A stretch of DNA of 64,000 nucleotides from a virus (IMGVR_UViG_3300047557_002876:1-64000); one strand, 5' to 3'; positions 1-64,000 are shown, numbered from the stretch's first letter. Numbers and translations are program-made. The notes: generated by a model not told the origin, from the letters alone.

Positions 1-92
1 ACGCTTCATCCGTAATACGCCACTAGCGTCCGACACTCTTATGAGTGATGATATAGTCCGCTCCCTTTGGCGACAAAGGTTAAAACACAAGG
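1..92 (+). ncRNA. Group I intron of psbA, 3' portion (partial)
   Basis: The window opens inside a self-splicing group I intron. Visible elements in order: ACTA at 22-25 that can pair with TAGT at 54-57 (P7), a CACTC-TTAT-GAGTG hairpin at 34-47 (P8), the conserved GATATAGTCC S-type element around 50-59, and a CCTTTG-GCGA-CAAAGG hairpin with a GNRA loop at 64-79 (P9). The psbA frame read upstream from 93 meets a stop at 81-83, so this stretch must be removed from the mRNA. The 3' splice site lies at about 91-93 after a G; the exact base is not settled because exon 1 lies outside the window. An intron in psbA is known from cyanophage S-PM2. Confidence 0.88.
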
Positions 93-170
93 AATGCTCA
101 CAACTTCCCACTTGATCTTGCTGCTGCAACTAACACTCCTGTTGCGTTGACTGCACCAACTATCGGGTGA
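93..170 (+). CDS. psbA: Photosystem II D1 protein, last exon (partial)
   Basis: The frame from 93 reads NAHNFPLDLAAATNTPVALT followed by APTIG and a stop, which is the conserved C-terminus of D1, the reaction-centre core protein of photosystem II. The family has HERNAHNFPLDLA here, so splicing occurs at or inside the arginine codon before NAH. The Asn-Phe-Pro-Leu-Asp-Leu-Ala segment contains the Mn-cluster-proximal tail and the CtpA cleavage region of D1. The rest of the gene lies left of the window. Phage D1 replaces turned-over host D1 during infection. Confidence 0.95.
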   Translation, partial: NAHNFPLDLAAATNTPVALTAPTIG

Positions 171-181
171 TATAATAAAGG

Positions 182-206
182 GGAACTCTTCGGAGTTCCT
201 TTTTTT
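182..206 (+). terminator. Rho-independent terminator after psbA
   Basis: GGAACTC-TTCG-GAGTTCC forms a 7-bp stem (182-199) with a UUCG tetraloop, directly followed by a run of seven or more T. It begins 12 bases after the psbA stop and should end the psbA transcript before the HNH gene. Confidence 0.92.
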
Positions 207-236
207 ATATATATTTAAGCACGAAAGAAAACACGA

Positions 237-677
237 ATGACTAAATTATACTCCGACCTGTATAGAACTTGTATGACTTGCGGTAAGGAAAAACTTGCTA
301 CTGAGTTTTATGTTCGTAATAAAAAAACGGGACGAAGACACTCTGCTTGTAAAGAGTGTGATAAATTGAGAGTTAAAGCAAGGCATCAAGCAAATCCAGA
401 AAGAACAAAAAATAATGATTTGAAGAGAAATTATGGTATAACCCTTCAAGAACACCAGCAAATGTTTGAAGAACAAAATGGTGCCTGTGCTATTTGCAAA
501 GGTGAAGGTGATGGTAAGTGGAAAAAACTTTGTGTAGACCACGACCATGAAACTGGTAAAGTTCGTCAGTTGCTTTGTAGGAATTGTAATATGATGCTGG
601 GACAAGCAGGGGATAATATAAACATTCTAGAAGAAATGATTAAATATCTCAAGAAACACAAAAATAATGTCCCATAA
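237..677 (+). CDS. HNH homing endonuclease, F-CphI-like (endonuclease VII type)
   Basis: 146-residue protein with two zinc-binding regions. CMTCGKEK (about 13-20) and CKEC (38-41) lie in the N-terminal half. The catalytic HNH/endonuclease VII core is CAIC...DHDHETGKVRQLLCRNCN, at about residues 84-117. It directly follows the intron-bearing psbA. In S-PM2 the free-standing enzyme F-CphI occupies the same place and cuts intronless psbA near the intron site, helping the intron spread. The same role is inferred here from motif and position. No strong ribosome-binding site precedes the ATG. The gene ends inside the following small ORF. Confidence 0.88.
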   Translation: MTKLYSDLYRTCMTCGKEKLATEFYVRNKKTGRRHSACKECDKLRVKARHQANPERTKNNDLKRNYGITLQEHQQMFEEQNGACAICKGEGDGKWKKLCVDHDHETGKVRQLLCRNCNMMLGQAGDNINILEEMIKYLKKHKNNVP

Positions 678-789
678 TCGCAAATATGAACCTATGTCTA
701 AATCAGTAATCTGGGTAGGCGCAGGTATGATGGTATTCACAATTCTTGTATTCCTTTTATTCACTCTAGGACAGATGTATTGGGGATAA
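667..789 (+). CDS. Small single-span membrane protein, unknown
   Basis: A 40-codon ORF (ATG 667; alternative ATG 694 gives 31 residues) overlapping the last 11 bases of the HNH gene. After a polar start (MSHNRKYEPMSKS) the rest is one hydrophobic segment, VIWVGAGMMVFTILVFLLFT, ending GQMYWG. The size and single span resemble the small subunits of photosynthetic complexes, and it sits between psbA and psbD, but I do not recognise it as any named subunit. Translation may be coupled to the HNH gene. The reading frame is clean but short, so the call is moderate. Confidence 0.55.
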   Translation: MSHNRKYEPMSKSVIWVGAGMMVFTILVFLLFTLGQMYWG

Positions 790-821
790 GATATAACTAC
801 TAATGGTTTACATTAAAAACC

Positions 822-1370
822 ATGAAGAAAGTAGCAATCTTTGGTTCAGCAAGAACGAGTCCTGATTCAGGACTCTATAAAGCAGTAGAAAAACTTGGTA
901 GAAATATCGCAGCAGAAGGATGGATAGTAGTTACTGGTGGTGGTCCAGGAACTATGGAAGCAGCGAATAAAGGAGCAATGAGTGCTTGTATCGGAAATTC
1001 TCTTTGTTCCGTTGCAGAAGCGATTTATTTGCCCTTTGAGGAAAATGTAAATCCATATGTTCAAGAATATGAACAACATCAAACTTTTTATTCAAGGTTA
1101 AAAACTTTTGCAGACTGCGATGCCTTTATTGTAACTCCTGGAGGTATTGGAACACTTCTTGAGATGGCAATGATTTATCAATTGGTTCAAGTGAATCATA
1201 TTGATAAAAAACCAATTATTTGTGTTGGTAAAATGTGGAGAACGTTTAAAACTTGGTTAGAAGATGAAATGTTAGATAATGGATTTCTGAATAATGAAGA
1301 AATGAAACTCATTCATTATGTCGATAGATTTTCAGAAGCAACGCATCTTCTTAAAGGACTTTTGAGTTGA
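822..1370 (+). CDS. LOG-family Rossmann nucleotide-binding protein
   Basis: 182 residues with the two signatures of the LOG/'lysine decarboxylase-like' SLOG family: GGGPGTMEAANKG (about 39-51) and PGGIGTLLE (about 106-114), the conserved PGGxGTxxE motif. Characterised LOG proteins remove ribose 5-phosphate from nucleoside monophosphates such as cytokinin nucleotides or AMP. The motif residues look intact, so an active phosphoribohydrolase is plausible. It lies between psbA and psbD, 13 bases before the nearest upstream psbD-frame ATG. Its substrate in the phage-infected cell is unknown. A role in altering host nucleotide signals or salvage is only inference. Confidence 0.82.
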   Translation: MKKVAIFGSARTSPDSGLYKAVEKLGRNIAAEGWIVVTGGGPGTMEAANKGAMSACIGNSLCSVAEAIYLPFEENVNPYVQEYEQHQTFYSRLKTFADCDAFIVTPGGIGTLLEMAMIYQLVQVNHIDKKPIICVGKMWRTFKTWLEDEMLDNGFLNNEEMKLIHYVDRFSEATHLLKGLLS

Positions 1371-1409
1371 GCACTAATACTCATTGACTCTTTTGTTAAG
1401 GAATGTTAA

Positions 1410-1417
1410 GATAAATA
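1410..1417 (+). promoter_or_regulatory. T4-type late promoter box for psbD (GATAAATA)
   Basis: GATAAATA lies 21 bases upstream of the chosen psbD start. A transcript starting just downstream would still carry the GGGAGG ribosome-binding site at 1430-1435 but not the upstream in-frame ATGs, which supports the 1438 start. Confidence 0.55.
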
Positions 1418-1437
1418 TGAGAAATACATGGGAGGTT

Positions 1438-2499
1438 ATGACTTCTTCTACACTTTCAAATCCTATTTCACAACGGGGATGGTTTGATGTTCTCGATGAC
1501 TGGCTTAAAAGAGACCGTTTCGTTTTTGTTGGCTGGTCTGGACTTCTTCTTTTTCCCACTGCTTATCTTGCTCTTGGTGGTTGGATTACTGGGACAACTT
1601 TCGTTACGAGTTGGTATACGCACGGTTTAGCAAGTTCTTATCTTGAAGGTTGTAATTTTCTCACAGCGGCATTAAGCACCCCAGCAGATGCTATGGGACA
1701 TTCTCTTCTGCTTCTCTGGGGTCCTGAGTCTCAAGGGGATTTTGTCCGCTGGGTCCAACTTGGGGGACTCTGGACTTTTGTGGCACTACACGGGGCTTTC
1801 GCTCTAATTGGGTTCATGCTTCGCCAGTTTGAGATTGCTCGATTGGTTGGTATTCGTCCTTATAATGCAATCGCATTCTCTGGTCCTATTGCAGTATTTG
1901 TCTCAGTATTCCTTATGTACCCTCTGGGGCAATCCAGTTGGTTTTTTGCTCCTTCCTTTGGAGTCGCTGCAATCTTCCGATTCCTCTTGTTTCTTCAGGG
2001 TTTCCACAACTGGACCCTCAACCCCTTTCATATGATGGGAGTTGCTGGTATACTAGGTGGAGCACTACTCTGTGCTATTCATGGTGCAACTGTAGAGAAC
2101 ACCTTATTTGAAGATGGACAACAGGCAAACACGTTCAAGGCATTTGAACCAACCCAAGAGGAAGAGACCTACTCTATGGTCACTGCTAATCGTTTCTGGT
2201 CGCAGATTTTTGGAATTGCTTTTAGTAATAAGCGTTGGTTGCACTTTTTTATGCTTTTCGTACCAGTTATGGGGCTTTGGACTTCTTCTATTGGCATTAT
2301 TGGTCTCGCTCTTAATCTCCGTGCTTATGATTTCGTAAGTCAGGAGATTCGTGCGGCAGAAGATCCAGAGTTCGAAACTTTTTATACGAAAAATATTCTT
2401 CTAAATGAAGGACTTCGTGCCTGGTTGGCACCAGTTGATCAACCTCATGAGAACTTTGTGTTTCCAGAAGAGATCTTGCCTAGGGGTAATGCTCTATGA
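1438..2499 (+). CDS. psbD: Photosystem II D2 protein
   Basis: 353 residues. It closely follows the cyanobacterial D2 sequence from [19 protein letters not shown] to the end at LPRGNAL, including [25 protein letters not shown] and [20 protein letters not shown]2 pairs with D1 in the photosystem II core and binds pheophytin, the plastoquinone QA and the non-haem iron. ATG 1438 is preferred over the upstream in-frame ATGs at 1384 and 1417 because it gives the usual D2 length and follows GGGAGG, although the spacing is only 2 bases. No truncation is seen. It probably sustains electron transport and hence energy supply during infection. Confidence 0.97.
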
Positions 2500-2506
2500 T
2501 ATACTT

Positions 2507-2529
2507 GGAGGGGAGACCCTCCTTTTTTT
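2507..2529 (+). terminator. Rho-independent terminator after psbD
   Basis: GGAGGG-GAGA-CCCTCC forms a 6-bp stem with a GNRA-type loop (2507-2522) followed by seven T. It starts 8 bases after the psbD stop, closing the photosynthesis cassette. Confidence 0.92.
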
Positions 2530-2670
2530 ATGATTAGTTCCGAGACTCCATATAAGTTGGCAGAAATCATTAGAGATGCTTGGCCACAACTTTACAGAAA
2601 ACCACAAATAACTTATAATACTGAAAAGATTTTAAATGATGAACGAATACTGGATCGTAACAGAAAATAG
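2530..2670 (+). CDS. Small hypothetical protein
   Basis: 46-codon ORF starting at the last base of the T-run of the psbD terminator: MISSETPYKLAEIIRDAW, then a lysine/asparagine-rich tail ending RNRK. It overlaps the next gene by 35 bases in another frame. There is no recognisable motif and no clear ribosome-binding site, so it may not be expressed. It is listed because the frame is open and the composition is protein-like. Confidence 0.35.
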   Translation: MISSETPYKLAEIIRDAWPQLYRKPQITYNTEKILNDERILDRNRK

Positions 2671-2911
2671 TACTGGTAGAGTAATTTGCCACTGTGGAGA
2701 TATTAATGATGCGATTATGATGGTTAATATTGATTCCAATAATCGTACTTATAGTAGACATAGATTTTTACTAGACCAAGTAATTGATGTAACATCTACA
2801 ACAGATAAACAACTTCCTGGTCAAATTGGTCTACCTGCGGGTAAAGTAGTAGAACTTAATTCATATAAGGAAAAACTTCCTGAGGGTCAAGGTAAACCTA
2901 TTAAACTATAA
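2636..2911 (+). CDS. Conserved-looking hypothetical protein, 91 aa
   Basis: Compact acidic/polar protein beginning MMNEYWIVTENSTGRVICHC, with a second possible start at 2639. The middle is a beta-rich stretch and the end is a lysine-rich PEGQGKPIKL tail. There are no membrane segments and no catalytic motif that I recognise. It sits after the psbD terminator among small ORFs ahead of an HNH gene, a typical setting for small cyanophage accessory genes of unknown function. Confidence 0.6.
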   Translation: MMNEYWIVTENSTGRVICHCGDINDAIMMVNIDSNNRTYSRHRFLLDQVIDVTSTTDKQLPGQIGLPAGKVVELNSYKEKLPEGQGKPIKL

Positions 2912-2917
2912 ACTGAG

Positions 2918-3040
2918 ATGATAAAAAAAATAAGAGAATTTTTTAAAAGAGATAAAGACATAACTTATTATGATGAACTCCATTACATCTACATAACTCT
3001 AAAAGGTCTTCTTATTGTTCTACAAACAAAAAATAAATAA
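2918..3040 (+). CDS. Small hypothetical protein
   Basis: 40-codon ORF, MIKKIREFFKRDKDITYYDE then LHYIYITLKGLLIVLQTKNK. It has a basic N-terminus and a short hydrophobic stretch (IYITLKGLLIVL) that could associate with membrane. It starts 7 bases after the previous gene and its stop lies in a late promoter box. No family is recognised. Confidence 0.4.
   Translation: MIKKIREFFKRDKDITYYDELHYIYITLKGLLIVLQTKNK
3032..3039 (+). promoter_or_regulatory. Late promoter box (AATAAATA) before HNH gene
   Basis: AATAAATA ends 21 bases before the ATG at 3060. The spacing is similar to the other boxes in this window. Confidence 0.45.
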
Positions 3041-3059
3041 TAGCAAGTTGCAAATTCTT

Positions 3060-3431
3060 ATGGTCCCTCTCCATTCACCTAAGGACTACTTGTTTAATCT
3101 TTACACTACAAGTTCTGGAGAAGCAAAAAGAATATGGAGAAAACATATCAAGGAACAATGGGATCAAAAATGTGCATATTGTAATTCTACAGAAAATCTT
3201 ACTATTGATCATATTGTTCCTCAGTCAAAGGGTGGACTTGATACTACAAAAAATGTAGTTTGTTGTTGCCACTCATGTAATCAATCTAAAAGTCATACTC
3301 CTTGGGAAGAATGGTATTCTTCTCAGGAGTTTTTTAGTGCTCAAAATTATGAAAAAATTAAAACCTGGATGAAACCTGAACCATCAACAAATCTTTATGT
3401 TTATAGGTCAAGAAGAAATAATTTGACTTGA
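3060..3431 (+). CDS. HNH endonuclease
   Basis: About 123 residues from MVPLHSPKDYLF. The HNH core is CAYCNSTENLTIDHIVPQSK followed by GG and CCCHSCNQSKS, i.e. Cys-x2-Cys, the DH catalytic pair with the following P and N residues, and Cys-x2-Cys-N. ATG 3060 is preferred to ATG 3015 because the extra 15 residues overlap the previous ORF and the late promoter box. It is probably a free-standing homing or nicking endonuclease. No intron is evident next to it, so its target is unknown. It lies immediately upstream of the first fibre block. Confidence 0.8.
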   Translation: MVPLHSPKDYLFNLYTTSSGEAKRIWRKHIKEQWDQKCAYCNSTENLTIDHIVPQSKGGLDTTKNVVCCCHSCNQSKSHTPWEEWYSSQEFFSAQNYEKIKTWMKPEPSTNLYVYRSRRNNLT

Positions 3432-3438
3432 ATAAATA
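3432..3438 (+). promoter_or_regulatory. Late promoter box (ATAAATA) before fibre block
   Basis: GAATAAATAAAT directly overlaps the end of the HNH gene and lies about 46 bases upstream of the first fibre gene at 3485. A second, weaker TTAAATA lies at about 3472-3478. Confidence 0.45.
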
Positions 3439-3484
3439 AATCAAAGGCATTATATGCTATTTTGGTACGTATTAAATACAATAA

Positions 3485-6379
3485 ATGTCAACTCCAATTC
3501 GATTAAAAAGATCTGCTGTACCTGCGAGAGCTCCTCAGTTAGAAGATTTGCAGTTAGGAGAACTTGCGATTAATACTTATGATGGTGCTCTCTATACAAA
3601 AAGAGAAAGACCAGGAATTGGGACTGAGATTGTACTATTAACTTATGCTGGTATATCGGACTTTCCGACAGTTGATAATGTAATTTACGTTACTAAAAAT
3701 GGTAGCGATGCATATTCTGGTAGAAAATTAGGTCAAGCAAAAGCAACAATTAAAGGAGCAGTTGCAATTGCTCAAAGTGGATCTGTAATTAAAGTTAGTG
3801 CTGGGACATATGTAGAAGATAACCCGATTAAATTACCTGATCAAGTAAGTATCGTTGGTGATAGTTTAAGAGAAGTTACAGTTACCCCTGAAAATCAAGG
3901 TGATCTTTTTCATCTTGGCAATGGAAATTATATATGGAACTTATCATTTGTGGGTCCTACAAACCCTGGCGCTATATTTTCATTTGATCCTGATAGAATT
4001 ACTTATAATAATCAATCGCCATATATTCAGAACTGTACTAACTTTATTCCAGGAAGCATTGGAATGAAAGTTGATGGCAGTTTATCTATTGGTCCAACAA
4101 AGAGTATGGTTCTTGACTCCTATACTCAATATAATCAGGGTGGTATAGGTGTTTCAATTACTAATGAAGGATATGCTCAGTTAGTTTCGTTATTCACTAT
4201 TTGTCCAGATATAGCGGTATATTGTGGTTCTGGTGGGGCGTGTGATCTTACAAACTCAAACGCTTCTTTTGGCAATTATGGATTAGTTTCTGATGGAGTT
4301 GGTCCTAAAAAGTATGTTGGTATAGTAACTCAGTCTGCATCTGCAAATTCTGATACTTTTACTATAAATGTTAATACACCTGTTTTGAATATTGTAAATG
4401 CATATTATGATAATACTACCGGTCTATTGACTGCTTACACTAACAATCCTCATAAATTTTCTGTGGGGATGGGAATAAACCTTGTTGGTCTTGGATTTAC
4501 TTGTGAATCTGATGGAGGAATTACTACTGTAACTTATCCGAGTGGAAACTATGGGTATGTTTTTGAGGCAAAAACAGTTGCTCCTGGTAGATATGTTGAT
4601 TCATATAATTTAATTCAATTAAACAAAAGAGAGATACAAGATAAGTCTTTAGCTGCAATAGCATTAAATCACCCAGACTTTTATTTCCCTGGAGATTCTC
4701 AAACAAATTCTAGGTCAAGATATTACGATTCTTATCGACTAATTCAAAAGAATAAAGATGTAATTGTTGGAGTTGCTTGGACTAACACATACAATGTTTA
4801 TCCTGGAATTTCTACAACTATGGATAAGTGTAAAAGAGATCTTGGATATTTTGTAGATGCAATTTCAACCGATGTGTTTACTGGAGGAAACAAATACTCT
4901 AGAGAGTTTACACTTCAGTATTTTAGTGGAGGTTTACCAATATCAAATGGTTTAGTAGGTGTAGAGACTGCATCAGTTTATGCTTTCACTCAAGCGAGAG
5001 ACTTAATGAAGAGTGCGATCACTAATACTTTGGTTGGTGCTGCTTATAGTGATCTTACAATAACTGCAGATCCTCTTACTGGATTTAATACTTCGCCAAA
5101 TTCTTGTGCCGACGTTCAGTCTAATATTGATAACTTGGTTGGAATCGTAACAACGATTATTGGTGTTGGGAATACTTCTACTCTTCCATCAGAAAATTTA
5201 GGAACTTTTACCTCTGGTGGTAGCAAGTGTTTTCGTGATATTGGTTATATTATTGACGCTGTTTCTAAAGATGTTAGAGACTATACTAGTGAAAATATTA
5301 TTTCTGCTACAAAATTTTATTTTGATATAAATGGAAATGCAATTTTAAATGGTTTAAGTGGGGAAGAAGCAGAGACAATTACTGCTTTCACCGCTTCTCG
5401 TGATTATATGAAATCTGCGATTACTAATCAATTAAATGGAAAAAATCTTTCTATTGCAGCAGATCCTGTTACTGGATTTAATACGTCACCAAATTCATGT
5501 TCTGATGTTAGATCTTTCATTGATAATTTAGTCGGCATTATTACTACTAGAATTTCTGCTGGTAATATTAATGGGGTAAATGCTCTTCCAGCAGTATCAA
5601 TGGCAAGTACAGTGTTTACTGTTAATGTTGGTAGTTCAACATTATCCCATACTTATGTTTCTGGTGGAAATGCACTTATTCAAATACCGAGACCTTTTGA
5701 TGGTCAGGTAATTTACTTAGATAGATTATATTACAATATTTCTAAAATTAATGTTAGTGCTGGTGGCACAGGTTATACCAGCACTCCGACAATAACAATA
5801 TCTGCACCATCTACTGATTGGGGTATTGGTGCATCTGCGGTTGCTGAAATTTCAAATGGTAGTGTAACTTCAGTCAATATTGTATCTTCCGGAAGAGGTT
5901 ACACTTCGATACCATCTATTTCAATTTCTGGTCCTGACGTTGGAATAAATACTGCAGTAGTTGAGGTTGAAATTACCCCATCTTATTACTCTATATTAAG
6001 GTCCACCCCAGTGTCTTCTGGAATTTGTACTATTACCCTTTCTGACACTGTTCCATATTCTATTGGTGTTGGAACTGAGATAGTTTTCTTTAAGCAAAGT
6101 AGAGTTTTAGCCTCTGGTCATTCATTTGAATACATTGGTTCTGGTACAAATATAAATCAAGCTCTTCCTGCACAAGGTGGAGTTGCTATTCAAGAAAATG
6201 AGATTGATATGAGGAATGGTGGTCTAGTTGTTTACACAAGCACAGATCAATCAGGAAACTTTAGAATTGGTGATGGTGTTGTTATAAATCAACAAACGGG
6301 AACTATTTCTGGGGATTCTTATACTAAGAGTCTATTTTCTACTATGACACCATTTATTCTAGCACTAGGAGGAGAGTAA
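3485..6379 (+). CDS. Virion beta-helix fibre/baseplate-associated protein, 964 aa
   Basis: The N-terminus has the GELAINTYDGALYTKR element common at the start of phage fibre proteins. Residues about 60-260 are pectate-lyase-like right-handed beta-helix sequence (VTKNGSDAYSG..., GTYVEDNPIKLPDQVSIVGD, CDLTNSNASFGNYGL). Two related segments, each carrying FNTSPNSC, follow at about 450-690, then a C-terminal part with SGHSFEYIG and YTSTDQSGNFRIGDG. The helix and C-terminal parts are paralogous to the protein at 41872-45588. Only 4 bases separate it from the next gene, and the three genes 3485-12030 form one unit. Exact virion location is unknown; a receptor-facing tail fibre is likely. Confidence 0.75.
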   Translation: MSTPIRLKRSAVPARAPQLEDLQLGELAINTYDGALYTKRERPGIGTEIVLLTYAGISDFPTVDNVIYVTKNGSDAYSGRKLGQAKATIKGAVAIAQSGSVIKVSAGTYVEDNPIKLPDQVSIVGDSLREVTVTPENQGDLFHLGNGNYIWNLSFVGPTNPGAIFSFDPDRITYNNQSPYIQNCTNFIPGSIGMKVDGSLSIGPTKSMVLDSYTQYNQGGIGVSITNEGYAQLVSLFTICPDIAVYCGSGGACDLTNSNASFGNYGLVSDGVGPKKYVGIVTQSASANSDTFTINVNTPVLNIVNAYYDNTTGLLTAYTNNPHKFSVGMGINLVGLGFTCESDGGITTVTYPSGNYGYVFEAKTVAPGRYVDSYNLIQLNKREIQDKSLAAIALNHPDFYFPGDSQTNSRSRYYDSYRLIQKNKDVIVGVAWTNTYNVYPGISTTMDKCKRDLGYFVDAISTDVFTGGNKYSREFTLQYFSGGLPISNGLVGVETASVYAFTQARDLMKSAITNTLVGAAYSDLTITADPLTGFNTSPNSCADVQSNIDNLVGIVTTIIGVGNTSTLPSENLGTFTSGGSKCFRDIGYIIDAVSKDVRDYTSENIISATKFYFDINGNAILNGLSGEEAETITAFTASRDYMKSAITNQLNGKNLSIAADPVTGFNTSPNSCSDVRSFIDNLVGIITTRISAGNINGVNALPAVSMASTVFTVNVGSSTLSHTYVSGGNALIQIPRPFDGQVIYLDRLYYNISKINVSAGGTGYTSTPTITISAPSTDWGIGASAVAEISNGSVTSVNIVSSGRGYTSIPSISISGPDVGINTAVVEVEITPSYYSILRSTPVSSGICTITLSDTVPYSIGVGTEIVFFKQSRVLASGHSFEYIGSGTNINQALPAQGGVAIQENEIDMRNGGLVVYTSTDQSGNFRIGDGVVINQQTGTISGDSYTKSLFSTMTPFILALGGE

Positions 6380-6383
6380 TAAA

Positions 6384-6725
6384 ATGGCGTTACCATTAAA
6401 TGTATTCAAAACAGTTACTAAAATAGCGCAAACAAGTCCAGTTGGAATTTATACAGCCCCTGTAGGTTATTCTGGAGTTGTTCTATTAGCACAGGTAACA
6501 AATGTTGGTAATGATACTCATACAGTTTCTTTTTCTCATGAAAGAACTACATCAGGTATAGCAGTTACGACAGAGATACTTAAGAACTATCCAGTTCCTT
6601 CCAGTGATACTGCTAATCTTCTTGCTGGAAAACTTGTTCTTGAATCTGGAGATAAAATAGTATTATCTTCTAGTAGTTCAACAGATATTAAATTTATTGG
6701 TAGTATTTTAGAAACATTAAGCTAA
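6384..6725 (+). CDS. Small beta-rich virion protein, 113 aa
   Basis: Begins MALPLNVFKTVTKIAQTSPV with IYTAPVGYSGVVLLAQVTNV and ends FIGSILETLS. The 221-residue protein at 45590 has the same layout (IYSTPTGVSAIILYAQVSNV ... FICSILENSTV) plus an extra central insert, so the two are paralogs. It is predicted to be nearly all beta strand, with no catalytic motif. It lies between a beta-helix protein and a giant fibre with 4-base and 1-base gaps, so a connector or fibre-base role is likely but inferred. Confidence 0.68.
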   Translation: MALPLNVFKTVTKIAQTSPVGIYTAPVGYSGVVLLAQVTNVGNDTHTVSFSHERTTSGIAVTTEILKNYPVPSSDTANLLAGKLVLESGDKIVLSSSSSTDIKFIGSILETLS

Positions 6726-6726
6726 A

Positions 6727-9700
6727 ATGGCAAAGTACATCAGCGGCAGACAGAAAAATTTTAAAATAGGTGTATCTTCTTTTAGTGAAAATTTAACATC
6801 ACTGGAAGTTATAGGTAAGGTTGGTATTGGGACAACTAATGCAACAACATCTTTAACTGTAATTGGTGATGTAAAAGTTGCTGGTGTAATTACTGCAAAT
6901 TCATTTTCTGGAGATGGATCTCAGTTAAGTAATCTTCCATCATCTAATTATTCTCCTAACGCTGGTGTAGCGACTTATGCAGTAAATGCTGGTATAACCA
7001 CAAATCTAAAAGGTGGTTCTGGTGGTTCTATACCATATCAGATCTCTGCTGATACAACTTCATTTATTGTAAATGGACCGTCTGGTTATGTTTTGCAATC
7101 TAATGGCGGAACAAATATACCAACTTGGGAAGCTGCTGCCCCTTCAAATGCAATTACTGGTCTTACCATAAGAGAAGAGGGTTTTATTGTTGGTTCTGCA
7201 AATAGTATATCTCAATTAGATTTTGTTGGACCAAACATAACTGCCACTGCTTCTGGGAATATTTCTACGGTAACTGTTGCCGATTATGTTTCTAATGCAG
7301 GAGTTGCAACTGGATTAACAACAACTTCTAATGTCAATACATCTGGTATTATTACTGCAGCATCATTTTCTGGATCTGGGGTAAATCTAACATCTTTAAA
7401 CGCCTCTAATTTATCTTCCGGTGTAGTTCCTTCTGATAGAATTACTGCATCTAGCGGAGATTTTACGGTAGGAAATGATCTTTATGTAAACGGCAATTTG
7501 AGTATTGGTGGTACTTCAGTTATACTGAATGCCGCCACTTTAGTTATTAATGATAAAGATATTGTTGTTGGTTATACTACAGATATTAATGGTAATGATG
7601 TTTCTAATGATGTAACTGCCAATCATGGTGGTATTTCTGTTGCATCGACAGTTGGATCTCCCATTATCAATATACCACTTCAAGTAGGTGTTAATAGTAG
7701 ACCTTCCACATATAAGCAAATAATGTGGATTAAGGAAGGTAATTACTCGGGAATGGGCACGGATGCTTGGGTATTTAATTATGCAGTTTCAATTGGTAAT
7801 ACCTCATCAGTCAAAAATAACAGCAGATTGACTGTTGGAACTGGGTTTACTGTATTTGATAATTATGTAGAATTGATAGATATTCGATCTAGAAATATTT
7901 TTAGTTCTGGTATTATAACAGCTTCTTCTTTTGATGGAAATTCTACTACAGCAACTTATGCTTCTAATGCTGGTGTAGCAACTTACGCTTCTAATGCTGG
8001 AATTTCTACGAGTGTTATTGGTGGAATTTCTTCAGTATCTCAACTTAGAGTATCTGGGATTTCTACATTGGGATTTGTAACTGCAACTAGTTTATATTCT
8101 GTTGGAGTTATCACTGCCTCATCTTTTGTTCCTTCTAGTGGATTTATTAAAGCCCCAGATGGAACTAATTCATTTTACATTTATGGTGGAACTGGAAATG
8201 TAGCATTCCAAGGAACAATAGGTGCTAGTAAAATTAATAATGCATCTGGTTATCTTGCAATTGATTTTTCTAGTTCTACTACTCCCACGGTTTTAGTTCC
8301 TAATAATCTTGGAGTCACTGGAATTGTTACAGTAAGTGATAAACTTGGTATAGGAACGACAGATCCAACATCAAAAATTCATGTTATTGGTGATGGTTTG
8401 TTTACGGGCATTATTACTGCTAACTCATTTAGTGGAAATGCGACAAGTGCCAATTATGCTCAGAATGCTGGCGTGGCAACTTATGCGTCTAACTCTGGAG
8501 TAGCGACCTACGCTTCAACTGCAGGTGTAGCAACAGGTTTAACAACCACTTCTAGTGTTAATACTACTGGCATTATTACTGCTTTAAGATTCATTGGAGA
8601 TGGATCTCAGTTAACAGGTCTCGTTGCTCCCAGTTCTGGAATTGGTATCAATTCTGATGGAATATCAGTTGGAGTTGCTGCAACAATACTTAACTTTTCT
8701 AGTGGTATTTTAGTAACTCCAATTTCCTCTGGTATTGCTACGATTTCTGTAATAACTGGTAATTATGCGTCCAATGCTGGAGTAGCAACTTATGCAGATT
8801 CGAGTGGCATTTCTACTTATGCTTCAACTGCAGGTGTAGCAACTTATGCGTCCAATGCTGGAGTAGCGACCTACGCTTCAACATCAGGTATTGCTACTTA
8901 TGCTTCAACTGCAGGTGTAGCAACCTATACACCTAATGCTGGAATAGCAACTTATGCAGATTCAAGTGGCATTTCTACTTATGCACCTAATGCTGGAGTA
9001 GCAACTTATGCAACTAGTGCTGGTATTGCTACTTATGCACCTAATGCTGGAGTAGCGACTTACGCTTCAACATCAGGTATTGCTACTTATGCTTCAACTG
9101 CAGGTGTAGCAACCTATACACCTAATGCTGGAATAGCAACCTATACACCTAATGCTGGAGTAGCAACCTATGCTTCAACATCAGGTATTGCTACTTATGC
9201 AACTAGTGCTGGAGTAGCGACCTACGCTTCAACATCAGGTATTGCTACTTATGCAACTAGTGCTGGTATTGCTACTTATGCACCCAATGCTGGTCTCTCT
9301 ACAGCACTTAAAAATTCAAGAACTTTTGAAATTACCGGGGATATCGTTGCATCACCAGTAAGTTTTGATGGAACTGGTAATGTATCTTTAGCGGCAACAA
9401 TTCAACCAAATTCTGTTGCTCTTGGTGGAGATACAACTGGAGATTACATCCAATCAATTTCTGGAACTGCAAATCAAATTACAGTAACTGGAGGAACTGG
9501 TGAAGGATCAACCCCTGTCATTTCTATTCCATCAAATCCAACATTACCTGGAAATGTAACAATTGCGAATGATCTTCAAGTCAATAATAATTTAAATGTA
9601 ACTGGAAATATTACTGTTGGAGGAACAACTGGTTATCTAATTGTTCAAGATTTTAAAGTCAGTGATGCTGATATTATTGTAGGATTTACTACCGATGCAT

Positions 9701-12030
9701 TTGGGCAAGATGTCTCTACTGATACTACTGCAAATCATGGTGGTATTGCTGTTGCATCTACTGAAGGTAGTCCATTAGTTGATCTTGTAAATGTTGCAAT
9801 TGGAGAAATAAATCCCACAACATATAAGAAAATTATGTGGTTCAAGTCTGGCGCTTTTGCCGGACTGAATACCGATGCTTGGTTATTTAATTATGGTGTT
9901 GGTATTGGAAGCACTCAATTTCCATCAGGGACAAGATTGGCAGCGGGGTCAGTTCAATTTACTGAAAATGATTTAGCAGTTGTAAGGAATATCAATGCTT
10001 CTGGCATTTCAACTTTGGGATCGGTTCAAATATCTTCTGGTATTGTCACCGCAACTTCTGGTGTTGTAACATATTATGGTGATGGATCTAAATTAACCGG
10101 AATAACTGTTGAATCTTTGGGTGCAATTAGTGGGATCACAGTTAGAGAAGAAAATTCTATTGTTGGAACTGCAGGAAGTATTTCCTCTATCAATTTTGTT
10201 GGTCCAAATGTTACTGCTACTGCAGCAGGTTCTGAAGCAACTATTACTATTGCAGATTATGTATCTTTAAGTGGAGTATCTACCTATGCTTCAACAGCAG
10301 GTGTAGCGACTTATGCACCTAATGCTGGAGTAGCAACTTATTCTGATACTGCAGGAGTATCTACAAGGGTTTCTGGTGGTACAGCATCAATTACTCAACT
10401 TAGTGTTTCTGGTGTTTCTACAGTTGGGTTATTAACAGCAACGAATATTGGTATAGGAACTGATAATGCATCTTCACCACTTTATGTTGTGGGTGATACA
10501 TTTATTACTGGAATTTTAACTGCAAATAGAATTTTCAGTAATGTTTATGGTGAGTTTACTGGAGGTGGTATTACTGGAACTGATATAGTTGGAACTGCAT
10601 TAAGTATTTCTGGAATTTCAACTTTTAGTAGCGGACCAGTATTAATTGGATCAGTAGCACAAACTGGAACCGTATCTCAATTGCTTCAGGTAACTGGTGG
10701 TGCTTATATTTCAACCAGTACTGGTATAGGAATCACTAATCCATCACAACTCTTACATGTTGAAGGTAACGCTAGAATTAGTGGCGCAATTTACGATTCT
10801 ACAAATTCTGCAGGAATTTCGGGGCAAGTTTTACAGTCAACTGAAACTGGTACGCAATGGACTACTCCTGCTAGTGGTGGTGGAAGTGGGATCGCTGCTA
10901 AATTTGATACAAATATTGATAATGTCTTTTATGTAACACCAACTGGCACACTAGATAGAGTTGGAGTTGGAACTACAACGACACAAATTACATCATTCCC
11001 TTCAACATCTGGTCTTGATTATATCGTTCATTCTATTCACGTAACTAACATATCGAATGGTGATGCTGAAATTACAGCAGCATTTGACCTTGATGCTTTA
11101 AAAGTTCCAGCAGTTGTAAGTGCTGGAACATCTGGTATTCATACTTGCAGAGTTTCAAGTGCAAGTAGTATTACCGTTGGCATGGCGTTTACAGGAACTA
11201 ATGTTGATTTTAATACACTAGTAACTGATGTTTCTGGAACTGTAATATTCTTAAGTAAACCTCTTCTTGGACCTATGTCTGGAACAGGATTCTTTACACC
11301 AGTATCGAAAGTTGTATCTAGACTTCCAGTTCCTGTTGGATCTGCTGTTGAAATAATGAAACAACCATTTGTTTTATACCCAAGTGACAGTGTTCGTGTA
11401 CAAGCGACTGGGTTAGGAACAGTTGGCGTTGCCCTTAGCACAACTGCATCTGCACCAGTTGGATTTGCAACAATTGGTGTTTCTACTTTTTCTGGAATCG
11501 CTGCGGGACAACTAGTTGTTGGATCTGGAATTGCTACAAATACTTACGTTGGTGTTGGTTATACGCCAGGTACATTGGTTGTACCGATCACTAAGGCAGT
11601 AAGATCTGCTTTAAGTGCTACTCCTGTTCAATTTATTGATGCAATTGTTCCTCAAGATGGTTCATTGCAGACTACAATTGTTTATCAGGCAACAACAGAT
11701 ACTGCATATTTAAATGGAAGTAGTAGAGGAGTTGGTGTTGGAACTACAGCAACAGTTTATTATGGGACTGGTAATACTTATCCTTCTGTGGTACAATCAA
11801 TTAGAGTTTCAAACATTAGTGATTCTGGTGATTATCCAGTTTGGGTTGGAATTGGAAACTCTGATACAATCTTTACCTACTTAGCCTATAACTTAATTGT
11901 TCCTAAAAATTCAACGATTGAATTATGTGAAGCACCAAAACGATTAGGAATAGGTCAATCAATTTTTGCATTCTCAGATACATTAAACTCAATAGAAATA
12001 CAAATCGCAGGAAAACAAAAGATTCAATAA
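6727..12030 (+). CDS. Giant repeat-rich tail fibre, 1767 aa
   Basis: A fibrous protein dominated by short G-x-A-T-Y-A and G-I-I-T-A units. It contains GVGIGTT/LDV-type modules, two related segments with GLTIREEGFIVGSANSISQL and GITVREENSIVGTAGSISS, one copy of the IPYQ...LQSNGG unit that is expanded in its paralog at 46257, and a 19-copy array of 9-residue repeats at 8779-9291. The last 350 residues are non-repetitive and beta-rich, likely a globular tip. Unlike the paralog, no S74 auto-cleaving chaperone is found at its end. It follows the 113-aa gene by one base and is presumably a trimeric long fibre. Confidence 0.78.
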   Translation: MAKYISGRQKNFKIGVSSFSENLTSLEVIGKVGIGTTNATTSLTVIGDVKVAGVITANSFSGDGSQLSNLPSSNYSPNAGVATYAVNAGITTNLKGGSGGSIPYQISADTTSFIVNGPSGYVLQSNGGTNIPTWEAAAPSNAITGLTIREEGFIVGSANSISQLDFVGPNITATASGNISTVTVADYVSNAGVATGLTTTSNVNTSGIITAASFSGSGVNLTSLNASNLSSGVVPSDRITASSGDFTVGNDLYVNGNLSIGGTSVILNAATLVINDKDIVVGYTTDINGNDVSNDVTANHGGISVASTVGSPIINIPLQVGVNSRPSTYKQIMWIKEGNYSGMGTDAWVFNYAVSIGNTSSVKNNSRLTVGTGFTVFDNYVELIDIRSRNIFSSGIITASSFDGNSTTATYASNAGVATYASNAGISTSVIGGISSVSQLRVSGISTLGFVTATSLYSVGVITASSFVPSSGFIKAPDGTNSFYIYGGTGNVAFQGTIGASKINNASGYLAIDFSSSTTPTVLVPNNLGVTGIVTVSDKLGIGTTDPTSKIHVIGDGLFTGIITANSFSGNATSANYAQNAGVATYASNSGVATYASTAGVATGLTTTSSVNTTGIITALRFIGDGSQLTGLVAPSSGIGINSDGISVGVAATILNFSSGILVTPISSGIATISVITGNYASNAGVATYADSSGISTYASTAGVATYASNAGVATYASTSGIATYASTAGVATYTPNAGIATYADSSGISTYAPNAGVATYATSAGIATYAPNAGVATYASTSGIATYASTAGVATYTPNAGIATYTPNAGVATYASTSGIATYATSAGVATYASTSGIATYATSAGIATYAPNAGLSTALKNSRTFEITGDIVASPVSFDGTGNVSLAATIQPNSVALGGDTTGDYIQSISGTANQITVTGGTGEGSTPVISIPSNPTLPGNVTIANDLQVNNNLNVTGNITVGGTTGYLIVQDFKVSDADIIVGFTTDAFGQDVSTDTTANHGGIAVASTEGSPLVDLVNVAIGEINPTTYKKIMWFKSGAFAGLNTDAWLFNYGVGIGSTQFPSGTRLAAGSVQFTENDLAVVRNINASGISTLGSVQISSGIVTATSGVVTYYGDGSKLTGITVESLGAISGITVREENSIVGTAGSISSINFVGPNVTATAAGSEATITIADYVSLSGVSTYASTAGVATYAPNAGVATYSDTAGVSTRVSGGTASITQLSVSGVSTVGLLTATNIGIGTDNASSPLYVVGDTFITGILTANRIFSNVYGEFTGGGITGTDIVGTALSISGISTFSSGPVLIGSVAQTGTVSQLLQVTGGAYISTSTGIGITNPSQLLHVEGNARISGAIYDSTNSAGISGQVLQSTETGTQWTTPASGGGSGIAAKFDTNIDNVFYVTPTGTLDRVGVGTTTTQITSFPSTSGLDYIVHSIHVTNISNGDAEITAAFDLDALKVPAVVSAGTSGIHTCRVSSASSITVGMAFTGTNVDFNTLVTDVSGTVIFLSKPLLGPMSGTGFFTPVSKVVSRLPVPVGSAVEIMKQPFVLYPSDSVRVQATGLGTVGVALSTTASAPVGFATIGVSTFSGIAAGQLVVGSGIATNTYVGVGYTPGTLVVPITKAVRSALSATPVQFIDAIVPQDGSLQTTIVYQATTDTAYLNGSSRGVGVGTTATVYYGTGNTYPSVVQSIRVSNISDSGDYPVWVGIGNSDTIFTYLAYNLIVPKNSTIELCEAPKRLGIGQSIFAFSDTLNSIEIQIAGKQKIQ
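8779..9291 (+). repeat. 27-bp in-frame tandem repeat, 19 units
   Basis: Nineteen consecutive 9-codon units of the type G-[VI]-[AS]-T-Y-[AT]-x-x-[AS]. Several neighbouring units are almost identical at DNA level (for example the GTATTGCTACTTATGC core), which suggests recent slippage or unequal recombination that would change fibre length. Confidence 0.9.
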
Positions 12031-12032
12031 TT

Positions 12033-12686
12033 ATGAGTATTCTTATATCATTACCTTGTTATGGTGGTTTGGTTAGTGAAAAAACTTCAACTTCACTATT
12101 CAATCTAGGTAAACTTTTGGTTCGTAATAACATTGATCATGGTATTATGACTGTTGCTAATGAATCCATGATCTCAAAAGGTAGATCAAGAATTGCAAAT
12201 TTCTTCATGAATAATACTGAGTTTGAGTATTTGTTTTGTTTGGATGCTGATGTTGCATTTCGGGCAGAAGATGTATTGAAGTTATATTCATATCAAAAAC
12301 CAATAGTATCTGCCGCATATCCAATGAAAACAATTCCATTAAGGTATTGTTATGATGTATGCAATCCAATAAAATTGTGCGGCAATCTAATTAAAATTGG
12401 TGGAATAGGTATGGGATTTGTGATGATTCATAGAAGTGTCTTTGCTAAACTAAATAAGTATTATAGTGAACTGAAATATTTTCCTTCATTAAATAATTCA
12501 AATTATCCAATTACAGAAAAAGAATACGATAATTCATATCATTACTTTGCAGAAATGTGTGAAAATGGCAAGTATCTGGGAGAGGATATGAGTTTCTTTA
12601 AAAGACTTAATGAAGTTGGATATGATGTTTGGTTAGATACAAGTATAGAATTACAACATATCGGTTCTCACGTATTCGGTAAATAA
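12033..12686 (+). CDS. Glycosyltransferase, GT-A (family 2-like)
   Basis: 217 residues starting MSILISLPCYGGLVSE, a typical GT-A opening. NESMISKGRSRIANFF follows, then LDADVAF (residues 70-76) as the DxD metal/nucleotide-sugar motif, and later GEDMSFFKRL, which is usual in the acceptor half of such enzymes. No membrane segment is seen, so it should act in the cytoplasm. It starts 2 bases after the giant fibre gene and ends 1 base before the first propeller-like gene. A role in glycosylating fibre proteins is inferred from this position; host-surface targets are the alternative. Confidence 0.78.
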   Translation: MSILISLPCYGGLVSEKTSTSLFNLGKLLVRNNIDHGIMTVANESMISKGRSRIANFFMNNTEFEYLFCLDADVAFRAEDVLKLYSYQKPIVSAAYPMKTIPLRYCYDVCNPIKLCGNLIKIGGIGMGFVMIHRSVFAKLNKYYSELKYFPSLNNSNYPITEKEYDNSYHYFAEMCENGKYLGEDMSFFKRLNEVGYDVWLDTSIELQHIGSHVFGK

Positions 12687-12687
12687 A

Positions 12688-14547
12688 ATGGCGACAGGGG
12701 TATTTGGTTTAGGTCAAACTTATAACTTAAAAAGAACTGAAACTTATACCACTTTAAATTCTTATGGTTGGTTTGGTGCTGGAAGAGTTCTTTCTACTCC
12801 TACACCTATATCACATTCTACGGTTGATCGTATAGATTTTTCTAATGATTCTTCAACAACATCGCCAAGAGGTTCATTAAGTTCAGCAAGATACAGTTTG
12901 GCAGCAACTGGAAATTCTAACTATGGATGGTTTGGTGGTGGCAGAACTAATGCAGTATTTTTTTCAACAGTAGATCGTATTGATTTTTCAAATGATTCTA
13001 CGACCGCATCAGTTAGAGGACCATTGAGTTTAGCAAAAGATGGTTCAGGAGCAGTAAAAAATTCTAACTATGGGTGGTTTGGTGCTGGTGGTGTATCAGC
13101 AGCAGTAATATCGACAGTAGATCGTATTGATTTTTCAAATGATCTAACAACTGCACCATTAAGAGGATTTTTAAGTATTTCAAGAACTCCTCCCGCAGCA
13201 ACTGGCAACTCTAACTATGGATGGTTTGCTGGTGGAAGTGCGCCAGTATCAACAGTAGATCGCATTGATTTTTCAAATGATTTTACGACCGCATCAGTTA
13301 GAGGACCATTAAGTTCAGCAAGAGGTGGTTCAGGAGCAACTGGCAACTCTAACTATGGATGGTTTGGTGGTGGACTTCCCGGTCCAGTGTCAACAGTAGA
13401 TCGTATTGATTTTTCAAATGATTTGGCAACTGCATTAGTTAGAGGACCATTAAGTTTAGCAAAAAATGCTCCAAGAAGTTCTGGGAATACTAATTATGGT
13501 TGGTTTGGTGGCGGAAATACTCCTGGTCCAGTAGTATTGTCCACAGTAGATCGTATTGATTTTTCAAATGATTTGGCAACTGCATCAGTTAGAGGTTCAT
13601 TAAGTTTAAGTAGAGATTTTTCTTCGTCTACATCTGGACAAGCAAAACCCCCAAGTATTCTTCCACAAGCGTCAGGTAATTTTGGTTGGTTTGGTGGTGG
13701 TTATTATCTTATTCCTCCATCTTCGATATTTTATTATGCTGTAGTTGATCGAATTAATTTTTCTAATGATCTAGCGTCAGCATCTCTAAGAGGGTCTTTA
13801 TCATTTGGAAGAGGAGGAACTGCTGCATCTAGTAATAAAAATTATGGTTGGTGGAGCGGAGGTAATGCAGCACCTGGAACTTCTAATTTAGTTGATAGAG
13901 TAGACTTTTCAAATGATACCCGAACAGCGATTCCTAGGGGAAGACTCATATCACCAAAAACTTACATTTTTTCAACTTCAAATGCAAATTATAATTGGAT
14001 TTCTGGAGGTTCTTCATCAAATACTGTAGTAGAAAGAATAGATTTTTCCAATGATAACGTTACATCATCAAGAAGGGGAAATTTATCTACATCTAGAGCT
14101 AGATTATCGGCAACAGGAAATTCTGACTATGGTTGGTTTGGTGGAGGAACATCAAGTTCTAGAGTAGATAGACTAGATTTTTCTAATGATAGTTCAATAG
14201 CATCGGTTAGAGGTAACTTATCTGTTAATAGAGATTGGTCTGCTGCTACAGGAAACTCTAATTATGGTTGGTGGTGTGGTGGAACTACACGTTCATCAAT
14301 AGATCGTATAGATTTTTCTAATGATTCTGCAACAGCATTACTAAGAGGAATAATGCCATCTATTCGATATTCTCATGGAGGGACTTCGGACAAAAATTAT
14401 GCTTGGTGGGGCGGAGGTTATACTACTGTTTATACCAGTAGCGTAGTAAAAAGTAATTTTTCCAATGACTTAGCGACAGCTGCATCAAGATCTATACTAT
14501 CTCAGATTAGATCTAGACTGTCTGCTTGTTCTAATGCAATAAAATAA
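12688..14547 (+). CDS. Kelch-like 12-repeat fibre protein (6+6), 619 aa
   Basis: After a short start (MATGVFGLGQTY) the protein is built of twelve repeats of about 45-50 residues: NYGWFGGG, variable loop, STVDRIDFSND, then TASVRGPLSxAR and a GNS link. Repeats 1-6 are followed by a unique linker (SGQAKPPSILPQASG) and then repeats 7-12. Aromatic-plus-glycine strands and a regular repeat resemble Kelch beta-propeller blades, so two six-bladed propellers is the natural model. First of three paralogs (also 16010 and 19670). Likely a virion surface or receptor-binding protein. The family name is inferred from pattern only. Confidence 0.75.
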   Translation: MATGVFGLGQTYNLKRTETYTTLNSYGWFGAGRVLSTPTPISHSTVDRIDFSNDSSTTSPRGSLSSARYSLAATGNSNYGWFGGGRTNAVFFSTVDRIDFSNDSTTASVRGPLSLAKDGSGAVKNSNYGWFGAGGVSAAVISTVDRIDFSNDLTTAPLRGFLSISRTPPAATGNSNYGWFAGGSAPVSTVDRIDFSNDFTTASVRGPLSSARGGSGATGNSNYGWFGGGLPGPVSTVDRIDFSNDLATALVRGPLSLAKNAPRSSGNTNYGWFGGGNTPGPVVLSTVDRIDFSNDLATASVRGSLSLSRDFSSSTSGQAKPPSILPQASGNFGWFGGGYYLIPPSSIFYYAVVDRINFSNDLASASLRGSLSFGRGGTAASSNKNYGWWSGGNAAPGTSNLVDRVDFSNDTRTAIPRGRLISPKTYIFSTSNANYNWISGGSSSNTVVERIDFSNDNVTSSRRGNLSTSRARLSATGNSDYGWFGGGTSSSRVDRLDFSNDSSIASVRGNLSVNRDWSAATGNSNYGWWCGGTTRSSIDRIDFSNDSATALLRGIMPSIRYSHGGTSDKNYAWWGGGYTTVYTSSVVKSNFSNDLATAASRSILSQIRSRLSACSNAIK

Positions 14548-14550
14548 ATA
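14543..14550 (+). promoter_or_regulatory. Late promoter box (AATAAATA)
   Basis: The box overlaps the stop of the first propeller-like gene and lies 20 bases upstream of the dioxygenase-like gene at 14571. Confidence 0.45.
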
Positions 14551-14570
14551 ATTGAAATTAGATTATTTTT

Positions 14571-15182
14571 ATGAGGCAAAATATTATCATTGTTGATAAC
14601 TTTTATGAAAACCCATATGAAGTTCGTCAATATGCACTAAATCTAGAGTATCCACAACCTGAAGATGGGTATACTTATCCCGGAAGAAATTCAAAAGGAA
14701 CATTTTATAACAAAGAAATTCATAATAAGTTTGAACTGCTTTTAGGAAGATCTCTTATTCCTGCACAAGAGGGAAATCATGGCGACTTTAGGTTGTCATT
14801 GGAGAATGATACATTTCAGCAAGATATTCATATTGATCCAATCTGGGACTGGGGCTGCGTTCTTTATATGAATCTACCAAACCAATGTATTCCTGAAGCA
14901 GGAACATCTTTCTGGAGGCATAAAAAACTTGGTTGGGAAAGATGCCCTGAACATCACGAAGCAAGTTGGTTTGGTTATACCTCTTATGATGAGATAAGGG
15001 AAGGTATTGTATATGGTGATGGTTTAGATCGTTCTAAGTGGGATAGGTATTGTCTTGCAAATATGCAGTATAATAGAGCAGTAATATTTGATCCAAAACT
15101 TTGGCACTCTCATGGAGAAAACTTTGGAGATTGTTTAGAGAATGGTAGACTAGTTCAGTTATTCTTTTTTACGAATGGATAA
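14571..15182 (+). CDS. Fe(II)/2-oxoglutarate dioxygenase-like protein (DUF6445-like)
   Basis: 203 residues. An iron-binding H87-x-D89 (QDIHIDP) is followed by VLYMNLPN, AGTSFWRHKKLGW, and a distal histidine in WHSHGENF (H179 or H181) with R193 as the likely 2-oxoglutarate contact. This is the facial-triad layout of double-stranded beta-helix dioxygenases and resembles the DUF6445 group. The substrate is unknown. Its gene lies between two propeller-like fibre genes and overlaps the sulfotransferase gene by 8 bases, so the two products probably act together. Protein side-chain hydroxylation is an inference. Confidence 0.72.
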   Translation: MRQNIIIVDNFYENPYEVRQYALNLEYPQPEDGYTYPGRNSKGTFYNKEIHNKFELLLGRSLIPAQEGNHGDFRLSLENDTFQQDIHIDPIWDWGCVLYMNLPNQCIPEAGTSFWRHKKLGWERCPEHHEASWFGYTSYDEIREGIVYGDGLDRSKWDRYCLANMQYNRAVIFDPKLWHSHGENFGDCLENGRLVQLFFFTNG

Positions 15183-16005
15183 AGTATATTTTTTTGAGAG
15201 TGGATTACCTCGTTCTGGTTCTACTTTACTATCTGCGATTTTAAATCAAAATCCAGATATTCATTGTGGTGCTATATCCCCTGTATTGGAGATTATGTAT
15301 TATACTGAACAGTATTTTGGGACGTCAGAGCAAGCACTTGCATACCCAAAACCAAAACAGCATCATAAAATTATTTCAAGCGTAATTGATAATTATTATA
15401 GTGATATTGATAAACCGATTGTGATTGATAAATGTCGTGCTTGGCCTAATAACATTGATAGAATACAAGAATATATCACAAAAACACCGAAGATTCTTTG
15501 TCCAGTAAGAGATGTATTAGAAATTCTTGCATCTTTTATTCAGATGATTCATCGTAATCCAAACCAATTATCTTTTGTAGATAAAGTACTTAAAGATCGT
15601 GGGTATGAATTAAATGATGATAATCGATGTGATTATTTAATGTGTCCTGAAGGAATTGTAGATCAATCTTTATATGCTTTTAGTCAAGGATTTGAAAAGG
15701 GTTGTGGAAGATATATGCATTTGATTGAATATAATGATCTAGTGTATCGACCAGAAGAAACTTTTAGAAAAATATATCAATTTTTAGAATTGCCTTATTA
15801 TCAGCATGATTTTGATAATGTGGATCATAAATACCGTGAGAGAGATAATGAAGTTTATGGTTTGAGTGATATGCATCAAGTTCATAAACAAGTCAAAAAA
15901 ACTTGTCGAAAACCAGAAGAAATTTTAAGTGATTATATATTGAACAAATATTCCAATATGGAATTTTGGAGACAACCAAAACAACCCATTCAATTATTCA
16001 TTTAA
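15175..16005 (+). CDS. PAPS-dependent sulfotransferase-like protein
   Basis: 276 residues with the P-loop-like 5'-phosphosulfate-binding motif GLPRSGSTLL at residues 10-19, followed by SAILNQNPDIHCG. A middle VRDVLEILASF region fits the 3'-phosphate-binding segment, and ETFRKIYQFLELPYYQHDF is typical of the C-terminal half of sulfotransferases. Such enzymes move sulfate from PAPS to hydroxyl groups on tyrosine, sugars or small molecules. No signal peptide is seen, so it acts in the cytoplasm. Overlap with the upstream dioxygenase gene suggests coupled translation. The target could be a hydroxylated or glycosylated fibre protein; this is inference. Confidence 0.82.
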   Translation: MDKVYFFESGLPRSGSTLLSAILNQNPDIHCGAISPVLEIMYYTEQYFGTSEQALAYPKPKQHHKIISSVIDNYYSDIDKPIVIDKCRAWPNNIDRIQEYITKTPKILCPVRDVLEILASFIQMIHRNPNQLSFVDKVLKDRGYELNDDNRCDYLMCPEGIVDQSLYAFSQGFEKGCGRYMHLIEYNDLVYRPEETFRKIYQFLELPYYQHDFDNVDHKYRERDNEVYGLSDMHQVHKQVKKTCRKPEEILSDYILNKYSNMEFWRQPKQPIQLFI

Positions 16006-16009
16006 GTAA

Positions 16010-17920
16010 ATGCCTGTAGGAAATAATAGTGTATTTGGAGTATTTGGTTTAAATGAAGTTCGATCTGCGAGAGTGCAGAATGTATGGTTAAATAAAGAAT
16101 CAGTTGCAAATCATGGTTGGTTTGGTGGTGGTCTTACTCCAACACCAGCAAATGTATCAACTATAGACCGTATAGATTTCTCTAATGATTCCGTAACAGC
16201 GCAATCAAGGGGTTTATTAAGTTCAATAAACCGAAGCATGGCAGCAACAGGAAACTCTAACTATGGGTGGTTTGGTGGTGGATTTCCTTCAGTATCGACA
16301 GTAGATCGTATAGATTTTTCTAATGATTCTGCAACAGCAACCCCAAGAGGTTCATTAACTTTAGCAAAAGCTGATTTAGCAGCAACAGGAAATTTCAATT
16401 ATGGTTGGTTTTGTGGTGGTTCTATTGCAACTCCTGCAGTAGTATCGGCAGTTGATCGCATAGATTTTTCTAATGACTCTACAATAGCATTATCTAGAGG
16501 TCTATCAAGTTTAGCAAGAGAAAGATTTGCAGCAACTGGTAATTCCAACTATGGTTGGTTTGGTGGTGGATATGTGGCACCTACTGTTTATTCGACAGTA
16601 GATCGTGTGGATTTTTCAAATGATTCTGCAATAGCATCACCAAGAAGTCCATTAAGTTTGGCAAGGCAAAAATCTACGGCAACTGGTAATTCTAACTATG
16701 GTTGGTTTGGTGGAGGTCTTATACCTGGTCCCGCAGCAACAGAAACAGTAGACCGTATTGATTTTTCTAATGATTTAGTAACAGCATCTGTTAGAGGTTC
16801 ATTGGTATCCGCAAAAGCAACTGCAGCAGCAACTGGTAATTCTGACTATGGATGGTTTGGTGGAGCAGAATTTCCAGCAGCAACATCGGCAATAGACCGC
16901 ATAGATTTTTCTAGTGATTTAGTAGCAGCATCTCCAAGAGGTTTATTATTTACTGCAAGAGGAAATTTAGCAGCAACTTCAGGCGTTCTTAATATTCGTA
17001 GACAAAAAGGTGGAAATTTTGGTTGGTTTGTTGGTGGAGGTTCTAATCCAGGAACTGGATTAATAGCAACAAATAGAATAGATCGTATTGATTTTTCCAA
17101 TGATTCTATAACTGCTTCTACGAGAACTAATTTTACTTCGAGTAGATTAACGATGGCATCTACCGGAAACTTTGATTATGGTTGGTTTAGTGGTGGACAT
17201 AGTGGATCTAGTCCCGCTTCAACGTCTCAGGTTGTTAGACTAAATTTTAATAATGATTCCGCTTCTGCTTTAGTTAGAGGACCTCTAATAGATAATAGAT
17301 ATGGTGCCGCTGCCACTGGAAATTCTAATTATGGATGGGTGGGACAAGGCGCAAAAGACCCGAGCACAGTATCTACAGTTTATCGTATTGATTTTTCAAA
17401 TGATCTTACGGCAACTTCTCTAAGAGGACCTCTAGCAAATACTTATTTTATGGTTTCCGCAACAGGTAATTCTAATTATGGGTGGTGGGGAACTGGTGCA
17501 TCTGGTGGGGTTACAAGATCCACTATTGATCGTATGAATTTTTCAAATGACCTCGCAGCTTCATCAGTGAGATCTCCTGTTTCAGCAACAAATAAAGCGG
17601 CTGCGACTGGAAACTCTAATTATGGATGGTGGGCAGGAGGTTATTCTGGAGGGTTCTTACGATCTGTAAGTAGGATAAATTTTTCTAACGACCTCAGTGC
17701 ATTTTCTCCAAGAGCATTTTTATCGACATTTAAAAGTGCTCATAGTGCCACTGGTAATTCTAACTATGGATGGTTTGGTGGTGGTTACTTTAGTTCATTT
17801 ACAATGTATTCTATAGTCGATAGAATTAATTTTTCAAATGATAGTTCAACTGCAACTACTAGAGGAGTTTTAAGTGCAGCTAGATATAGTTCTTCTGCAG
17901 CATCAAATACAATAAGATAA
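16010..17920 (+). CDS. Kelch-like 12-repeat fibre protein (6+6), 636 aa
   Basis: Second paralog of the NYGWFGGG...VDRIDFSND family. After VFGVFGLNEVRS it again has six repeats, a unique linker (SGVLNIRRQKGG) and six more repeats, ending AASNTIR. Repeats in the first half are closest to consensus; in the second half the STVDRIDF strand drifts (for example QVVRLNFNND, RSVSRINFSND). It starts 4 bases after the sulfotransferase gene. The conserved glycine/tryptophan framework with variable 5-15 residue loops suggests a fixed scaffold with diversified surface loops. Confidence 0.75.
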   Translation: MPVGNNSVFGVFGLNEVRSARVQNVWLNKESVANHGWFGGGLTPTPANVSTIDRIDFSNDSVTAQSRGLLSSINRSMAATGNSNYGWFGGGFPSVSTVDRIDFSNDSATATPRGSLTLAKADLAATGNFNYGWFCGGSIATPAVVSAVDRIDFSNDSTIALSRGLSSLARERFAATGNSNYGWFGGGYVAPTVYSTVDRVDFSNDSAIASPRSPLSLARQKSTATGNSNYGWFGGGLIPGPAATETVDRIDFSNDLVTASVRGSLVSAKATAAATGNSDYGWFGGAEFPAATSAIDRIDFSSDLVAASPRGLLFTARGNLAATSGVLNIRRQKGGNFGWFVGGGSNPGTGLIATNRIDRIDFSNDSITASTRTNFTSSRLTMASTGNFDYGWFSGGHSGSSPASTSQVVRLNFNNDSASALVRGPLIDNRYGAAATGNSNYGWVGQGAKDPSTVSTVYRIDFSNDLTATSLRGPLANTYFMVSATGNSNYGWWGTGASGGVTRSTIDRMNFSNDLAASSVRSPVSATNKAAATGNSNYGWWAGGYSGGFLRSVSRINFSNDLSAFSPRAFLSTFKSAHSATGNSNYGWFGGGYFSSFTMYSIVDRINFSNDSSTATTRGVLSAARYSSSAASNTIR

Positions 17921-17924
17921 AATT

Positions 17925-19658
17925 ATGAAATCAGGAGCAAGTGAAAGTTCTTATTATTTTCTTGAGGAATATTATAAATTTCCAGAAAATATTATAGTTT
18001 CTCATTTACCACAAGAACTTCAACAATCAAATAAACAATTTAAGGTTTTATGGACTCAGCATTCATATGATCAACCTCATTATGTAAATTTTGACTTTTC
18101 AATTTGTGATTTAATTGTATCTCCATCAAACTGGTGTCGAGAACAATTTATTCATTATCATCAAATTCCAGAAGATAAAATTGTCGTAATTCCAACTGGA
18201 GTATCAAAAAAATTTACTTACTCTATTAAAAAATCAAAAACTTTTATATACACTTCGATCCCATACAAGGGTTTGGAAGTTTTAGCACAAATTATTCCTC
18301 ACGTTCCAGAAGCAACATTTAAGATTTTTTCTGCAATGAATCTATATGATATTGCAGAAGATCCATACACTGAACTTTATGAGTATCTCAAATCACTTCC
18401 AAATGTGATTTATTCGCCAGCAGTGGATCAAGAGGAACTTATTGAGCATTTACAAGATGCTGCATTTTTTATTCACCCAAACATCTGGGAAGAAACATTC
18501 TGCGTTTCTCTTGCAGAGGCAATGGCATGTGGTTGCTACCCTATTATTACTGATATCGGTGCAATACCTGAAGTGTCAAATGAGATTGCAACCATAGTGC
18601 CAATGGAAGGAATAAGAACCACCAAAGGTTATGAAGTTACTGATAACTTCCTAAATAACCTTATAAGTGCCTGCAAGTCAGTATTATATTTTTTTGATAA
18701 TGACAGGCAATATTATGATCAAATTTCACAATCAGTTTCAAATTATGCAACTGAAACTTATGATTGGAAAAAAATTGCAAACGTTTGGAAACAAACATTA
18801 GATCCATTCACTAAAAAGACTATGACTGAAAACTGTAATCAATTGCAAATTGTTACTCCAGAAGAAGCAGTTAATAACGAAGAATATCTTCAACAAGCAT
18901 TTAAGGAAGTTCTTCGTTGGGAAGAAGCAGATAAAGAACTGGCACAAGGAAGAACTAATTTTCAAATTGAGAAGTTTTTCCTTTTAGAGCAATATACAGT
19001 TCCTGCAGCTTTTCAAGCAGCAATTAAGAATCGTCGTATTCTTGCTGAGGGGTATATGACTAAACTTATTGAGATGAAAGAAAGAGTTCGTGAATTTGAA
19101 TATCGTTGGGAAGGAAAAGACAAATCAAAACCAGTTGAATGGCATACTTCAGGTCCTAATGGTTCTTCAACAAAACTTTATTGGTATGATTTGGATTCAT
19201 TATCTCTTCAAAATTATCTAAAATCGTGCGAACTTGAAATTCGTGATCGTATTCAACAAATGAATTTCTTTGATAAGATCATCAATAAACTCATTGAACT
19301 TAATGGCGGTAAGACAGTTACTCGTGAACAATTTGAAGCAGAAGATCATGTTTATTGGGAAAGAAGATTTGCAGAGCAATCTTTAGATGAAATGATTAGT
19401 TCTAAAACTGGTATCAGTATTGGCAATTTACATTCGATGAGAAGAGGAACTGCTCCAACTTTGGTAAGTGATGATACTAATCGTATTAAGAATGGATATG
19501 GTTCTCTTGCAGATGCTCTTAATGATCCAGACAGATTCTTAAATACTTTACAAGAAAAAGTTCTTCGTGGTATTGAAGAAGTTACAAATACCGATCTTGG
19601 TCTAATTGCCCCTGGAACTGAACAACATCAACAACTTTTAGAAACCAGAAATCCATAA
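17925..19658 (+). CDS. Glycosyltransferase (GT4-like) fused to an unknown C-terminal domain
   Basis: 577 residues in two parts. Residues 1 to about 290 look like a GT-B glycosyltransferase of family 4 type: VSPSNWCREQF, VIPTGVSKKF, IYTSIPYKGLEVL, and the E190-x7-E198 donor-binding element in EETFCVSLAEAMACGCYP. From about residue 300 (an internal ATG at 18822) a charged helical region begins (EEVLRWEEADKELA-like stretch, QIEKFFLLEQYTVPAAF, then IRDRIQQMNFFDKIINKL). I do not recognise it as a known fold. There is no frameshift between the parts. It lies between two propeller-like genes; the C-terminal part may bind the virion or dock the enzyme. Confidence 0.75.
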   Translation: MKSGASESSYYFLEEYYKFPENIIVSHLPQELQQSNKQFKVLWTQHSYDQPHYVNFDFSICDLIVSPSNWCREQFIHYHQIPEDKIVVIPTGVSKKFTYSIKKSKTFIYTSIPYKGLEVLAQIIPHVPEATFKIFSAMNLYDIAEDPYTELYEYLKSLPNVIYSPAVDQEELIEHLQDAAFFIHPNIWEETFCVSLAEAMACGCYPIITDIGAIPEVSNEIATIVPMEGIRTTKGYEVTDNFLNNLISACKSVLYFFDNDRQYYDQISQSVSNYATETYDWKKIANVWKQTLDPFTKKTMTENCNQLQIVTPEEAVNNEEYLQQAFKEVLRWEEADKELAQGRTNFQIEKFFLLEQYTVPAAFQAAIKNRRILAEGYMTKLIEMKERVREFEYRWEGKDKSKPVEWHTSGPNGSSTKLYWYDLDSLSLQNYLKSCELEIRDRIQQMNFFDKIINKLIELNGGKTVTREQFEAEDHVYWERRFAEQSLDEMISSKTGISIGNLHSMRRGTAPTLVSDDTNRIKNGYGSLADALNDPDRFLNTLQEKVLRGIEEVTNTDLGLIAPGTEQHQQLLETRNP

Positions 19659-19669
19659 GGAGAAAGTAG

Positions 19670-21937
19670 ATGCCGGGAGATGTATTTGGACTTGATGGGA
19701 TTTATTTCAGTAAATCAAATCCTGTTACAGTTTCTACTATACAAATTAATCAGGCAACTTCTGGCGCTGGTATTGCGATTACGGGTGCAACTTTAGACAC
19801 CTCTGTAGGAATTGCAACTCTTACACTTTCTTCTGCTGCTGGACTTTCAACGACACCTTTTTATGTAGGTTCTAAAATTGCAGTTTCAGGTCTTGGAGAT
19901 GCCACTGGAACTGCATACACTGGTTATAATGGCACTTTTATTGTCACTGGATTTGCAGGAACTACAACAGTTTCTTATGCAACGACTGGATATTTGGGTT
20001 CTGTTACTCCAGGTATTACGACAACTGGTTTAGTAATGTTAGTGACTGATAGTCCTGTTACTAGCACAACTTGGAGTAGTTCTCAAACTCATGGTTGGTT
20101 TGGTGGAGGATCACCTCCCTCACCAAGCCCCAATTCATCTTCAATAGATCGTATAGATTTTTCTAATGATTCTATATCAGTATCATCAAGAAGTTCATTT
20201 AGTGCAGTAAAAGGTAGTTCCGGAGCAACAGGAAATTCTAACTATGGATGGTTTGGTGGTGGTGCTTCTACAGTAACAATATCAACAGTAGATCGTGTAA
20301 ATTTTTCTAATGATCTTACTTCTCCCATATCTAGGGGACCATTAAGTTCAACAAGAAGTAGTTTAGGGGCAACAGGAAATTCTAACTACGGTTGGTTTGG
20401 TAGTGGCAATTCTATTATTGGATTACAATCAACAGTAGATCGTATAGATTTTTCTAATGATTCTGCAACTGCATCAGTTAGAGGTCAATTAACCTTATCA
20501 AAATGGAATGTCCAATCAGCAGGAAATATAAATTATGGTTGGTTTGCTGGTGGTAATATACCTCCTCTTAACTCAATATCTACTGTAGATCGTATAGATT
20601 TTTCTAATGATTCTTCAACATCATCTGTTAGAGGATCATTAAGCTCCGCTAAAGAATCTATTGGTGCAGCAGGAAACTATGACTATGGTTGGTTTGGTGC
20701 AGGTGTAAGATTTCCAACTCCAGCAGTACAGTTATCAACCGTAGATCGTATAAATTTTTCCAATGATTTGACAACTGCATTGGTCAGAGGTCCTTTAAGT
20801 TCTACCAGATATGGTTTAGGGGCGACTGGAAATTTTAATTATGGTTGGTTTGGTGGCGGAACGACAGGCACTCCAAGATTATCAACAGTAGATCGTATAG
20901 ATTTCTCTAATGATTCCGTAACTGCATCAATTAGAGGTTCATTAAGTGAATCTAAATGGGCTACGGCAGCGACATCTGGACAAGCAAAGTCTTCTAGTAT
21001 TCTTAACCAACAAACAGGTAATTTTGGTTGGTTTGGAGGTGGAGGATCTTTCCCTGGAGTAGCAACATCTGCAGTTTCAAGAATAAACTTTTCTAATGAT
21101 TCTGTAACTGCATCCCCAAGAGGACCGTTAAGTTCGTCAAAATTTACCATGGCTGCATCCAGCAATTCTGCTTATGGGTGGTTTAATGGGGGAGTATCAA
21201 CCTTTCCTGGCACTACCCTGAGCACGACGGATCGTATAAATTTTTCTAACGATTCTGTGGCAATGATCACCAGAACTGCACTTAGACTTAGATCTCGGTT
21301 TGCTTCAGTTGGAAACTCTAATTATGGTTGGTTTGGTGGGGGATTTATTTCCCCTGCAGTAACTTCAATAGTAGATCGTATAAATTTTTCCGATGATTCT
21401 ATGGTTAATTTGCTTAAAGGACCTTTATCGTTAGCAAGAAGAAATTTAGCGGCAACAGGAAACTCTAACTATGGTTGGTTTGGTGGCGGATATATTAGCA
21501 GTGTAAACAGGGTATCATTAATAGATCGTGTAGATTTTTCTAATGATTTTTTGACTGCATCAACAAGAGGTTCATTAAGTTCACAAATATATGACTTAGC
21601 AGCAACAGGAAATTCTAATTATGGTTGGTGGTGTGGAGGTGTAGGTCCTGGAGGGGTATTTCAATCCACAGTAGAACGTTCTGATTTCTCTAATGACTCT
21701 GCATCTACATCTATTAGGGGACCATTAAGTACAGCACGAATTACTTTTGCTGGAACCGGCAACTCTAACTATGGTTGGTTTGGTGGAGGTTATACTCCGG
21801 CTACGCCTAGTACTACCACAAGAAGTTCAGTTGATAGAATAAATTTTTCTAATGATTTAGTTGCAGCAATTCCCAGAGGAACTTTGCATTACAGTCCATT
21901 AAGTAAACCAACGGCAACTTCAAATACTACAAGATAA
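19670..21937 (+). CDS. Kelch-like 12-repeat fibre protein with extra N-terminal domain, 755 aa
   Basis: Third paralog. A clear AGGAG-type ribosome-binding site (AAGGAGAAAG) precedes ATG 19670. It shares the DVFGLDGIYF start, then has an added domain of about 110 residues of beta sequence (SAAGLSTTPFYVGSKIAV..., GYNGTFIVTGFAGTTTVSYA) not found in the other two. Twelve repeats follow, six on each side of a linker (SGQAKSSSILNQQTG) very close to that of the first paralog. Some repeats vary (SDDSMVNLLKG, NDSVAMITRTA). Probably a virion protein. The insert resembles short beta domains in other fibre proteins of this phage. Confidence 0.75.
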   Translation: MPGDVFGLDGIYFSKSNPVTVSTIQINQATSGAGIAITGATLDTSVGIATLTLSSAAGLSTTPFYVGSKIAVSGLGDATGTAYTGYNGTFIVTGFAGTTTVSYATTGYLGSVTPGITTTGLVMLVTDSPVTSTTWSSSQTHGWFGGGSPPSPSPNSSSIDRIDFSNDSISVSSRSSFSAVKGSSGATGNSNYGWFGGGASTVTISTVDRVNFSNDLTSPISRGPLSSTRSSLGATGNSNYGWFGSGNSIIGLQSTVDRIDFSNDSATASVRGQLTLSKWNVQSAGNINYGWFAGGNIPPLNSISTVDRIDFSNDSSTSSVRGSLSSAKESIGAAGNYDYGWFGAGVRFPTPAVQLSTVDRINFSNDLTTALVRGPLSSTRYGLGATGNFNYGWFGGGTTGTPRLSTVDRIDFSNDSVTASIRGSLSESKWATAATSGQAKSSSILNQQTGNFGWFGGGGSFPGVATSAVSRINFSNDSVTASPRGPLSSSKFTMAASSNSAYGWFNGGVSTFPGTTLSTTDRINFSNDSVAMITRTALRLRSRFASVGNSNYGWFGGGFISPAVTSIVDRINFSDDSMVNLLKGPLSLARRNLAATGNSNYGWFGGGYISSVNRVSLIDRVDFSNDFLTASTRGSLSSQIYDLAATGNSNYGWWCGGVGPGGVFQSTVERSDFSNDSASTSIRGPLSTARITFAGTGNSNYGWFGGGYTPATPSTTTRSSVDRINFSNDLVAAIPRGTLHYSPLSKPTATSNTTR

Positions 21938-21940
21938 ATA
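21933..21940 (+). promoter_or_regulatory. Late promoter box (GATAAATA)
   Basis: GATAAATA overlaps the stop of the third propeller-like gene and lies 21 bases before the oxygenase start at 21962. Confidence 0.5.
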
Positions 21941-21961
21941 TCTAAAAATACATTATTCAAA

Positions 21962-22612
21962 ATGAATTTATTATCAAATATTTTGATTGCCCCAAAAGTC
22001 ATCAGTCCAGAAGGAATTGATGCTTTGGTTCATCATATGAAAACGTCAAAGACAGAAGATCTTTCAGTATTTGACCCAGACAAATCCAATCAAACTAGAC
22101 AGACTGAATGGATTACTGATAAGAAGACTAGAGATACTCAAATTGCACCAATTGAACCTGTGTTTCCTCAGGTCAATGAATTAATGCATAACATTGTAAA
22201 GCAGGTTATTAACCCGTTTTATCAGTTTGAGGTTGATAGTAGTGAGGTTCCACAACTACTTTGCTATGGTGTAGGGGGTCATTACCAACCCCACATTGAT
22301 GGTGAAGGTATGTGGACTGCTCCAGATCAAACTCAGGTGTGGAGAAAAACCATAGATCGAGATTTGTCTATGGTCTTATATTTGAATGATGATTTTGAAG
22401 GCGGTGATTTTGTATTTCCAAATCTTCATATTCGTATTCGCCCAGAACCTGGTCTTTTAGTTTGCTTCCCCTCAAACAGATATTATCTACATGGAGTTGA
22501 ACCTGTAACTAAAGGTGATAGGTATTCTATGGTAACTTGGATGACTGTTAAAGGATTTGAGAGCATGGAAACTCAATGCAATAATCTCAAATCTAAATAT
22601 GGAGTCTGCTAA
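21962..22612 (+). CDS. 2OG-Fe(II) oxygenase, prolyl-4-hydroxylase type
   Basis: 216 residues with the full set of P4H-type ligands: H111-x-D113 (HYQPHIDGE), distal H177 (YYLHGVEPV) and R187 (KGDRYSMVTW), plus YLNDDFEGGDFVFP between them. These enzymes hydroxylate protein side chains, often proline, using 2-oxoglutarate and oxygen. No signal peptide is seen. It closes the cluster of modification enzymes and propeller-like proteins. Phage P4H-like genes are common in cyanophages, but the substrate is unproven. Fibre proteins made from the same late transcripts are the inferred target. Confidence 0.88.
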   Translation: MNLLSNILIAPKVISPEGIDALVHHMKTSKTEDLSVFDPDKSNQTRQTEWITDKKTRDTQIAPIEPVFPQVNELMHNIVKQVINPFYQFEVDSSEVPQLLCYGVGGHYQPHIDGEGMWTAPDQTQVWRKTIDRDLSMVLYLNDDFEGGDFVFPNLHIRIRPEPGLLVCFPSNRYYLHGVEPVTKGDRYSMVTWMTVKGFESMETQCNNLKSKYGVC

Positions 22613-22618
22613 TAAATA
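22611..22618 (+). promoter_or_regulatory. Late promoter box (AATAAATA)
   Basis: The box overlaps the oxygenase stop and ends 22 bases before the ATG at 22641. Confidence 0.45.
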
Positions 22619-22640
22619 TCAAAAGTTAAATTAATTTTTT

Positions 22641-22904
22641 ATGTACATCAAGCACTATTGGGTAATTTATCCAAGTTTAGATAGATTTTTAATTGAAGCA
22701 AACGAAGTTCCTAAAACTCATCCGCCAATCAAAGGTTTAGATGTTAAATACTGGTTGACGGATGATAATGGAGTTGATTATTGTTTATCTGTCTGTGATG
22801 ATGATGCAGTTCTTCCTGGAGGAAATGGTGTAACTCAACTAACAGAAGAAGAATGGATTACTCTTACAACTCCACTCATTGAATCTTCTCAAGAAAATAC
22901 TTGA
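22641..22904 (+). CDS. Hypothetical protein, 87 aa
   Basis: Acidic protein beginning MYIKHYWVIYPSLDRFLIEA with a middle GLDVKYWLTDDNGVDYCLS and ending in LTEEEWITLTTPLIESSQ. Two cysteines, no obvious metal site and no membrane segment. It has its own late box and is followed by another promoter region. Not recognised as a named family. Confidence 0.65.
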   Translation: MYIKHYWVIYPSLDRFLIEANEVPKTHPPIKGLDVKYWLTDDNGVDYCLSVCDDDAVLPGGNGVTQLTEEEWITLTTPLIESSQENT

Positions 22905-22928
22905 CATTTCTAGGGATTTATTTTAATC

Positions 22929-22936
22929 TATAAATA
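22929..22936 (+). promoter_or_regulatory. Consensus late promoter box (TATAAATA)
   Basis: An exact match to the T4 late box TATAAATA, ending 24 bases before the ATG at 22961. A TTGACA at 22901-22906 lies 17 bases before TAATCT, so an early host-type promoter could overlap it. Confidence 0.65.
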
Positions 22937-22960
22937 ATTTCGCAGCGCACATGAATTGCA

Positions 22961-23167
22961 ATGACAGAACAAAGACAGCATTTACAATCTATTATTCAGC
23001 AACAAAAAACTTTACTTGATGAAATTCAAGATCTTAATAATAAAATTTTAGAAAAGAAGGAAATAGTTTTAAAAATGCAAGGCGTAATTGAATATCTTCA
23101 GCAGATTGGAGTATCACTGGAAGAACCCCCTTCAACTGAAGAAGCACAAACTTCTGTGGAAGAATGA
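22961..23167 (+). CDS. Small coiled-coil protein, 68 aa
   Basis: Residues about 5-45 are a strong heptad-type coiled coil (LQSIIQQQKTLLDEIQDLNN, then KILEKKEIVLKMQGVIEYLQ), followed by an acidic tail (EEPPSTEEAQTSVEE). It has a consensus late promoter and ends 1 base before the glutaredoxin gene. The function is unknown. A small late structural or scaffold-like role would fit, but nothing in the sequence proves it. Confidence 0.65.
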   Translation: MTEQRQHLQSIIQQQKTLLDEIQDLNNKILEKKEIVLKMQGVIEYLQQIGVSLEEPPSTEEAQTSVEE

Positions 23168-23168
23168 T

Positions 23169-23405
23169 ATGAATTTTGCAGTATATTCTAAAGAAGGTTG
23201 TCCATATTGCTATAAAGTTAAGCAAGTTCTGGAGTTGACTGGAAGTAAGTTCGTGGTGTATAATCTCAATGAGCACTTCACCAAAGACGAATTTTATGCC
23301 GAGTTTGGTAAGGGTGCTACATTTCCTCAGGTGGTTTGTGATGACAAAAAACTTGGGGGGTGTACAGACACCGTAAAATATCTTAAAGAACAACAAATTG
23401 TCTAG
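23169..23405 (+). CDS. Glutaredoxin
   Basis: 78 residues, MNFAVYSKEGCPYCYKVKQV, with the dithiol active site CPYC at residues 11-14, the cis-proline in TFPQVV and the GG of KKLGGCTD that binds glutathione. It is a small soluble glutaredoxin, probably reducing ribonucleotide reductase or other phage enzymes. ATG 23169 is chosen over the upstream in-frame ATG 23088 because the extra residues overlap the coiled-coil gene and the family starts just before the first strand. Confidence 0.92.
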   Translation: MNFAVYSKEGCPYCYKVKQVLELTGSKFVVYNLNEHFTKDEFYAEFGKGATFPQVVCDDKKLGGCTDTVKYLKEQQIV

Positions 23406-23411
23406 TAAAAA

Positions 23412-23419
23412 CATAAATA
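23412..23419 (+). promoter_or_regulatory. Late promoter box (CATAAATA)
   Basis: CATAAATA lies 12 bases upstream of the ATG at 23431 and 181 bases upstream of the ATG at 23600. Confidence 0.45.
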
Positions 23420-23430
23420 ATAATAACCAC

Positions 23431-23613
23431 ATGAATCGTGGTGTTGAAGTTCTTTTACATGGAGGAAAAAGAAAGCAAACCTATCCATTTCACATCATAT
23501 TTGAGAAAATGGTTTGCTTTCTCAATCGGGAAGTAACCATTTATTTTGAATTTTCCTTCAAATCAAGGAAAACAAAAGTAGTTTCCCGGAGAAAAAGAAA
23601 TGTTAGCAACTAG
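23431..23613 (+). CDS. Small basic hypothetical protein, 60 aa
   Basis: ORF MNRGVEVLLHGGKRKQTYPF, continuing HIIFEKMVCFLNREVTIYFE and ending in a strongly basic tail (KSRKTKVVSRRKRNVSN). It overlaps the next gene by 14 bases. The region also contains an imperfect inverted repeat (AAAGCAAACC at about 23472-23481 with GGTTTGCTTT at 23511-23520), which could be an RNA hairpin instead. Composition is protein-like, but no family is recognised, so it may be a leader or regulatory segment. Confidence 0.45.
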   Translation: MNRGVEVLLHGGKRKQTYPFHIIFEKMVCFLNREVTIYFEFSFKSRKTKVVSRRKRNVSN

Positions 23614-23830
23614 TTTGGTATTTGGTTGTTTTTTAACTATCCTATTTCTTATAGTAGGTCTTGTTACAGGTTGGGTTGCTAGAGAGTATATGATGAATTA
23701 TCAAGATAAACCAAAACTTCACCCTGAATTTTTTGATAATAATGGAAATGTTATTCCAGATGAAGTTTTAGCAATTAGTTTCAATCCAGATTATTTTGAT
23801 GATGATGAACTTGAAGATGATGAAGATTAA
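23600..23830 (+). CDS. Membrane-anchored acidic protein, 76 aa
   Basis: CCCGGAGAAAAAGAAATG provides a ribosome-binding site. An N-terminal membrane span (about residues 4-27, LVFGCFLTILFLIVGLVTGW) is followed by a soluble acidic tail ending DDDELEDDED. It resembles the small one-span proteins common in T4-type cyanophages. The tail is probably cytoplasmic because of the VAREYM segment after the span. Function is unknown. Confidence 0.7.
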   Translation: MLATSLVFGCFLTILFLIVGLVTGWVAREYMMNYQDKPKLHPEFFDNNGNVIPDEVLAISFNPDYFDDDELEDDED

Positions 23831-23837
23831 CTAAATA
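23831..23837 (+). promoter_or_regulatory. Late promoter box (CTAAATA)
   Basis: CTAAATA immediately follows the stop of the membrane protein and lies 29 bases before the ATG at 23867. CATAAAT follows at 23839-23845. Confidence 0.45.
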
Positions 23838-23866
23838 CCATAAATCATTTTAGATTTTGAATTGAT

Positions 23867-24484
23867 ATGACAACAACAACGAAGAAAGCAACAGCGACAA
23901 CAAAAGCAAAAACGGTTCAAGCAAAAAAACCTGCTTCAACTCCTGTTGCAGATAACCTTCCAAAAAATCCTTTTATTTTTGAGGTATTGGATCTTGCTTC
24001 ACGGCAAAGGTCTAATGCTAAAAAAGTAGAGGTTCTTAAAAAATACGAAGATCCTTCATTGAAAGCAATTTTTATTTGGAATTTTGATGAAAGTGTAATT
24101 TCTATGCTACCTGAAGGACCAGTCCCTTATTCAGAGTTTGACGATCAAACTGTGAATAGTGGTACTCTTTCTACAAAAATTACGGAAGAAGTTAGGAAGA
24201 TGCATGAGACTGGATCATTTTCTATGGGGTCATCCGATAAGCAAGGTCATACCACTATTCGTAAGGAATATAAAAACTTTTATCATTTCATTAAAGGTGG
24301 AAATGATGGGATGAGCAATATTCGTAGAGAATCAATGTTTATTAATCTTTTGCAAGGTCTTCACCCATTAGAAGCAGAAATTCTATGTCTTATAAAAGAT
24401 AAAAAACTTGATACCCGATACAAAATTACTAAAGAAATTGTTTCCGAATCTTATCCTGATATTACTTGGGGAGGTCGTTCGTGA
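23867..24484 (+). CDS. Conserved cyanophage protein, DUF6433-like, 205 aa
   Basis: A low-complexity T/K/A-rich N-terminus (about residues 1-30) is followed by a helical, charged domain: IFEVLDLASRQRSNAKKVEV, EGPVPYSEFDD, and near the end INLLQGLHPLEAEILCLIKD. The latter half resembles the DUF6433 family found in T4-type cyanophages. It has no catalytic motif that I can name. Its stop overlaps the start of the next gene, so the two are probably translated together. The low-complexity head suggests a flexible tether. Confidence 0.65.
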   Translation: MTTTTKKATATTKAKTVQAKKPASTPVADNLPKNPFIFEVLDLASRQRSNAKKVEVLKKYEDPSLKAIFIWNFDESVISMLPEGPVPYSEFDDQTVNSGTLSTKITEEVRKMHETGSFSMGSSDKQGHTTIRKEYKNFYHFIKGGNDGMSNIRRESMFINLLQGLHPLEAEILCLIKDKKLDTRYKITKEIVSESYPDITWGGRS

Positions 24485-24825
24485 GTACAGTTAGTAGTGT
24501 AAAAAAGGAGACACTAAAAGTGGAATGGACACCTGAAGAAAAAAAAGATATTCCTCCTCTTTATGGTTGTGAAATTCTACTTGAAAATACAACAATGGAT
24601 CTGGTTAAAGACCCATCATTCCCAAATGATGCTTACATTGTAGTCTATCAAGTTAATAATAAAAAGTATATTGATCTTTGTAGAGGAAATAGAATTCGTA
24701 TTTTTGACTTATACTACGATAAGTTTGGACCAGGATCAGTGCAAAAAATTGACTGGGGTTATGGTAGAGTCAACCCTAGAATTTGGGGATACAAGGCATC
24801 CCCCAAAACCAAAAAGCGTAAGTGA
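24481..24825 (+). CDS. Hypothetical protein, 114 aa, GTG start
   Basis: GTG 24481 is chosen as start because GGGGAGG at 24468-24474 sits 6 bases upstream. The frame also extends to a TTG at 24466, but that would overlap the ribosome-binding site. The protein (VKVEWTPEEKKD-like opening after STVSSVKKETL, then YGCEILLENTTMDLV, KYIDLCRGNRIRIFDLYYDK and IDWGYGRVNPRIWGY) is mixed alpha/beta with a basic SPKTKKRK tail. No family is recognised. It is translationally coupled to the DUF6433-like gene. Confidence 0.68.
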   Translation: MSTVSSVKKETLKVEWTPEEKKDIPPLYGCEILLENTTMDLVKDPSFPNDAYIVVYQVNNKKYIDLCRGNRIRIFDLYYDKFGPGSVQKIDWGYGRVNPRIWGYKASPKTKKRK

Positions 24826-24924
24826 TTTCCCGGAGTGTCAAAAAAATTTTTCAGTAAAATTTTTATGTAAAGGTTTTTTAAAATTGTATCCTATTTTACA
24901 AAAAAACTTTTATAAATTTATATA

Positions 24925-25020
24925 CGTTCATCGCTTATAGCGACGGAAGTAAGCCGACGCGGAACGGATCGTTCATTCGCTATTTCGAAATAGCGAACGC
25001 AAACGCCGACTGAAGGAACG
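24925..25020 (+). ncRNA. Tandem glutamine riboswitch aptamers (Downstream-peptide/glnA type)
   Basis: Two homologous aptamer-like units. Copy 1 (24925-24966): CGTTCA, a TCGC-ttata-GCGA hairpin, then CGGAAGTAAGCCGACGCGG, closing with GAACG that pairs with CGTTC. Copy 2 (24970-25020): CGTTCAT, a 22-base perfect palindrome hairpin (24976-24997), then CGCAAACGCCGACTGAAGGA and ACG. Shared landmarks are CGTTCAT, GCGA, CG-AA, GCCGAC and GGAACG. GACGGAAGTA and GAAGGAACGC are the signature strings of the glnA and Downstream-peptide RNAs, which bind glutamine. A small hairpin TTTAC-ttta-GTAAA (25025-25039) then abuts the GGAG of the first ORF and may be the expression switch. Confidence 0.82.
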
Positions 25021-25051
25021 CAAATTTACTTTTAGTAAAGGAGCAAACCTA

Positions 25052-25180
25052 ATGTCTCAAGTAGTATATCGTGGTGTCCCATACGACACCCAAGTTCGTC
25101 GTCAACAACAGGTTCAACAACAACCTCAACAATACAACGAAACCTATCGTGGTGTTAAGTTTGTAAAGGAGGTAAAGTGA
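25052..25180 (+). CDS. 'Downstream peptide', YRG-type, 42 aa
   Basis: MSQVVYRGVPYDTQVRRQQQ, then a glutamine-rich stretch and TYRGVKFVKEVK. AAAGGAG at 25037-25043 is the ribosome-binding site, next to the riboswitch. Two copies of the YRGV motif flank the Q-rich part. Small YRG peptides are what normally follows the Downstream-peptide RNA in cyanobacteria and their phages. In cyanobacteria related short proteins regulate nitrogen metabolism, but the role of this one is inferred. Its stop overlaps the next start in ATGA. Confidence 0.8.
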   Translation: MSQVVYRGVPYDTQVRRQQQVQQQPQQYNETYRGVKFVKEVK

Positions 25181-25275
25181 TGAAAAAACTCAATGTTCTT
25201 CAACTTATTAAAGAGCAAAAGCAAAAAGAAAGTCGTCGTCATAAAGCACTTCTTATAAACGCAGGAGCAAAATAA
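25180..25275 (+). CDS. Tiny basic helical peptide, 31 aa
   Basis: MKKLNVLQLIKEQKQKESRR then HKALLINAGAK. The start overlaps the previous stop (TGATG), and GGAGG at 25168-25172 is its ribosome-binding site. Lys/Arg/Gln-rich and probably one amphipathic helix. Second member of the riboswitch-controlled trio. No family is known to me. Confidence 0.7.
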   Translation: MKKLNVLQLIKEQKQKESRRHKALLINAGAK

Positions 25276-25358
25276 TGTTAGTTCTTGCACAAATCACAGT
25301 TGGATCTGCCGCTTTAATTGCACTTCTATCATTGTATATTCAGTGGATTTACAAATAA
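25275..25358 (+). CDS. Tiny membrane peptide, 27 aa
   Basis: MLVLAQITVGSAALIALLSL then YIQWIYK: one hydrophobic span with an aromatic, basic end. The start overlaps the previous stop (TAATG), with AGGAG at 25262-25266 as ribosome-binding site. A terminator follows 10 bases after its stop, so the three-peptide operon is a closed unit. Confidence 0.65.
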   Translation: MLVLAQITVGSAALIALLSLYIQWIYK

Positions 25359-25368
25359 ATTTGATTTT

Positions 25369-25396
25369 AGGGAAGATTGACTTCTTCCCTTTTTTT
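25369..25396 (+). terminator. Rho-independent terminator after the peptide operon
   Basis: AGGGAAG (25369-25375) pairs with CTTCCCT (25384-25390), 8-base loop, followed by six more T. Confidence 0.88.
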
Positions 25397-25426
25397 GTGT
25401 AAAATGTTGAGAGAGAACTATGAGGT

Positions 25427-25585
25427 ATGGACAGGGAAAAACTAAAACTTATTGTTCGTAATCTTGAGTTGCTTGTAGATTCTCTGAAAGCGGAAGTCTA
25501 TTCTGATGCTAAAGCATACAAGTATGATGACATTAAACCAAAATACCTTGATTACGACGAAATCTTTGAAGAGGACAATGACTAG
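25427..25585 (+). CDS. Small acidic hypothetical protein, 52 aa
   Basis: MDREKLKLIVRNLELLVDSL, then KAEVYSDAKAYKYDDIKPKY and an acidic end (DYDEIFEEDND). One amphipathic helix followed by a Tyr/Asp-rich tail. Its ATG follows a GAGG 2 bases away. The stop overlaps the next gene start. It begins the replication gene run that leads to thyX. It resembles small acidic proteins conserved in T4-type cyanophages; function unknown. Confidence 0.65.
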   Translation: MDREKLKLIVRNLELLVDSLKAEVYSDAKAYKYDDIKPKYLDYDEIFEEDND

Positions 25586-25745
25586 TAGGGCAAAAAAACT
25601 TGTAAAATTGCTTGAGAAACTTACCAAGCAAGATCATCTCTATACTGGAGAACAACTTAAAGAAATGAAATCACAACTGCGAGTAGTTAAAAAAGAACTT
25701 GCAGAACTTGAAGCACAAACATCAAAGGGATTTGGAAAGAAATGA
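25578..25745 (+). CDS. Small basic coiled-coil protein, 55 aa
   Basis: From ATG 25578: MTSRAKKLVKLLEKLTKQDH, LYTGEQLKEMKSQLRVVKKE, then LAELEAQTSKGFGKK. Helical with heptad-like leucines. The start is chosen because it overlaps the previous stop and because upstream in-frame codons lie within the previous gene. It overlaps thyX by 4 bases (ATGA), so thyX is probably translated with it. Function unknown. Confidence 0.62.
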   Translation: MTSRAKKLVKLLEKLTKQDHLYTGEQLKEMKSQLRVVKKELAELEAQTSKGFGKK

Positions 25746-26377
25746 GCGTAAAACTTATTAGTGTTACTCCTGATGCAGAAAAAACAATGGCATATGTTGC
25801 TAGAGTTAGCAATCCAGCGAATCAAGACAACGAAAACTATGCCAAGTTGCTTGCTTATTGTATTAAGCATAATCATTGGTCTGTGTTTGAACAGTCTTTT
25901 ATGACTCTTGAAATTGAAACGAATCGTGGTATTGCTGCTCAAATTCTGCGCCATCGGTCATTCACATATCAAGAATTTTCACAACGTTATGCAGATTCTT
26001 CTCTGCTAGGTGAAACAATTCCTGTTCCAGAACTTCGCCGTCAAGATACGAAGAATCGTCAGAACTCTATTGATGATCTTTCTGAAGAACTTAAAGCGGA
26101 TCTATGGTTGAAAATTAATGATCATTTTAAGGCAGGTATGGAACTCTACAAGGAACTTCTTGATGCTGAGGTGGCAAAGGAGTGTGCAAGGTTTGTATTG
26201 CCTCTAGCAACACCAACAAAAATTTATATGTCTGGTTCGTGCAGGTCGTGGATTCATTATATTAATCTTCGCTCTGCAAATGGTACTCAAAAAGAGCACA
26301 TGGATATTGCACTTGCTTGTAAAGAAGTCTTTAAGCAACAATTTCCTTCAGTTTCACAAGCACTGGAGTGGATCTAA
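25742..26377 (+). CDS. thyX: FAD-dependent thymidylate synthase
   Basis: 211 residues with the ThyX signature RHRSFTYQEFSQRY at residues 70-83 (family RHRxxSxxxxSxRY; here T replaces the first serine position) and a C-terminal half with SCRSWIHYINLRSANGTQKE. ThyX methylates dUMP to dTMP using methylene-tetrahydrofolate and reduced flavin, supplying dTMP for phage DNA. Length matches the family. It is coupled to the upstream small gene, and a late box lies at its end. Confidence 0.95.
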   Translation: MSVKLISVTPDAEKTMAYVARVSNPANQDNENYAKLLAYCIKHNHWSVFEQSFMTLEIETNRGIAAQILRHRSFTYQEFSQRYADSSLLGETIPVPELRRQDTKNRQNSIDDLSEELKADLWLKINDHFKAGMELYKELLDAEVAKECARFVLPLATPTKIYMSGSCRSWIHYINLRSANGTQKEHMDIALACKEVFKQQFPSVSQALEWI

Positions 26378-26380
26378 ATA
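26374..26380 (+). promoter_or_regulatory. Late promoter box (CTAAATA)
   Basis: Overlaps the thyX stop, 23 bases before the ATG at 26404. Confidence 0.4.
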
Positions 26381-26403
26381 AATTATCTTGATTTCATAAC
26401 TTT

Positions 26404-26652
26404 ATGGCAACTTACCCAGTAGTGAATACAGTCACTGGAGAACAAAAAGAAGTGGAGATGAGCATCCACGATTGGGACCAGTGGAAAAAAGACAATCCAG
26501 AATGGATTCGTGATTGGTCTGATCCATCAACTTGCCCACAACCTGGTGAAGTGGGCGAGTGGAGAAATAAGCTCATTAATCGTAATCCTGGATGGAATGA
26601 TGTCCTTGAGAAAGCAAGTAAAGCACCAGGTTCAACTGTAAATAAACTCTAA
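26404..26652 (+). CDS. Hypothetical protein, 82 aa
   Basis: MATYPVVNTVTGEQKEVEMS, then HDWDQWKKDNPEWIRDWSD and NRNPGWNDVLEKASKAPGST. Rich in tryptophan (WDQW, PEWIRDW, EWRN, PGWNDV). The N-terminus resembles small regulatory-type proteins with a GEQKEVEMS strand pair. It ends 1 base before phoH. Such tryptophan-rich short proteins are frequent in cyanophages, and I cannot assign a role. Confidence 0.68.
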   Translation: MATYPVVNTVTGEQKEVEMSIHDWDQWKKDNPEWIRDWSDPSTCPQPGEVGEWRNKLINRNPGWNDVLEKASKAPGSTVNKL

Positions 26653-26653
26653 T

Positions 26654-27406
26654 ATGGCTAGAAGAAAAAGAGCAGAGCAACCAATTGGGGTTGGTCTTAC
26701 TACTCGTCAAATGAAGCGTAGAAAGCCACTCAGTCAAGAATATCTACTTGATATTGACCCACTCACAGAAAATCAAAGAAAACTTTTTGAATCCTACGCA
26801 GACCATAAACACATTGTTGCTTATGGTTGCGCTGGAACGGGTAAAACTTTTATCACTCTTTATAATGCATTAAAAGATGTTCTTGATGAAAGAAGTCCCT
26901 ACGAAAGAATTTACCTAGTTCGTTCTTTGGTTGCCACAAGAGAAATCGGATTCCTCCCAGGAACACATGATGATAAGGCAGACATTTATCAAATTCCATA
27001 TAAGAATATGGTGAAGTATATGTTCCAGATGCCTTCTGACGCTGATTTTGAAATGCTTTATGGCAATCTTAAATCTCAAGAAACAATCAAGTTCTGGAGT
27101 ACTTCATTTCTTCGCGGAACAACTTTAGATAACGCAATTGTAATTGTTGATGAATTCCAGAACCTTAATTTTCATGAACTGGATAGTATCATTACCCGCG
27201 TTGGTGAAAATACAAAAATTTGTTTCTGTGGAGATGCTACTCAGTCAGACTTACAGAAGACAAATGAGCGTAATGGCATTGTAGATTTTATGGCAGTCTT
27301 GCGTAAAATGCCCTCATTCGATATAATTGAATTTGGTGTAGACGATATCGTTCGTTCTGGACTTGTTAAAGAGTATATTTTGGCAAAAATGGAAGCAGGT
27401 TTTTAA
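26654..27406 (+). CDS. phoH: PhoH-like P-loop ATPase
   Basis: 250 residues. Walker A GCAGTGKT at 58-65, Walker B IVIVDEFQNL (D166-E167), and CFCGDATQSDLQ as the sensor-type segment. This is the PhoH/helicase superfamily 1-like ATPase common in marine phages. Proposed roles include RNA metabolism or phosphate-starvation response; none is proven for phages. The basic N-terminus (ARRKRAE) suggests nucleic-acid contact. The stop overlaps the next start in TAATG. Confidence 0.92.
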   Translation: MARRKRAEQPIGVGLTTRQMKRRKPLSQEYLLDIDPLTENQRKLFESYADHKHIVAYGCAGTGKTFITLYNALKDVLDERSPYERIYLVRSLVATREIGFLPGTHDDKADIYQIPYKNMVKYMFQMPSDADFEMLYGNLKSQETIKFWSTSFLRGTTLDNAIVIVDEFQNLNFHELDSIITRVGENTKICFCGDATQSDLQKTNERNGIVDFMAVLRKMPSFDIIEFGVDDIVRSGLVKEYILAKMEAGF

Positions 27407-28086
27407 TGTTTAATCACGTTGATATTGAACTCCCTAAACTTAATAGAACTACAATTGATGGGGTCAGATATTATGAAGTTCCTGATAATGAAGAACTACT
27501 AAAATTAGTCTCTATAACCTCTGTAACAAGTCACAAAAATCGCCAGTTCTTTATGGACTGGCGTAAAAAAGTCGGAGAAGAAACTGCGGATAAAATCACA
27601 AAGCAGGCAACCAGTCGTGGAACTGATATGCATACTTTGGTAGAACATCATCTAAAAAATGAAGAACTACCAGAAGTTCAACCTCTTTCAGAGTTTCTCT
27701 TTAAAATTTCTAAAGGTGAATTAAATCGTATAAATAATATTCATGCTCTTGAAGGTTCACTTTATAGCAAACAATTAGGAATTGCTGGAACCGTAGATTG
27801 TATTGCCGAGTTTGATGGCGAACTGTCGATAATCGATTTCAAAACATCCAAAAAACCAAAACCACGTGAGTGGATTGAACACTATTTCGTACAGTGCATG
27901 GCATATGGTTGTATGCTGTATGAACTTACTGGTGTTTCTGTTAAAAAACTTGTAATCATTATGGCTTGCGAAAATGGAGAATGCGTCGTTTATGAAGAAA
28001 GAGACAAATCAAAGTACATCAAACTACTCACCGAATACATTAGAGAGTTTGTTAGAGATAAATTGGAACTCTATGGAACCAAATAA
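27406..28086 (+). CDS. PD-(D/E)XK nuclease (RecB/Cas4-like exonuclease)
   Basis: 226 residues. Catalytic layout: GTDMH (72-76), E80 in LVEHHL, D131 in AGTVDCIAEF, D144-F-K146 in IIDFKTSKK, and a later QCMAYGCML segment carrying Q and Y of the RecB-type motif. This fits a RecB-family nuclease domain acting on DNA, probably in phage recombination or host DNA degradation. It is the third gene of a coupled phoH-nuclease-33-59 run. Confidence 0.85.
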   Translation: MFNHVDIELPKLNRTTIDGVRYYEVPDNEELLKLVSITSVTSHKNRQFFMDWRKKVGEETADKITKQATSRGTDMHTLVEHHLKNEELPEVQPLSEFLFKISKGELNRINNIHALEGSLYSKQLGIAGTVDCIAEFDGELSIIDFKTSKKPKPREWIEHYFVQCMAYGCMLYELTGVSVKKLVIIMACENGECVVYEERDKSKYIKLLTEYIREFVRDKLELYGTK

Positions 28087-28333
28087 AGAATTAGAACAGG
28101 TTATAGAAAATAAGTTTCTTACTCCATCAAGGTTTGCTTTGGAGATTGAAAAAATTGTAGTTGATGAAAATCTAAATTATATTGACGCAATTGTTCATTA
28201 TTGCGAAATCAATAATCTTGAAGTTGAATCAGTTACAAAACTTATTTCAAAACCATTAAAAGAACGATTAAAGTGGGACGCAATTCGTCTCAACTTTATG
28301 AAGAAAACTTCACGCGCTAAACTTCCTTTATGA
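28073..28333 (+). CDS. 33: Late transcription coactivator gp33-like
   Basis: 86 residues from ATG 28073 (14 bases inside the nuclease gene). LTPSRFALEIEKIVVDENLN followed by YIDAIVHYCEINNLEVESVT matches the core of T4 gp33, where a similar segment (MSYLEATTAFLEEN) binds the RNA polymerase flap and links it to the sliding clamp gp45 at late promoters. The many ATAAATA/CTAAATA boxes in this window would be its targets. The upstream in-frame ATG at 27974 lies deep in the nuclease gene and is not preferred. Confidence 0.78.
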   Translation: MEPNKELEQVIENKFLTPSRFALEIEKIVVDENLNYIDAIVHYCEINNLEVESVTKLISKPLKERLKWDAIRLNFMKKTSRAKLPL

Positions 28334-28926
28334 TCGTGACTCCTTTTGAAACTTATCAGCATTATTTGTCACTTAAAAATCATTTCACAAATCCAAAATA
28401 CGACTTCTTTAAATATGGTGCTAAGACTCGCGCCAGTATAACCTCATTCAATAAGAGGCGAGATAAATACTGGTTTGAAAAAACAAGTCGAAAGTACTCA
28501 GATAAAGAAGTTGTAGATTTTCTTGTATCAAACTTTGTGTCCGCAGATAACCCACAGAACTTATGGATTGGAGAAATTATCAATTCTGGAGAAAGGACTT
28601 ACGCCGATTGGATGCGAAGACAACAGAGTTTGACTTACTTGTTCAAAGAACAATCGGAGGAATTGTTTTACGAAACAAAATTAGACGATGCGCTGAGTTG
28701 TTCCAAAGGACATCCAACGATTTTAAAAAAGTTACTAAGCGGGAAATTATCACTAGAAACTTTCGTAATCTACGAAAAAATATTCAATTTTTCAAAAGAT
28801 TTTGATAAAAAACTTTTAGACCCAGTGTGGGAAACCGTAAGTTTGAAAATTAAAAAATATAATCCATTTCTAAATATTGATGTATTCCACTTTAAAAAGA
28901 TTTTACGGGAAATCGTAAATGAGTAA
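28330..28926 (+). CDS. 59: Replicative helicase loader gp59
   Basis: 198 residues (T4 gp59: 217). MIVTPFETYQHYLSLKNHFT, KRRDKYWFEKTSRKYSDKEV and NLWIGEI match T4 gp59 positions (KRRDKYFFQKLSEKY, AWIGDI), and the C-terminal half keeps LLSGKLSLETFVIYEK. It loads the gp41 helicase onto gp32-covered forks. It overlaps gene 33 in ATGA and the DUF1825 gene by 8 bases, so this run is one operon. Confidence 0.9.
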   Translation: MIVTPFETYQHYLSLKNHFTNPKYDFFKYGAKTRASITSFNKRRDKYWFEKTSRKYSDKEVVDFLVSNFVSADNPQNLWIGEIINSGERTYADWMRRQQSLTYLFKEQSEELFYETKLDDALSCSKGHPTILKKLLSGKLSLETFVIYEKIFNFSKDFDKKLLDPVWETVSLKIKKYNPFLNIDVFHFKKILREIVNE

Positions 28927-29248
28927 ATTTTTTGATTCAGAACTAATACAAAAAGAACTCAAAGAAATCAATGAACTTCAAGAGTTTCTTTATGGTAGCA
29001 TTATGACTTTTGGTATGATGACCCGTGAAGATAAACTGGAACACATTGAAAAAATGTCTAGACTTCTTGAAAAGCAACGTATCATGTATACTAGACTTTC
29101 TCTTTCTGATGACCCAGCAGCGGTAGAAATGAAAGAGAATCTAAAAAAATCAATTGCTCTGATGGGTTTCCCACCAGAGACTGACATTGGCATTCTATTT
29201 AATAGCATGGGTAAGACCATCGAGTCTCTCAAGAAATTTCTTGACTGA
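28919..29248 (+). CDS. DUF1825 family protein
   Basis: 109 residues. FFDSELIQKELKEINELQEF matches the start of the DUF1825 family, found in cyanobacteria and their phages. The protein is all-helical, with MMTREDKLEHIEKMSRLLEK in the middle. No activity is known. Position between genes 59 and 32 suggests a part in DNA replication, but this is inference. An early-type promoter for gene 32 begins inside its last codons. Confidence 0.8.
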   Translation: MSKFFDSELIQKELKEINELQEFLYGSIMTFGMMTREDKLEHIEKMSRLLEKQRIMYTRLSLSDDPAAVEMKENLKKSIALMGFPPETDIGILFNSMGKTIESLKKFLD

Positions 29249-29269
29249 GCGGGTTTTCTCTGCTAGAAT
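29241..29269 (+). promoter_or_regulatory. Sigma70-type promoter for gene 32 (TTGACT-17-TAGAAT)
   Basis: TTGACT at 29241-29246, a 17-base spacer and TAGAAT at 29264-29269. It lies 44 bases upstream of the gene 32 ATG and would let the host polymerase transcribe 32 separately from the operon. Confidence 0.75.
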
Positions 29270-29312
29270 ATCCAAGTCAATCCCCCAAATCCAAACTATC
29301 CGAGGTAATCTA

Positions 29313-30236
29313 ATGGGCTTTGCCGATCTTAAAAAACAATCTAAACTTGGTTCCCTGACCGCCAAACTGGTCAAGGAAGTAGAAAAAATGAACACTACCA
29401 GTGGGTCTTCTGATGACCGTCTCTGGAAACTGGATGTAGATAAGAGTGGTAACGGTTATGCTGTTATTCGCTTTCTTCCTGCACCAGAGGGTGAAGATCT
29501 ACCTTTCGTAAAAGTATATTCTCACGCCTTTCAAGGTCCTGGTGGTTGGTATATTGAGAATTCTCTAACCACTCTTGGACAAAAAGATCCTGTTTCTGAG
29601 CACAATACTCTACTCTGGAACAACGGTACTGATGCTGGTAAAGAGCAGGCACGTAAGCAGAAGCGTAAACTAACCTATATCAGCAATATTTACGTTGTAA
29701 AAGATCCCGCTAACCCACAGAATGAAGGAAAAGTATTTCTCTTCAAGTATGGTAAAAAAATCTTTGATAAACTCACTGCCGCAATGCAACCTGAGTTTGA
29801 AGATGAGGAAGCAATCGATCCATTTGACTTCTGGAAAGGTGCTAACTTCAAACTGAAGGCAAAGAACGTTGCCGGTTATCGTAATTATGATTCTAGCGAG
29901 TTTGCCGCTGCTGGCGCCCTTCTAGACGATGATGACGAACTCGAATCGATCTGGAAAAAACAATATTCTCTCTCAGACTTTGTTGCCCCTGATCAGTTTA
30001 AATCTTATGATGAACTGAAAAAGCGCCTTGATTATGTTCTTGGTAGCAAAGGCACTCCACGATATCAAGATCCTGAAGATATCGAAGAAGAAGAATATTC
30101 TCGCGGTCCTGCGCCTAGTCTTGATGAAAATCTTCGTAATGAACTAAATAATCTTCAACCAACTCGTCGGGTTGCTGTTGAAGAAGATGAAGATGATGAT
30201 GCGCTATCTTATTTCGCTCGTCTAGCAGAAGACTGA
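29313..30236 (+). CDS. 32: Single-stranded DNA-binding protein gp32
   Basis: 307 residues. An N-terminal basic segment (ADLKKQSKLGSLTAKLVKEV) for cooperative binding, a core with RFLPAPEGEDLPFVKVYSHA and GGWYIENSLTTLGQ, IDPFDFWKGANFKLK, and a long acidic C-terminus (EEDEDDDALSYFARLAED) that binds partner proteins such as gp59. T4 gp32 holds zinc through His and three Cys in the stretch after ENxxxT; this protein has no cysteine at all, so the zinc module is absent. ATG 29313 follows CGAGG. Confidence 0.95.
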   Translation: MGFADLKKQSKLGSLTAKLVKEVEKMNTTSGSSDDRLWKLDVDKSGNGYAVIRFLPAPEGEDLPFVKVYSHAFQGPGGWYIENSLTTLGQKDPVSEHNTLLWNNGTDAGKEQARKQKRKLTYISNIYVVKDPANPQNEGKVFLFKYGKKIFDKLTAAMQPEFEDEEAIDPFDFWKGANFKLKAKNVAGYRNYDSSEFAAAGALLDDDDELESIWKKQYSLSDFVAPDQFKSYDELKKRLDYVLGSKGTPRYQDPEDIEEEEYSRGPAPSLDENLRNELNNLQPTRRVAVEEDEDDDALSYFARLAED

Positions 30237-30248
30237 TCATATCAATCA

Positions 30249-30272
30249 AAGGGCGAGTTCTCGCCCTTTTTT
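30249..30272 (+). terminator. Rho-independent terminator after gene 32
   Basis: AAGGGCGA (30249-30256) pairs with TCGCCCTT (30261-30268) across a GTTC loop, then more T. It separates gene 32 from the leftward baseplate operon, which ends 12 bases beyond it. Confidence 0.93.
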
Positions 30273-30283
30273 AGTTTAAATTA

Positions 30284-30937
30284 TTATGGGTTTGACTGTG
30301 CAGTATTTTCTGTTTTAATCAATTTACCATTCACATATTGAGATGACTTATCATAAGTCATTAATTTTCTGGTATCGTTTAGAACTTGCTGCAAGTATCT
30401 TGGTTTGAGAACGTATATACTTCTTTTTTCATTATTTTTTCTAGTTTCATATTCATAATTCGATATGCCTATAACAGGTGAAGGACTTAAGTTCTGAATA
30501 GGGTTATCTGGATCAGTAATAGTAAAGTTTGCATCAACGACTTTACCGGATGGTAAAATTAATCTATTTTTAGAATCTCTAACTTCTACTGTTTCATAAT
30601 GATGAATTGAGTTTAATTCTGAACCATAAATTGATTCTGCATAATCATATACATCTTTATCAGATAGTGGCCACTGATCTCTAACTCTTGTTATTCCAGC
30701 ACAAACCAATACAACCCAATCATATTGGGAACTACCGTATAATTCATCTGCAACTAAATCTGGTCTAGAACCATCAGGTATTTGATACTTATCAAATACT
30801 GTAAAAACATTTTTTAAATCATCACGAAGTTTAACTCTACGAAATAAATTTTTTATAACTATATACTCATCAGATGATTTTTTATCCGATAAAAATGATT
30901 GATATTCTAAATTTGGAAGTTCTCTAAAATAAGTCAT
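30284..30937 (-). CDS. 53: Baseplate wedge protein gp53
   Basis: 217 residues. MTYFRELPNLEYQSFLSDKK, FRRVKLRDDLKN, then PDLVADELYGSSQYDWVVLV, the gp53 signature (T4: PEELANAIYGNPQLYWVLLM). gp53 joins the wedges into the hexagonal baseplate. The protein also has a C-terminal extension with YVLKPRYLQQVLNDTRKLMT. Last gene of the leftward operon, sharing one base with gene 48. No frameshift seen. Confidence 0.88.
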   Translation of the reverse strand: MTYFRELPNLEYQSFLSDKKSSDEYIVIKNLFRRVKLRDDLKNVFTVFDKYQIPDGSRPDLVADELYGSSQYDWVVLVCAGITRVRDQWPLSDKDVYDYAESIYGSELNSIHHYETVEVRDSKNRLILPSGKVVDANFTITDPDNPIQNLSPSPVIGISNYEYETRKNNEKRSIYVLKPRYLQQVLNDTRKLMTYDKSSQYVNGKLIKTENTAQSNP

Positions 30938-31851
30938 TAGTAACCTGTACCGACTGCATTTTGATAATCTTCATTATAAATTGGTGTCAGTTCTTGGAAT
31001 GTAAGTGATAATTGCATGTGAACTGGTGTTCCGTCAGAGTAAGTCGTGTAAGTATTAGAACTAGTAAAATTGACGGAGATGCCGTTTAATGCGCAAATTT
31101 TAAATCTATTTAGATATGGATGTGGGTTTCCACCACTCATATACTGTATTCTAAAAACACTAGGTGCTGTAAGAAATAGACCTGCAGCAGCACCAGAAGT
31201 ATTTCCTTTTTTTGCAGACATCTCTTGTTTCAGAAACACAATCATTTCTTTAACAACTTGAGACTCTTCTTTAAATCTTGGTGATATATTGAATACAAAT
31301 GAAAATGGATCTCTAAGTGTAATACCTCTGAAAAGAAGTTCTACGTTTTCATTAAAAACTGCACCTGTAGTTCTTCCTAAAATAGTTCCAAATAAGTCAC
31401 CATCTTGACCAAGTAATTGTTCTGTAGCTTTAGCTGCAAAAAATGTTTGAGTCATTTTTTGCCCTCTTCCAGTTTGCAGAGCATTAATACCAGTTGTGGC
31501 TGCAGTTTTTAAAGCTTCTATACCTTTAACAAAACCACCTTCTATAGCATTTTGACCAACGCCCAACGCTGTAGTTTGTAAAGCTCCTAATTTACTTTCA
31601 CCCCAACTTACGGTATTTCCATTGATTGGGAGATTTTCTGGAATTGGGAGTATGATAGTTCCTCTTATATCCTTAGTTCCAGAAGAAGGGTAATTTTGAT
31701 TATCTGAATTTGGCTGTGCAAAACTAGTTAAATCTTCATTAATTCCTGGCGGAATATATTCTAGGCATTCTATTTTTAGATAATCTTCATTACTCTCAAG
31801 TTTTTTATATGGATAGCGAAATATCTTTAAATTTTTTGTTGCGGTCGCCAT
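30937..31851 (-). CDS. 48: Baseplate tail-tube cap protein gp48
   Basis: 304 residues. KIFRYPYKKLESNEDYLKIE at the start and FRGITLRDPFSFVFNISPRF, HPYLNRFKICALNGISVNFT and a C-terminal QLSLTFQELTPIYNEDY match the conserved parts of T4-type gp48, whose tail-tube-like fold caps the baseplate hub and starts the tail tube. It contains an alanine/threonine-rich helical insert (about 90-160). Late box on the minus strand at 31873-31867, 16 bases upstream. Confidence 0.85.
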   Translation of the reverse strand: MATATKNLKIFRYPYKKLESNEDYLKIECLEYIPPGINEDLTSFAQPNSDNQNYPSSGTKDIRGTIILPIPENLPINGNTVSWGESKLGALQTTALGVGQNAIEGGFVKGIEALKTAATTGINALQTGRGQKMTQTFFAAKATEQLLGQDGDLFGTILGRTTGAVFNENVELLFRGITLRDPFSFVFNISPRFKEESQVVKEMIVFLKQEMSAKKGNTSGAAAGLFLTAPSVFRIQYMSGGNPHPYLNRFKICALNGISVNFTSSNTYTTYSDGTPVHMQLSLTFQELTPIYNEDYQNAVGTGY

Positions 31852-31861
31852 CTATCTTTTT

Positions 31862-32239
31862 CTAACTATTTAGACGGATATTGCCAAAAGGTATTCTTCT
31901 TAAATCAGATAATTCTTCCTGATAAACTTCATACATACCACCAGCAACTTCATCCCAAGTATATTGTCTAACTTCTCCCCAATGATAGTTAAGACCTCTG
32001 AATCCCCAAGTAAATACGTCAGTTACAGCAACTAGTGGATTCTGGTCATATCTAACATTTGGAGTTTTAGCATTATATACAAAGATATAAAATTTACCAG
32101 ATTCTGGAGGATTTCTAGTTTCTTCTAAAATACTCATTAACTCGATCATCAAATCGTCAGCAGATTCTGTCCCGATTAACTTTTTTACAATCGGTGAGAT
32201 TCGATTTATTTTTCGCTGTTTAAGAGTTTTTCTGGGCAT
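31862..32239 (-). CDS. Hypothetical virion-operon protein, 125 aa
   Basis: MPRKTLKQRKINRISPIVKK followed by LIGTESADDLMIELMSILEE and FYIFVYNAKTPNVRYDQNPL. A basic N-terminal tail precedes a helix and a beta-rich domain with GLNYHWGEVRQYTWDEV. Unrecognised. It lies between genes 4 and 48, with starts and stops overlapping, so a baseplate or head-completion role is possible. The end overlaps the gp48 late promoter. Confidence 0.65.
   Translation of the reverse strand: MPRKTLKQRKINRISPIVKKLIGTESADDLMIELMSILEETRNPPESGKFYIFVYNAKTPNVRYDQNPLVAVTDVFTWGFRGLNYHWGEVRQYTWDEVAGGMYEVYQEELSDLRRIPFGNIRLNS
31867..31873 (-). promoter_or_regulatory. Late promoter box for gene 48 (CTAAATA, minus strand)
   Basis: TATTTAG on the plus strand reads CTAAATA on the minus strand, 16 bases upstream of the gene 48 ATG. 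Confidence 0.45.
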
Positions 32240-32676
32240 TATTTAATACCTAATTCGTCTTCAGTAATTACTTTAAATTCGTATCCTCTGTCAGCACACC
32301 ATTCTCTTGCTGCTTCCCACTTTGATTGATTTTTAGCATACTCATAAACTTCAGTGATGTATCTTTTCGTTTGTCTCTGAGGTTTTTGTGGTGGAACAGT
32401 TTGTTTTTTTGGTTTGATTTCTATTAGATATTTTTTTGTCGTGCCATTTGCCTCTTGAACTTTTATATAAAAGTCTGGAAAATATCTATGTGGTTTACCA
32501 TCTATGGGTGAACGATACCAGATAAACATTTCTTCACTGCCCCATTCTAATATCTTTTCATTAGTGTCACAGTATACACAAAACTTACGTTCCCACAAAG
32601 ATCTATAAACAATATTTGTAGGGTCTCCCTTATATTTTTTTGGGAATGATGGTTTATACTTTCCTTTGTAAGACAT
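32239..32676 (-). CDS. 4: Head completion protein gp4
   Basis: 145 residues. PKKYKGDPTNIVYRSLWERK, EKILEWGSEEMFIWYRSPID, RYFPDFYIKVQ, YLIEIKPKKQTVPPQKPQ and SKWEAAREWCADRGYEFKVI match T4 gp4 segment by segment. The fold is nuclease-like, keeping D and E-x-K (DFYIKV, IEIKPKK), although T4 gp4 acts in head completion before tail joining. First gene of the leftward operon, starting in the divergent promoter region. Length equals the family (T4: 150). Confidence 0.93.
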   Translation of the reverse strand: MSYKGKYKPSFPKKYKGDPTNIVYRSLWERKFCVYCDTNEKILEWGSEEMFIWYRSPIDGKPHRYFPDFYIKVQEANGTTKKYLIEIKPKKQTVPPQKPQRQTKRYITEVYEYAKNQSKWEAAREWCADRGYEFKVITEDELGIK

Positions 32677-32683
32677 CTAAATA
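32677..32683 (+). promoter_or_regulatory. Late promoter box for the hub operon (CTAAATA, plus strand)
   Basis: CTAAATA lies directly beside the gene 4 start and 34 bases upstream of the GTG start at 32718. Confidence 0.55.
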
Positions 32684-32709
32684 ATTAATACTATAAAACT
32701 CATATAAGG

Positions 32710-32716
32710 TATTTAG
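32710..32716 (-). promoter_or_regulatory. Late promoter box for gene 4 operon (CTAAATA, minus strand)
   Basis: TATTTAG on the plus strand, i.e. CTAAATA on the minus strand, 33 bases upstream of the gene 4 ATG. It mirrors the box at 32677-32683. Confidence 0.55.
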
Positions 32717-32717
32717 A

Positions 32718-33563
32718 GTGGCAGTAAGACCCCGTAGAATATCGGATATTAAACCATTACTTACAAACTTAGCACAAACATCTCATTATGAGGTGCAGTT
32801 TGGTTCTCTTCCTAATGAGTTAGTTTCCTTTCTTTCAAGGAAAGGAATAGATAGAAGATTTATTGCTGAAAGTGCAGGTCTTCTTTGCTATAGTGCCGTC
32901 CTACCAACAACACAATTGGCGACAACCACTATCGATGGCAACTATATGGGAATTCAGGAGAAATTTGCACATAGTAGATTGTATCAAGAAATAACCCTTG
33001 ATTTTTATGTTGATAGAGATTATAAGATGCTCAACTTTTTAGAGTATTGGATGGAGTTTATTGCAAGTGGTTCTTTCAATCAAATTGGAATAACTGGCGA
33101 AAATCGACCAATTAATCAAAATGATGATGCATTTTTTGTTAGGATGCAATATCCAGCATACTATAAATCAAATTCAACTAAAATTATAAAATTTGATAGA
33201 GACTATAGGAGAGAAATAGAATATAATTTTAGAGGTCTTTTTCCATTAAATATTTCATCAATACCAGTTACCTATGCCAATTCAGATACTCTAAAAGTTT
33301 CGGCAACATTTCAGTATGATAGGTATATTTCTGGGAAAACAAATAGTTTTAATCAGATTATTACTGGAGATAGTAACAATCAAGACCCAAGACAGTCTAA
33401 ATCATCTACAGACTCTATACAGTCTTCAGATGATCTTTTAAGGCAGAGTCAAGAATCTTTTAATTTTGCCATGGAGACTGGTTCAGCAATGACTTCTGCA
33501 CAAAATCCATCTCAACAAGCAAATACTGATAATTCTCAATTAAGAGATGAACCACTTTGGTGA
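32718..33563 (+). CDS. 54: Tail-tube-fold baseplate protein, probably gp54
   Basis: 281 residues from a GTG start (AVRPRRISDIKPLLTNLAQT). SHYEVQFGSLPN, YSAVLPTTQLATTTIDGNY, YQEITLDFYVDRDYKMLNFL and LFPLNISSIPVTYANSDTLK match the tail-tube fold shared by gp19, gp48 and gp54. The position next to 4, 48 and 53 favours gp54, which sits under the tail tube. The C-terminal 60 residues are Q/S/N-rich and probably disordered. The number 54 is less sure than the fold. Confidence 0.7.
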   Translation: MAVRPRRISDIKPLLTNLAQTSHYEVQFGSLPNELVSFLSRKGIDRRFIAESAGLLCYSAVLPTTQLATTTIDGNYMGIQEKFAHSRLYQEITLDFYVDRDYKMLNFLEYWMEFIASGSFNQIGITGENRPINQNDDAFFVRMQYPAYYKSNSTKIIKFDRDYRREIEYNFRGLFPLNISSIPVTYANSDTLKVSATFQYDRYISGKTNSFNQIITGDSNNQDPRQSKSSTDSIQSSDDLLRQSQESFNFAMETGSAMTSAQNPSQQANTDNSQLRDEPLW

Positions 33564-33567
33564 TTGC

Positions 33568-33575
33568 CATAAATA
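33568..33575 (+). promoter_or_regulatory. Late promoter box (CATAAATA)
   Basis: CATAAATA, 26 bases upstream of the ATG at 33602. Confidence 0.5.
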
Positions 33576-33601
33576 AAATTACTGAAGTTCTATAGGTTAT
33601 C

Positions 33602-34321
33602 ATGCCTTTACCAAAAATTGCCACGCCAACTTACGAGTTGGAAATACCTTCTTTAAAAAAGTCTGTCAAGTATCGTCCATTTCTTGTAAAGGAAGAAAAA
33701 ATATTAATCATTGCAATGGAGAGTGAAGATCCTAAACAGATTTCGGAAGCTGTTAAAACAGTCATCTCTAATTGCATCTTAACTCGCGGCATCAAAGTTG
33801 ATCAACTGGCAACATTTGACATAGAGTACCTTTTTCTCAATATTCGCGGAAAATCTGTAGGTGAGAGTGTAGATATTCTTTTGACTTGTCCAGATGATGG
33901 AACAACACAGGTTCCAATAAGTATCAATCTTGATGAAATTCAAGTAGAATTTAGAGAAGATCATTCTAGAGATATTAAATTAGATGATAATCTAACTCTT
34001 AGAATGAGATATCCATCAATGAACGAATTTGTTAAAAATAATTTCTCTACAGAAAATCAAATTTCGGTTGATGATACATTTGATATGATTTGTTCATGTG
34101 TTGAACAAATTTATAGTGAGGAAGAGTCTTGGTCTTCTTCTGATGTCACTAAAAAAGAACTTAAAGAATTTCTAGAGCAATTAACTTCACAACAGTTTAA
34201 AGATATTGAAAAGTTTTTTGAAACTATGCCTAAACTTTCACATACAGTAAAAATAAAAAATCCAAATACTGAGGTTGAAAGTGAAGTTGTTTTGGAGGGC
34301 CTGACAAGTTTTTTCGCCTAG
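33602..34321 (+). CDS. 26: Baseplate hub assembly protein gp26-like
   Basis: 239 residues. MPLPKIATPTYELEIPSLKK, SVKYRPFLVKEEKILIIAME and the CPDDGTTQVPISINL segment fit the gp26 family in T4-type phages. The C-terminal helix (ELKEFLEQLTSQQFKDIEKF) and a final VVLEGLTSFFA match tail-chaperone-like proteins. The end holds TTTTTTC (34309-34315) one codon before the stop: slipping back one base joins the frame to the next ORF without a stop, giving a protein of about 298 residues. Confidence 0.82.
   Translation: MPLPKIATPTYELEIPSLKKSVKYRPFLVKEEKILIIAMESEDPKQISEAVKTVISNCILTRGIKVDQLATFDIEYLFLNIRGKSVGESVDILLTCPDDGTTQVPISINLDEIQVEFREDHSRDIKLDDNLTLRMRYPSMNEFVKNNFSTENQISVDDTFDMICSCVEQIYSEEESWSSSDVTKKELKEFLEQLTSQQFKDIEKFFETMPKLSHTVKIKNPNTEVESEVVLEGLTSFFA
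34309..34315 (+). other. Probable -1 ribosomal frameshift site (T TTT TTC)
   Basis: In the gene 26 frame the codons are TTT TTC GCC TAG. A -1 slip on T-TTT-TTC reads TTT TTT CGC CTA GCG ATG GTG and continues in the next ORF to its stop at 34497. The heptamer has the X-XXY-YYZ form with X=Y=T, as used in tail-assembly chaperone frameshifts of many long-tailed phages. Confidence 0.68.
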
Positions 34322-34323
34322 CG

Positions 34324-34497
34324 ATGGTGCATGAAGATCTTGCATCATACTACAAAACTAATTTTGCCCTTATTCAACATCATAAATACTCATTGACAGA
34401 GTTGGAAAATATGATTCCTTGGGAAAGGGAAGTTTATATTAGTCTTCTCCAACAGTATATTGAAGAAGAAAACCTGAAGAACCAATCGAATGGCTAG
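34324..34497 (+). CDS. Tail-chaperone extension domain, 57 aa (alone or frameshift product)
   Basis: MVHEDLASYYKTNFALIQHH, KYSLTELENMIPWEREVYIS, LLQQYIEEENLKN. The helical 'N-F-x-L-x-x-H-x-x-S-L-x-E-L-E-x-M-x-P-W-E-R-x-x-Y' pattern is like the extension (T part) of tail-assembly chaperones. The ORF is in the -1 frame to gene 26 and open from the slippery site. It has its own ATG but only a weak ribosome-binding site. It may be made mainly as a fusion with gp26. It overlaps the next ORF by 8 bases. Confidence 0.7.
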   Translation: MVHEDLASYYKTNFALIQHHKYSLTELENMIPWEREVYISLLQQYIEEENLKNQSNG

Positions 34498-36133
34498 ACT
34501 TTCTCCGCCACCACTTGCGGGACAGATTATAAATATTAATTCACGAACCATCAGCAGGGAAGTTATTGGTGGTGGTGGAGGTAGAGGAGTTGACGCTGGC
34601 GGATCTGGCGGTGGTGGAGGAGAAACTGAAAGAGGAGGGGCAATTATTGTAAGACCCCAAACAAGTTTGATTGATAGATCCCAGAATTTACAAATACAAA
34701 CTACACAACAATCTGTAGGTTATCTTCAACAAAGTCTAGACTTTATAAGAGTAAACGTACAAGTTTTATCAGAAGGAATTAATAATCTTGGCAAACAACT
34801 TCAAGCAGAAGGTGTTATTGAGCAAAGAAATCTTAAAGAGCAACAAGAATCTGAAAGAAGATTATCTGAAAGGCAAATTAGATTAGGCAGAGAGTCTCAA
34901 CTTGAAAGAAAGATAACAGCAGCTCTTTCAAGACCTATTGTCGCTATACAAAAAAATATTACAAGTTTATTTGATCGAATAATGGGGGCAATGACAACCC
35001 TATTTTTCGGTTGGCTTACAAATCAAGGAATTGAAACTCTTAAATCTCTTGCTTTAGGAGATAGTAAAAAACTTGAAGAGATTAAAAATAACGTTATAAA
35101 AAATATATTATACAGTATAGGTGCTTTTGCAGCTATTAATGTTGGTTTTGGTCTTGTAATGCGAACTCTTAGGGGTTTGACATTCAGAATTATTAGTTTA
35201 GGTGCTAGACTTGCTTTAGCTCCATTTAGATCTTTAGGATCGGCAATTGCTAGAATTTTTGGAGGCAAACCTGTAACACCAAAAGCACCTAAAGTTCCAA
35301 TTACTACAAGTGGAGGAAAGACTCTATCTAAAAGTTCTGGATTTTTTGGAAAGTTTTTTGAGGGTGTTAAAGGTTTAGGTAAAAGTTTTGGAGCGGTAGG
35401 AAAAGGTGCTTCTAGACTTATACCTTTTGTAAACATTGGAGCTGCCGCTGCGGCAACAGCTTATGATGTTAGTCAAGGAAATTATGTAGGTGCAACTTTA
35501 AGCGCAGCATCTGCACTTCCTGGACCTTTTGGTTGGGCAGCTTTTGGTGGAAGACTACTTTATGGCGCTACAACTGGTGAATTTGGTGGAAAACAACCGT
35601 CTCAACAGTCACCGACCCCTCAGCAATCTCAAACAAAACCGAGATCTTCAACTGAACCAACGAGAGTAGTATCACCAACCCAAACAAAACCACAAAAATC
35701 GCAACCACAAGAAGCAACACCTTCAATTCAACCTCAAGTAAGTGCTACTCCACAATTGAGTGAAATTACGATGAGTTCAAATGCAATGAATAATGCGACT
35801 GGCATTACACCAACTCAACAATCAGCAACTTCTTTTGATGGTTTATCATCTTATAGTATGCCAGAGTTTACAGAAAATGCCGATAATAAACCACAACCTA
35901 CAAAAGTTGCAACACCATCAAATATTCAGTCACCACCAAAACCAATTACACCAGTTGGAACATTACCAGAACCCAAACCAAATATAATTATCGCTGGTGG
36001 TGGTCAAAACAAACCACAAGTTATGTCATCGCCTCAACAAGAACCACTCACTGATGTACCATTTATTCCATCAGGCAACACTGACAATTTTTATGTTTTA
36101 TATTCTCAACTCAATTACAATGTAGTAATGTAA
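34490..36133 (+). CDS. Tape-measure-like tail/hub protein, 547 aa
   Basis: A glycine-rich segment (residues about 27-50) is followed by a glutamine/glutamate-rich coiled coil (about 70-135), hydrophobic helices (IMGAMTTLFFGWLTNQGIET, SIGAFAAINVGFGLVMRTL, AAAAATAYDVSQGNYVGATL), and a long Pro/Gln/Ser/Thr-rich tail. Coming right after the tail-chaperone-like pair, and with alternating coiled and hydrophobic stretches, it is a likely tape-measure or hub-core protein. The central hydrophobic motif (FDR-I-x-G...GWL-x-N) recurs in the next protein. The role is inferred from context. Confidence 0.6.
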   Translation: MARLSPPPLAGQIININSRTISREVIGGGGGRGVDAGGSGGGGGETERGGAIIVRPQTSLIDRSQNLQIQTTQQSVGYLQQSLDFIRVNVQVLSEGINNLGKQLQAEGVIEQRNLKEQQESERRLSERQIRLGRESQLERKITAALSRPIVAIQKNITSLFDRIMGAMTTLFFGWLTNQGIETLKSLALGDSKKLEEIKNNVIKNILYSIGAFAAINVGFGLVMRTLRGLTFRIISLGARLALAPFRSLGSAIARIFGGKPVTPKAPKVPITTSGGKTLSKSSGFFGKFFEGVKGLGKSFGAVGKGASRLIPFVNIGAAAAATAYDVSQGNYVGATLSAASALPGPFGWAAFGGRLLYGATTGEFGGKQPSQQSPTPQQSQTKPRSSTEPTRVVSPTQTKPQKSQPQEATPSIQPQVSATPQLSEITMSSNAMNNATGITPTQQSATSFDGLSSYSMPEFTENADNKPQPTKVATPSNIQSPPKPITPVGTLPEPKPNIIIAGGGQNKPQVMSSPQQEPLTDVPFIPSGNTDNFYVLYSQLNYNVVM

Positions 36134-36134
36134 C

Positions 36135-38003
36135 ATGGCAATTTTATCTTCGCCTCTTAATTTTCAAAGAATAACTAAAACAGCAGGTGAAGCAAAAAGA
36201 AATGTTGCGTCTGCTGGAAGATCTATAAAAAATATTACTCAAGTTGTTTTTAGAAGAACTAAAGTAAAAAGAGAATTATTTGCCTCTTCTAAAATGATGA
36301 GAGATAGAAGAGTTGAAAATGAAAGAAGAAAACAAGTTGAAGATGAAATAGAATCTCCAAGTGTGGCAATTAAACCAGATGGTCCACAAAAATTAGTTCA
36401 ATCCAGTACAAGTAAAGGTTTTTTTGATAGAATTTTGGGGTTTATTGGTTATCTAACTGCAGGTTGGATAATGAATAATTTGCCAACTTTAATTGGAATT
36501 GGTAAAGAATTTATAGCAAGACTTCAAAGAGCTGGGCAGATTCTTTCTGGGTTTTTTAGTAATACAATACAATTGTTTGTTGGGTTTGGTAATATCTTAA
36601 GTGCATATGGTCAGAATTTGATGAGTTTTGATTTTTTCGATAGTTCAAAAAGAATAAAAAATTCATTTGATGGTTTGAATCTTACCATAGAAAATATGGG
36701 GAGACAAATTGAAGAGGCATTGAGTCTTGTTACCACCCCACTTACTGAAGGAAAGTACAGTGGAGAACAAATTCCTAGTTTTGGAACAGAACAGCAAGGT
36801 GAGGGTGCTTATGAGACTCAACCTTCAACAGGAGGTATGGGGGGAGGAGGCAGATGGAAACCTTTATTAGATTTGATTGCATCAGTAGAATCTTCAACGG
36901 ATAAAAAAAATAATGGTTATGATGCACAAAATGGTGCTCCTGGTGGAGTAAGACCAGGTTTAAGTCAAATGACAATTGGGGAAATTGCTAGATCTGCACC
37001 TGGTGCTTCTGGTAGATATCAACAAATGCCTCAATTTCTTCTTGGGAGAGCAAAAGCTGCAGGTTTTAATGAAAATACGGTTTTTAGTCCAGCAGTTCAA
37101 GATACTTTGGCAATTAAACAGATAGAAGGTAGAGGTGGAAAATCTTGGTTGTCTGGAAAAATTTCTACAGAACAATTCATGCAAGGTCTGTCTCAAGAGT
37201 GGGCAGCATTACCAAATGCTTCTGGTAACTTCTATTATCGAGGTCAACGTAGTTCTCTAAGACCAGAAGCAGTTAAGTCTGCACTGGACCAGGTTAAAAA
37301 AAGTTCAGAAGTTCCAACATCTCAATCACAAGCACAAATAGAACAAGTTCCTGTAGGAAAAGTTAAACCTATCTTAACTAGCAGATTCGGTGCCCAGAGA
37401 GGATCTAGAATGCATGGAGGGACTGATTTATCTGTTCCTTACGGAACACCATTAAGGGCAGTTGCAGATGGTAGAATTGTTGAAACAAATTGGCAAGATG
37501 GGTGGGGTTACTTTTTAGTGTATCAAGATACTGCAGGTTTATATCATCTATATGGGCATATGCCTAAAGGATCATATAAAACTAGTGGAACAGTTAAAAA
37601 AGGTGAAGTAATTGGTAAAGTTGGAAGCACTGGAAGAAGTAGTGGTCCGCATTTACACTGGGAAATTGGTAGAAGTTGGAATGGTACTATTGGTGGAAAA
37701 TTTGATCCATTAAGTCTCTATAGTCCCAATGCACCTTTTAATACCCCATCGGGACCTGGAGTTGCGCCTGGAGCACCAGCACAAATATCTGCGCCATCAA
37801 GACAAAGTAGTTCTTATCAATCTGGGTTAACACCAGAAAGAAGAGGTCAAGATATTATAATTGCTCAACCACCATCACAGCAAAATATTTCAGTGAGTGG
37901 TGATGGTGGGTCTAAAGATATTGGTCCAAATCCAATAACTAATTTTGATATGTTAAATAACTTTATTAAGAATAAACTTCTTCTCGATTTAGCGTATCTA
38001 TAA
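36135..38003 (+). CDS. Hub protein with muramidase-like and M23 peptidase domains, 622 aa
   Basis: N-terminal part (about 1-200) is helical, with FFDRILGFIGYLTAGWIMNN related to the previous protein. Residues about 235-390 look lysozyme/transglycosylase-like: LLDLIASVESS, PGLSQMTIGEIARSA, SGRYQQMPQFLLGRAKAAGF and SQEWAALPNASGNFYY. Residues about 410-540 are an M23 endopeptidase with H427-x3-D431 (MHGGTDLS), HLYGHM and H506-L-H508. It should cut both glycan and peptide of peptidoglycan during DNA entry. The C-terminus is Ser/Pro-rich. Placed just before gp27. Confidence 0.82.
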   Translation: MAILSSPLNFQRITKTAGEAKRNVASAGRSIKNITQVVFRRTKVKRELFASSKMMRDRRVENERRKQVEDEIESPSVAIKPDGPQKLVQSSTSKGFFDRILGFIGYLTAGWIMNNLPTLIGIGKEFIARLQRAGQILSGFFSNTIQLFVGFGNILSAYGQNLMSFDFFDSSKRIKNSFDGLNLTIENMGRQIEEALSLVTTPLTEGKYSGEQIPSFGTEQQGEGAYETQPSTGGMGGGGRWKPLLDLIASVESSTDKKNNGYDAQNGAPGGVRPGLSQMTIGEIARSAPGASGRYQQMPQFLLGRAKAAGFNENTVFSPAVQDTLAIKQIEGRGGKSWLSGKISTEQFMQGLSQEWAALPNASGNFYYRGQRSSLRPEAVKSALDQVKKSSEVPTSQSQAQIEQVPVGKVKPILTSRFGAQRGSRMHGGTDLSVPYGTPLRAVADGRIVETNWQDGWGYFLVYQDTAGLYHLYGHMPKGSYKTSGTVKKGEVIGKVGSTGRSSGPHLHWEIGRSWNGTIGGKFDPLSLYSPNAPFNTPSGPGVAPGAPAQISAPSRQSSSYQSGLTPERRGQDIIIAQPPSQQNISVSGDGGSKDIGPNPITNFDMLNNFIKNKLLLDLAYL

Positions 38004-39358
38004 TGTCAATTACAAAATCAATATACGAAGAGTTAATTTTAGAATCTAATGATCGTAGTAGGACGATTGATATTACAACGGGTGCAATTTCCGTAGATTA
38101 TTATGAAGATATTTTTTCTCCTACAATTACTGCAAAAATTAAAGTTGTAAATACTGGAAATACAATTACAGCAGAAGAAGGTACAAATAAGCAATCAATA
38201 TATAATGGTCTTCCTCTAAGAGGAGGAGAAAGAGTTTCAATGAAAATTGCTGGAAATTCTACAACTAATCCTGGTCTAGACTTTTCAAAAAAAGTAGAAG
38301 ATTATCTTTATGTATCAAGTATTACTGATGTAATTTCAGAAACCAATCAAGAAAGTTTCACCTTACATTTAGTATCGAGAGAAGCAATTACAAATGAGAC
38401 AGTTAGAATTGGTAGAAAATATCCAACCAGTTCAAAAATTAGTGAATCAGTAAATGATATTTTGACAAATTATTTAAAAACTAATAAACTAGGTTTAATT
38501 GATAGTACATCAAACAAATATGGGTTCATAGGAAACTTAAGAAAACCTTTTACTGTTTTAGTTTGGCTTGCATCAAAAGCAGTTCCAGAAAGTTCAGGAA
38601 GTGCTACTGCAGGGTTTTTATTCTATCAAACTCAAGATGGGTTTCAGTTTAGATCAGTTGATAAACTAATTAACCAATCACCAAGAACAGATGTAAATGG
38701 TAATAAAGTAATCTATACGTATAGTCAAGCAAACGTTTCTTATGATGAAGGTGAGAAAGTTAACAATGACTTTAGAATTCTTAATTATTTTGTCGAAAAA
38801 AATCAAAACCTGATTGAAAAACTAAAACTTGGCACTTACGGCAGTCATAGAATGTTTTTCAATCCGCTAGACTTTTCATTTTCCAAACCAGAAGAAGGAA
38901 TATTTAAATTAGAAAATTATGCTGGAAAAACCAAAAATCTTGGTGAGCAATTAAAACTTCCACCTTTATCAGAAGGTTCTAATAAAACCCTAGGTGATGT
39001 GCCAACAAGAACTATAACAGCAATATATGACGTTGGTACAATGGATAAGGGAATTTCAAAAGAAATTAATTCTGACCAAACTCAATATCAATCTCAATCA
39101 TTAATGAGATATAATATTCTTTTTACCCAGACTCTGAGCATTATAGTTCCATCTAATACCAATTTGAGAGCTGGTGATGTAATTGAATGTCGATTCCCAA
39201 AAATTACGCAAACAAAATCAAAAGAATATGACACAGAAACTAGTGGTCTATATATGATAAAGGAATTATGTCATCACTTTGACTCTAATTATTCATACAC
39301 TTCAATGAAGCTAGTCAGAGACACTTTTGGCATCAATACAGAAGCAAGAGAAGAATAA
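38003..39358 (+). CDS. 27: Baseplate hub protein gp27-like
   Basis: 451 residues. EELILESNDRSRTIDITTGA, ISVDYYEDIFSPTITAKIKV, SFTLHLVSREAITNETVRIG, and KPFTVLVWLASKAVP with FLFYQTQDGFQFRSVDKLI. This is the gp27/VgrG-type hub layout of paired beta-barrel domains and a central helical part. gp27 forms the trimeric torus holding the gp5 spike. It overlaps the preceding stop in TAATG, and its stop is followed immediately by gene 5. Confidence 0.82.
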   Translation: MSITKSIYEELILESNDRSRTIDITTGAISVDYYEDIFSPTITAKIKVVNTGNTITAEEGTNKQSIYNGLPLRGGERVSMKIAGNSTTNPGLDFSKKVEDYLYVSSITDVISETNQESFTLHLVSREAITNETVRIGRKYPTSSKISESVNDILTNYLKTNKLGLIDSTSNKYGFIGNLRKPFTVLVWLASKAVPESSGSATAGFLFYQTQDGFQFRSVDKLINQSPRTDVNGNKVIYTYSQANVSYDEGEKVNNDFRILNYFVEKNQNLIEKLKLGTYGSHRMFFNPLDFSFSKPEEGIFKLENYAGKTKNLGEQLKLPPLSEGSNKTLGDVPTRTITAIYDVGTMDKGISKEINSDQTQYQSQSLMRYNILFTQTLSIIVPSNTNLRAGDVIECRFPKITQTKSKEYDTETSGLYMIKELCHHFDSNYSYTSMKLVRDTFGINTEAREE

Positions 39359-41305
39359 ATGTTAGATCAGTCATTACTTCAAAGTCATTTCATAGGCAGA
39401 GATGGTTTTCGTTGGTGGATAGGTCAAATTCCGCCAATAGGTTCTATGGGAGAACAGGTAGAAGGTGGAGGATGGGGAAATAGATTTAAGGTAAGAATTC
39501 TTGGATATCATCCATATAGCGAAGCTGAGTTGCCAAATGAAGATCTTCCTTGGGCACAATGCTTAATACCAACTACTGCTGGAAGTGGTGCTGCAAATGT
39601 TTCAACTGGAATTCAACTCCAGCAAGGTGATGTTGTACTTGGTTTCTTTTTAGATGGCGATAATGCTCAAATACCAGTAATATTAGCGACGTTTGGGAGA
39701 AGTGATTCGGTTCCATCTGCAGATTATCAATCTCCATTTACTCCATTTACTGGGTTCTCCAGTTTGATGCAAAAGAATAAAGTTACTCCCAGCGAAAGTA
39801 ATGAAGTAAAGACAAATTCTTTACCATCGCCGCAAGATGTTTCTCCTGAACAAGCAAAACAATTATCTCCTATTTTTGGTTATCAAGTCGTATCAACTAA
39901 CTCTGCAATAGGAGATATTGTTCCACTTGCAAATACAGTTCAGAATACAAAAACGTCTAAAATTAAATCCATAATTACAAATTTATTAAAGAAATTAAAA
40001 AAAATTCAGGGTGATATACAAAGAATTCGCAATGAAATAAGAAAAGCAGCGCAAAAAATTGTAGCATTATGCAATGAATTTGTTGGTTTATTGATGAAAA
40101 AATTAATCAATACTTTGAAGAGTCTATTGAAAAAGGGGTTAGATTTATTATATAAACTAGTGTATAATACCGTGCTTGCTGCTACAGGAAATCCAGCTGC
40201 AGCGCATCTTGCTGGAGTTGCAGCACAAAAAGCAATGGTCGGACCAGTCAAAGCGTTAGAAAATGCTTTTAGTTGTGTTGCAGGAGAAGTAATTAATAAA
40301 TTAGTGGGTGTAGTAACTGATATTATTACATCTGTAGTTGATAACGTTGATAGATTCGTATCATGTGCAGCAGATCAATTTGTTGGTTCTCTTCTTAATA
40401 CTATTATTGATACTTTAGAGTTTTTAATGTCTGGTCCTCTTGCAGGTGTTGAAAAATTACTTCAGTTCTTTTCAGATTTCAGTGTAGGTGGTTTAATGCG
40501 TTCCGTGATTGATGGTCTTGCTTCGGCTGGGGCAGCTTTTGATTGCAATCAAAATTTTGATAAATTTAAGGGTCTGGTAAATGAATGGGTTGTAGGCGGT
40601 GGACCAAAATATGGAAATGCTAATCCATATGAAAGTATTAAAAATATAGTAAACATTCAAAATTCTGGCATCGATCCAAATAAAGTTCTAGAATGTTTTT
40701 CTGGAGCACTTCAGTTTGCAAACCCACCAACCATTAATATTTTTGGAGGTACTGGTTCTGGTTGCAGCGCAATTCCAATTTTTGGCAATTTGATAACTAG
40801 AGAGGATGGTGCTGTCACTGCAAGTGTAATTGGAGTTCAAATCACAAATCCAGGTTCTGGTTACACTTTCCCACCTTTTGTTGAAATTGTAGATGATAAT
40901 GATCAAGGTTATGGTGCTATAGCAAGATCAATAATCAACGAAAATGGTGAGGTTGAATCAATCTATATTGTATCGGAAGGAGAAAATTATTCTGTGGGAG
41001 AAATTGGCAATTACTCTGTTATTGATGTAATTGTTGAAGAGGGTGGTTCTGGTTATGTTGATGGAGATATTGTTGTAGATAATCTTGGTAATGAATATAT
41101 TACAGAAGTTGTTGACGGTAGAATTTATAAAGTCACTCCACTAAATAATGTAGTTCAGACAATCCCAATTTTAATTGCTGATCCTCGAGCTTCAAAAGAA
41201 TCAAATAATAATTTGGGAGGAAGTGGCGCAATTCTTAGACCATTATTAGGATCTCCTAAATTTACAGGGGAAGTTAAAACGATTGTAGATTGTATTACTA
41301 AGTAG
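39359..41305 (+). CDS. 5: Baseplate spike protein gp5-like (OB domain, no lysozyme)
   Basis: 648 residues. An N-terminal OB-fold-like part (FRWWIGQIPP, NRFKVRILGYHPYSEAELPN, DLPWAQCLIP, QLQQGDVVLGFFLDGDNAQI, PVILATFGR) matches gp5. T4 gp5 then has a lysozyme and a beta-helix; here the rest is an alpha-helical stretch (about 190-430) and a Gly/Asn-rich beta C-terminus. No lysozyme motif is seen, and the cell-wall activity is carried by the gene at 36135. The beta-helix needle is encoded separately at 41307. Confidence 0.78.
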   Translation: MLDQSLLQSHFIGRDGFRWWIGQIPPIGSMGEQVEGGGWGNRFKVRILGYHPYSEAELPNEDLPWAQCLIPTTAGSGAANVSTGIQLQQGDVVLGFFLDGDNAQIPVILATFGRSDSVPSADYQSPFTPFTGFSSLMQKNKVTPSESNEVKTNSLPSPQDVSPEQAKQLSPIFGYQVVSTNSAIGDIVPLANTVQNTKTSKIKSIITNLLKKLKKIQGDIQRIRNEIRKAAQKIVALCNEFVGLLMKKLINTLKSLLKKGLDLLYKLVYNTVLAATGNPAAAHLAGVAAQKAMVGPVKALENAFSCVAGEVINKLVGVVTDIITSVVDNVDRFVSCAADQFVGSLLNTIIDTLEFLMSGPLAGVEKLLQFFSDFSVGGLMRSVIDGLASAGAAFDCNQNFDKFKGLVNEWVVGGGPKYGNANPYESIKNIVNIQNSGIDPNKVLECFSGALQFANPPTINIFGGTGSGCSAIPIFGNLITREDGAVTASVIGVQITNPGSGYTFPPFVEIVDDNDQGYGAIARSIINENGEVESIYIVSEGENYSVGEIGNYSVIDVIVEEGGSGYVDGDIVVDNLGNEYITEVVDGRIYKVTPLNNVVQTIPILIADPRASKESNNNLGGSGAILRPLLGSPKFTGEVKTIVDCITK

Positions 41306-41306
41306 C

Positions 41307-41870
41307 ATGGCAGGAAGAAATAAAAATCTTTTCAAAAGACAACTAATAAGTTTTAATCCAAATTTTAGAATAGACACTGCAAATCCCCAAATGGGATTAT
41401 CCGGCACTGATGTCTATAAAATTTATGGAGTAACAGATAATGGTGATAATCAATCTTCAATTTCTTTAAGTAGTGGTGGCATATTTTCGATTTATAATGA
41501 TAGAACGATTCAAATTTCTGGAGGAACAGAGAATCAAGGAGAAAGTGAAGATGTTATTATTATGGGTAATAATGGTAACGTTTCAATTACTGCGAATGGA
41601 ATGGTTCGCATCAGAGCAACCTCAATTATGTTGGAGGCAGATGAAGATATTCATCTAAAAGCAGGTAGAAATATAGACATCAACGGTGGTTCTGGAAGAG
41701 TTCTATTGAATGGAAATAAAATAGATGTTTCTGCACCGACTGGCAGTTTAATCGAAGAACTTGGGAAAGGATTTTTAAATGAAGTTTTTGATGGTAGTTT
41801 TGTAGGTGGAGATTTTATTAGTGGATTTATTGGCGGTCTTGCAAGCACTGTTTTAAATACAATTTTCTAA
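41307..41870 (+). CDS. Beta-helix spike (gp5 C-terminal needle-like), 187 aa
   Basis: After a short start the middle is a triple-stranded beta-helix of short turns: GNNGNVSITANGMVRIRATS, IMLEADEDIHLKAGRNIDIN and GSGRVLLNGNKIDVSAP. The end is a hydrophobic helix (FISGFIGGLASTVLNTIF). Such turns resemble the needle of T4 gp5 and VgrG spikes. It starts 1 base after gene 5, so it probably forms the membrane-piercing tip. The hydrophobic C-terminus is unusual for a needle. Confidence 0.72.
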   Translation: MAGRNKNLFKRQLISFNPNFRIDTANPQMGLSGTDVYKIYGVTDNGDNQSSISLSSGGIFSIYNDRTIQISGGTENQGESEDVIIMGNNGNVSITANGMVRIRATSIMLEADEDIHLKAGRNIDINGGSGRVLLNGNKIDVSAPTGSLIEELGKGFLNEVFDGSFVGGDFISGFIGGLASTVLNTIF

Positions 41871-41871
41871 A

Positions 41872-44800
41872 ATGGCAGACATCACTGTTTTTGGCAATAA
41901 ATCTAAATTTAATGAAGATGCTGAATTTTTCAAAGATGTTTACATTTATGGAAAATTATATTACGATGATCTCATTGGAAAAGGGGCATTTGATAATTTA
42001 AGAGTAAATGGTGATGGTTATTTTGGTGGTGATGTATATATTGAAGGCAATTTAAATGCAGGCATCATAACTGCAAGAGAAAAGTTAGATGTTGGTGTAG
42101 GTGGAACAATATTAACAACTTCTGATGGAAGGATTGGTATAGGAACAACAAATCCATCACAAAATTTTGAAGTTATTGGGAGTGCTTTCGTAAGCAACAG
42201 TGTTGGAATTGGTAGCACTTTACCTGAAAGAAAACTCGATGTTGCTGGAAGTGTAAAAATTGCTCAGGATATCTATGATGCAGCAAATAACCCTGGTGTA
42301 GTTGGTGCTTTCTTAACAAAAGATGCTCAGGGTATCAAGTGGACTGCATTTGAGCCTTCTTTTACTGAAGGTATTTTTGTCTATAATGATGGTGTATTAG
42401 TTGGCCCTGGTTCTTACAGAGGTTTAAATCTTAAGACTGGAAACATTGCCACTGAAGGAATTAGAAATTCATCTCCAGGGTTAAATGTAGGAATTGTAAC
42501 AGATACTATACAAACTTTTGTAAGTCCATTAAATCCAGACATTGCAGACATTTATGTTTTTGATGCTTGGGAAATAGATCCAGTTTCATTTAATGTTTAT
42601 AGAAACTCTAGAGTTGGAATTCAAAATCCAAACCCAGTATATGATTTGGATGTTAATGGGACAGTTTATATCAATGAAACTTTAGATGTAAATGGTGCTA
42701 CATCTCTTAATGATACTCTTGATGTAGATGGAGCCACTACATTAAATAGCACTCTTGATGTTGATGGCGGCACTACACTTAACAGTACATTAGATGTTGA
42801 TGGTGCTACTACCCTGAATAACACATTAAACGTTTCAAGTTCAACAACTCTTTCAAGTACCTTAGTTGTAAGTGGTTCTACCTCGATCAATAATACTTTA
42901 GACGTATCTGGTCAAACTACACTCAGTAGTACTTTGGATGTTGGTTCTTCTACTACATTAAATAGCACTCTTGATGTTGATGGTGACACTACACTTAACA
43001 GTACATTAGATGTTGATGGTGCTACTACATTAAATAGCACTCTTGATGTTGATGGCGGCACTACACTTAACAGTATATTAGATGTTGATGGTGCCACTAC
43101 ACTTAATAGTACATTAGATGTTGATGGTGCCACTACAATTAATAATACATTAACAGTAAGTAGTGATACTGCTTTACAGACAACACTTAAAGTTGGGGCA
43201 GCTGGAACAGTTATTACTACTACAAATTCCGGATTTATTGGGTTAGGTACAAATAATCCATTAAAACCAATTGATGCAACATCTGATTTGATTATTAGAA
43301 AAAGGCTATATGACTCAAATGAAAATGTAGGTTATGATACTAGTTTTTATAAACCACCTAGAGCAGTATTAACTCAGGTTGGTATTGGAACAACTGGTGA
43401 AATAATTGGGGGTAGATTCTTTGATGCTGCTAATATGATTCGTTTGAATTTAGACTTCATTGCAGCAGAAGCTGTTGGTTTTATAACAAGTACAGATTAC
43501 AAAAATCCTGCTTTTATAGTTCCAGGAAGTGGTGGAGTTTCAACATGTAGAAGTGATATTAAAAAGATTTTAAAAGCAATCACATTAGATATTACAAAAG
43601 GTGGAAATTCTCAGTCTGTTGGTGCAGGTTTATCATATTACAATGGAGGATCATTAATTCATATTACTGGAAATGATATCAACGGTTATTCGATTAAAAC
43701 TGCAACAATTGATGCAATAAAAAAAGCAGCAGAATTTTCAAGATATGTAATTAACAATGTTTCTTTACCAAAATCTTATCAATCTGGTGTAACTAGTGTT
43801 CGTCAAATTAAAGATCTAACTCTACAAAATGATCCATCTGTTGGAGTAAATACGAATCTAAATGGTTGCGCAAATGTAACATCAGCAATATATACGTGCG
43901 CTGGAATTGTAACCACAATTATTGGCAATGGACCATCTGCCGCACCAAATATTACATATCCCAATGGTAGAATTGTTTGGGCGCCTCCAGGTGCCGATTC
44001 AAGAAATTTAATTTGGGTTTCAAAATATGGCAACGATGACAATACGGGTAGCACTGAAGGAGACGCAAAACTAACAATTGGTGCTGCATGTGCCATAGCT
44101 GAACCTGGTGATACTGTTATGGTTCGCTCTGGTGTTTATTATGAAAATAATCCCATTGGTTTGAGATCGGATGTCACAGTTTCTGGACAAGATTTAAGAT
44201 TAGTAACAGTTGTACCACTTAACCCAAATAGAGATGTATTTCATGTAAGAAGAGGTTGCTTAATAGAAAACTTAAATTTTGCTGGATCAGATATTTCAGT
44301 AGATCATAGTGGTTGTGGTGCCGTAGCATTCCCCCCAACACTAACTGATATAAACGCTGGAAAGGCATTTAGAGCAGTTACAGGATATACTGCTTTGGGT
44401 CCAGCAAATGAAGGTCCTACTGGAAGATGGAGATCACCTTATGTGAGAAACTGTACAAATTTCATGACCAAGAGTATTGGCATGAAGATTAATGGTAATC
44501 ACTCAGTTTCTTCAACAATTGGTGCAGATTTGAAATGTATGGTTTGCGACTCATTTACACAATATAATGAGGCTGGCATAGGTGTTTCAATTACTAATAA
44601 TGGTTACGCTCAACTTGTATCCATTTTTACAATTAACTGTGATATAGCAATTTATTGTGATACTGGTGGACAATGCGATCTTACAAACTCAAACTCTTCT
44701 TTTGGAAATTATGGATTATATGCAGTTGGTCTAGGTGCAACAGAATTTACGGGAAAAGTAAATACAACAACTCTATCTGAAAGTGATGTTATTGTATTTA

Positions 44801-45588
44801 AAGACGTGAGTGATGGTTCTCAACCAAGAAGACCATATGATGGTCAAGCACTTTATTTCAAAATAAATCTAGAAAATTATACCACTGGTCAAACAGGTAT
44901 TCTTACTTCTCCATTACGAAGATTAAAAGCAATTAATGTTATTAATGGTGGGTCTGGTTATAGCCCATCTTCTCCACCAGATATTACATTATATGATTAT
45001 AATACTGGCGATACAGTTCCATTAGGACCTGAAGGAATTATTGCAGAGGTTTCACCGACAATAGACCCAATTTCTGGAGCAATTACAGTAGTTGACATTA
45101 TTAATAGTGGAAGAAATTATCTTCCCACGCAAGATATGAGAGTAAGACTCAACGGTATACCGACAAATGACCTAGTTGCTGTTATGGAACCAATTTATTA
45201 CACTGTCGGATCTGCAACTTCTGTAACTTCTGCTGGTATCACTACTGTTACATTAAATGAATTCGTTCCATATTTTGTCTATGAAAATGATGAAATTGAA
45301 ATGAGAAGGATTAGTAGAATTTTAACTAGTGGACATTCCTTTGAGTATATTGGTACTGGTACAGATATAAATACCTCAACACCTCTAAAAGGTGCTGTTC
45401 CTATTAAAGAAAATGAAATTGTTTATTTAGACGGTGCTCAAATACCTTACACAAGTACAGATCAGCAAGGTAATTTTAATATTGGTGAAGGAATTCAAAT
45501 CAACCAAAATACATCAACAATTACTGGAAGAGATTTTAGTAAGGCGATACAAGCAGAAGTTACACCCTTAATTCTTGCATTGAGATAA
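41872..45588 (+). CDS. Virion beta-helix fibre protein, 1238 aa
   Basis: N-terminal fibre modules (GVGGTILTTSDGRIGIGTTN, VGIGSTLPERKLDVAGSVKI), a 14-copy array of 12-residue TLDVDGATTLNS repeats at 42679-43182, a helical section, then a pectate-lyase-like beta-helix from about residue 715 (VSKYGNDDNTGSTEGDAKLT, GVYYENNPIGLRSDVTVSGQ, CDLTNSNSSFGNYGL) and a C-terminal SGHSFEYIGTGTDINTS part. The last 520 residues parallel the protein at 3485. It is followed after 1 base by the paralog of the 113-aa protein. Likely a trimeric tail fibre. Confidence 0.78.
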   Translation: MADITVFGNKSKFNEDAEFFKDVYIYGKLYYDDLIGKGAFDNLRVNGDGYFGGDVYIEGNLNAGIITAREKLDVGVGGTILTTSDGRIGIGTTNPSQNFEVIGSAFVSNSVGIGSTLPERKLDVAGSVKIAQDIYDAANNPGVVGAFLTKDAQGIKWTAFEPSFTEGIFVYNDGVLVGPGSYRGLNLKTGNIATEGIRNSSPGLNVGIVTDTIQTFVSPLNPDIADIYVFDAWEIDPVSFNVYRNSRVGIQNPNPVYDLDVNGTVYINETLDVNGATSLNDTLDVDGATTLNSTLDVDGGTTLNSTLDVDGATTLNNTLNVSSSTTLSSTLVVSGSTSINNTLDVSGQTTLSSTLDVGSSTTLNSTLDVDGDTTLNSTLDVDGATTLNSTLDVDGGTTLNSILDVDGATTLNSTLDVDGATTINNTLTVSSDTALQTTLKVGAAGTVITTTNSGFIGLGTNNPLKPIDATSDLIIRKRLYDSNENVGYDTSFYKPPRAVLTQVGIGTTGEIIGGRFFDAANMIRLNLDFIAAEAVGFITSTDYKNPAFIVPGSGGVSTCRSDIKKILKAITLDITKGGNSQSVGAGLSYYNGGSLIHITGNDINGYSIKTATIDAIKKAAEFSRYVINNVSLPKSYQSGVTSVRQIKDLTLQNDPSVGVNTNLNGCANVTSAIYTCAGIVTTIIGNGPSAAPNITYPNGRIVWAPPGADSRNLIWVSKYGNDDNTGSTEGDAKLTIGAACAIAEPGDTVMVRSGVYYENNPIGLRSDVTVSGQDLRLVTVVPLNPNRDVFHVRRGCLIENLNFAGSDISVDHSGCGAVAFPPTLTDINAGKAFRAVTGYTALGPANEGPTGRWRSPYVRNCTNFMTKSIGMKINGNHSVSSTIGADLKCMVCDSFTQYNEAGIGVSITNNGYAQLVSIFTINCDIAIYCDTGGQCDLTNSNSSFGNYGLYAVGLGATEFTGKVNTTTLSESDVIVFKDVSDGSQPRRPYDGQALYFKINLENYTTGQTGILTSPLRRLKAINVINGGSGYSPSSPPDITLYDYNTGDTVPLGPEGIIAEVSPTIDPISGAITVVDIINSGRNYLPTQDMRVRLNGIPTNDLVAVMEPIYYTVGSATSVTSAGITTVTLNEFVPYFVYENDEIEMRRISRILTSGHSFEYIGTGTDINTSTPLKGAVPIKENEIVYLDGAQIPYTSTDQQGNFNIGEGIQINQNTSTITGRDFSKAIQAEVTPLILALR
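42679..43182 (+). repeat. 36-bp in-frame tandem repeat, 14 units (TLDVDGATTLNS)
   Basis: Fourteen 12-codon units. Some neighbours differ by only one to three bases (for example ACACTTAACAGTACATTAGA), and near-identical units occur in the gene at 56225 (61007-61222). Confidence 0.92.
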
Positions 45589-45589
45589 T

Positions 45590-46255
45590 ATGGCAATTGC
45601 ACCAGTTAATAAGTTTATAACCATTGCAGTCCCTGTTGCTCCAGGAGAGCAGACCATATATTCCACCCCCACAGGTGTATCTGCCATTATTCTTTATGCT
45701 CAAGTATCAAATGTTGCAACAGCAACAACTTACCCATCAATAACTTTCACACATAGAAGAAAGTCAAATAGGACTGGAAATGTTAGAAATATTAGAATTT
45801 TAAGAGGAACAGAAGTTCCTCCAAATGATAATTTAATCATCATTGATGGTAGATTAGTATTAGAAAGAACTGCTCTTATATCAGATTCTGTTGTAATTGA
45901 AGGAACACAGGCAGGAATAGTCACCGTCACAAATTGTCTTTATGATAATAACACTGGTATCACAACAGTAACAACTTTAACTCCTCATAATTTTTCTGCA
46001 GGAAGTGAAATAACAATGAGTGGTTTAGCTTTTACCTGCTCCCCTGGCACTAGCGGTGTAACAACAACAATCTATCCCTCACCACAAGCTTCATTTACAG
46101 TAACATCTATTACTGGGAATGTCGGAACTTCACTAACATTCACAACAAATACTGGTTCTATTGCAGGTATTGCACATACCTATGTGAGTGGGGGGAAAGT
46201 CGCACCACTCCAAATGGAGTTTATTTGTAGTATTCTAGAGAACAGTACAGTATAA
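45590..46255 (+). CDS. Beta-rich virion protein, 221 aa
   Basis: Paralog of the 113-aa protein at 6384. The shared ends are IYSTPTGVSAIILYAQVSNV and FICSILENSTV. The extra central part of about 100 residues (TTVTTLTPHNFSAGSEITMS, GLAFTC, SFTVTSITGNVGTSLTF) resembles beta domains that recur in the 3485 and 56225 proteins, so it looks like an inserted module. It lies between a beta-helix fibre and a giant fibre, the same order as its paralog, and is probably a fibre connector. Confidence 0.68.
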   Translation: MAIAPVNKFITIAVPVAPGEQTIYSTPTGVSAIILYAQVSNVATATTYPSITFTHRRKSNRTGNVRNIRILRGTEVPPNDNLIIIDGRLVLERTALISDSVVIEGTQAGIVTVTNCLYDNNTGITTVTTLTPHNFSAGSEITMSGLAFTCSPGTSGVTTTIYPSPQASFTVTSITGNVGTSLTFTTNTGSIAGIAHTYVSGGKVAPLQMEFICSILENSTV

Positions 46256-46256
46256 A

Positions 46257-49200
46257 ATGGCAAAATACGGAAGCGGAAGTAAAAAAGTAACACCTAATTC
46301 TGGTCTACGCACTAGTAGATATCAATATCTAACACTTGAAGATGCTGAACCAAACTTAGGATTTACCACTGAAAAAGTATTACCGTTAAAAGAAAATTAC
46401 TATCAATTGGTATCTTTTGATGGTGGCACAGTATATGATAGATATTGGCAAGTAGCTCCTGCAGGAATTATTACAGGAATCTCCATTTTTGATGAAGGTT
46501 TGATTGTAGGAACTGGAAACAGTATTAACAAAATAGATTTTCGTGGCAATATTATCACAGCAACTGCAAATAATTTTGGCACAATCTCTACGATAACTGT
46601 TGCCCCACCAGGTAATGACACTCAATTAATTTATAATAGTGGTGGAAATTTTGCAGCATCTGCAAGTTTGACATTTAGTTCAAATACGCTATCAGTTATT
46701 GGTCTTGGAAGTTTTTCTGCTGGTTCATTAAACCAAAGAGTTAAAGTTGGTATATCTAGTAACAATGTAATTGATACCACATCTGGGAACCTAGTTCTTG
46801 ATGCAAATAGTGGAATCACATCTATCAAAAGTGTATTAGTCGCAGGAATAAGTACATTTATTGGTTCCAATCAATCAAATTTAATTACACTATCACAAAC
46901 TGGTAGTGGAAATGCATTATTTGCAAATGGAACTGTAATTAGTGGATTAGGTTCAATTGGCGTTGGAACAACAAGACCAACACAGGAACTTGATGTTAAT
47001 GGCGATATTCGATTAAGAGGAACAATATACGATTTTAATAATGACCCTGGATCACCAACTCAAGTTCTTATAAAAAATATTTTAGGTGGATTAGAGTGGG
47101 TAAGTCAATCAACTCTAGTCACTGGCGCTGGTGGAACATTTACCAATATTCAGTTCCAAAACAATGCTGGATTATTAGATGGTGCTGATAATTTTGTATA
47201 TGATCCCGTAACAAGTAGAGTTGGTCTTGGTAGCACAAGACCCAATTATCTACTAGATGTTCTCGGTTACTCTAGATTTACTGGTCAAGTAGAAATAAGT
47301 AACTTAAACGTAACCGGTATTGCCACTATTGCTACCTTAGGGGTGAGTGGACTTGCAACTACTAAAGATTTCAGAGTTACTGGAATTTCTACTATTGCAA
47401 ATTTAGAAGTCACTGGTCTCACAACTTCACGAAATTTAATAATATCTGGCGTATCCACTCTTTCATCTTTAGGTGTATCTGGTCTAACAACAACAAGAGA
47501 CTTTAGAGTAGTTGGTGTTTCAACTCTTGGTATCACTACAACAACCAATTTAACATCTCAGCAATTATTAGTTTCAGGGATAAGCACACTAGGTCAAATA
47601 GGAATTAGTACTAATAAAGTTAGTTCCACATTCGGAAATATTATTATTGATTCGACCGGAGGAACAACTCAAGTAAATGATGTTCTTTTTGTAAATGATT
47701 CAACCCCTTCCACGACAACAACTGATGGTGCTCTAGTAGTTAGTGGTGGGGTAGGCATTAAGAGTGGGGTTAACATTGGTGGAAATTTATCGATAGATGG
47801 AAATCTCCAAATTGATGGGGCTTCTACATTTTCATCTTTAGGTTCATTTGGTAGTGGGTTGACTGTTAGTGCAGGAACTTTAACCGTTTTAACTACAACA
47901 GAATCAATAAGTAAAGATACTGGTTCTGTTATCATAGATGGTGGTGTTGGCATCGAGAAAAATCTATATGTTGGCGGGTTGTTATCTGTTACTGGAATTG
48001 CTTCTTTTAGTGATCATATACTGCCTACCGCAAATGAGTCTAAAGATATAGGAAGTATCGCAAGAAAATGGAATAAAATTTATGCTTCTGATATAACTGC
48101 TACAACTTTTAATGGTTCTTTTCTTGGAAACGCGGATACTGCAACCTATGCAATAAATGCAGGTATTGCAACTAACTTAAAAGGTGGATCTTCAGGACAA
48201 ATACCATATCAATCGGATATAGGAAGAACTTTATTCACTGCAACTGGAACTTCTGGTTTTCTCCTAAGATCTAATGGAATTGGAGCACCTTCTTGGATCG
48301 ATCCAACTACACTGCTAGTTGCATATGCAGTGAATGCTGGTATCGCTACAAACCTTAGAGGTGGAGCAGGTGGTTCAATACCTTATCAAACATCGGCAAA
48401 TTCTACGGCGATGTTATCAAATGGAACTGCCGGTCAATTACTTCAATCTAATGGTGGCACTGCAGCACCTTCATGGGTAAATGCCGCACTTCTTTCAGTT
48501 TCGTATGCAAATAATTCTGGAATTTCTACAAATTTAAAAGGAGGTTCGGCGGGTCAAATACCTTATCAATCCGATTTAGACAAAACTTCATTTACTGCGA
48601 CTGGAACTTCTGGTTTCATTTTAAGATCAAATGGAACTTCAGCACCATCATGGATCGATCCTGGTACTTTATCGGTCGCATATGCAGTAAACGCAGGTAT
48701 CGCTACAAACATTAAAGGTGGATCAGGTGGTTCAATACCTTATCAAACAGCAGAGAGCACCACGGCTTTATTGGCAAATGGATCTATAGGTCAATTACTA
48801 CAGTCTAATGGAGGAACTAATGCTCCAAGTTGGGTAACACCATCAAATCTTACAGTATCTAATGCAAATTTTTCTAACATTGCTGGAGTAGCAACTTACT
48901 CATCAATCGCAGGTGTTGCAACATACGCAACAAATGCAGGTATCACTACAAACCTTAGGGGTGGCGCTGGCGGTTCAATCCCATATCAATCTTCAGCAAA
49001 TAATACAACTTTCCTATCTAATGGAACTATAGGACAAATACTTCAATCAAATGGTGGTACTGCAGCACCGAGTTGGATATCCCCTGGCAACTTAACAGTT
49101 CAGTTTGCAACCTATGCAACAAATTCTGGTATCGCTACAAACATTAAAGGTGGTACTGGTGGTTCAATCCCATACCAATCTTCAGTAGATACAACCGCTT

Positions 49201-52200
49201 TACTGTCGAATGGAACTGCAGGTCAACTGCTACAGTCTAATGGTGGAACTCTTGCCCCAAGTTGGGTATCTCCAGGCGGTCTAACTGTACAATTTGCAAC
49301 CTATGCAATAAACGCTGGTATTGCTACAAATATTAAAGGTGGAGCAGGGGGACAAATAGTATATCAGTCTTCTGCAAATAACACTGCTCTATTAAATAAC
49401 GGTTTAAGTGGACAATTACTACAATCAAATGGAGGCACTGCAGCACCAAGTTGGGTATCTCCAAGTGGTTTGAATGTTCAGTTTGCAACCTATGCAACAA
49501 ATGCTGGTATTTCCACTAATCTTAAAGGTGGTTCAGGTGGTTCAATACCTTACCAAACAGCAGAGAGCAGCACAGCGATGCTTTCTAATGGTTCTATTGG
49601 ACAATTACTTCAATCAAATGGAGGATCTGAGGCACCAAGTTGGGTAACACCATCAAATCTTACCGTATTACGTGCAAATTATGCAGATAATGCTGGGATT
49701 TCGACAAACATCAAAGGTGGCGCTGGTGGTGCAATACCTTATCAGTCATCAACAAGTATAACTACATTTTTAGCGAACGGTTCAGCAGGTCAAATACTCC
49801 AATCAAATGGAGGAATTGCAGCACCAAGTTGGGTAAATCCAACAAATCTTACGGTATCTAATGCTGCATATGCAGTAAATGCAGGTATTGCAACAAATAT
49901 CAAAGGTGGAGCAGGAGGTTCAATACCTTACCAAACAGCAGAAAGTAGTACGGCTTTGTTAGCAAATGGAACTGCGGGGCAATTACTACAGTCTAATGGC
50001 GGTTCTAATGCACCAAGTTGGATAAGTGTAACTAATCTCACTGCAGGGAATGCAAATTATGCAGTAAATGCAGGTATTGCAACAAATATTAAAGGTGGAG
50101 CAGGAGGTTCAATACCATATCAAACTGGAGATAGTAGAACTGCACTATTATCAAATGGAGTCTCAGGTCAATTACTACAATCTAATGGAGGAACTTTAGC
50201 GCCTTCGTGGGTAAGTTTAAATAATCTCACTGCAGGAACTGCAAATTATGCAGTAAACGCTGGTATTGCCACTAACCTAAAAGGTGGTGCGGGAGGATCT
50301 ATACCATACCAAACAACACCGGATTCTACCGCAATGTTGGCAAATGGATCTGCAGGACAACTATTGCAGTCTAACGGAGGCACTGCAGCACCTTCATGGG
50401 TAAGTTTAAATAATCTCACTGCAGGAATTGCTAATTATGCAGTAAATGCAGGTATTGCTACAAATATCAAAGGTGGCACGGGGGGGTCAATACCCTATCA
50501 AACTGCTGCAAACGCAACATCTTTATTGGCAAATGGAACTGCCGGTCAAATACTACAGTCCAATGGTGGAACTTTAGCGCCTTCATGGGTAAATCCATCT
50601 GCGATTTCAATATCATATTCACAATATGCAGATAATGCAGGTATCTCTACGAATATTAAAGGGGGTTCTGCAGGAAGAATACCATATCAAACAGCGTCAA
50701 ATGTGACTGCATTTATACCAACTGGAACTAATGGATTTTTCCTCAGGTATAATGCAACAACAAATACCCCATATTGGTCAGATATTACTGCAGATGTAAA
50801 TGTCCAAAATGCAGTATACGCAACAAATGCAGGTATTGCCACCAATTTGAAAGGTGGAGGAGCAGGTTCTATTCCATATCAATCTGGAGTAAATCAAACA
50901 GCAATGTTGGCAAATGGAACTGCCGGTCAAATACTCCAATCTAATGGTGGCAATAATCCCCCAACTTGGGTAACTGTATCTAATCTTACTGCAGGAAGTG
51001 CTGCTTATGCAGCAAACGCAGGTATTGCTACTAACATTAAAGGTGGATCAGCAGGTTCTATACCATATCAAACTGGAACAAGTGCAACTGCGTTATTGCC
51101 AAATGGAACTGCTGGCCAATTACTACAATCTAATGGAGGAAATTTAGCACCATCATGGGTATCACCAAGTGGGTTGACTGCTTCAAACGCTGCTTATGCA
51201 GCAAACGCAGGTATCGCTACTAATATTAAAGGTGGATCAGCAGGTTCTATACCATATCAAACTGGAACAAGTGCAACTGCGTTATTGCCAAATGGAACTG
51301 CTGGCCAATTACTACAATCTAATGGAGGAAATTTAGCACCTTCATGGGTAAGTGTAACTAATCTTACTGCAGGAAGAGCCAATTATGCGGTAAACGCTGG
51401 TATTGCGACAAACCTAAAAGGTGGTAGAACTTACTCAATACCATATCAGTTATCTGCAGATAATACCACTATGTTGGCGATTGGTTCTGCGGGTCAAATA
51501 CTTCAGTCAAATGGAACATCAAATCCCCCAAGTTGGGTAAGTCCATCTAGTATTTCTGCGGCAGCTGCTTCTTATGCTGCAGTTGCGGGCATTGCAACAA
51601 ATATTAGTGGTGGTTCTGGTGGTCAAATACTGTACCAATCTTCTGCAAATAATACCGCAAGACTTCCAAATGGTACTTCTGGTCAGTTACTGCAATCTAA
51701 TGGAGGTTCTTCCGCACCATCATGGGTAACACCATCAAATCTTACAGTATCTAATGCGACAAATGCAACAAATTCAACAAACTCAACTAATCTTTCCGGA
51801 GGTTCTGCAGGATCTGTTCCATATCAAACCCAGACCGGTTCAACTGCATTTGTTTCTCCTGGACAAACTGGGCAATTATTACAATCAAATGGTTCTTCCG
51901 CACCATCATGGGTAAATCCAACAAACCTCACAGTATCTAATGCGACAAATGCAACAACAGCATCAAATCTTGGGGGAGGATCTTCGGGTTCTATTCCTTA
52001 TCAAAATAGTTCCGGTTCAACAAGATTTGTATCTCCAGGAAGTTCGGGTCAAGTTTTACAATCAAATGGTTCCAATCCACCATCATGGGTAAATTTACCA
52101 GCAGCAATTAAGTCTTCAGTATCCTTTAGCAATAGTAATTCAGATCAGTACCTAGTATTTACTTCAGGTTCTGGTGAACAATCATTAAATATTGATTCAA

Positions 52201-52682
52201 ATCTTGTATACAATCCAGGAACTAATTTAATTTCTGGACAAGCAGTAACAATTAATTTCTTAGGTGTTGGTGTTGTCCCTGGATCAACTAGTGGCGAAAT
52301 ACGTGCCTCAGGGAACATTATTGCATATTATTCTGATGAACGTTTAAAAGAAAATATAAACATAATTGATAATGCACTATCAAAAGTTTTATCACTCAAA
52401 GGAGTTACCTTTAACTCAAATTCAGTTGCAGAAAAATACGGTTATGTCGATAAAAAAGAACAAGTTGGCGTGATAGCTCAAGATGTTGAAAAAGTTTTAC
52501 CGCAGATAGTTATTCCCGCACCATTTGACATTGGGAGAGATGATAATGGAAATGAATATTCAATAAGTGGAGAAAATTATAAAACAGTACAATATGATAA
52601 GATTATTCCACTATTGATTGAAGCAATTAAAGAGCAACAAAAAATAATTGAAGATATTAAAAAACAAATAGGAGATATTTAA
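46257..52682 (+). CDS. Giant tail fibre with C-terminal S74 chaperone, 2141 aa
   Basis: Fibre modules at the N-terminus (GIITGISIFDEGLIVGTGNS, VGVGTTRPTQELDVNGDIRL), then a run of 21 units from about residue 630 to 1945, each of the type NAGIATNIKGG...IPYQ...LANGTAGQLLQSNGG..APSW. The last 120 residues are an intramolecular chaperone of endosialidase type (peptidase S74): YYSDERLKENI, EQVGVIAQDVEKVLPQIV and YDKIIPLLIEAIKEQQ. That domain trimerises the fibre and cuts itself off. It shares N-terminal modules with the 6727 gene but has far more repeats. Coding is unbroken over 6.4 kb. Confidence 0.85.
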   Translation: MAKYGSGSKKVTPNSGLRTSRYQYLTLEDAEPNLGFTTEKVLPLKENYYQLVSFDGGTVYDRYWQVAPAGIITGISIFDEGLIVGTGNSINKIDFRGNIITATANNFGTISTITVAPPGNDTQLIYNSGGNFAASASLTFSSNTLSVIGLGSFSAGSLNQRVKVGISSNNVIDTTSGNLVLDANSGITSIKSVLVAGISTFIGSNQSNLITLSQTGSGNALFANGTVISGLGSIGVGTTRPTQELDVNGDIRLRGTIYDFNNDPGSPTQVLIKNILGGLEWVSQSTLVTGAGGTFTNIQFQNNAGLLDGADNFVYDPVTSRVGLGSTRPNYLLDVLGYSRFTGQVEISNLNVTGIATIATLGVSGLATTKDFRVTGISTIANLEVTGLTTSRNLIISGVSTLSSLGVSGLTTTRDFRVVGVSTLGITTTTNLTSQQLLVSGISTLGQIGISTNKVSSTFGNIIIDSTGGTTQVNDVLFVNDSTPSTTTTDGALVVSGGVGIKSGVNIGGNLSIDGNLQIDGASTFSSLGSFGSGLTVSAGTLTVLTTTESISKDTGSVIIDGGVGIEKNLYVGGLLSVTGIASFSDHILPTANESKDIGSIARKWNKIYASDITATTFNGSFLGNADTATYAINAGIATNLKGGSSGQIPYQSDIGRTLFTATGTSGFLLRSNGIGAPSWIDPTTLLVAYAVNAGIATNLRGGAGGSIPYQTSANSTAMLSNGTAGQLLQSNGGTAAPSWVNAALLSVSYANNSGISTNLKGGSAGQIPYQSDLDKTSFTATGTSGFILRSNGTSAPSWIDPGTLSVAYAVNAGIATNIKGGSGGSIPYQTAESTTALLANGSIGQLLQSNGGTNAPSWVTPSNLTVSNANFSNIAGVATYSSIAGVATYATNAGITTNLRGGAGGSIPYQSSANNTTFLSNGTIGQILQSNGGTAAPSWISPGNLTVQFATYATNSGIATNIKGGTGGSIPYQSSVDTTALLSNGTAGQLLQSNGGTLAPSWVSPGGLTVQFATYAINAGIATNIKGGAGGQIVYQSSANNTALLNNGLSGQLLQSNGGTAAPSWVSPSGLNVQFATYATNAGISTNLKGGSGGSIPYQTAESSTAMLSNGSIGQLLQSNGGSEAPSWVTPSNLTVLRANYADNAGISTNIKGGAGGAIPYQSSTSITTFLANGSAGQILQSNGGIAAPSWVNPTNLTVSNAAYAVNAGIATNIKGGAGGSIPYQTAESSTALLANGTAGQLLQSNGGSNAPSWISVTNLTAGNANYAVNAGIATNIKGGAGGSIPYQTGDSRTALLSNGVSGQLLQSNGGTLAPSWVSLNNLTAGTANYAVNAGIATNLKGGAGGSIPYQTTPDSTAMLANGSAGQLLQSNGGTAAPSWVSLNNLTAGIANYAVNAGIATNIKGGTGGSIPYQTAANATSLLANGTAGQILQSNGGTLAPSWVNPSAISISYSQYADNAGISTNIKGGSAGRIPYQTASNVTAFIPTGTNGFFLRYNATTNTPYWSDITADVNVQNAVYATNAGIATNLKGGGAGSIPYQSGVNQTAMLANGTAGQILQSNGGNNPPTWVTVSNLTAGSAAYAANAGIATNIKGGSAGSIPYQTGTSATALLPNGTAGQLLQSNGGNLAPSWVSPSGLTASNAAYAANAGIATNIKGGSAGSIPYQTGTSATALLPNGTAGQLLQSNGGNLAPSWVSVTNLTAGRANYAVNAGIATNLKGGRTYSIPYQLSADNTTMLAIGSAGQILQSNGTSNPPSWVSPSSISAAAASYAAVAGIATNISGGSGGQILYQSSANNTARLPNGTSGQLLQSNGGSSAPSWVTPSNLTVSNATNATNSTNSTNLSGGSAGSVPYQTQTGSTAFVSPGQTGQLLQSNGSSAPSWVNPTNLTVSNATNATTASNLGGGSSGSIPYQNSSGSTRFVSPGSSGQVLQSNGSNPPSWVNLPAAIKSSVSFSNSNSDQYLVFTSGSGEQSLNIDSNLVYNPGTNLISGQAVTINFLGVGVVPGSTSGEIRASGNIIAYYSDERLKENINIIDNALSKVLSLKGVTFNSNSVAEKYGYVDKKEQVGVIAQDVEKVLPQIVIPAPFDIGRDDNGNEYSISGENYKTVQYDKIIPLLIEAIKEQQKIIEDIKKQIGDI
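48142..52093 (+). repeat. In-frame repeat array, about 21 units of about 63 codons
   Basis: Each unit runs from NAGIATN through KGG-GGSIPYQ, LANGTAGQLLQSNGG and APSWV to a variable 10-residue linker. Unit spacing is close to 63 codons. The DNA is similar but not identical between most units. Ends are approximate. Confidence 0.88.
51039..51340 (+). repeat. Recent direct repeat inside the array (113 bp identical, 189-bp period)
   Basis: The segment 51039-51151 recurs without a mismatch at 51228-51340; the next base differs (A versus T). This is the clearest sign of a recent unit duplication in the giant fibre gene. Confidence 0.85.
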
Positions 52683-52683
52683 A

Positions 52684-54012
52684 ATGCCATTACCTTGCCC
52701 TGGTCCTGCACCAATCAGTCTTTTAGACATCCAAAATGAATTTGGTGGAGATCCATTTTTTAATTCTTATACCAGAATTGATGAATATTATCGTGGAGGT
52801 CAATATGTTGAAAATAATGAAACTAATTCAAGAATACCAACCTCCGGACAGATAAGTTTTGCTGACTTTTTCTGTTCTTCCGGAGAAATAGTAGTATTTT
52901 TAGATGGCAAATATGAAAATTTAATTGTTAGCAACGTATTTGGAACTTTATGGTCCTCTGTTAGAAGAAAAAAGTTAATCTTGGGTAGTAATGCAATTGT
53001 GTATAGTTCAAATGCTTCAAAGTATGCTCTAACTGCCTCTTCACCCAATGGAGGTCCATTAACTATAGAAAATAGGGGAAAAATTATTGGAGCATCTGGA
53101 TCTGGTGGTAATGCGGGAGTAGGTGGAAATGGCGGAAGTGCAATTAAATTTAATTCAGGTAATCAAAAAATAACTTTTATTAATACCTCTGGTGGTTTAA
53201 TTGCTGGAGGTGGTGGAGGAGGTGGTGCTGGTGGTAAAGGAACTGATGTCCGCATAAGTTCTGGGGCAAGTGGATTTGGGATAAATGGAACTGTGATTGC
53301 TTATGGAGGATCAGGTGGAAGTGGAGCTGGTTATATTGGAGCAAATTATACGGATGGAACATCAGGAACATCATCTAATCCAGAATTTACTGGTCAATTC
53401 AATAATTCATACGGGGTAAATTTATACGCATCTCTAGCAAGACTTGGTGCGACTCAAGTTACCAATTCAGGATCTATGAATTTGAATTTTTTTACTGGAG
53501 AATTTTCTTCAGCTATACAAATAACTAATTCAGGATCCATAAATATTGACTGGTATATTGCAAATAATACAAGTGTTGCTAACCTTTCTAATTCCGGGAG
53601 CATGAATGCTAACTTATATCTTCCAGGTCCAAACATATTTGCAACTGTTAGCAATTCTGGCACAGCAAATATTGATATAAGAGGTAATGTTACTGCAGTT
53701 AATTCAACAAGAGTTTCTAATAGTGGTGCCGCTACCATTAATAGATATTACGAAACTATAACTTATTCTCCAAGAGTAGATAGTTATTATATTAGATATA
53801 ACTTGCAAAATGGTTATAGAGAAGAATTTACTATTATACCATCTGGAGCAGGAAGAGGAGGATCTGGAGGTTATCTTGGAGAACCAGGAAAACGTGGAAA
53901 TGATGGAACAACATCAACTGGATTTAATGGTGGCGCCGCAGGATTTTCTATTGATGGGGTCAATAATATTACGGGTTCTAATAGTGGAACAATATATGGT
54001 CCAATTAAATGA
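52684..54012 (+). CDS. Glycine-rich adhesin-like fibre tip protein, 442 aa
   Basis: An N-terminal domain common in phage adhesins (PISLLDIQNEFGGDPFF, DEYYRGGQYV, TSGQISFADFFCSSG), a beta region with FLDGKYENLIV and GTLWSSVRRKKLILG, a glycine-rich patch (AGGGGGGGAGGKGTD at about 178-192), then five NSGSMN/NSGSIN-type repeats from about 260, ending in another Gly-rich part. This resembles receptor-tip proteins with loop-forming polyglycine. It lies directly after the S74-bearing giant fibre, as a separate tip gene would. It shares its N-terminal layout with the gene at 63620. Confidence 0.72.
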   Translation: MPLPCPGPAPISLLDIQNEFGGDPFFNSYTRIDEYYRGGQYVENNETNSRIPTSGQISFADFFCSSGEIVVFLDGKYENLIVSNVFGTLWSSVRRKKLILGSNAIVYSSNASKYALTASSPNGGPLTIENRGKIIGASGSGGNAGVGGNGGSAIKFNSGNQKITFINTSGGLIAGGGGGGGAGGKGTDVRISSGASGFGINGTVIAYGGSGGSGAGYIGANYTDGTSGTSSNPEFTGQFNNSYGVNLYASLARLGATQVTNSGSMNLNFFTGEFSSAIQITNSGSINIDWYIANNTSVANLSNSGSMNANLYLPGPNIFATVSNSGTANIDIRGNVTAVNSTRVSNSGAATINRYYETITYSPRVDSYYIRYNLQNGYREEFTIIPSGAGRGGSGGYLGEPGKRGNDGTTSTGFNGGAAGFSIDGVNNITGSNSGTIYGPIK

Positions 54013-54018
54013 CATTAT

Positions 54019-54026
54019 AATAAATA
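54019..54026 (+). promoter_or_regulatory. Late promoter box (AATAAATA)
   Basis: AATAAATA, 22 bases upstream of the ATG at 54049. Confidence 0.5.
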
Positions 54027-54048
54027 TTTCTGTTCTATCAATTAAATT

Positions 54049-54627
54049 ATGAATATGTCTTCTTATATTTTAGAAAATAGTTCTTTTGCCAGTGACATAG
54101 AATATGAATGGATAATTACAGAATTGCAAGTTTTATCTGAACCATTAAATGATTTCCATAATATTGTTAGAAGAATTAAATGGAGTCTGTTTGCAAATCT
54201 AAAAGTATCAGAAGAAATTTATAGTGAAATGATAATGGGCGAAAATACTATTAATATTTCAGAACTAAATTTAGATAATAATACATTCATTTCTTATGAA
54301 AATTTAACTCCAGATATTGTAATTTCTTGGGTTGATCAGATGAATCCAGAAGTCAAAGAAACAATAAAAAATAAGTTGTTAGATAGAAAGATATATAAAG
54401 TAAAAACTATGAGTCTTCCATGGGATTCATTTAATCCATTTTCAAATCAAGAAGAAGTTGCTGTAAATAATTCAGAGACTGAAGAAATTATTTCCACCTC
54501 AGAACCAATCGACATACAAAATTTTTCCCAAGATAATGTGAATTTAACTCAGAGTACAGTTTATGAAGACCCCCCTGAAAATTTCATATATGAAGGTCCT
54601 TTAATGGGATCAACCCAAACCGCTTGA
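54049..54627 (+). CDS. Hypothetical protein, 192 aa
   Basis: A helical acidic first half (SSFASDIEYEWIITELQVLS, NDFHNIVRRIKWSLF, DIVISWVDQMNPEVKETIKN) and a disordered Ser/Glu/Asn-rich end. No family is recognised. A possible second start is at 54055. Its own late box indicates virion-phase expression. It follows the adhesin, so a fibre-related or chaperone role is possible. The last codons overlap the early promoter of the next gene. Confidence 0.65.
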   Translation: MNMSSYILENSSFASDIEYEWIITELQVLSEPLNDFHNIVRRIKWSLFANLKVSEEIYSEMIMGENTINISELNLDNNTFISYENLTPDIVISWVDQMNPEVKETIKNKLLDRKIYKVKTMSLPWDSFNPFSNQEEVAVNNSETEEIISTSEPIDIQNFSQDNVNLTQSTVYEDPPENFIYEGPLMGSTQTA

Positions 54628-54652
54628 CATCCTGACCCAGATGCCCTATAAT
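54624..54652 (+). promoter_or_regulatory. Consensus sigma70 promoter (TTGACA-17-TATAAT)
   Basis: TTGACA at 54624-54629 and TATAAT at 54647-54652 with a 17-base spacer: a perfect match to the consensus. It should be used by the host polymerase straight after infection and drives the two small genes at 54678 and 54871. Confidence 0.92.
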
Positions 54653-54677
54653 ACTGGGGTAATCACGAAACGACCTG

Positions 54678-54869
54678 ATGCCCGCTGAGACAGAAGATTT
54701 CCTGACCCGTTGCGTAGTCGATACTCTTGCCCGTAAGTTTTATCTTTACTCTAGCGAAGGAAACGAAAGGATGGTAGAATGTGAAACGGTAGAGCAGTTT
54801 ATGAATGTTTTAGAGGTCGTTCGTAGTCAGGTTCACGAAGACAATCTTGCTTATTCAAACCCTTTCTAA
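54678..54869 (+). CDS. Small acidic hypothetical protein, 63 aa (early)
   Basis: MPAETEDFLTRCVVDTLARK, FYLYSSEGNERMVECETVEQ, then a helical end (FMNVLEVVRSQVHEDNLAYS). It is the first gene after a perfect early promoter, with its ATG about 20 bases from the predicted start of transcription, so the leader is very short. The function is unknown. Early acidic proteins of this size are typical host-takeover candidates, but I have no direct evidence. Confidence 0.72.
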   Translation: MPAETEDFLTRCVVDTLARKFYLYSSEGNERMVECETVEQFMNVLEVVRSQVHEDNLAYSNPF

Positions 54870-54870
54870 G

Positions 54871-55053
54871 ATGAAAACACTCACGATTGAAGAATTACAA
54901 GCAGACTTTGATGCTATTATATCCCGTGTTGAGGGAGGTGAGTCCTTTCTCATTAAAAGCGAACATGGTGATGCTATGTTGATTCCTTATGGTGAGTATA
55001 AAGAAGTTGACGACCTGATACGAATACATACGGATCACGAAGAAGGTTGTTGA
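54871..55053 (+). CDS. Phd/YefM-like antitoxin, orphan, 60 aa
   Basis: MKTLTIEELQADFDAIISRV followed by EGGESFLIKSEHGDAMLIPY. The opening helix and the 'I-S-R-V-E-x-G-E-x-x-x-I' strand match Phd/YefM antitoxins, which bind DNA through the N-terminus and neutralise Doc or RelE-type toxins with the C-terminus. Here the C-terminus is short (DDLIRIHTDHEEGC), and no toxin gene lies next to it. ATG 54871 is preferred over 54847, which is inside the previous gene. A role in blocking a host toxin is inference. Confidence 0.7.
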   Translation: MKTLTIEELQADFDAIISRVEGGESFLIKSEHGDAMLIPYGEYKEVDDLIRIHTDHEEGC

Positions 55054-55078
55054 CTTAAATCTCTAAATCTGCTATAAT
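55050..55078 (+). promoter_or_regulatory. Sigma70 promoter for the tRNAs (TTGACT-17-TATAAT)
   Basis: TTGACT at 55050-55055, a 17-base spacer and TATAAT at 55073-55078. It overlaps the antitoxin stop and lies just upstream of the first tRNA. Confidence 0.82.
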
Positions 55079-55096
55079 AGGTTTAGAGATTTTTAT

Positions 55097-55168
55097 GGGA
55101 GCATAGCTTAATGGTCAGAGCGGGCCCCTTATAAGGGCTTAGTCTGGGTTCAACTCCCAGTGTTCCCA
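55097..55168 (+). tRNA. tRNA-Ile(UAU)
   Basis: A 72-base cloverleaf: acceptor GGGAGCA/TGTTCCC, D stem GCT/AGC, anticodon stem GGCCC/GGGCT with loop CTTATAA (anticodon TAT at 55130-55132), T arm CTGGG-TTCAACT-CCCAG. CCA is not encoded. It would read AUA, a codon used heavily by this AT-rich phage and rare in marine Synechococcus. Confidence 0.88.
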
Positions 55169-55170
55169 TC

Positions 55171-55243
55171 GCTCCTTTAGCAATCTGGTGAATGCAGCGA
55201 ACTCATAATTCGCCTGAGGCGTGTTCGATCCACGCAAGGAGCA
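55171..55243 (+). tRNA. tRNA-Met(CAU), elongator type, or tRNA-Ile2
   Basis: A 73-base cloverleaf: acceptor GCTCCTT/AAGGAGC, anticodon stem GCGAA/TTCGC with loop CTCATAA (anticodon CAT at 55204-55206), T arm GCGTG-TTCGATC-CACGC. The G1-C72 pair rules against an initiator. CAT could be modified to lysidine and read AUA, but the neighbouring tRNA-Ile(UAU) already covers that codon. Confidence 0.88.
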
Positions 55244-55244
55244 C

Positions 55245-55277
55245 TTGACTATTATAATTCTTTAAGTTATAATAGTC
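55245..55277 (+). promoter_or_regulatory. Promoter embedded in an 11-bp inverted repeat, between tRNAs
   Basis: TTGACT (55245-55250), 17 bases, TATAAT (55268-55273). GACTATTATAA (55247-55257) and TTATAATAGTC (55267-55277) are perfect inverted repeats with a 9-base loop. The hexamers partly lie in the two arms, so promoter use and RNA folding or protein binding could interfere with each other. Confidence 0.72.
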
Positions 55278-55282
55278 TTATT

Positions 55283-55357
55283 GGCGGTGTAGCCCAATTG
55301 GCAGCAGGCACTCGACTTAAAATCGACACAGTGCGGGTTCGAATCCCGCCACCGCTA
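55283..55357 (+). tRNA. tRNA-Leu(UAA)
   Basis: A 75-base cloverleaf: acceptor GGCGGTG/CACCGCT, D arm TAGCCCAATTGGCAG, loop CTTAAAA (anticodon TAA at 55318-55320), T arm GCGGG-TTCGAAT-CCCGC. The variable region is only about 6 bases, short for a leucine tRNA, and the top anticodon-stem pair is C-C. It reads UUA, common in AT-rich genomes. Confidence 0.82.
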
Positions 55358-55374
55358 CTTAAAAGGCATATTAA

Positions 55375-55382
55375 TATAAATA
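55375..55382 (+). promoter_or_regulatory. Consensus late promoter box (TATAAATA)
   Basis: TATAAATAAT matches the T4 late consensus exactly, 23 bases before the HNH ATG at 55406. Confidence 0.65.
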
Positions 55383-55405
55383 ATAGTCAGTTTTCCTTTT
55401 AATAT

Positions 55406-55867
55406 ATGTCTAGGCGTAAATATACTGACGAGCAGTTTGTAGAAGCGGTTAAAACTTCTACAAGTATTAGACAAGTTTTATCTAAATTAAACTTAAAAGA
55501 ATCTGGCGGAAATTATACAGTTGCTCAAAAAAGAATAAAAGCATTAAACCTTGATGATTCACACTTTACTGGTCAAGCACATTTAAAAGGAAAAACTCAC
55601 AATTATAATAAAAAACCCATTGAGTATTATTTTACAGAAAACTCCTATCATCAATCATATAAACTCAAAAATCGCTTATTATCAGAAGGTCTCAAAGAAC
55701 ACAAGTGTGAGTGTTGTGGTATAACTGAATGGAATGGCAAACCAGCACCTATTGAGTTAGACCACATTAATGGAAATCATCAAGACAATCGTTTAGAAAA
55801 TCTTCGTATTTTGTGCCCCAACTGCCACGCACAAACTGATACTTATAGAGGTAGGAATAAAAAATAA
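55406..55867 (+). CDS. HNH endonuclease, 153 aa
   Basis: N-terminal helical part (KYTDEQFVEAVKTSTSIRQV) and RIKALNLDDSHFTGQAHLKG, with CECCGITEWNGKPAPIELDH, INGNHQDNRLENLRILCPNC and HAQTDTYRGRN forming the HNH core: C-x2-C, ELDHINGN, then C-x2-C. The N-terminus resembles a small DNA-binding helix-turn-helix. It is a probable homing endonuclease next to the tRNA cluster, a common insertion place. Third HNH gene in the window; target unknown. Confidence 0.88.
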   Translation: MSRRKYTDEQFVEAVKTSTSIRQVLSKLNLKESGGNYTVAQKRIKALNLDDSHFTGQAHLKGKTHNYNKKPIEYYFTENSYHQSYKLKNRLLSEGLKEHKCECCGITEWNGKPAPIELDHINGNHQDNRLENLRILCPNCHAQTDTYRGRNKK

Positions 55868-55870
55868 ATA
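55863..55870 (+). promoter_or_regulatory. Late promoter box (AATAAATA)
   Basis: AATAAATA overlaps the HNH stop, 19 bases before the ATG at 55890. Confidence 0.45.
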
Positions 55871-55889
55871 AGACAACGGCAAAGACCAA

Positions 55890-56192
55890 ATGTCTTATAA
55901 AATTACAAAAGAATATTGTTGGTATAATGAAGGAACTCAAATAGTTCTTATGTATTTTATCAACAATATTCCTTTTACTTTTGATGAATTGCCAGAGGGT
56001 CATTTGTATGACCAAGAATTAATTAAACTCGCTGATCAACAACGTCAATATAATCCAGAAGATCTATATAAATCATCATTCTATCTTATAGATGAAGAGG
56101 CACATCCACTTCTATTTACGGTTGATTTAGAAAACCCAGAAGATCTTCCAGAAGATGTTCCCGAGTTTGATGAGGAAGATTTGAGTTCATAA
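55890..56192 (+). CDS. Hypothetical acidic protein, 100 aa
   Basis: MSYKITKEYCWYNEGTQIVL, then MYFINNIPFTFDELPEGHLY and an acidic end (LENPEDLPEDVPEFDEEDLS). Mixed beta/alpha with no membrane span. Not recognised. It has a late box on each side and comes just before a giant fibre gene, but nothing in the sequence links it to fibres. Confidence 0.62.
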   Translation: MSYKITKEYCWYNEGTQIVLMYFINNIPFTFDELPEGHLYDQELIKLADQQRQYNPEDLYKSSFYLIDEEAHPLLFTVDLENPEDLPEDVPEFDEEDLSS

Positions 56193-56195
56193 ATA
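56188..56195 (+). promoter_or_regulatory. Late promoter box (CATAAATA)
   Basis: CATAAATA overlaps the end of the previous gene, 29 bases before the ATG at 56225. Confidence 0.5.
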
Positions 56196-56224
56196 AAAGA
56201 TAATGAGAACTCAAAAATAGAAAA

Positions 56225-59200
56225 ATGCCTCTTAATAAGCTGGATAATTTTATTAAGAATACTGAAGGTCGTATTTTATATGTAAATCCAAATGACCTTG
56301 ATGCAACTGATGCAATTACAAATCAAGGAAACTCTCTTGCACAACCTTTTAAAACAGTACAAAGAGCACTTTTAGAAGCAGCAAGATTTTCATATTTAAA
56401 AGGAAAGAATAATGATATTGTAGAGAAGACTACAATTCTTTTATTTCCAGGGGAGCACTTAATTGATAATAGACCTGGTTATGCAATATATGATAATGGT
56501 GGTGCTGCATATGCAGTAACTAGAGCTGGTGGTGTTGGAGTTCTAGCATCATCAGTTCTTTCTCTTGGTCTAGATGCTAATTTTGATTTAACTCAAGAAG
56601 ATAATATTTTATATAAATTTAACAGTTTTTATGGTGGGGTTGTAGTTCCAAGAGGAACTTCTATTGTTGGTCTAGATCTTCGTAAAACTAAAATTAGACC
56701 AAAATACGTCCCAAACCCAACAGATCCTGCTGTAGATAAATCAGCAATTTTTAGAATTACTGGTGCATGTTACTTCTGGCAGTTTTCTTTATTTGATGGT
56801 GATGAAACTGGTTTAGTTTTCACTAACCCAGATAATTTTGGTTCAGAATATAGATCTGTTCCTCTATTTTCACACCACAAATTAACGTGTTTTGAATATT
56901 GTGATGGCGTGAACAATATTGGTTCATATGGTCTTACAGACCTTGACATGTACTACAGTAAAGTATCAAATGCTTTTAATGTAGTTAGAGATATTGATCA
57001 AAAGTTTCCAGCAGATGCCGCAGGTTTTGCAAAGCGTCGCCCAGAATGGGAGATTGTTGGTGCATTTGCATCTGACCCAATTAGCATTTCTGAGATTATT
57101 TCTGGCAACGGCGCCACGGCAACAGCAGTTGTTACTGTAACTACTGCAACTGCACATAACTTGAACATTGGAACTCCAATTAAAATAAAGGGAGTTTCAG
57201 GTTCTGGTGTAACCGCACCATTCAATATTTCAACAAAGGTTCAAAATATCATAAGTGATTTCCAATTTACTTACGTAATTCCAGGTTTTAGTTCATATCC
57301 AAATTTAAATCCAAGTCCAAGTGCATCTTCAGCAACAGTAACTGTAGAGACTGATACTGTTTCTGGCGCATCTCCTTATATTTTCAACTGTTCCCTAAGA
57401 TCTGTATGGGGAATGAATGGAATGCACGCTGATGGTTATAAAGCATCAGGATTCCGTTCAATGGTCGTTGCGCAGTTTACTGCAGTATCTCTACAGAAAG
57501 ACGATCGTGCTTTTGCAAAATATGATCCATCTTCAAGAACTTATAAGGTTGTAAATTATCAAACTGTTTATGGTGCTAAACTTCCGGAAGGAGCATCACA
57601 GACTGACTCTACAAAAGCATATCATTTAGATCCAAGAGCAGTTTATAGGCAAGGTTGGGAGTCTAGTCACATTAAGTTTACCAATGATGCGTTTATACAG
57701 ATTGTTTCTGTGTTTGCAATTGGTTTCAATAAACATTTTGATGGAGAAACTGGTGGTGATGCTTCAATCACAAACTCTAACTCAAACTTTGGGCAAATTT
57801 CTTTAAACTCCAGTGGATTTAAGAAAGATGCTTTCGTTAAAGATAATAATGCTTTTATAACATCTATTATTCCACCAAGATCTTTTGATGAAAATTTAGA
57901 GGATAGAATCGATTGGCTTTCTTTAGATGTTGGTCTAACAACCTCAGTTGGAATCACAAGTCATTTATATCTCTACGGTTACAATTCTAGAGATAATATA
58001 CCAACTTCATTAACTCAAGGTTATAGAATTGGTGCAAGACTTAACGATAAGTTATATTTTGTTGGCGCAGGAGTTACATATTCTGCAGACATTTACATGT
58101 GTGATAATGTAATTACTGATACTCAAATAGCAGCAACTGGAACAACAAGTGCTCAAAAAGTATATGACGTAGATTCTGGCCCAACAAATAACGTATTTAC
58201 TATAGGTTCACATAATTTACAAACTGGAGAAAAAGTAATCATCATCAGCGATGATGGAGATCTTCCAGAAAATATTATTGAGCACATTGTCTATTATACA
58301 ATTAGTGTAAACTCAACACAAATTAAATTAGCAGCATCTTATAGTGATGCTCTAGCAGGAATTGAACTTGAAGTTTATGGTGGAACAAATTTACACATTA
58401 TCAGTAGAGTATCTGATAAAAATTCTGGTGAAATTGGTTCCCCAATTCAGTATGATGCTATTAACTCAAATTGGTATGTTCATACAAATATAGGTAGTGA
58501 AATTTATAATGCACTTAACACTCTTGGTGTTAATGGGTTATCTGAAACTACCGATCTTGCATATATTAATAGAATTTCTGACACAAGAAGTTTAGATGAA
58601 AAACTTTATAAGGTTAGAGTTGTAATTCCAAAAGATCTTCCAAACGCAAAAGATCCCCAAACTGGATTCGTTATTCAAGAATCCAGTTCAACAGGTGCTA
58701 GAAACAATGCAGATTTTACTAGAACTAGTATTGGAACTACAGATTATGGTTATAAAAAGAACCCAAGATTTATTAGTACATGTACAGTAGCAAGTGAAAC
58801 TGTAACTGTAGTTTCAGAATTACCTCACGACATTCAAGTTGGAGAGCGTGTCTATATTAGAAATGTTATAAGCACAACAAATGCAACTGGATTAGATAAC
58901 CTAGGATATAATGGTCTATTTGAGGTTACTGCAGTAACAGATGATGTAACATTTAAATATTCAACTACTGATATTTTTGGCGTAGTTCATACTCCTGGAA
59001 CATTTACTAGTAACCCTCACAGTAGAACTATTTCTCTACCTAGATTTGAGAGAAATGATTGGAGAGGAAATCTATACATTTATAGAAATGAGGTAATTTC
59101 ACCTTACATTGAAGGATCTCAAGATGGTGTTTATCATCTTTATGTTCTCAATTCCAATAATGCAATACAAAATGAATTCACCAATTTAAAATTTAGCCAA

Positions 59201-61624
59201 TTAAAGAAAGATCTTTACCCACAATTAGATAGAGATAATCCTAATTCTAACCCACAATCCGCAAAGACATACGCAAAGCGTTCTCCAATTGGAGCAATCG
59301 TTACAAATGATCTTAAGAAGAGTATTACCAGAGAGTCTGCCGATTTACTATTAAAAGAAGTTGGTGTAGGACTTACTATTTCTTCAGTTTCTTCATCTAC
59401 AAGTAGTGCAACAATTACTTTTGGCAGAAATCATGGGTTATCTGGAATTGTAACCTACAGTAATACAACTGCTGGCAGTTTCCCCTTAACAGGTGGAAAT
59501 AGTTACACCGATGGTACTTACTATAACGTAAAACTCTATAGTAACTCTGGTCTTACAATTTGGAAAGGAGCAACCGCTAAAGTTGTAGTTTCTGGTGGTG
59601 CAATTTCTTCCGTCGATATTACTGCTCCAGGTTCTGGTTATGCTAATGGCGATGTTCTTTATTTTGATATTGCTGTAATTGGTGCAGGAAATAATGGCAA
59701 ATTAACGTTATCTACTGCTGGCATTTCAACAAATATCGGTGATGTTGTTCAGTTTACTGGTGTAGGTACAACTGATGATGGTTACTATAGAATTACTTCT
59801 GTTCCAGCAGTAAATCAAATTTCTATAGCAAAAACTGCTGGTGATCCTACAATATTACCATCACAATATGGTTTTGTAATTGCACCTTCAGTGAGGATTA
59901 GTTCAACTTCATATAATTCATCATCTAAGGTATCAACCTTTACTTGCATCTCTGCTCACGGTTTAGTTTCTGGCAATAAATTTAGAGTTCTTGACTCATC
60001 AAACAATAATCTTGGAGACTTCACTGTTCTTGATAGAACTAGTGCTACAGTATTCACTGCAACTACAAATAAGTCATTGTCTGCAAACAGTGGGTATGTT
60101 TTAAGGCATGGTTTATCTTCAAATGAAGGAGTATCTGATAATACTTCTGAAAATCTTGGTGCAAGATCAATTACGTTCTATGATAATAGTACTTTAAGAC
60201 TAACTTCTACCATTACTACTGAGACAACTTTACCTATAGCATTTTCTGGCATCTCTACTGCAACTAGATTGCCACTAGGTTCTTATATTCAGATTGATAA
60301 TGAGATAATGCGAGTTATTAGTACTGGAAGTCAATCACAGTTTACAGTTCTTCGAGGTGCTCTTGGAACTCTGCAAGAAGGTCATGATGAAAATTCATTA
60401 GTTCGAAAGATTAATCCAATCGCTATTGAATTCAGAAGACCATCTATTCTCAGAGCTTCTGGTCACACATTTGAATATCTTGGTTACGGACCAGGAAACT
60501 ACTCCACAGGTTTACCTCAGGTTCAGGTAAAAACCAATACTGATACTGAAGATTTTCTTGCACAATCTCAGCAAAGATCTTGTGGAACAGTGGTATACAC
60601 TGGAATGAATAATAATGGCGATGTATTTTCTGGTAATACAAAAACATCATCTTCAAGTGGAGAAGTTGTATCTTTCGATATTCCAAACCCAACTGTAACT
60701 GGTCAAGATCCTTCAAAATTAAGTGTAGTATTTGATGAAGTTACGGTTAAAGAAAGACTGTTGGTTGAGGGTGGTGGTTCTGGTGCAGTTCTTTCTCAAT
60801 TTGATGGTCCAGTATCATTCAGTAAACAAATCAGAGCAAAAGATAGAGTAACTTTCAGTTCAACTGTAAAAATTTCTGATACAAGATCAACACAATCAAA
60901 TAGTATAACTAGTGGTTCTTTAATAGTAAATGGTGGAGTTGGTATTGGTAAAAATCTATATGTTGGCGGCAATATCAATGTCCTTTCAAATACCAATCTT
61001 ACAGGAACTCTGAATGTTGACGGTGGTACTACACTTAATAGTACATTAGATGTTGATGGTGGCACTACACTTAACAGTTCTTTAGATGTTGATGGCGGCA
61101 CTACACTTAATAGTACATTAGATGTAGATGGAGCTACTACATTAAATAGTACTCTTGATGTCGATGGTGGCACTACACTTAATAGTACATTAGATGTTTC
61201 AGGTGCTACCACAATTAATAATACATTAAATATTAGTGGAACAATTAGATCTACTGGATCATTAATCACTTTAGATGACAATGTTCAAGTCAATGGTGAT
61301 TTAAATGTAACTGGCGATATAACAGCATTCTTCACATCAGACCAGAGACTTAAAGATAATATTACTCCAATTGAAGACCCACTTACTAAGGTTCTTTCAA
61401 TTAGTGGTAATACTTATGTTTGGAATGAGAAGTCTGGAAAAGAAGGTAATGATGTTGGTGTAATCGCTCAAGAAGTTCTAGAAGTTCTTCCTGAAGCGAT
61501 TACTACTAGAGATAATGGTTATCTTGCGGTTAGTTATGAAAAACTAGTTCCACTACTCATTGAGGCAATTAAAGAACTCTCTAGTAAGGTAGAAAATCTT
61601 GAACAACGACTCTCAGATAAATAA
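56225..61624 (+). CDS. Beta-helix tail fibre with S74 chaperone, 1799 aa
   Basis: The N-terminus begins a beta-helix (ILYVNPNDLDATDAITNQGN, AQPFKTVQRALLEAARF, ILLFPGEHLIDNRPGYAIYD). Long beta domains follow, then SGHTFEYLGYGPGNYSTG (shared with the 3485 and 41872 proteins), six TLDVDGGTTLNS repeats (61007-61222), a short fibre stem and a C-terminal S74 domain (TSDQRLKDNITPIEDPLTKV, DVGVIAQEVLEVLPEAI, YEKLVPLLIEAIKEL) for trimerisation and self-cleavage. It is one of three beta-helix fibres here and keeps the strongest beta-helix N-terminus. Probably a long or side tail fibre. Confidence 0.85.
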   Translation: MPLNKLDNFIKNTEGRILYVNPNDLDATDAITNQGNSLAQPFKTVQRALLEAARFSYLKGKNNDIVEKTTILLFPGEHLIDNRPGYAIYDNGGAAYAVTRAGGVGVLASSVLSLGLDANFDLTQEDNILYKFNSFYGGVVVPRGTSIVGLDLRKTKIRPKYVPNPTDPAVDKSAIFRITGACYFWQFSLFDGDETGLVFTNPDNFGSEYRSVPLFSHHKLTCFEYCDGVNNIGSYGLTDLDMYYSKVSNAFNVVRDIDQKFPADAAGFAKRRPEWEIVGAFASDPISISEIISGNGATATAVVTVTTATAHNLNIGTPIKIKGVSGSGVTAPFNISTKVQNIISDFQFTYVIPGFSSYPNLNPSPSASSATVTVETDTVSGASPYIFNCSLRSVWGMNGMHADGYKASGFRSMVVAQFTAVSLQKDDRAFAKYDPSSRTYKVVNYQTVYGAKLPEGASQTDSTKAYHLDPRAVYRQGWESSHIKFTNDAFIQIVSVFAIGFNKHFDGETGGDASITNSNSNFGQISLNSSGFKKDAFVKDNNAFITSIIPPRSFDENLEDRIDWLSLDVGLTTSVGITSHLYLYGYNSRDNIPTSLTQGYRIGARLNDKLYFVGAGVTYSADIYMCDNVITDTQIAATGTTSAQKVYDVDSGPTNNVFTIGSHNLQTGEKVIIISDDGDLPENIIEHIVYYTISVNSTQIKLAASYSDALAGIELEVYGGTNLHIISRVSDKNSGEIGSPIQYDAINSNWYVHTNIGSEIYNALNTLGVNGLSETTDLAYINRISDTRSLDEKLYKVRVVIPKDLPNAKDPQTGFVIQESSSTGARNNADFTRTSIGTTDYGYKKNPRFISTCTVASETVTVVSELPHDIQVGERVYIRNVISTTNATGLDNLGYNGLFEVTAVTDDVTFKYSTTDIFGVVHTPGTFTSNPHSRTISLPRFERNDWRGNLYIYRNEVISPYIEGSQDGVYHLYVLNSNNAIQNEFTNLKFSQLKKDLYPQLDRDNPNSNPQSAKTYAKRSPIGAIVTNDLKKSITRESADLLLKEVGVGLTISSVSSSTSSATITFGRNHGLSGIVTYSNTTAGSFPLTGGNSYTDGTYYNVKLYSNSGLTIWKGATAKVVVSGGAISSVDITAPGSGYANGDVLYFDIAVIGAGNNGKLTLSTAGISTNIGDVVQFTGVGTTDDGYYRITSVPAVNQISIAKTAGDPTILPSQYGFVIAPSVRISSTSYNSSSKVSTFTCISAHGLVSGNKFRVLDSSNNNLGDFTVLDRTSATVFTATTNKSLSANSGYVLRHGLSSNEGVSDNTSENLGARSITFYDNSTLRLTSTITTETTLPIAFSGISTATRLPLGSYIQIDNEIMRVISTGSQSQFTVLRGALGTLQEGHDENSLVRKINPIAIEFRRPSILRASGHTFEYLGYGPGNYSTGLPQVQVKTNTDTEDFLAQSQQRSCGTVVYTGMNNNGDVFSGNTKTSSSSGEVVSFDIPNPTVTGQDPSKLSVVFDEVTVKERLLVEGGGSGAVLSQFDGPVSFSKQIRAKDRVTFSSTVKISDTRSTQSNSITSGSLIVNGGVGIGKNLYVGGNINVLSNTNLTGTLNVDGGTTLNSTLDVDGGTTLNSSLDVDGGTTLNSTLDVDGATTLNSTLDVDGGTTLNSTLDVSGATTINNTLNISGTIRSTGSLITLDDNVQVNGDLNVTGDITAFFTSDQRLKDNITPIEDPLTKVLSISGNTYVWNEKSGKEGNDVGVIAQEVLEVLPEAITTRDNGYLAVSYEKLVPLLIEAIKELSSKVENLEQRLSDK
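61007..61222 (+). repeat. 36-bp in-frame tandem repeat, 6 units
   Basis: Six TLDVDGGTTLNS-type units whose DNA is nearly identical to units of the array at 42679-43182 in a different gene, pointing to exchange between the two fibre genes. Confidence 0.88.
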
Positions 61625-61641
61625 CTAAAAAACCATATAAG

Positions 61642-63600
61642 ATGGCAAATTATAGAAAGTCATTTAATTTTAGACATGGTGTCCAAGTTGACTATGATAA
61701 TTTTATCGTAAATGCAAACGGTTTGGTGGGAATTGGAACATCCATTCCCACCGAGTTTTTAGATGTTAGGGGTAACGCTAAAGTAATTGGGTTATTTACT
61801 GCAACATCTGTCAGTGCTCAAAATTTAAGTGTGAGTGGGGTTACCACTTTTACTTCATTAGACAATGGAAGAATTTTAATTAATTCTGGGATTATAACAG
61901 CATCTTCTGGGGTTGTAACATATTATGGCGATGGAAGTAAACTAACTAATTTAGCGTCATCGCAGTGGGTAGATGTCAACCCAGGAACTGGGTTTTCTAG
62001 CATTTATAATTCAGGGACAGTTGGCATTGCAACATCGATGCCAAATTATTTTCTACAAATTGGTAACGACCCACAAAATTCAAGTGGAACTGGTATAAGT
62101 TCTACTGGAAATATCAGAGCGAGTGGAGTTATAACCGCAGCATCTTTTGATGGTTCTGGTGCTCAAATAACTCAAATTAATGCATCAAATATCTCATCCG
62201 GAACATTATCTAATTCAAGACTTCCATCTAGCATTAATATTTCGGGAATTATTACTGCACCATCGTTTAATGGAACTCTTAACGGAAATGTAAATTCTGG
62301 AGTTGGAACTTTCAATAATGTTGTCATTGGCGGAGCAACTACATCACTAATTGTAAATGGCAATTCTAGAATTAATGGCGTAGTAACTGCAATAACTTTT
62401 GTAGGAAATCTTACCGGAACTGCGAGCACAGCACAATCATTAACTGGAACTCCGAATATAACTGTTGGAAGTATAACTGCATCATCAATTGGGGTTGGAT
62501 TAGTAACATCTGGTATTACAACTTCGTTCTCGACATTACATGTCGGAACTGGTGGAACTGCATTTGCAGCATTAAATTCTGGAAGAATTGGTATAGGAAC
62601 TGCATTACCAACATCAGATCTTCAGATCAGAAAAACCAGTTCAACACTCTTTGAAGTTATTAGTAGCTCTGAAGATTCTAGAATTAGTATTGGTCAGTCT
62701 GTCGGTGTTGGTAGAAGCACTGCAGTTTTAAGATTTGGAAATATTTCAAAAACTTTTGATATCCTCAATAATGACACTGGTAATTTTAATTTATACCTAC
62801 ATGCCGGTGCTGCTGGCATAGGAACTGGTAGATTTGCTTGGATTTATGGTCAGACAAATACAGAACTTGCTTCATTAACTTATGATGGCAAGTTGGGTAT
62901 TGGAAAAACAAATCCAGATAATACTATTCATGTAGTTGGAACTTCAACAGTAACTGGAAATGCTTGGTTTGGTAATAATGTAACTATTAGTGGAAATTTA
63001 TCTGTAGGGTCTATTGACTTACCATCCGTTATAAACGATACAAATTTATTTAATTTATCTGGTATTTCTACGGTTTATGATTTAAGGGTAACAAATAGTT
63101 TTATTGTACCAACTGGTTCAAAAATTGGCGTAGGAACAGACACACCAATCACATCTTTCGATGCTCGTGGTCAAAATGGTTTATTTGGTTCAATTGGAAT
63201 AGGAACCACATCATTTAATCAAAGTTTAAGAGTAAATGGTCTTTCTTTACTATCAAGTGTTGCTATTGGTAATACCAATTTAGATGATGGAAGTGGTGTT
63301 GCTATAGTTGGGGGAACTACTACACTAAACTCTAATTCAGTTTCGGGTATTAACTCTTCTATTGTTATTTTAGATGATACGTGTGCTCTTGGGGTTGGAA
63401 CTACTTCATATCGTTCCGCAGTAGATTTTGCTGACGCTGGAAAAAATCATTATGGGGGAGTCGGTGCTTTCATGGTCGTCCCAAGATTGACTAATTCTCA
63501 AAGAACAGGTTTATCTACAGTCGGTGGTGCCATTATTTTTAATACTGATACTGGCAAATTTCAAGGATACACTGGTATTGCCTGGACAGATTTTCATTAA
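61642..63600 (+). CDS. Repeat-rich tail fibre, 652 aa
   Basis: N-terminal stem modules (MANYRKSFNFRHGVQVDYDN, GLVGIGTSIPTEFLDVRGNA), then repeated GIITASSF, IGIGTALPTSDLQIRK and SIGIGTTSFNQSLRVNG units, ending in a small globular part (VVPRLTNSQRTGLSTVGGAI, TDTGKFQGYTGIAWTDFH) that resembles tip domains of phage fibres. It shares stem motifs with the 6727 and 46257 proteins but lacks both their large arrays and an S74 domain. It follows the S74 fibre by 17 bases and is probably another fibre or fibre tip. Confidence 0.75.
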   Translation: MANYRKSFNFRHGVQVDYDNFIVNANGLVGIGTSIPTEFLDVRGNAKVIGLFTATSVSAQNLSVSGVTTFTSLDNGRILINSGIITASSGVVTYYGDGSKLTNLASSQWVDVNPGTGFSSIYNSGTVGIATSMPNYFLQIGNDPQNSSGTGISSTGNIRASGVITAASFDGSGAQITQINASNISSGTLSNSRLPSSINISGIITAPSFNGTLNGNVNSGVGTFNNVVIGGATTSLIVNGNSRINGVVTAITFVGNLTGTASTAQSLTGTPNITVGSITASSIGVGLVTSGITTSFSTLHVGTGGTAFAALNSGRIGIGTALPTSDLQIRKTSSTLFEVISSSEDSRISIGQSVGVGRSTAVLRFGNISKTFDILNNDTGNFNLYLHAGAAGIGTGRFAWIYGQTNTELASLTYDGKLGIGKTNPDNTIHVVGTSTVTGNAWFGNNVTISGNLSVGSIDLPSVINDTNLFNLSGISTVYDLRVTNSFIVPTGSKIGVGTDTPITSFDARGQNGLFGSIGIGTTSFNQSLRVNGLSLLSSVAIGNTNLDDGSGVAIVGGTTTLNSNSVSGINSSIVILDDTCALGVGTTSYRSAVDFADAGKNHYGGVGAFMVVPRLTNSQRTGLSTVGGAIIFNTDTGKFQGYTGIAWTDFH

Positions 63601-63619
63601 TTAAGAGGTATAGGGGTTA

Positions 63620-64000
63620 ATGTCTGAATCAGTAACTAAAGCAGGTCCTTATTTTTCATCTGGTTCTATTTCTTTTAGTTCACTTAGAAATGCTTTCAAA
63701 GAAACAACATCTGGTTCAATTAAAGCATCGGAACTAAGAAGAAATACTGATACTGAAAATAGAAATCCCATTGTGCCTGATGCCACGGAAAATTCTCCGA
63801 TTTCTACTGGAAGTAACTTAAAAGTTTCTCAATTTAGAAATTCAATTAAGTATTATTATATCACACAAAGTGGGACTGACGAAAATCTAATCATTAATGA
63901 CTTATCTTGGAATTTAAATTTATACAAATCTATCAGAAAATGGGTATATATTGGAGGGAATGTTGGTTCTAACACTACTTCAGTTGCTGCAGCTAGACTT
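63620..64000 (+). CDS. Adhesin-like fibre protein, partial (runs off the window)
   Basis: Open frame of 127 codons with no stop before the end: MSESVTKAGPYFSSGSISFS, SLRNAFKETTSG, SELRRNTDTENRNPIV, then KVSQFRNSIKYYYITQSGTD and IRKWVYIGGNVGSNTTS. The layout (ISFS-LRNAF-E..., SQFRNS, then a beta segment with NLIIND, W and RKWVYIGG) parallels the N-terminal part of the protein at 52684 (ISLLDIQNEFGG..., SSVRRKKLILG). A GAGG lies 16 bases before the ATG. Likely another tip/adhesin gene. Confidence 0.65.
   Translation, partial: MSESVTKAGPYFSSGSISFSSLRNAFKETTSGSIKASELRRNTDTENRNPIVPDATENSPISTGSNLKVSQFRNSIKYYYITQSGTDENLIINDLSWNLNLYKSIRKWVYIGGNVGSNTTSVAAARL

Follow-up and report, generated by a model that had tools for sequence, protein, structure and literature searches.

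A cyanophage gene cassette that may hydroxylate, glycosylate and sulfate its own kelch-propeller adhesins

Why would a phage interleave genes for predicted hydroxylases, glycosyltransferases and a sulfotransferase with genes for repeat proteins of the propeller type? The 64,000-nucleotide stretch of DNA analyzed here (the window) comes from a cyanomyophage contig of 71 kb that carries psbA and T4-like genes. Within it, eight co-directional genes run from 12033 to 22612 on the + strand, between a large tail-fibre gene and early genes. We consider it probable that this locus is a phage protein-modification cassette whose substrate is the phage's own kelch-propeller adhesins, with a prolyl 4-hydroxylase-like (P4H-like) enzyme acting first on loop prolines. 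The genes and their neighbours are as follows.

6727-12030, + strand: large tail-fibre protein, 1767 aa, with PHROG baseplate wedge and tail-fibre matches
12033-12686, + strand: predicted GT-A type glycosyltransferase, 217 aa, core enzyme; profile match to 2c0n, DxD at 12243-12251
12688-14547, + strand: propeller 1, 619 aa, with 12 kelch repeats making two six-bladed propellers, from repeat count and profile
14571-15182, + strand: DUF6445 2OG-Fe(II)-type dioxygenase, 203 aa, optional member; PF20043 (2.5e-11), HxD at 14829-14837, H at 15105-15107, R at 15147-15149
15175-16005, + strand: PAPS-type sulfotransferase, 276 aa, optional member; PF13469 (Sulfotransfer_3, 5e-14), PAPS loop at 15202-15228
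16010-17920, + strand: propeller 2, 636 aa, 12 kelch repeats, inter-propeller hinge at 16991-17011
17925-19658, + strand: GT-B fusion, whole gene
17925-18824, + strand: GT4-type GT-B domain of the fusion; PF13692 and PF00534 (Glycos_transf_1), EX7E glutamates at 18492-18494 and 18516-18518
18825-19658, + strand: long-helix C-terminal domain of the fusion; phrog_1409 (E = 1.3e-4)
19670-21937, + strand: propeller 3, 755 aa, an N-terminal extension of ~130 residues followed by 12 kelch repeats
21962-22612, + strand: P4H-like 2OG-Fe(II) oxygenase, 216 aa, core enzyme; PF13640 (2OG-FeII_Oxy_3, 1e-17), HxD at 22292-22300, H at 22490-22492, R at 22520-22522
22641-22904, + strand: small conserved protein, 87 aa, encoded directly 3' of the P4H gene in relatives

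The open reading frames agree with the coordinates, order and strand of the eight genes given in a sequence-only reading of this DNA. The tight packing that it described also holds, with gaps of 1-24 nt; of the several overlaps between enzyme genes that it reported, we found one, of 8 nt, between the dioxygenase and the sulfotransferase. Two flanking genes appear to belong with the run. The small gene at 22641-22904 is likely a member of the cassette, as 59 of its 62 homologues, across 40 groups, lie directly 3' of a P4H gene. In most relatives, the GT-A gene is preceded by the same tail-fibre family as that at 6727-12030, and the 1767-aa fibre is a probable structural partner of the cassette products. 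A DNA-level search against named phages returned no match. The T4-like late-promoter word TATAAATA occurred no more often than expected by chance in our count, and no copy was found 5' of the cassette.

Propellers 1-3 each contain 12 repeats of ~49 residues bearing the GG motif, which make up two six-bladed propellers per protein. The family profile matched six-bladed kelch proteins in the PDB, namely the designed protein SAKe6, KLHL12 and KEAP1. An AlphaFold model of propeller 2, built from 41 sequences with a mean pLDDT of 80, forms each blade from four strands and joins repeats 6 and 7 by a linker predicted at low confidence. Foldseek aligned this model to solved six-bladed kelch structures with target TM scores of 0.86-0.91 over one propeller. 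The repeat number is a multiple of six (6, 12, 18, 24, 30 or 36) in 134 of the 164 distinct complete relatives, so each chain comprises between one and six whole propellers. A scan of bacterial genomes with the propeller returned no relatives.

The propellers evolve fast, and most of the change falls in the b-c and d-a loops. Between close relatives, identity is 0.29 in b-c loops and 0.28 in d-a loops, compared with 0.78-0.82 in strands a-c. In KEAP1-type kelch domains, these two sets of loops make up the ligand-binding face. Propeller dN/dS is 0.34-0.46 (0.39-0.46 for propeller 1), whereas the enzymes are under strong purifying selection at 0.03-0.10 (0.08 for GT-A and 0.03-0.04 for the P4H-like enzyme). 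From their neighbours, and from the virion structural annotation carried by some phage kelch proteins, the propellers would be located in the virion.

The catalytic motifs are intact in all five enzymes, and none looks degenerate. The family assignments of the sequence-only reading were borne out by Pfam for the sulfotransferase (Sulfotransfer_3), GT4, 2OG-FeII_Oxy_3 and DUF6445 proteins, by profile for GT-A, and by fold for the propellers. The GT-A protein had no Pfam match, but its family profile matched a solved GT-A protein, STIV A197 (2c0n, E = 1.2e-7), and the DxD aspartates D71 and D73 are invariant among 31 relatives, features expected of a GT-A glycosyltransferase. The GT-B protein combines GT4 Pfam domains and a GT-B model with invariant EX7E glutamates E190 and E198. 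In the DUF6445 dioxygenase, H87, D89, H179 and R193 are invariant across 24 relatives, and we found no solved relative of this family. The sulfotransferase has an invariant 5'-PSB loop (GLPRxGSTL) and the invariant 3'-PB residues R112 and S120. All of its matches at E ≤ 0.1 in a single-sequence PDB search were protein-tyrosine sulfotransferases (TPSTs).

The P4H-like enzyme, a member of PHROG 61, retains the complete 2OG-Fe(II) triad and basic residue (H111, D113, H177 and R187, invariant in 23 sequences). Its nearest solved relatives in the PDB are a bacterial P4H (1e-8), prolyl 3-hydroxylase 1 and PKHD-type enzymes, and on this basis we predict that it is a protein prolyl hydroxylase.

To ask whether these enzymes occur apart from propellers, as the sequence-only reading had named as grounds for rejecting its proposal, we scanned IMG/VR with the enzymes as queries, independently of the propeller query. 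Close forms were defined by identity (at least 50% for GT-A; at least 45% for GT-B, P4H and DUF6445; at least ~46% for the sulfotransferase). Across more than 70 virus groups, close forms of every enzyme were always accompanied by propellers unless the contig ended. For GT-A, 47 of 50 virus groups had a propeller at the locus, and in the remaining three the flanking sequence on a side was shorter than 3 kb. For GT-B, P4H, DUF6445 and the sulfotransferase, a propeller was present wherever the flank sufficed, usually less than 50 bases away. Distant sulfotransferases (<45% identity) are common without this propeller family, which makes the sulfotransferase the least specific part of the set.

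GT-A, GT-B and P4H occurred together in 24 of 26 cassettes with both ends visible; the other two were L034, whose contig starts inside the cassette, and L166, a distant relative. These three enzymes form the core, and the sulfotransferase and DUF6445 dioxygenase are optional. When 11 whole contigs were queried, the P4H gene was found in all nine of at least 40 kb and was absent from two fragments of 7 and 14 kb. Gene order is shuffled widely among relatives, and the GT-B fusion is one gene or two depending on the relative, but the set of enzymes and propellers stays together. Dozens of independent viral contigs carry the same set, so the arrangement is not due to chance. The core is present in more than 40 virus groups, so the pathway cannot be called uncommon, as had been suggested.

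The association bears on two other accounts of the locus. Adhesin regions are hypervariable, and the enzymes could be unrelated morons that hitch-hiked into a recombination-prone region. This is very improbable, given the strong purifying selection on the enzymes and the persistence of one and the same core despite many rearrangements, from 85-93% down to ~50% identity. Alternatively, the enzymes might target polysaccharide on the host surface, or small molecules, and share a locus with the propellers since both concern host range. Phage glycosyltransferases are capable of altering host surfaces, and the distant sulfotransferases found without this propeller family fit such a role. However, cassette-type enzymes were never found apart from propellers, the most constant member is a predicted prolyl hydroxylase, and neither the fusion nor the loop-proline correlation described below would be expected. 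We therefore regard a host-surface target as quite unlikely, and return to the propellers as the candidate substrate.

In the model of the GT-B fusion, the C-terminal half consists of long helices (residues 319-352, 359-395, 421-459 and 467-495); in many relatives, a separate gene encodes it. The phrog_1409 profile matched the GT-B C-terminal domain (1.3e-4), the separate gene of phage S-SKS1 (5e-5), and stand-alone helical proteins whose genes adjoin those of kelch or fibre proteins (7e-13, 4e-11 and 2e-76). In L166, a stand-alone 198-aa protein adjoining a kelch gene and a sulfotransferase bridges the two families, matching the GT-B C-terminal profile at 5e-9 and the stand-alone family at 4e-9. 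With the GT-B fusion as query, a viral fold search yielded glycosyltransferases and the stand-alone helical protein of S-SKS1, and nothing else. When the profiles of the GT-B C-terminal domain and the stand-alone family were compared directly, the match was weak (probability 3.5%, E = 0.012), so the link depends on the bridging proteins and constitutes moderate evidence. At that strength, the fusion ties a glycosyltransferase to a protein that normally accompanies an adhesin. We propose that the helical domain is a propeller-binding adaptor, and the fusion of GT-B to a family that neighbours propellers points to the propellers as substrate.

The same helical family also raises the possibility that the enzymes modify tail fibres, for example the 1767-aa upstream fibre, or another virion protein. 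A fibre gene lies directly 5' of the cassette in most relatives, and in the cyanophages P-HM2, Syn19 and S-ShM2 the stand-alone helical protein adjoins a tail fibre and a 'sericin-like' gene. Four genes of the 2OG-oxygenase type come after it in S-ShM2, placing phrog_1409 and oxygenases beside fibres that are not propellers, as is also seen with collagen-like fibres at another locus (L297). In contrast, the enzymes are interleaved with propellers and retain them in each gene order observed, whereas the fibre moves or is replaced, and it is the proline of propeller loops that tracks the P4H gene. A fibre target thus seems unlikely to us, though less so than a target on the host surface.

Loop composition provided a further indication that the propellers are the substrate. 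Of the b-c loops in the cassette propellers, 76% contain one proline or more, and proline makes up 12% of loop residues. A search for blade-specific conservation of loop proline, with few sequences, gave no signal. For comparison, we examined a separate phage kelch family in which seven loci have a different P4H-like gene downstream and six, with downstream genes visible, do not. Proline was present in 74% of 186 loops at the P4H-positive loci (8-12% of loop residues per locus), compared with 19.5% of 77 loops at the P4H-negative loci (0-3.7% per locus). Whole-record searches with the comparison-family P4H found it in the four P4H-positive records tested and in none of the other records tested. 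The P4H genes of the seven positive loci are closely related and the loci probably represent one lineage; they therefore count as one strong contrast alongside the cassette family rather than as seven independent ones. Loop proline that tracks a hydroxylase gene points to the propellers as its substrate.

Proline could instead be common in kelch b-c turns for structural reasons alone, with its link to P4H reflecting shared ancestry; the targets would then be other residues, through Ser/Thr glycosylation and Tyr sulfation, or another protein in the case of the P4H. Several observations lean this way. Cassette b-c loops are also rich in serine (16%) and threonine (15%), and the sulfotransferase is TPST-like. 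One locus with high loop proline (L309) shows no P4H, its contig ending just after the kelch gene, and the cassette loci lowest in loop proline (L082 and L261) still carry P4H, so the relation is not strict. A mere structural habit is difficult to reconcile, however, with kelch proteins of the same family that lack P4H and are almost free of loop proline (0-3.7%). We judge this alternative to be the most serious of those considered, yet still improbable.

The sequence-only reading had proposed Ser, Thr, Asn and Asp as acceptors. We found no specific support for these residues, and b-c loop proline is the better supported first target. For tyrosine as a sulfate acceptor, the indications diverge: the best structural matches of the sulfotransferase are TPSTs, but the propeller loops are poor in Asp and Glu, and loop Tyr does not track presence of the enzyme. 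Neither loop Pro nor loop Tyr changed significantly in cassette loops with the presence of the sulfotransferase or of DUF6445. Loop Glu and Asp were lower where the sulfotransferase was present (P = 0.005 and 0.04, uncorrected for 16 tests), a difference on which we do not rely.

Taken together, the association, the loop proline and the fusion favour the earlier proposal that the enzymes form one pathway serving the propellers, while the modification itself is something we infer. The cassette probably acts hydroxyproline first. The P4H-like enzyme would hydroxylate prolines of the b-c loops, which are hypervariable and belong to the ligand-binding face, and GT-A would place the first sugar on hydroxyproline or on a nearby Ser or Thr. 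GT-B, anchored to the propeller through its long-helix domain, would add a second sugar. In many relatives, additional hydroxyl groups and sulfate may come from the DUF6445 dioxygenase and TPST-like sulfotransferase. The propellers would sit on the tail-fibre apparatus with a variable, decorated face, which could serve host recognition or protect the adhesin; shielding, stability and receptor tuning are candidate purposes. If so, loops could vary freely while proline is kept, and one conserved enzyme set could decorate any variant. Such phages would carry hydroxylated, glycosylated and sulfated adhesins that pair a fast-evolving recognition face with a conserved decoration machine. A wider reading, which we offer tentatively and with more doubt than belief, is that viruses possess a multi-step pathway of prolyl hydroxylation, hydroxyproline glycosylation and sulfation dedicated to hypervariable kelch adhesins, and that its core of kelch protein, phrog_1409 and 2OG oxygenase is general, reaching ordinary cyanophages.

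Elements of the cassette can be recognized in named viruses. Synechococcus phage S-SKS1 and the single-cell viruses AG-345-L05 and AG-345-O18 carry propellers with a sulfotransferase and P4H, 40-55% identical to those of the cassette, and have gone unrecognized as a system. AG-345-L05 has the full set. The S-SKS1 isolate counts against our reading: alongside propellers, the helical protein, the sulfotransferase and a P4H divided between two ORFs, its record contains no GT-A and no GT-B glycosyltransferase domain, although that record ends inside the cassette. The propellers share their fold and blade motif with KLHL12, KEAP1 and phage kelch proteins; what sets them apart is that a single chain carries one to six propellers in tandem and that variation of the b-c/d-a face is extreme.

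Modification of virion proteins by phages is known. In mycobacteriophages, phage-encoded glycosyltransferases act on virion proteins (Freeman et al. 2023, cited in PMC12619734), at capsid and tail-tube C-termini; in the portions of PMC12619734 consulted, no prolyl hydroxylase, sulfotransferase or interleaved adhesin is reported. Phages of marine bacteria encode many PHROG 61 2OG-Fe(II) oxygenases that resemble human prolyl hydroxylases such as EGLN3, for which the consulted portions of PMC12774648 propose no substrate, and roles in nitrogen sensing or DNA repair have been guessed for cyanophage oxygenases (PMC3037559). The cassette P4H, in contrast, has a candidate substrate next door, and the locus thereby offers a concrete candidate protein substrate for a large subset of phage 2OG-Fe(II) oxygenases. 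In the open-access literature, we found neither a described system linking tail fibres to hydroxyproline, a sulfotransferase or a prolyl hydroxylase of phages nor an earlier report of the combination seen here.

The closest functional parallel, by analogy, appears to be the Skp1 hydroxyproline-glycan pathway of protists. In Dictyostelium and Toxoplasma, a cytoplasmic prolyl 4-hydroxylase acts on Skp1, and glycosyltransferases then assemble a glycan on the hydroxyproline (PMC3515798, PMC11570480). That pathway dedicates a P4H and glycosyltransferases to one substrate; for the cassette, gene association suggests a similar dedication. The Skp1 pathway is eukaryotic, has a conserved intracellular substrate and serves oxygen sensing, whereas the cassette, known from its genes, is phage-borne, is paired with hypervariable propellers and has an optional sulfotransferase. 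Should hydroxyproline glycosylation be confirmed, there is a real chance that the cassette is a new kind of system. Viruses of prokaryotes would then have their own counterpart of hydroxyproline glycosylation, one that could also supply new enzymes.

Several distant cassettes carry an additional gene of 160-196 aa, with no assigned family, between the DUF6445 dioxygenase and sulfotransferase genes. Among the viral loci compared (L-numbers), it lies at:

L036:6532-7014, additional gene
L037:8559-9149, additional gene
L080:11268-11762, additional gene
L261:4796-5293, additional gene

Loci L047 and L048 have a short cassette consisting of GT-A, one six-bladed propeller, and the P4H oxygenase, which looks like loss of the central part (or a collapse of the assembly at repeats). 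The S-SKS1 record (L009) ends within the cassette, and two ORFs occupy the place of one P4H gene (L009:6226-6887). Five P4H-like genes, a distant sulfotransferase, and a GT-A homologue are found on a single contig, L186.

Asp and Glu were lower in the variable b-c loops of the kelch blades where the cassette has a sulfotransferase (a small sample, with multiple tests), as if charge were supplied by sulfate instead.

A second cassette, of separate build from the one described above, is present in L312, L313, L315-L318, and L323. It combines 12-repeat kelch proteins, a helical protein of ~280 aa, a protein of ~100 aa, and two oxygenases, one 2OG-FeII_Oxy_5 and one P4H-like. At L297:403-12552, collagen-like (GPQ-repeat) fibres come first, and after them lie glycosyltransferases, several 2OG oxygenases, and a helical protein that matches the stand-alone helical family; these phage fibres are possibly hydroxylated.

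Ordinary cyanophages carry a simpler form of the locus (L328:4508-10387, from S-ShM2; L327; L326), comprising a tail fibre, a sericin-like protein, and the stand-alone phrog_1409 helical protein. The S-ShM2 version has four 2OG-oxygenase-type genes. SShM2_041 (L328:9031-9747; PHROG 1644) is named "minor coat protein" yet is DUF6445 dioxygenase-like, and the name is probably a propagated misannotation. The simpler form may represent a general cyanophage adhesin-modification locus.
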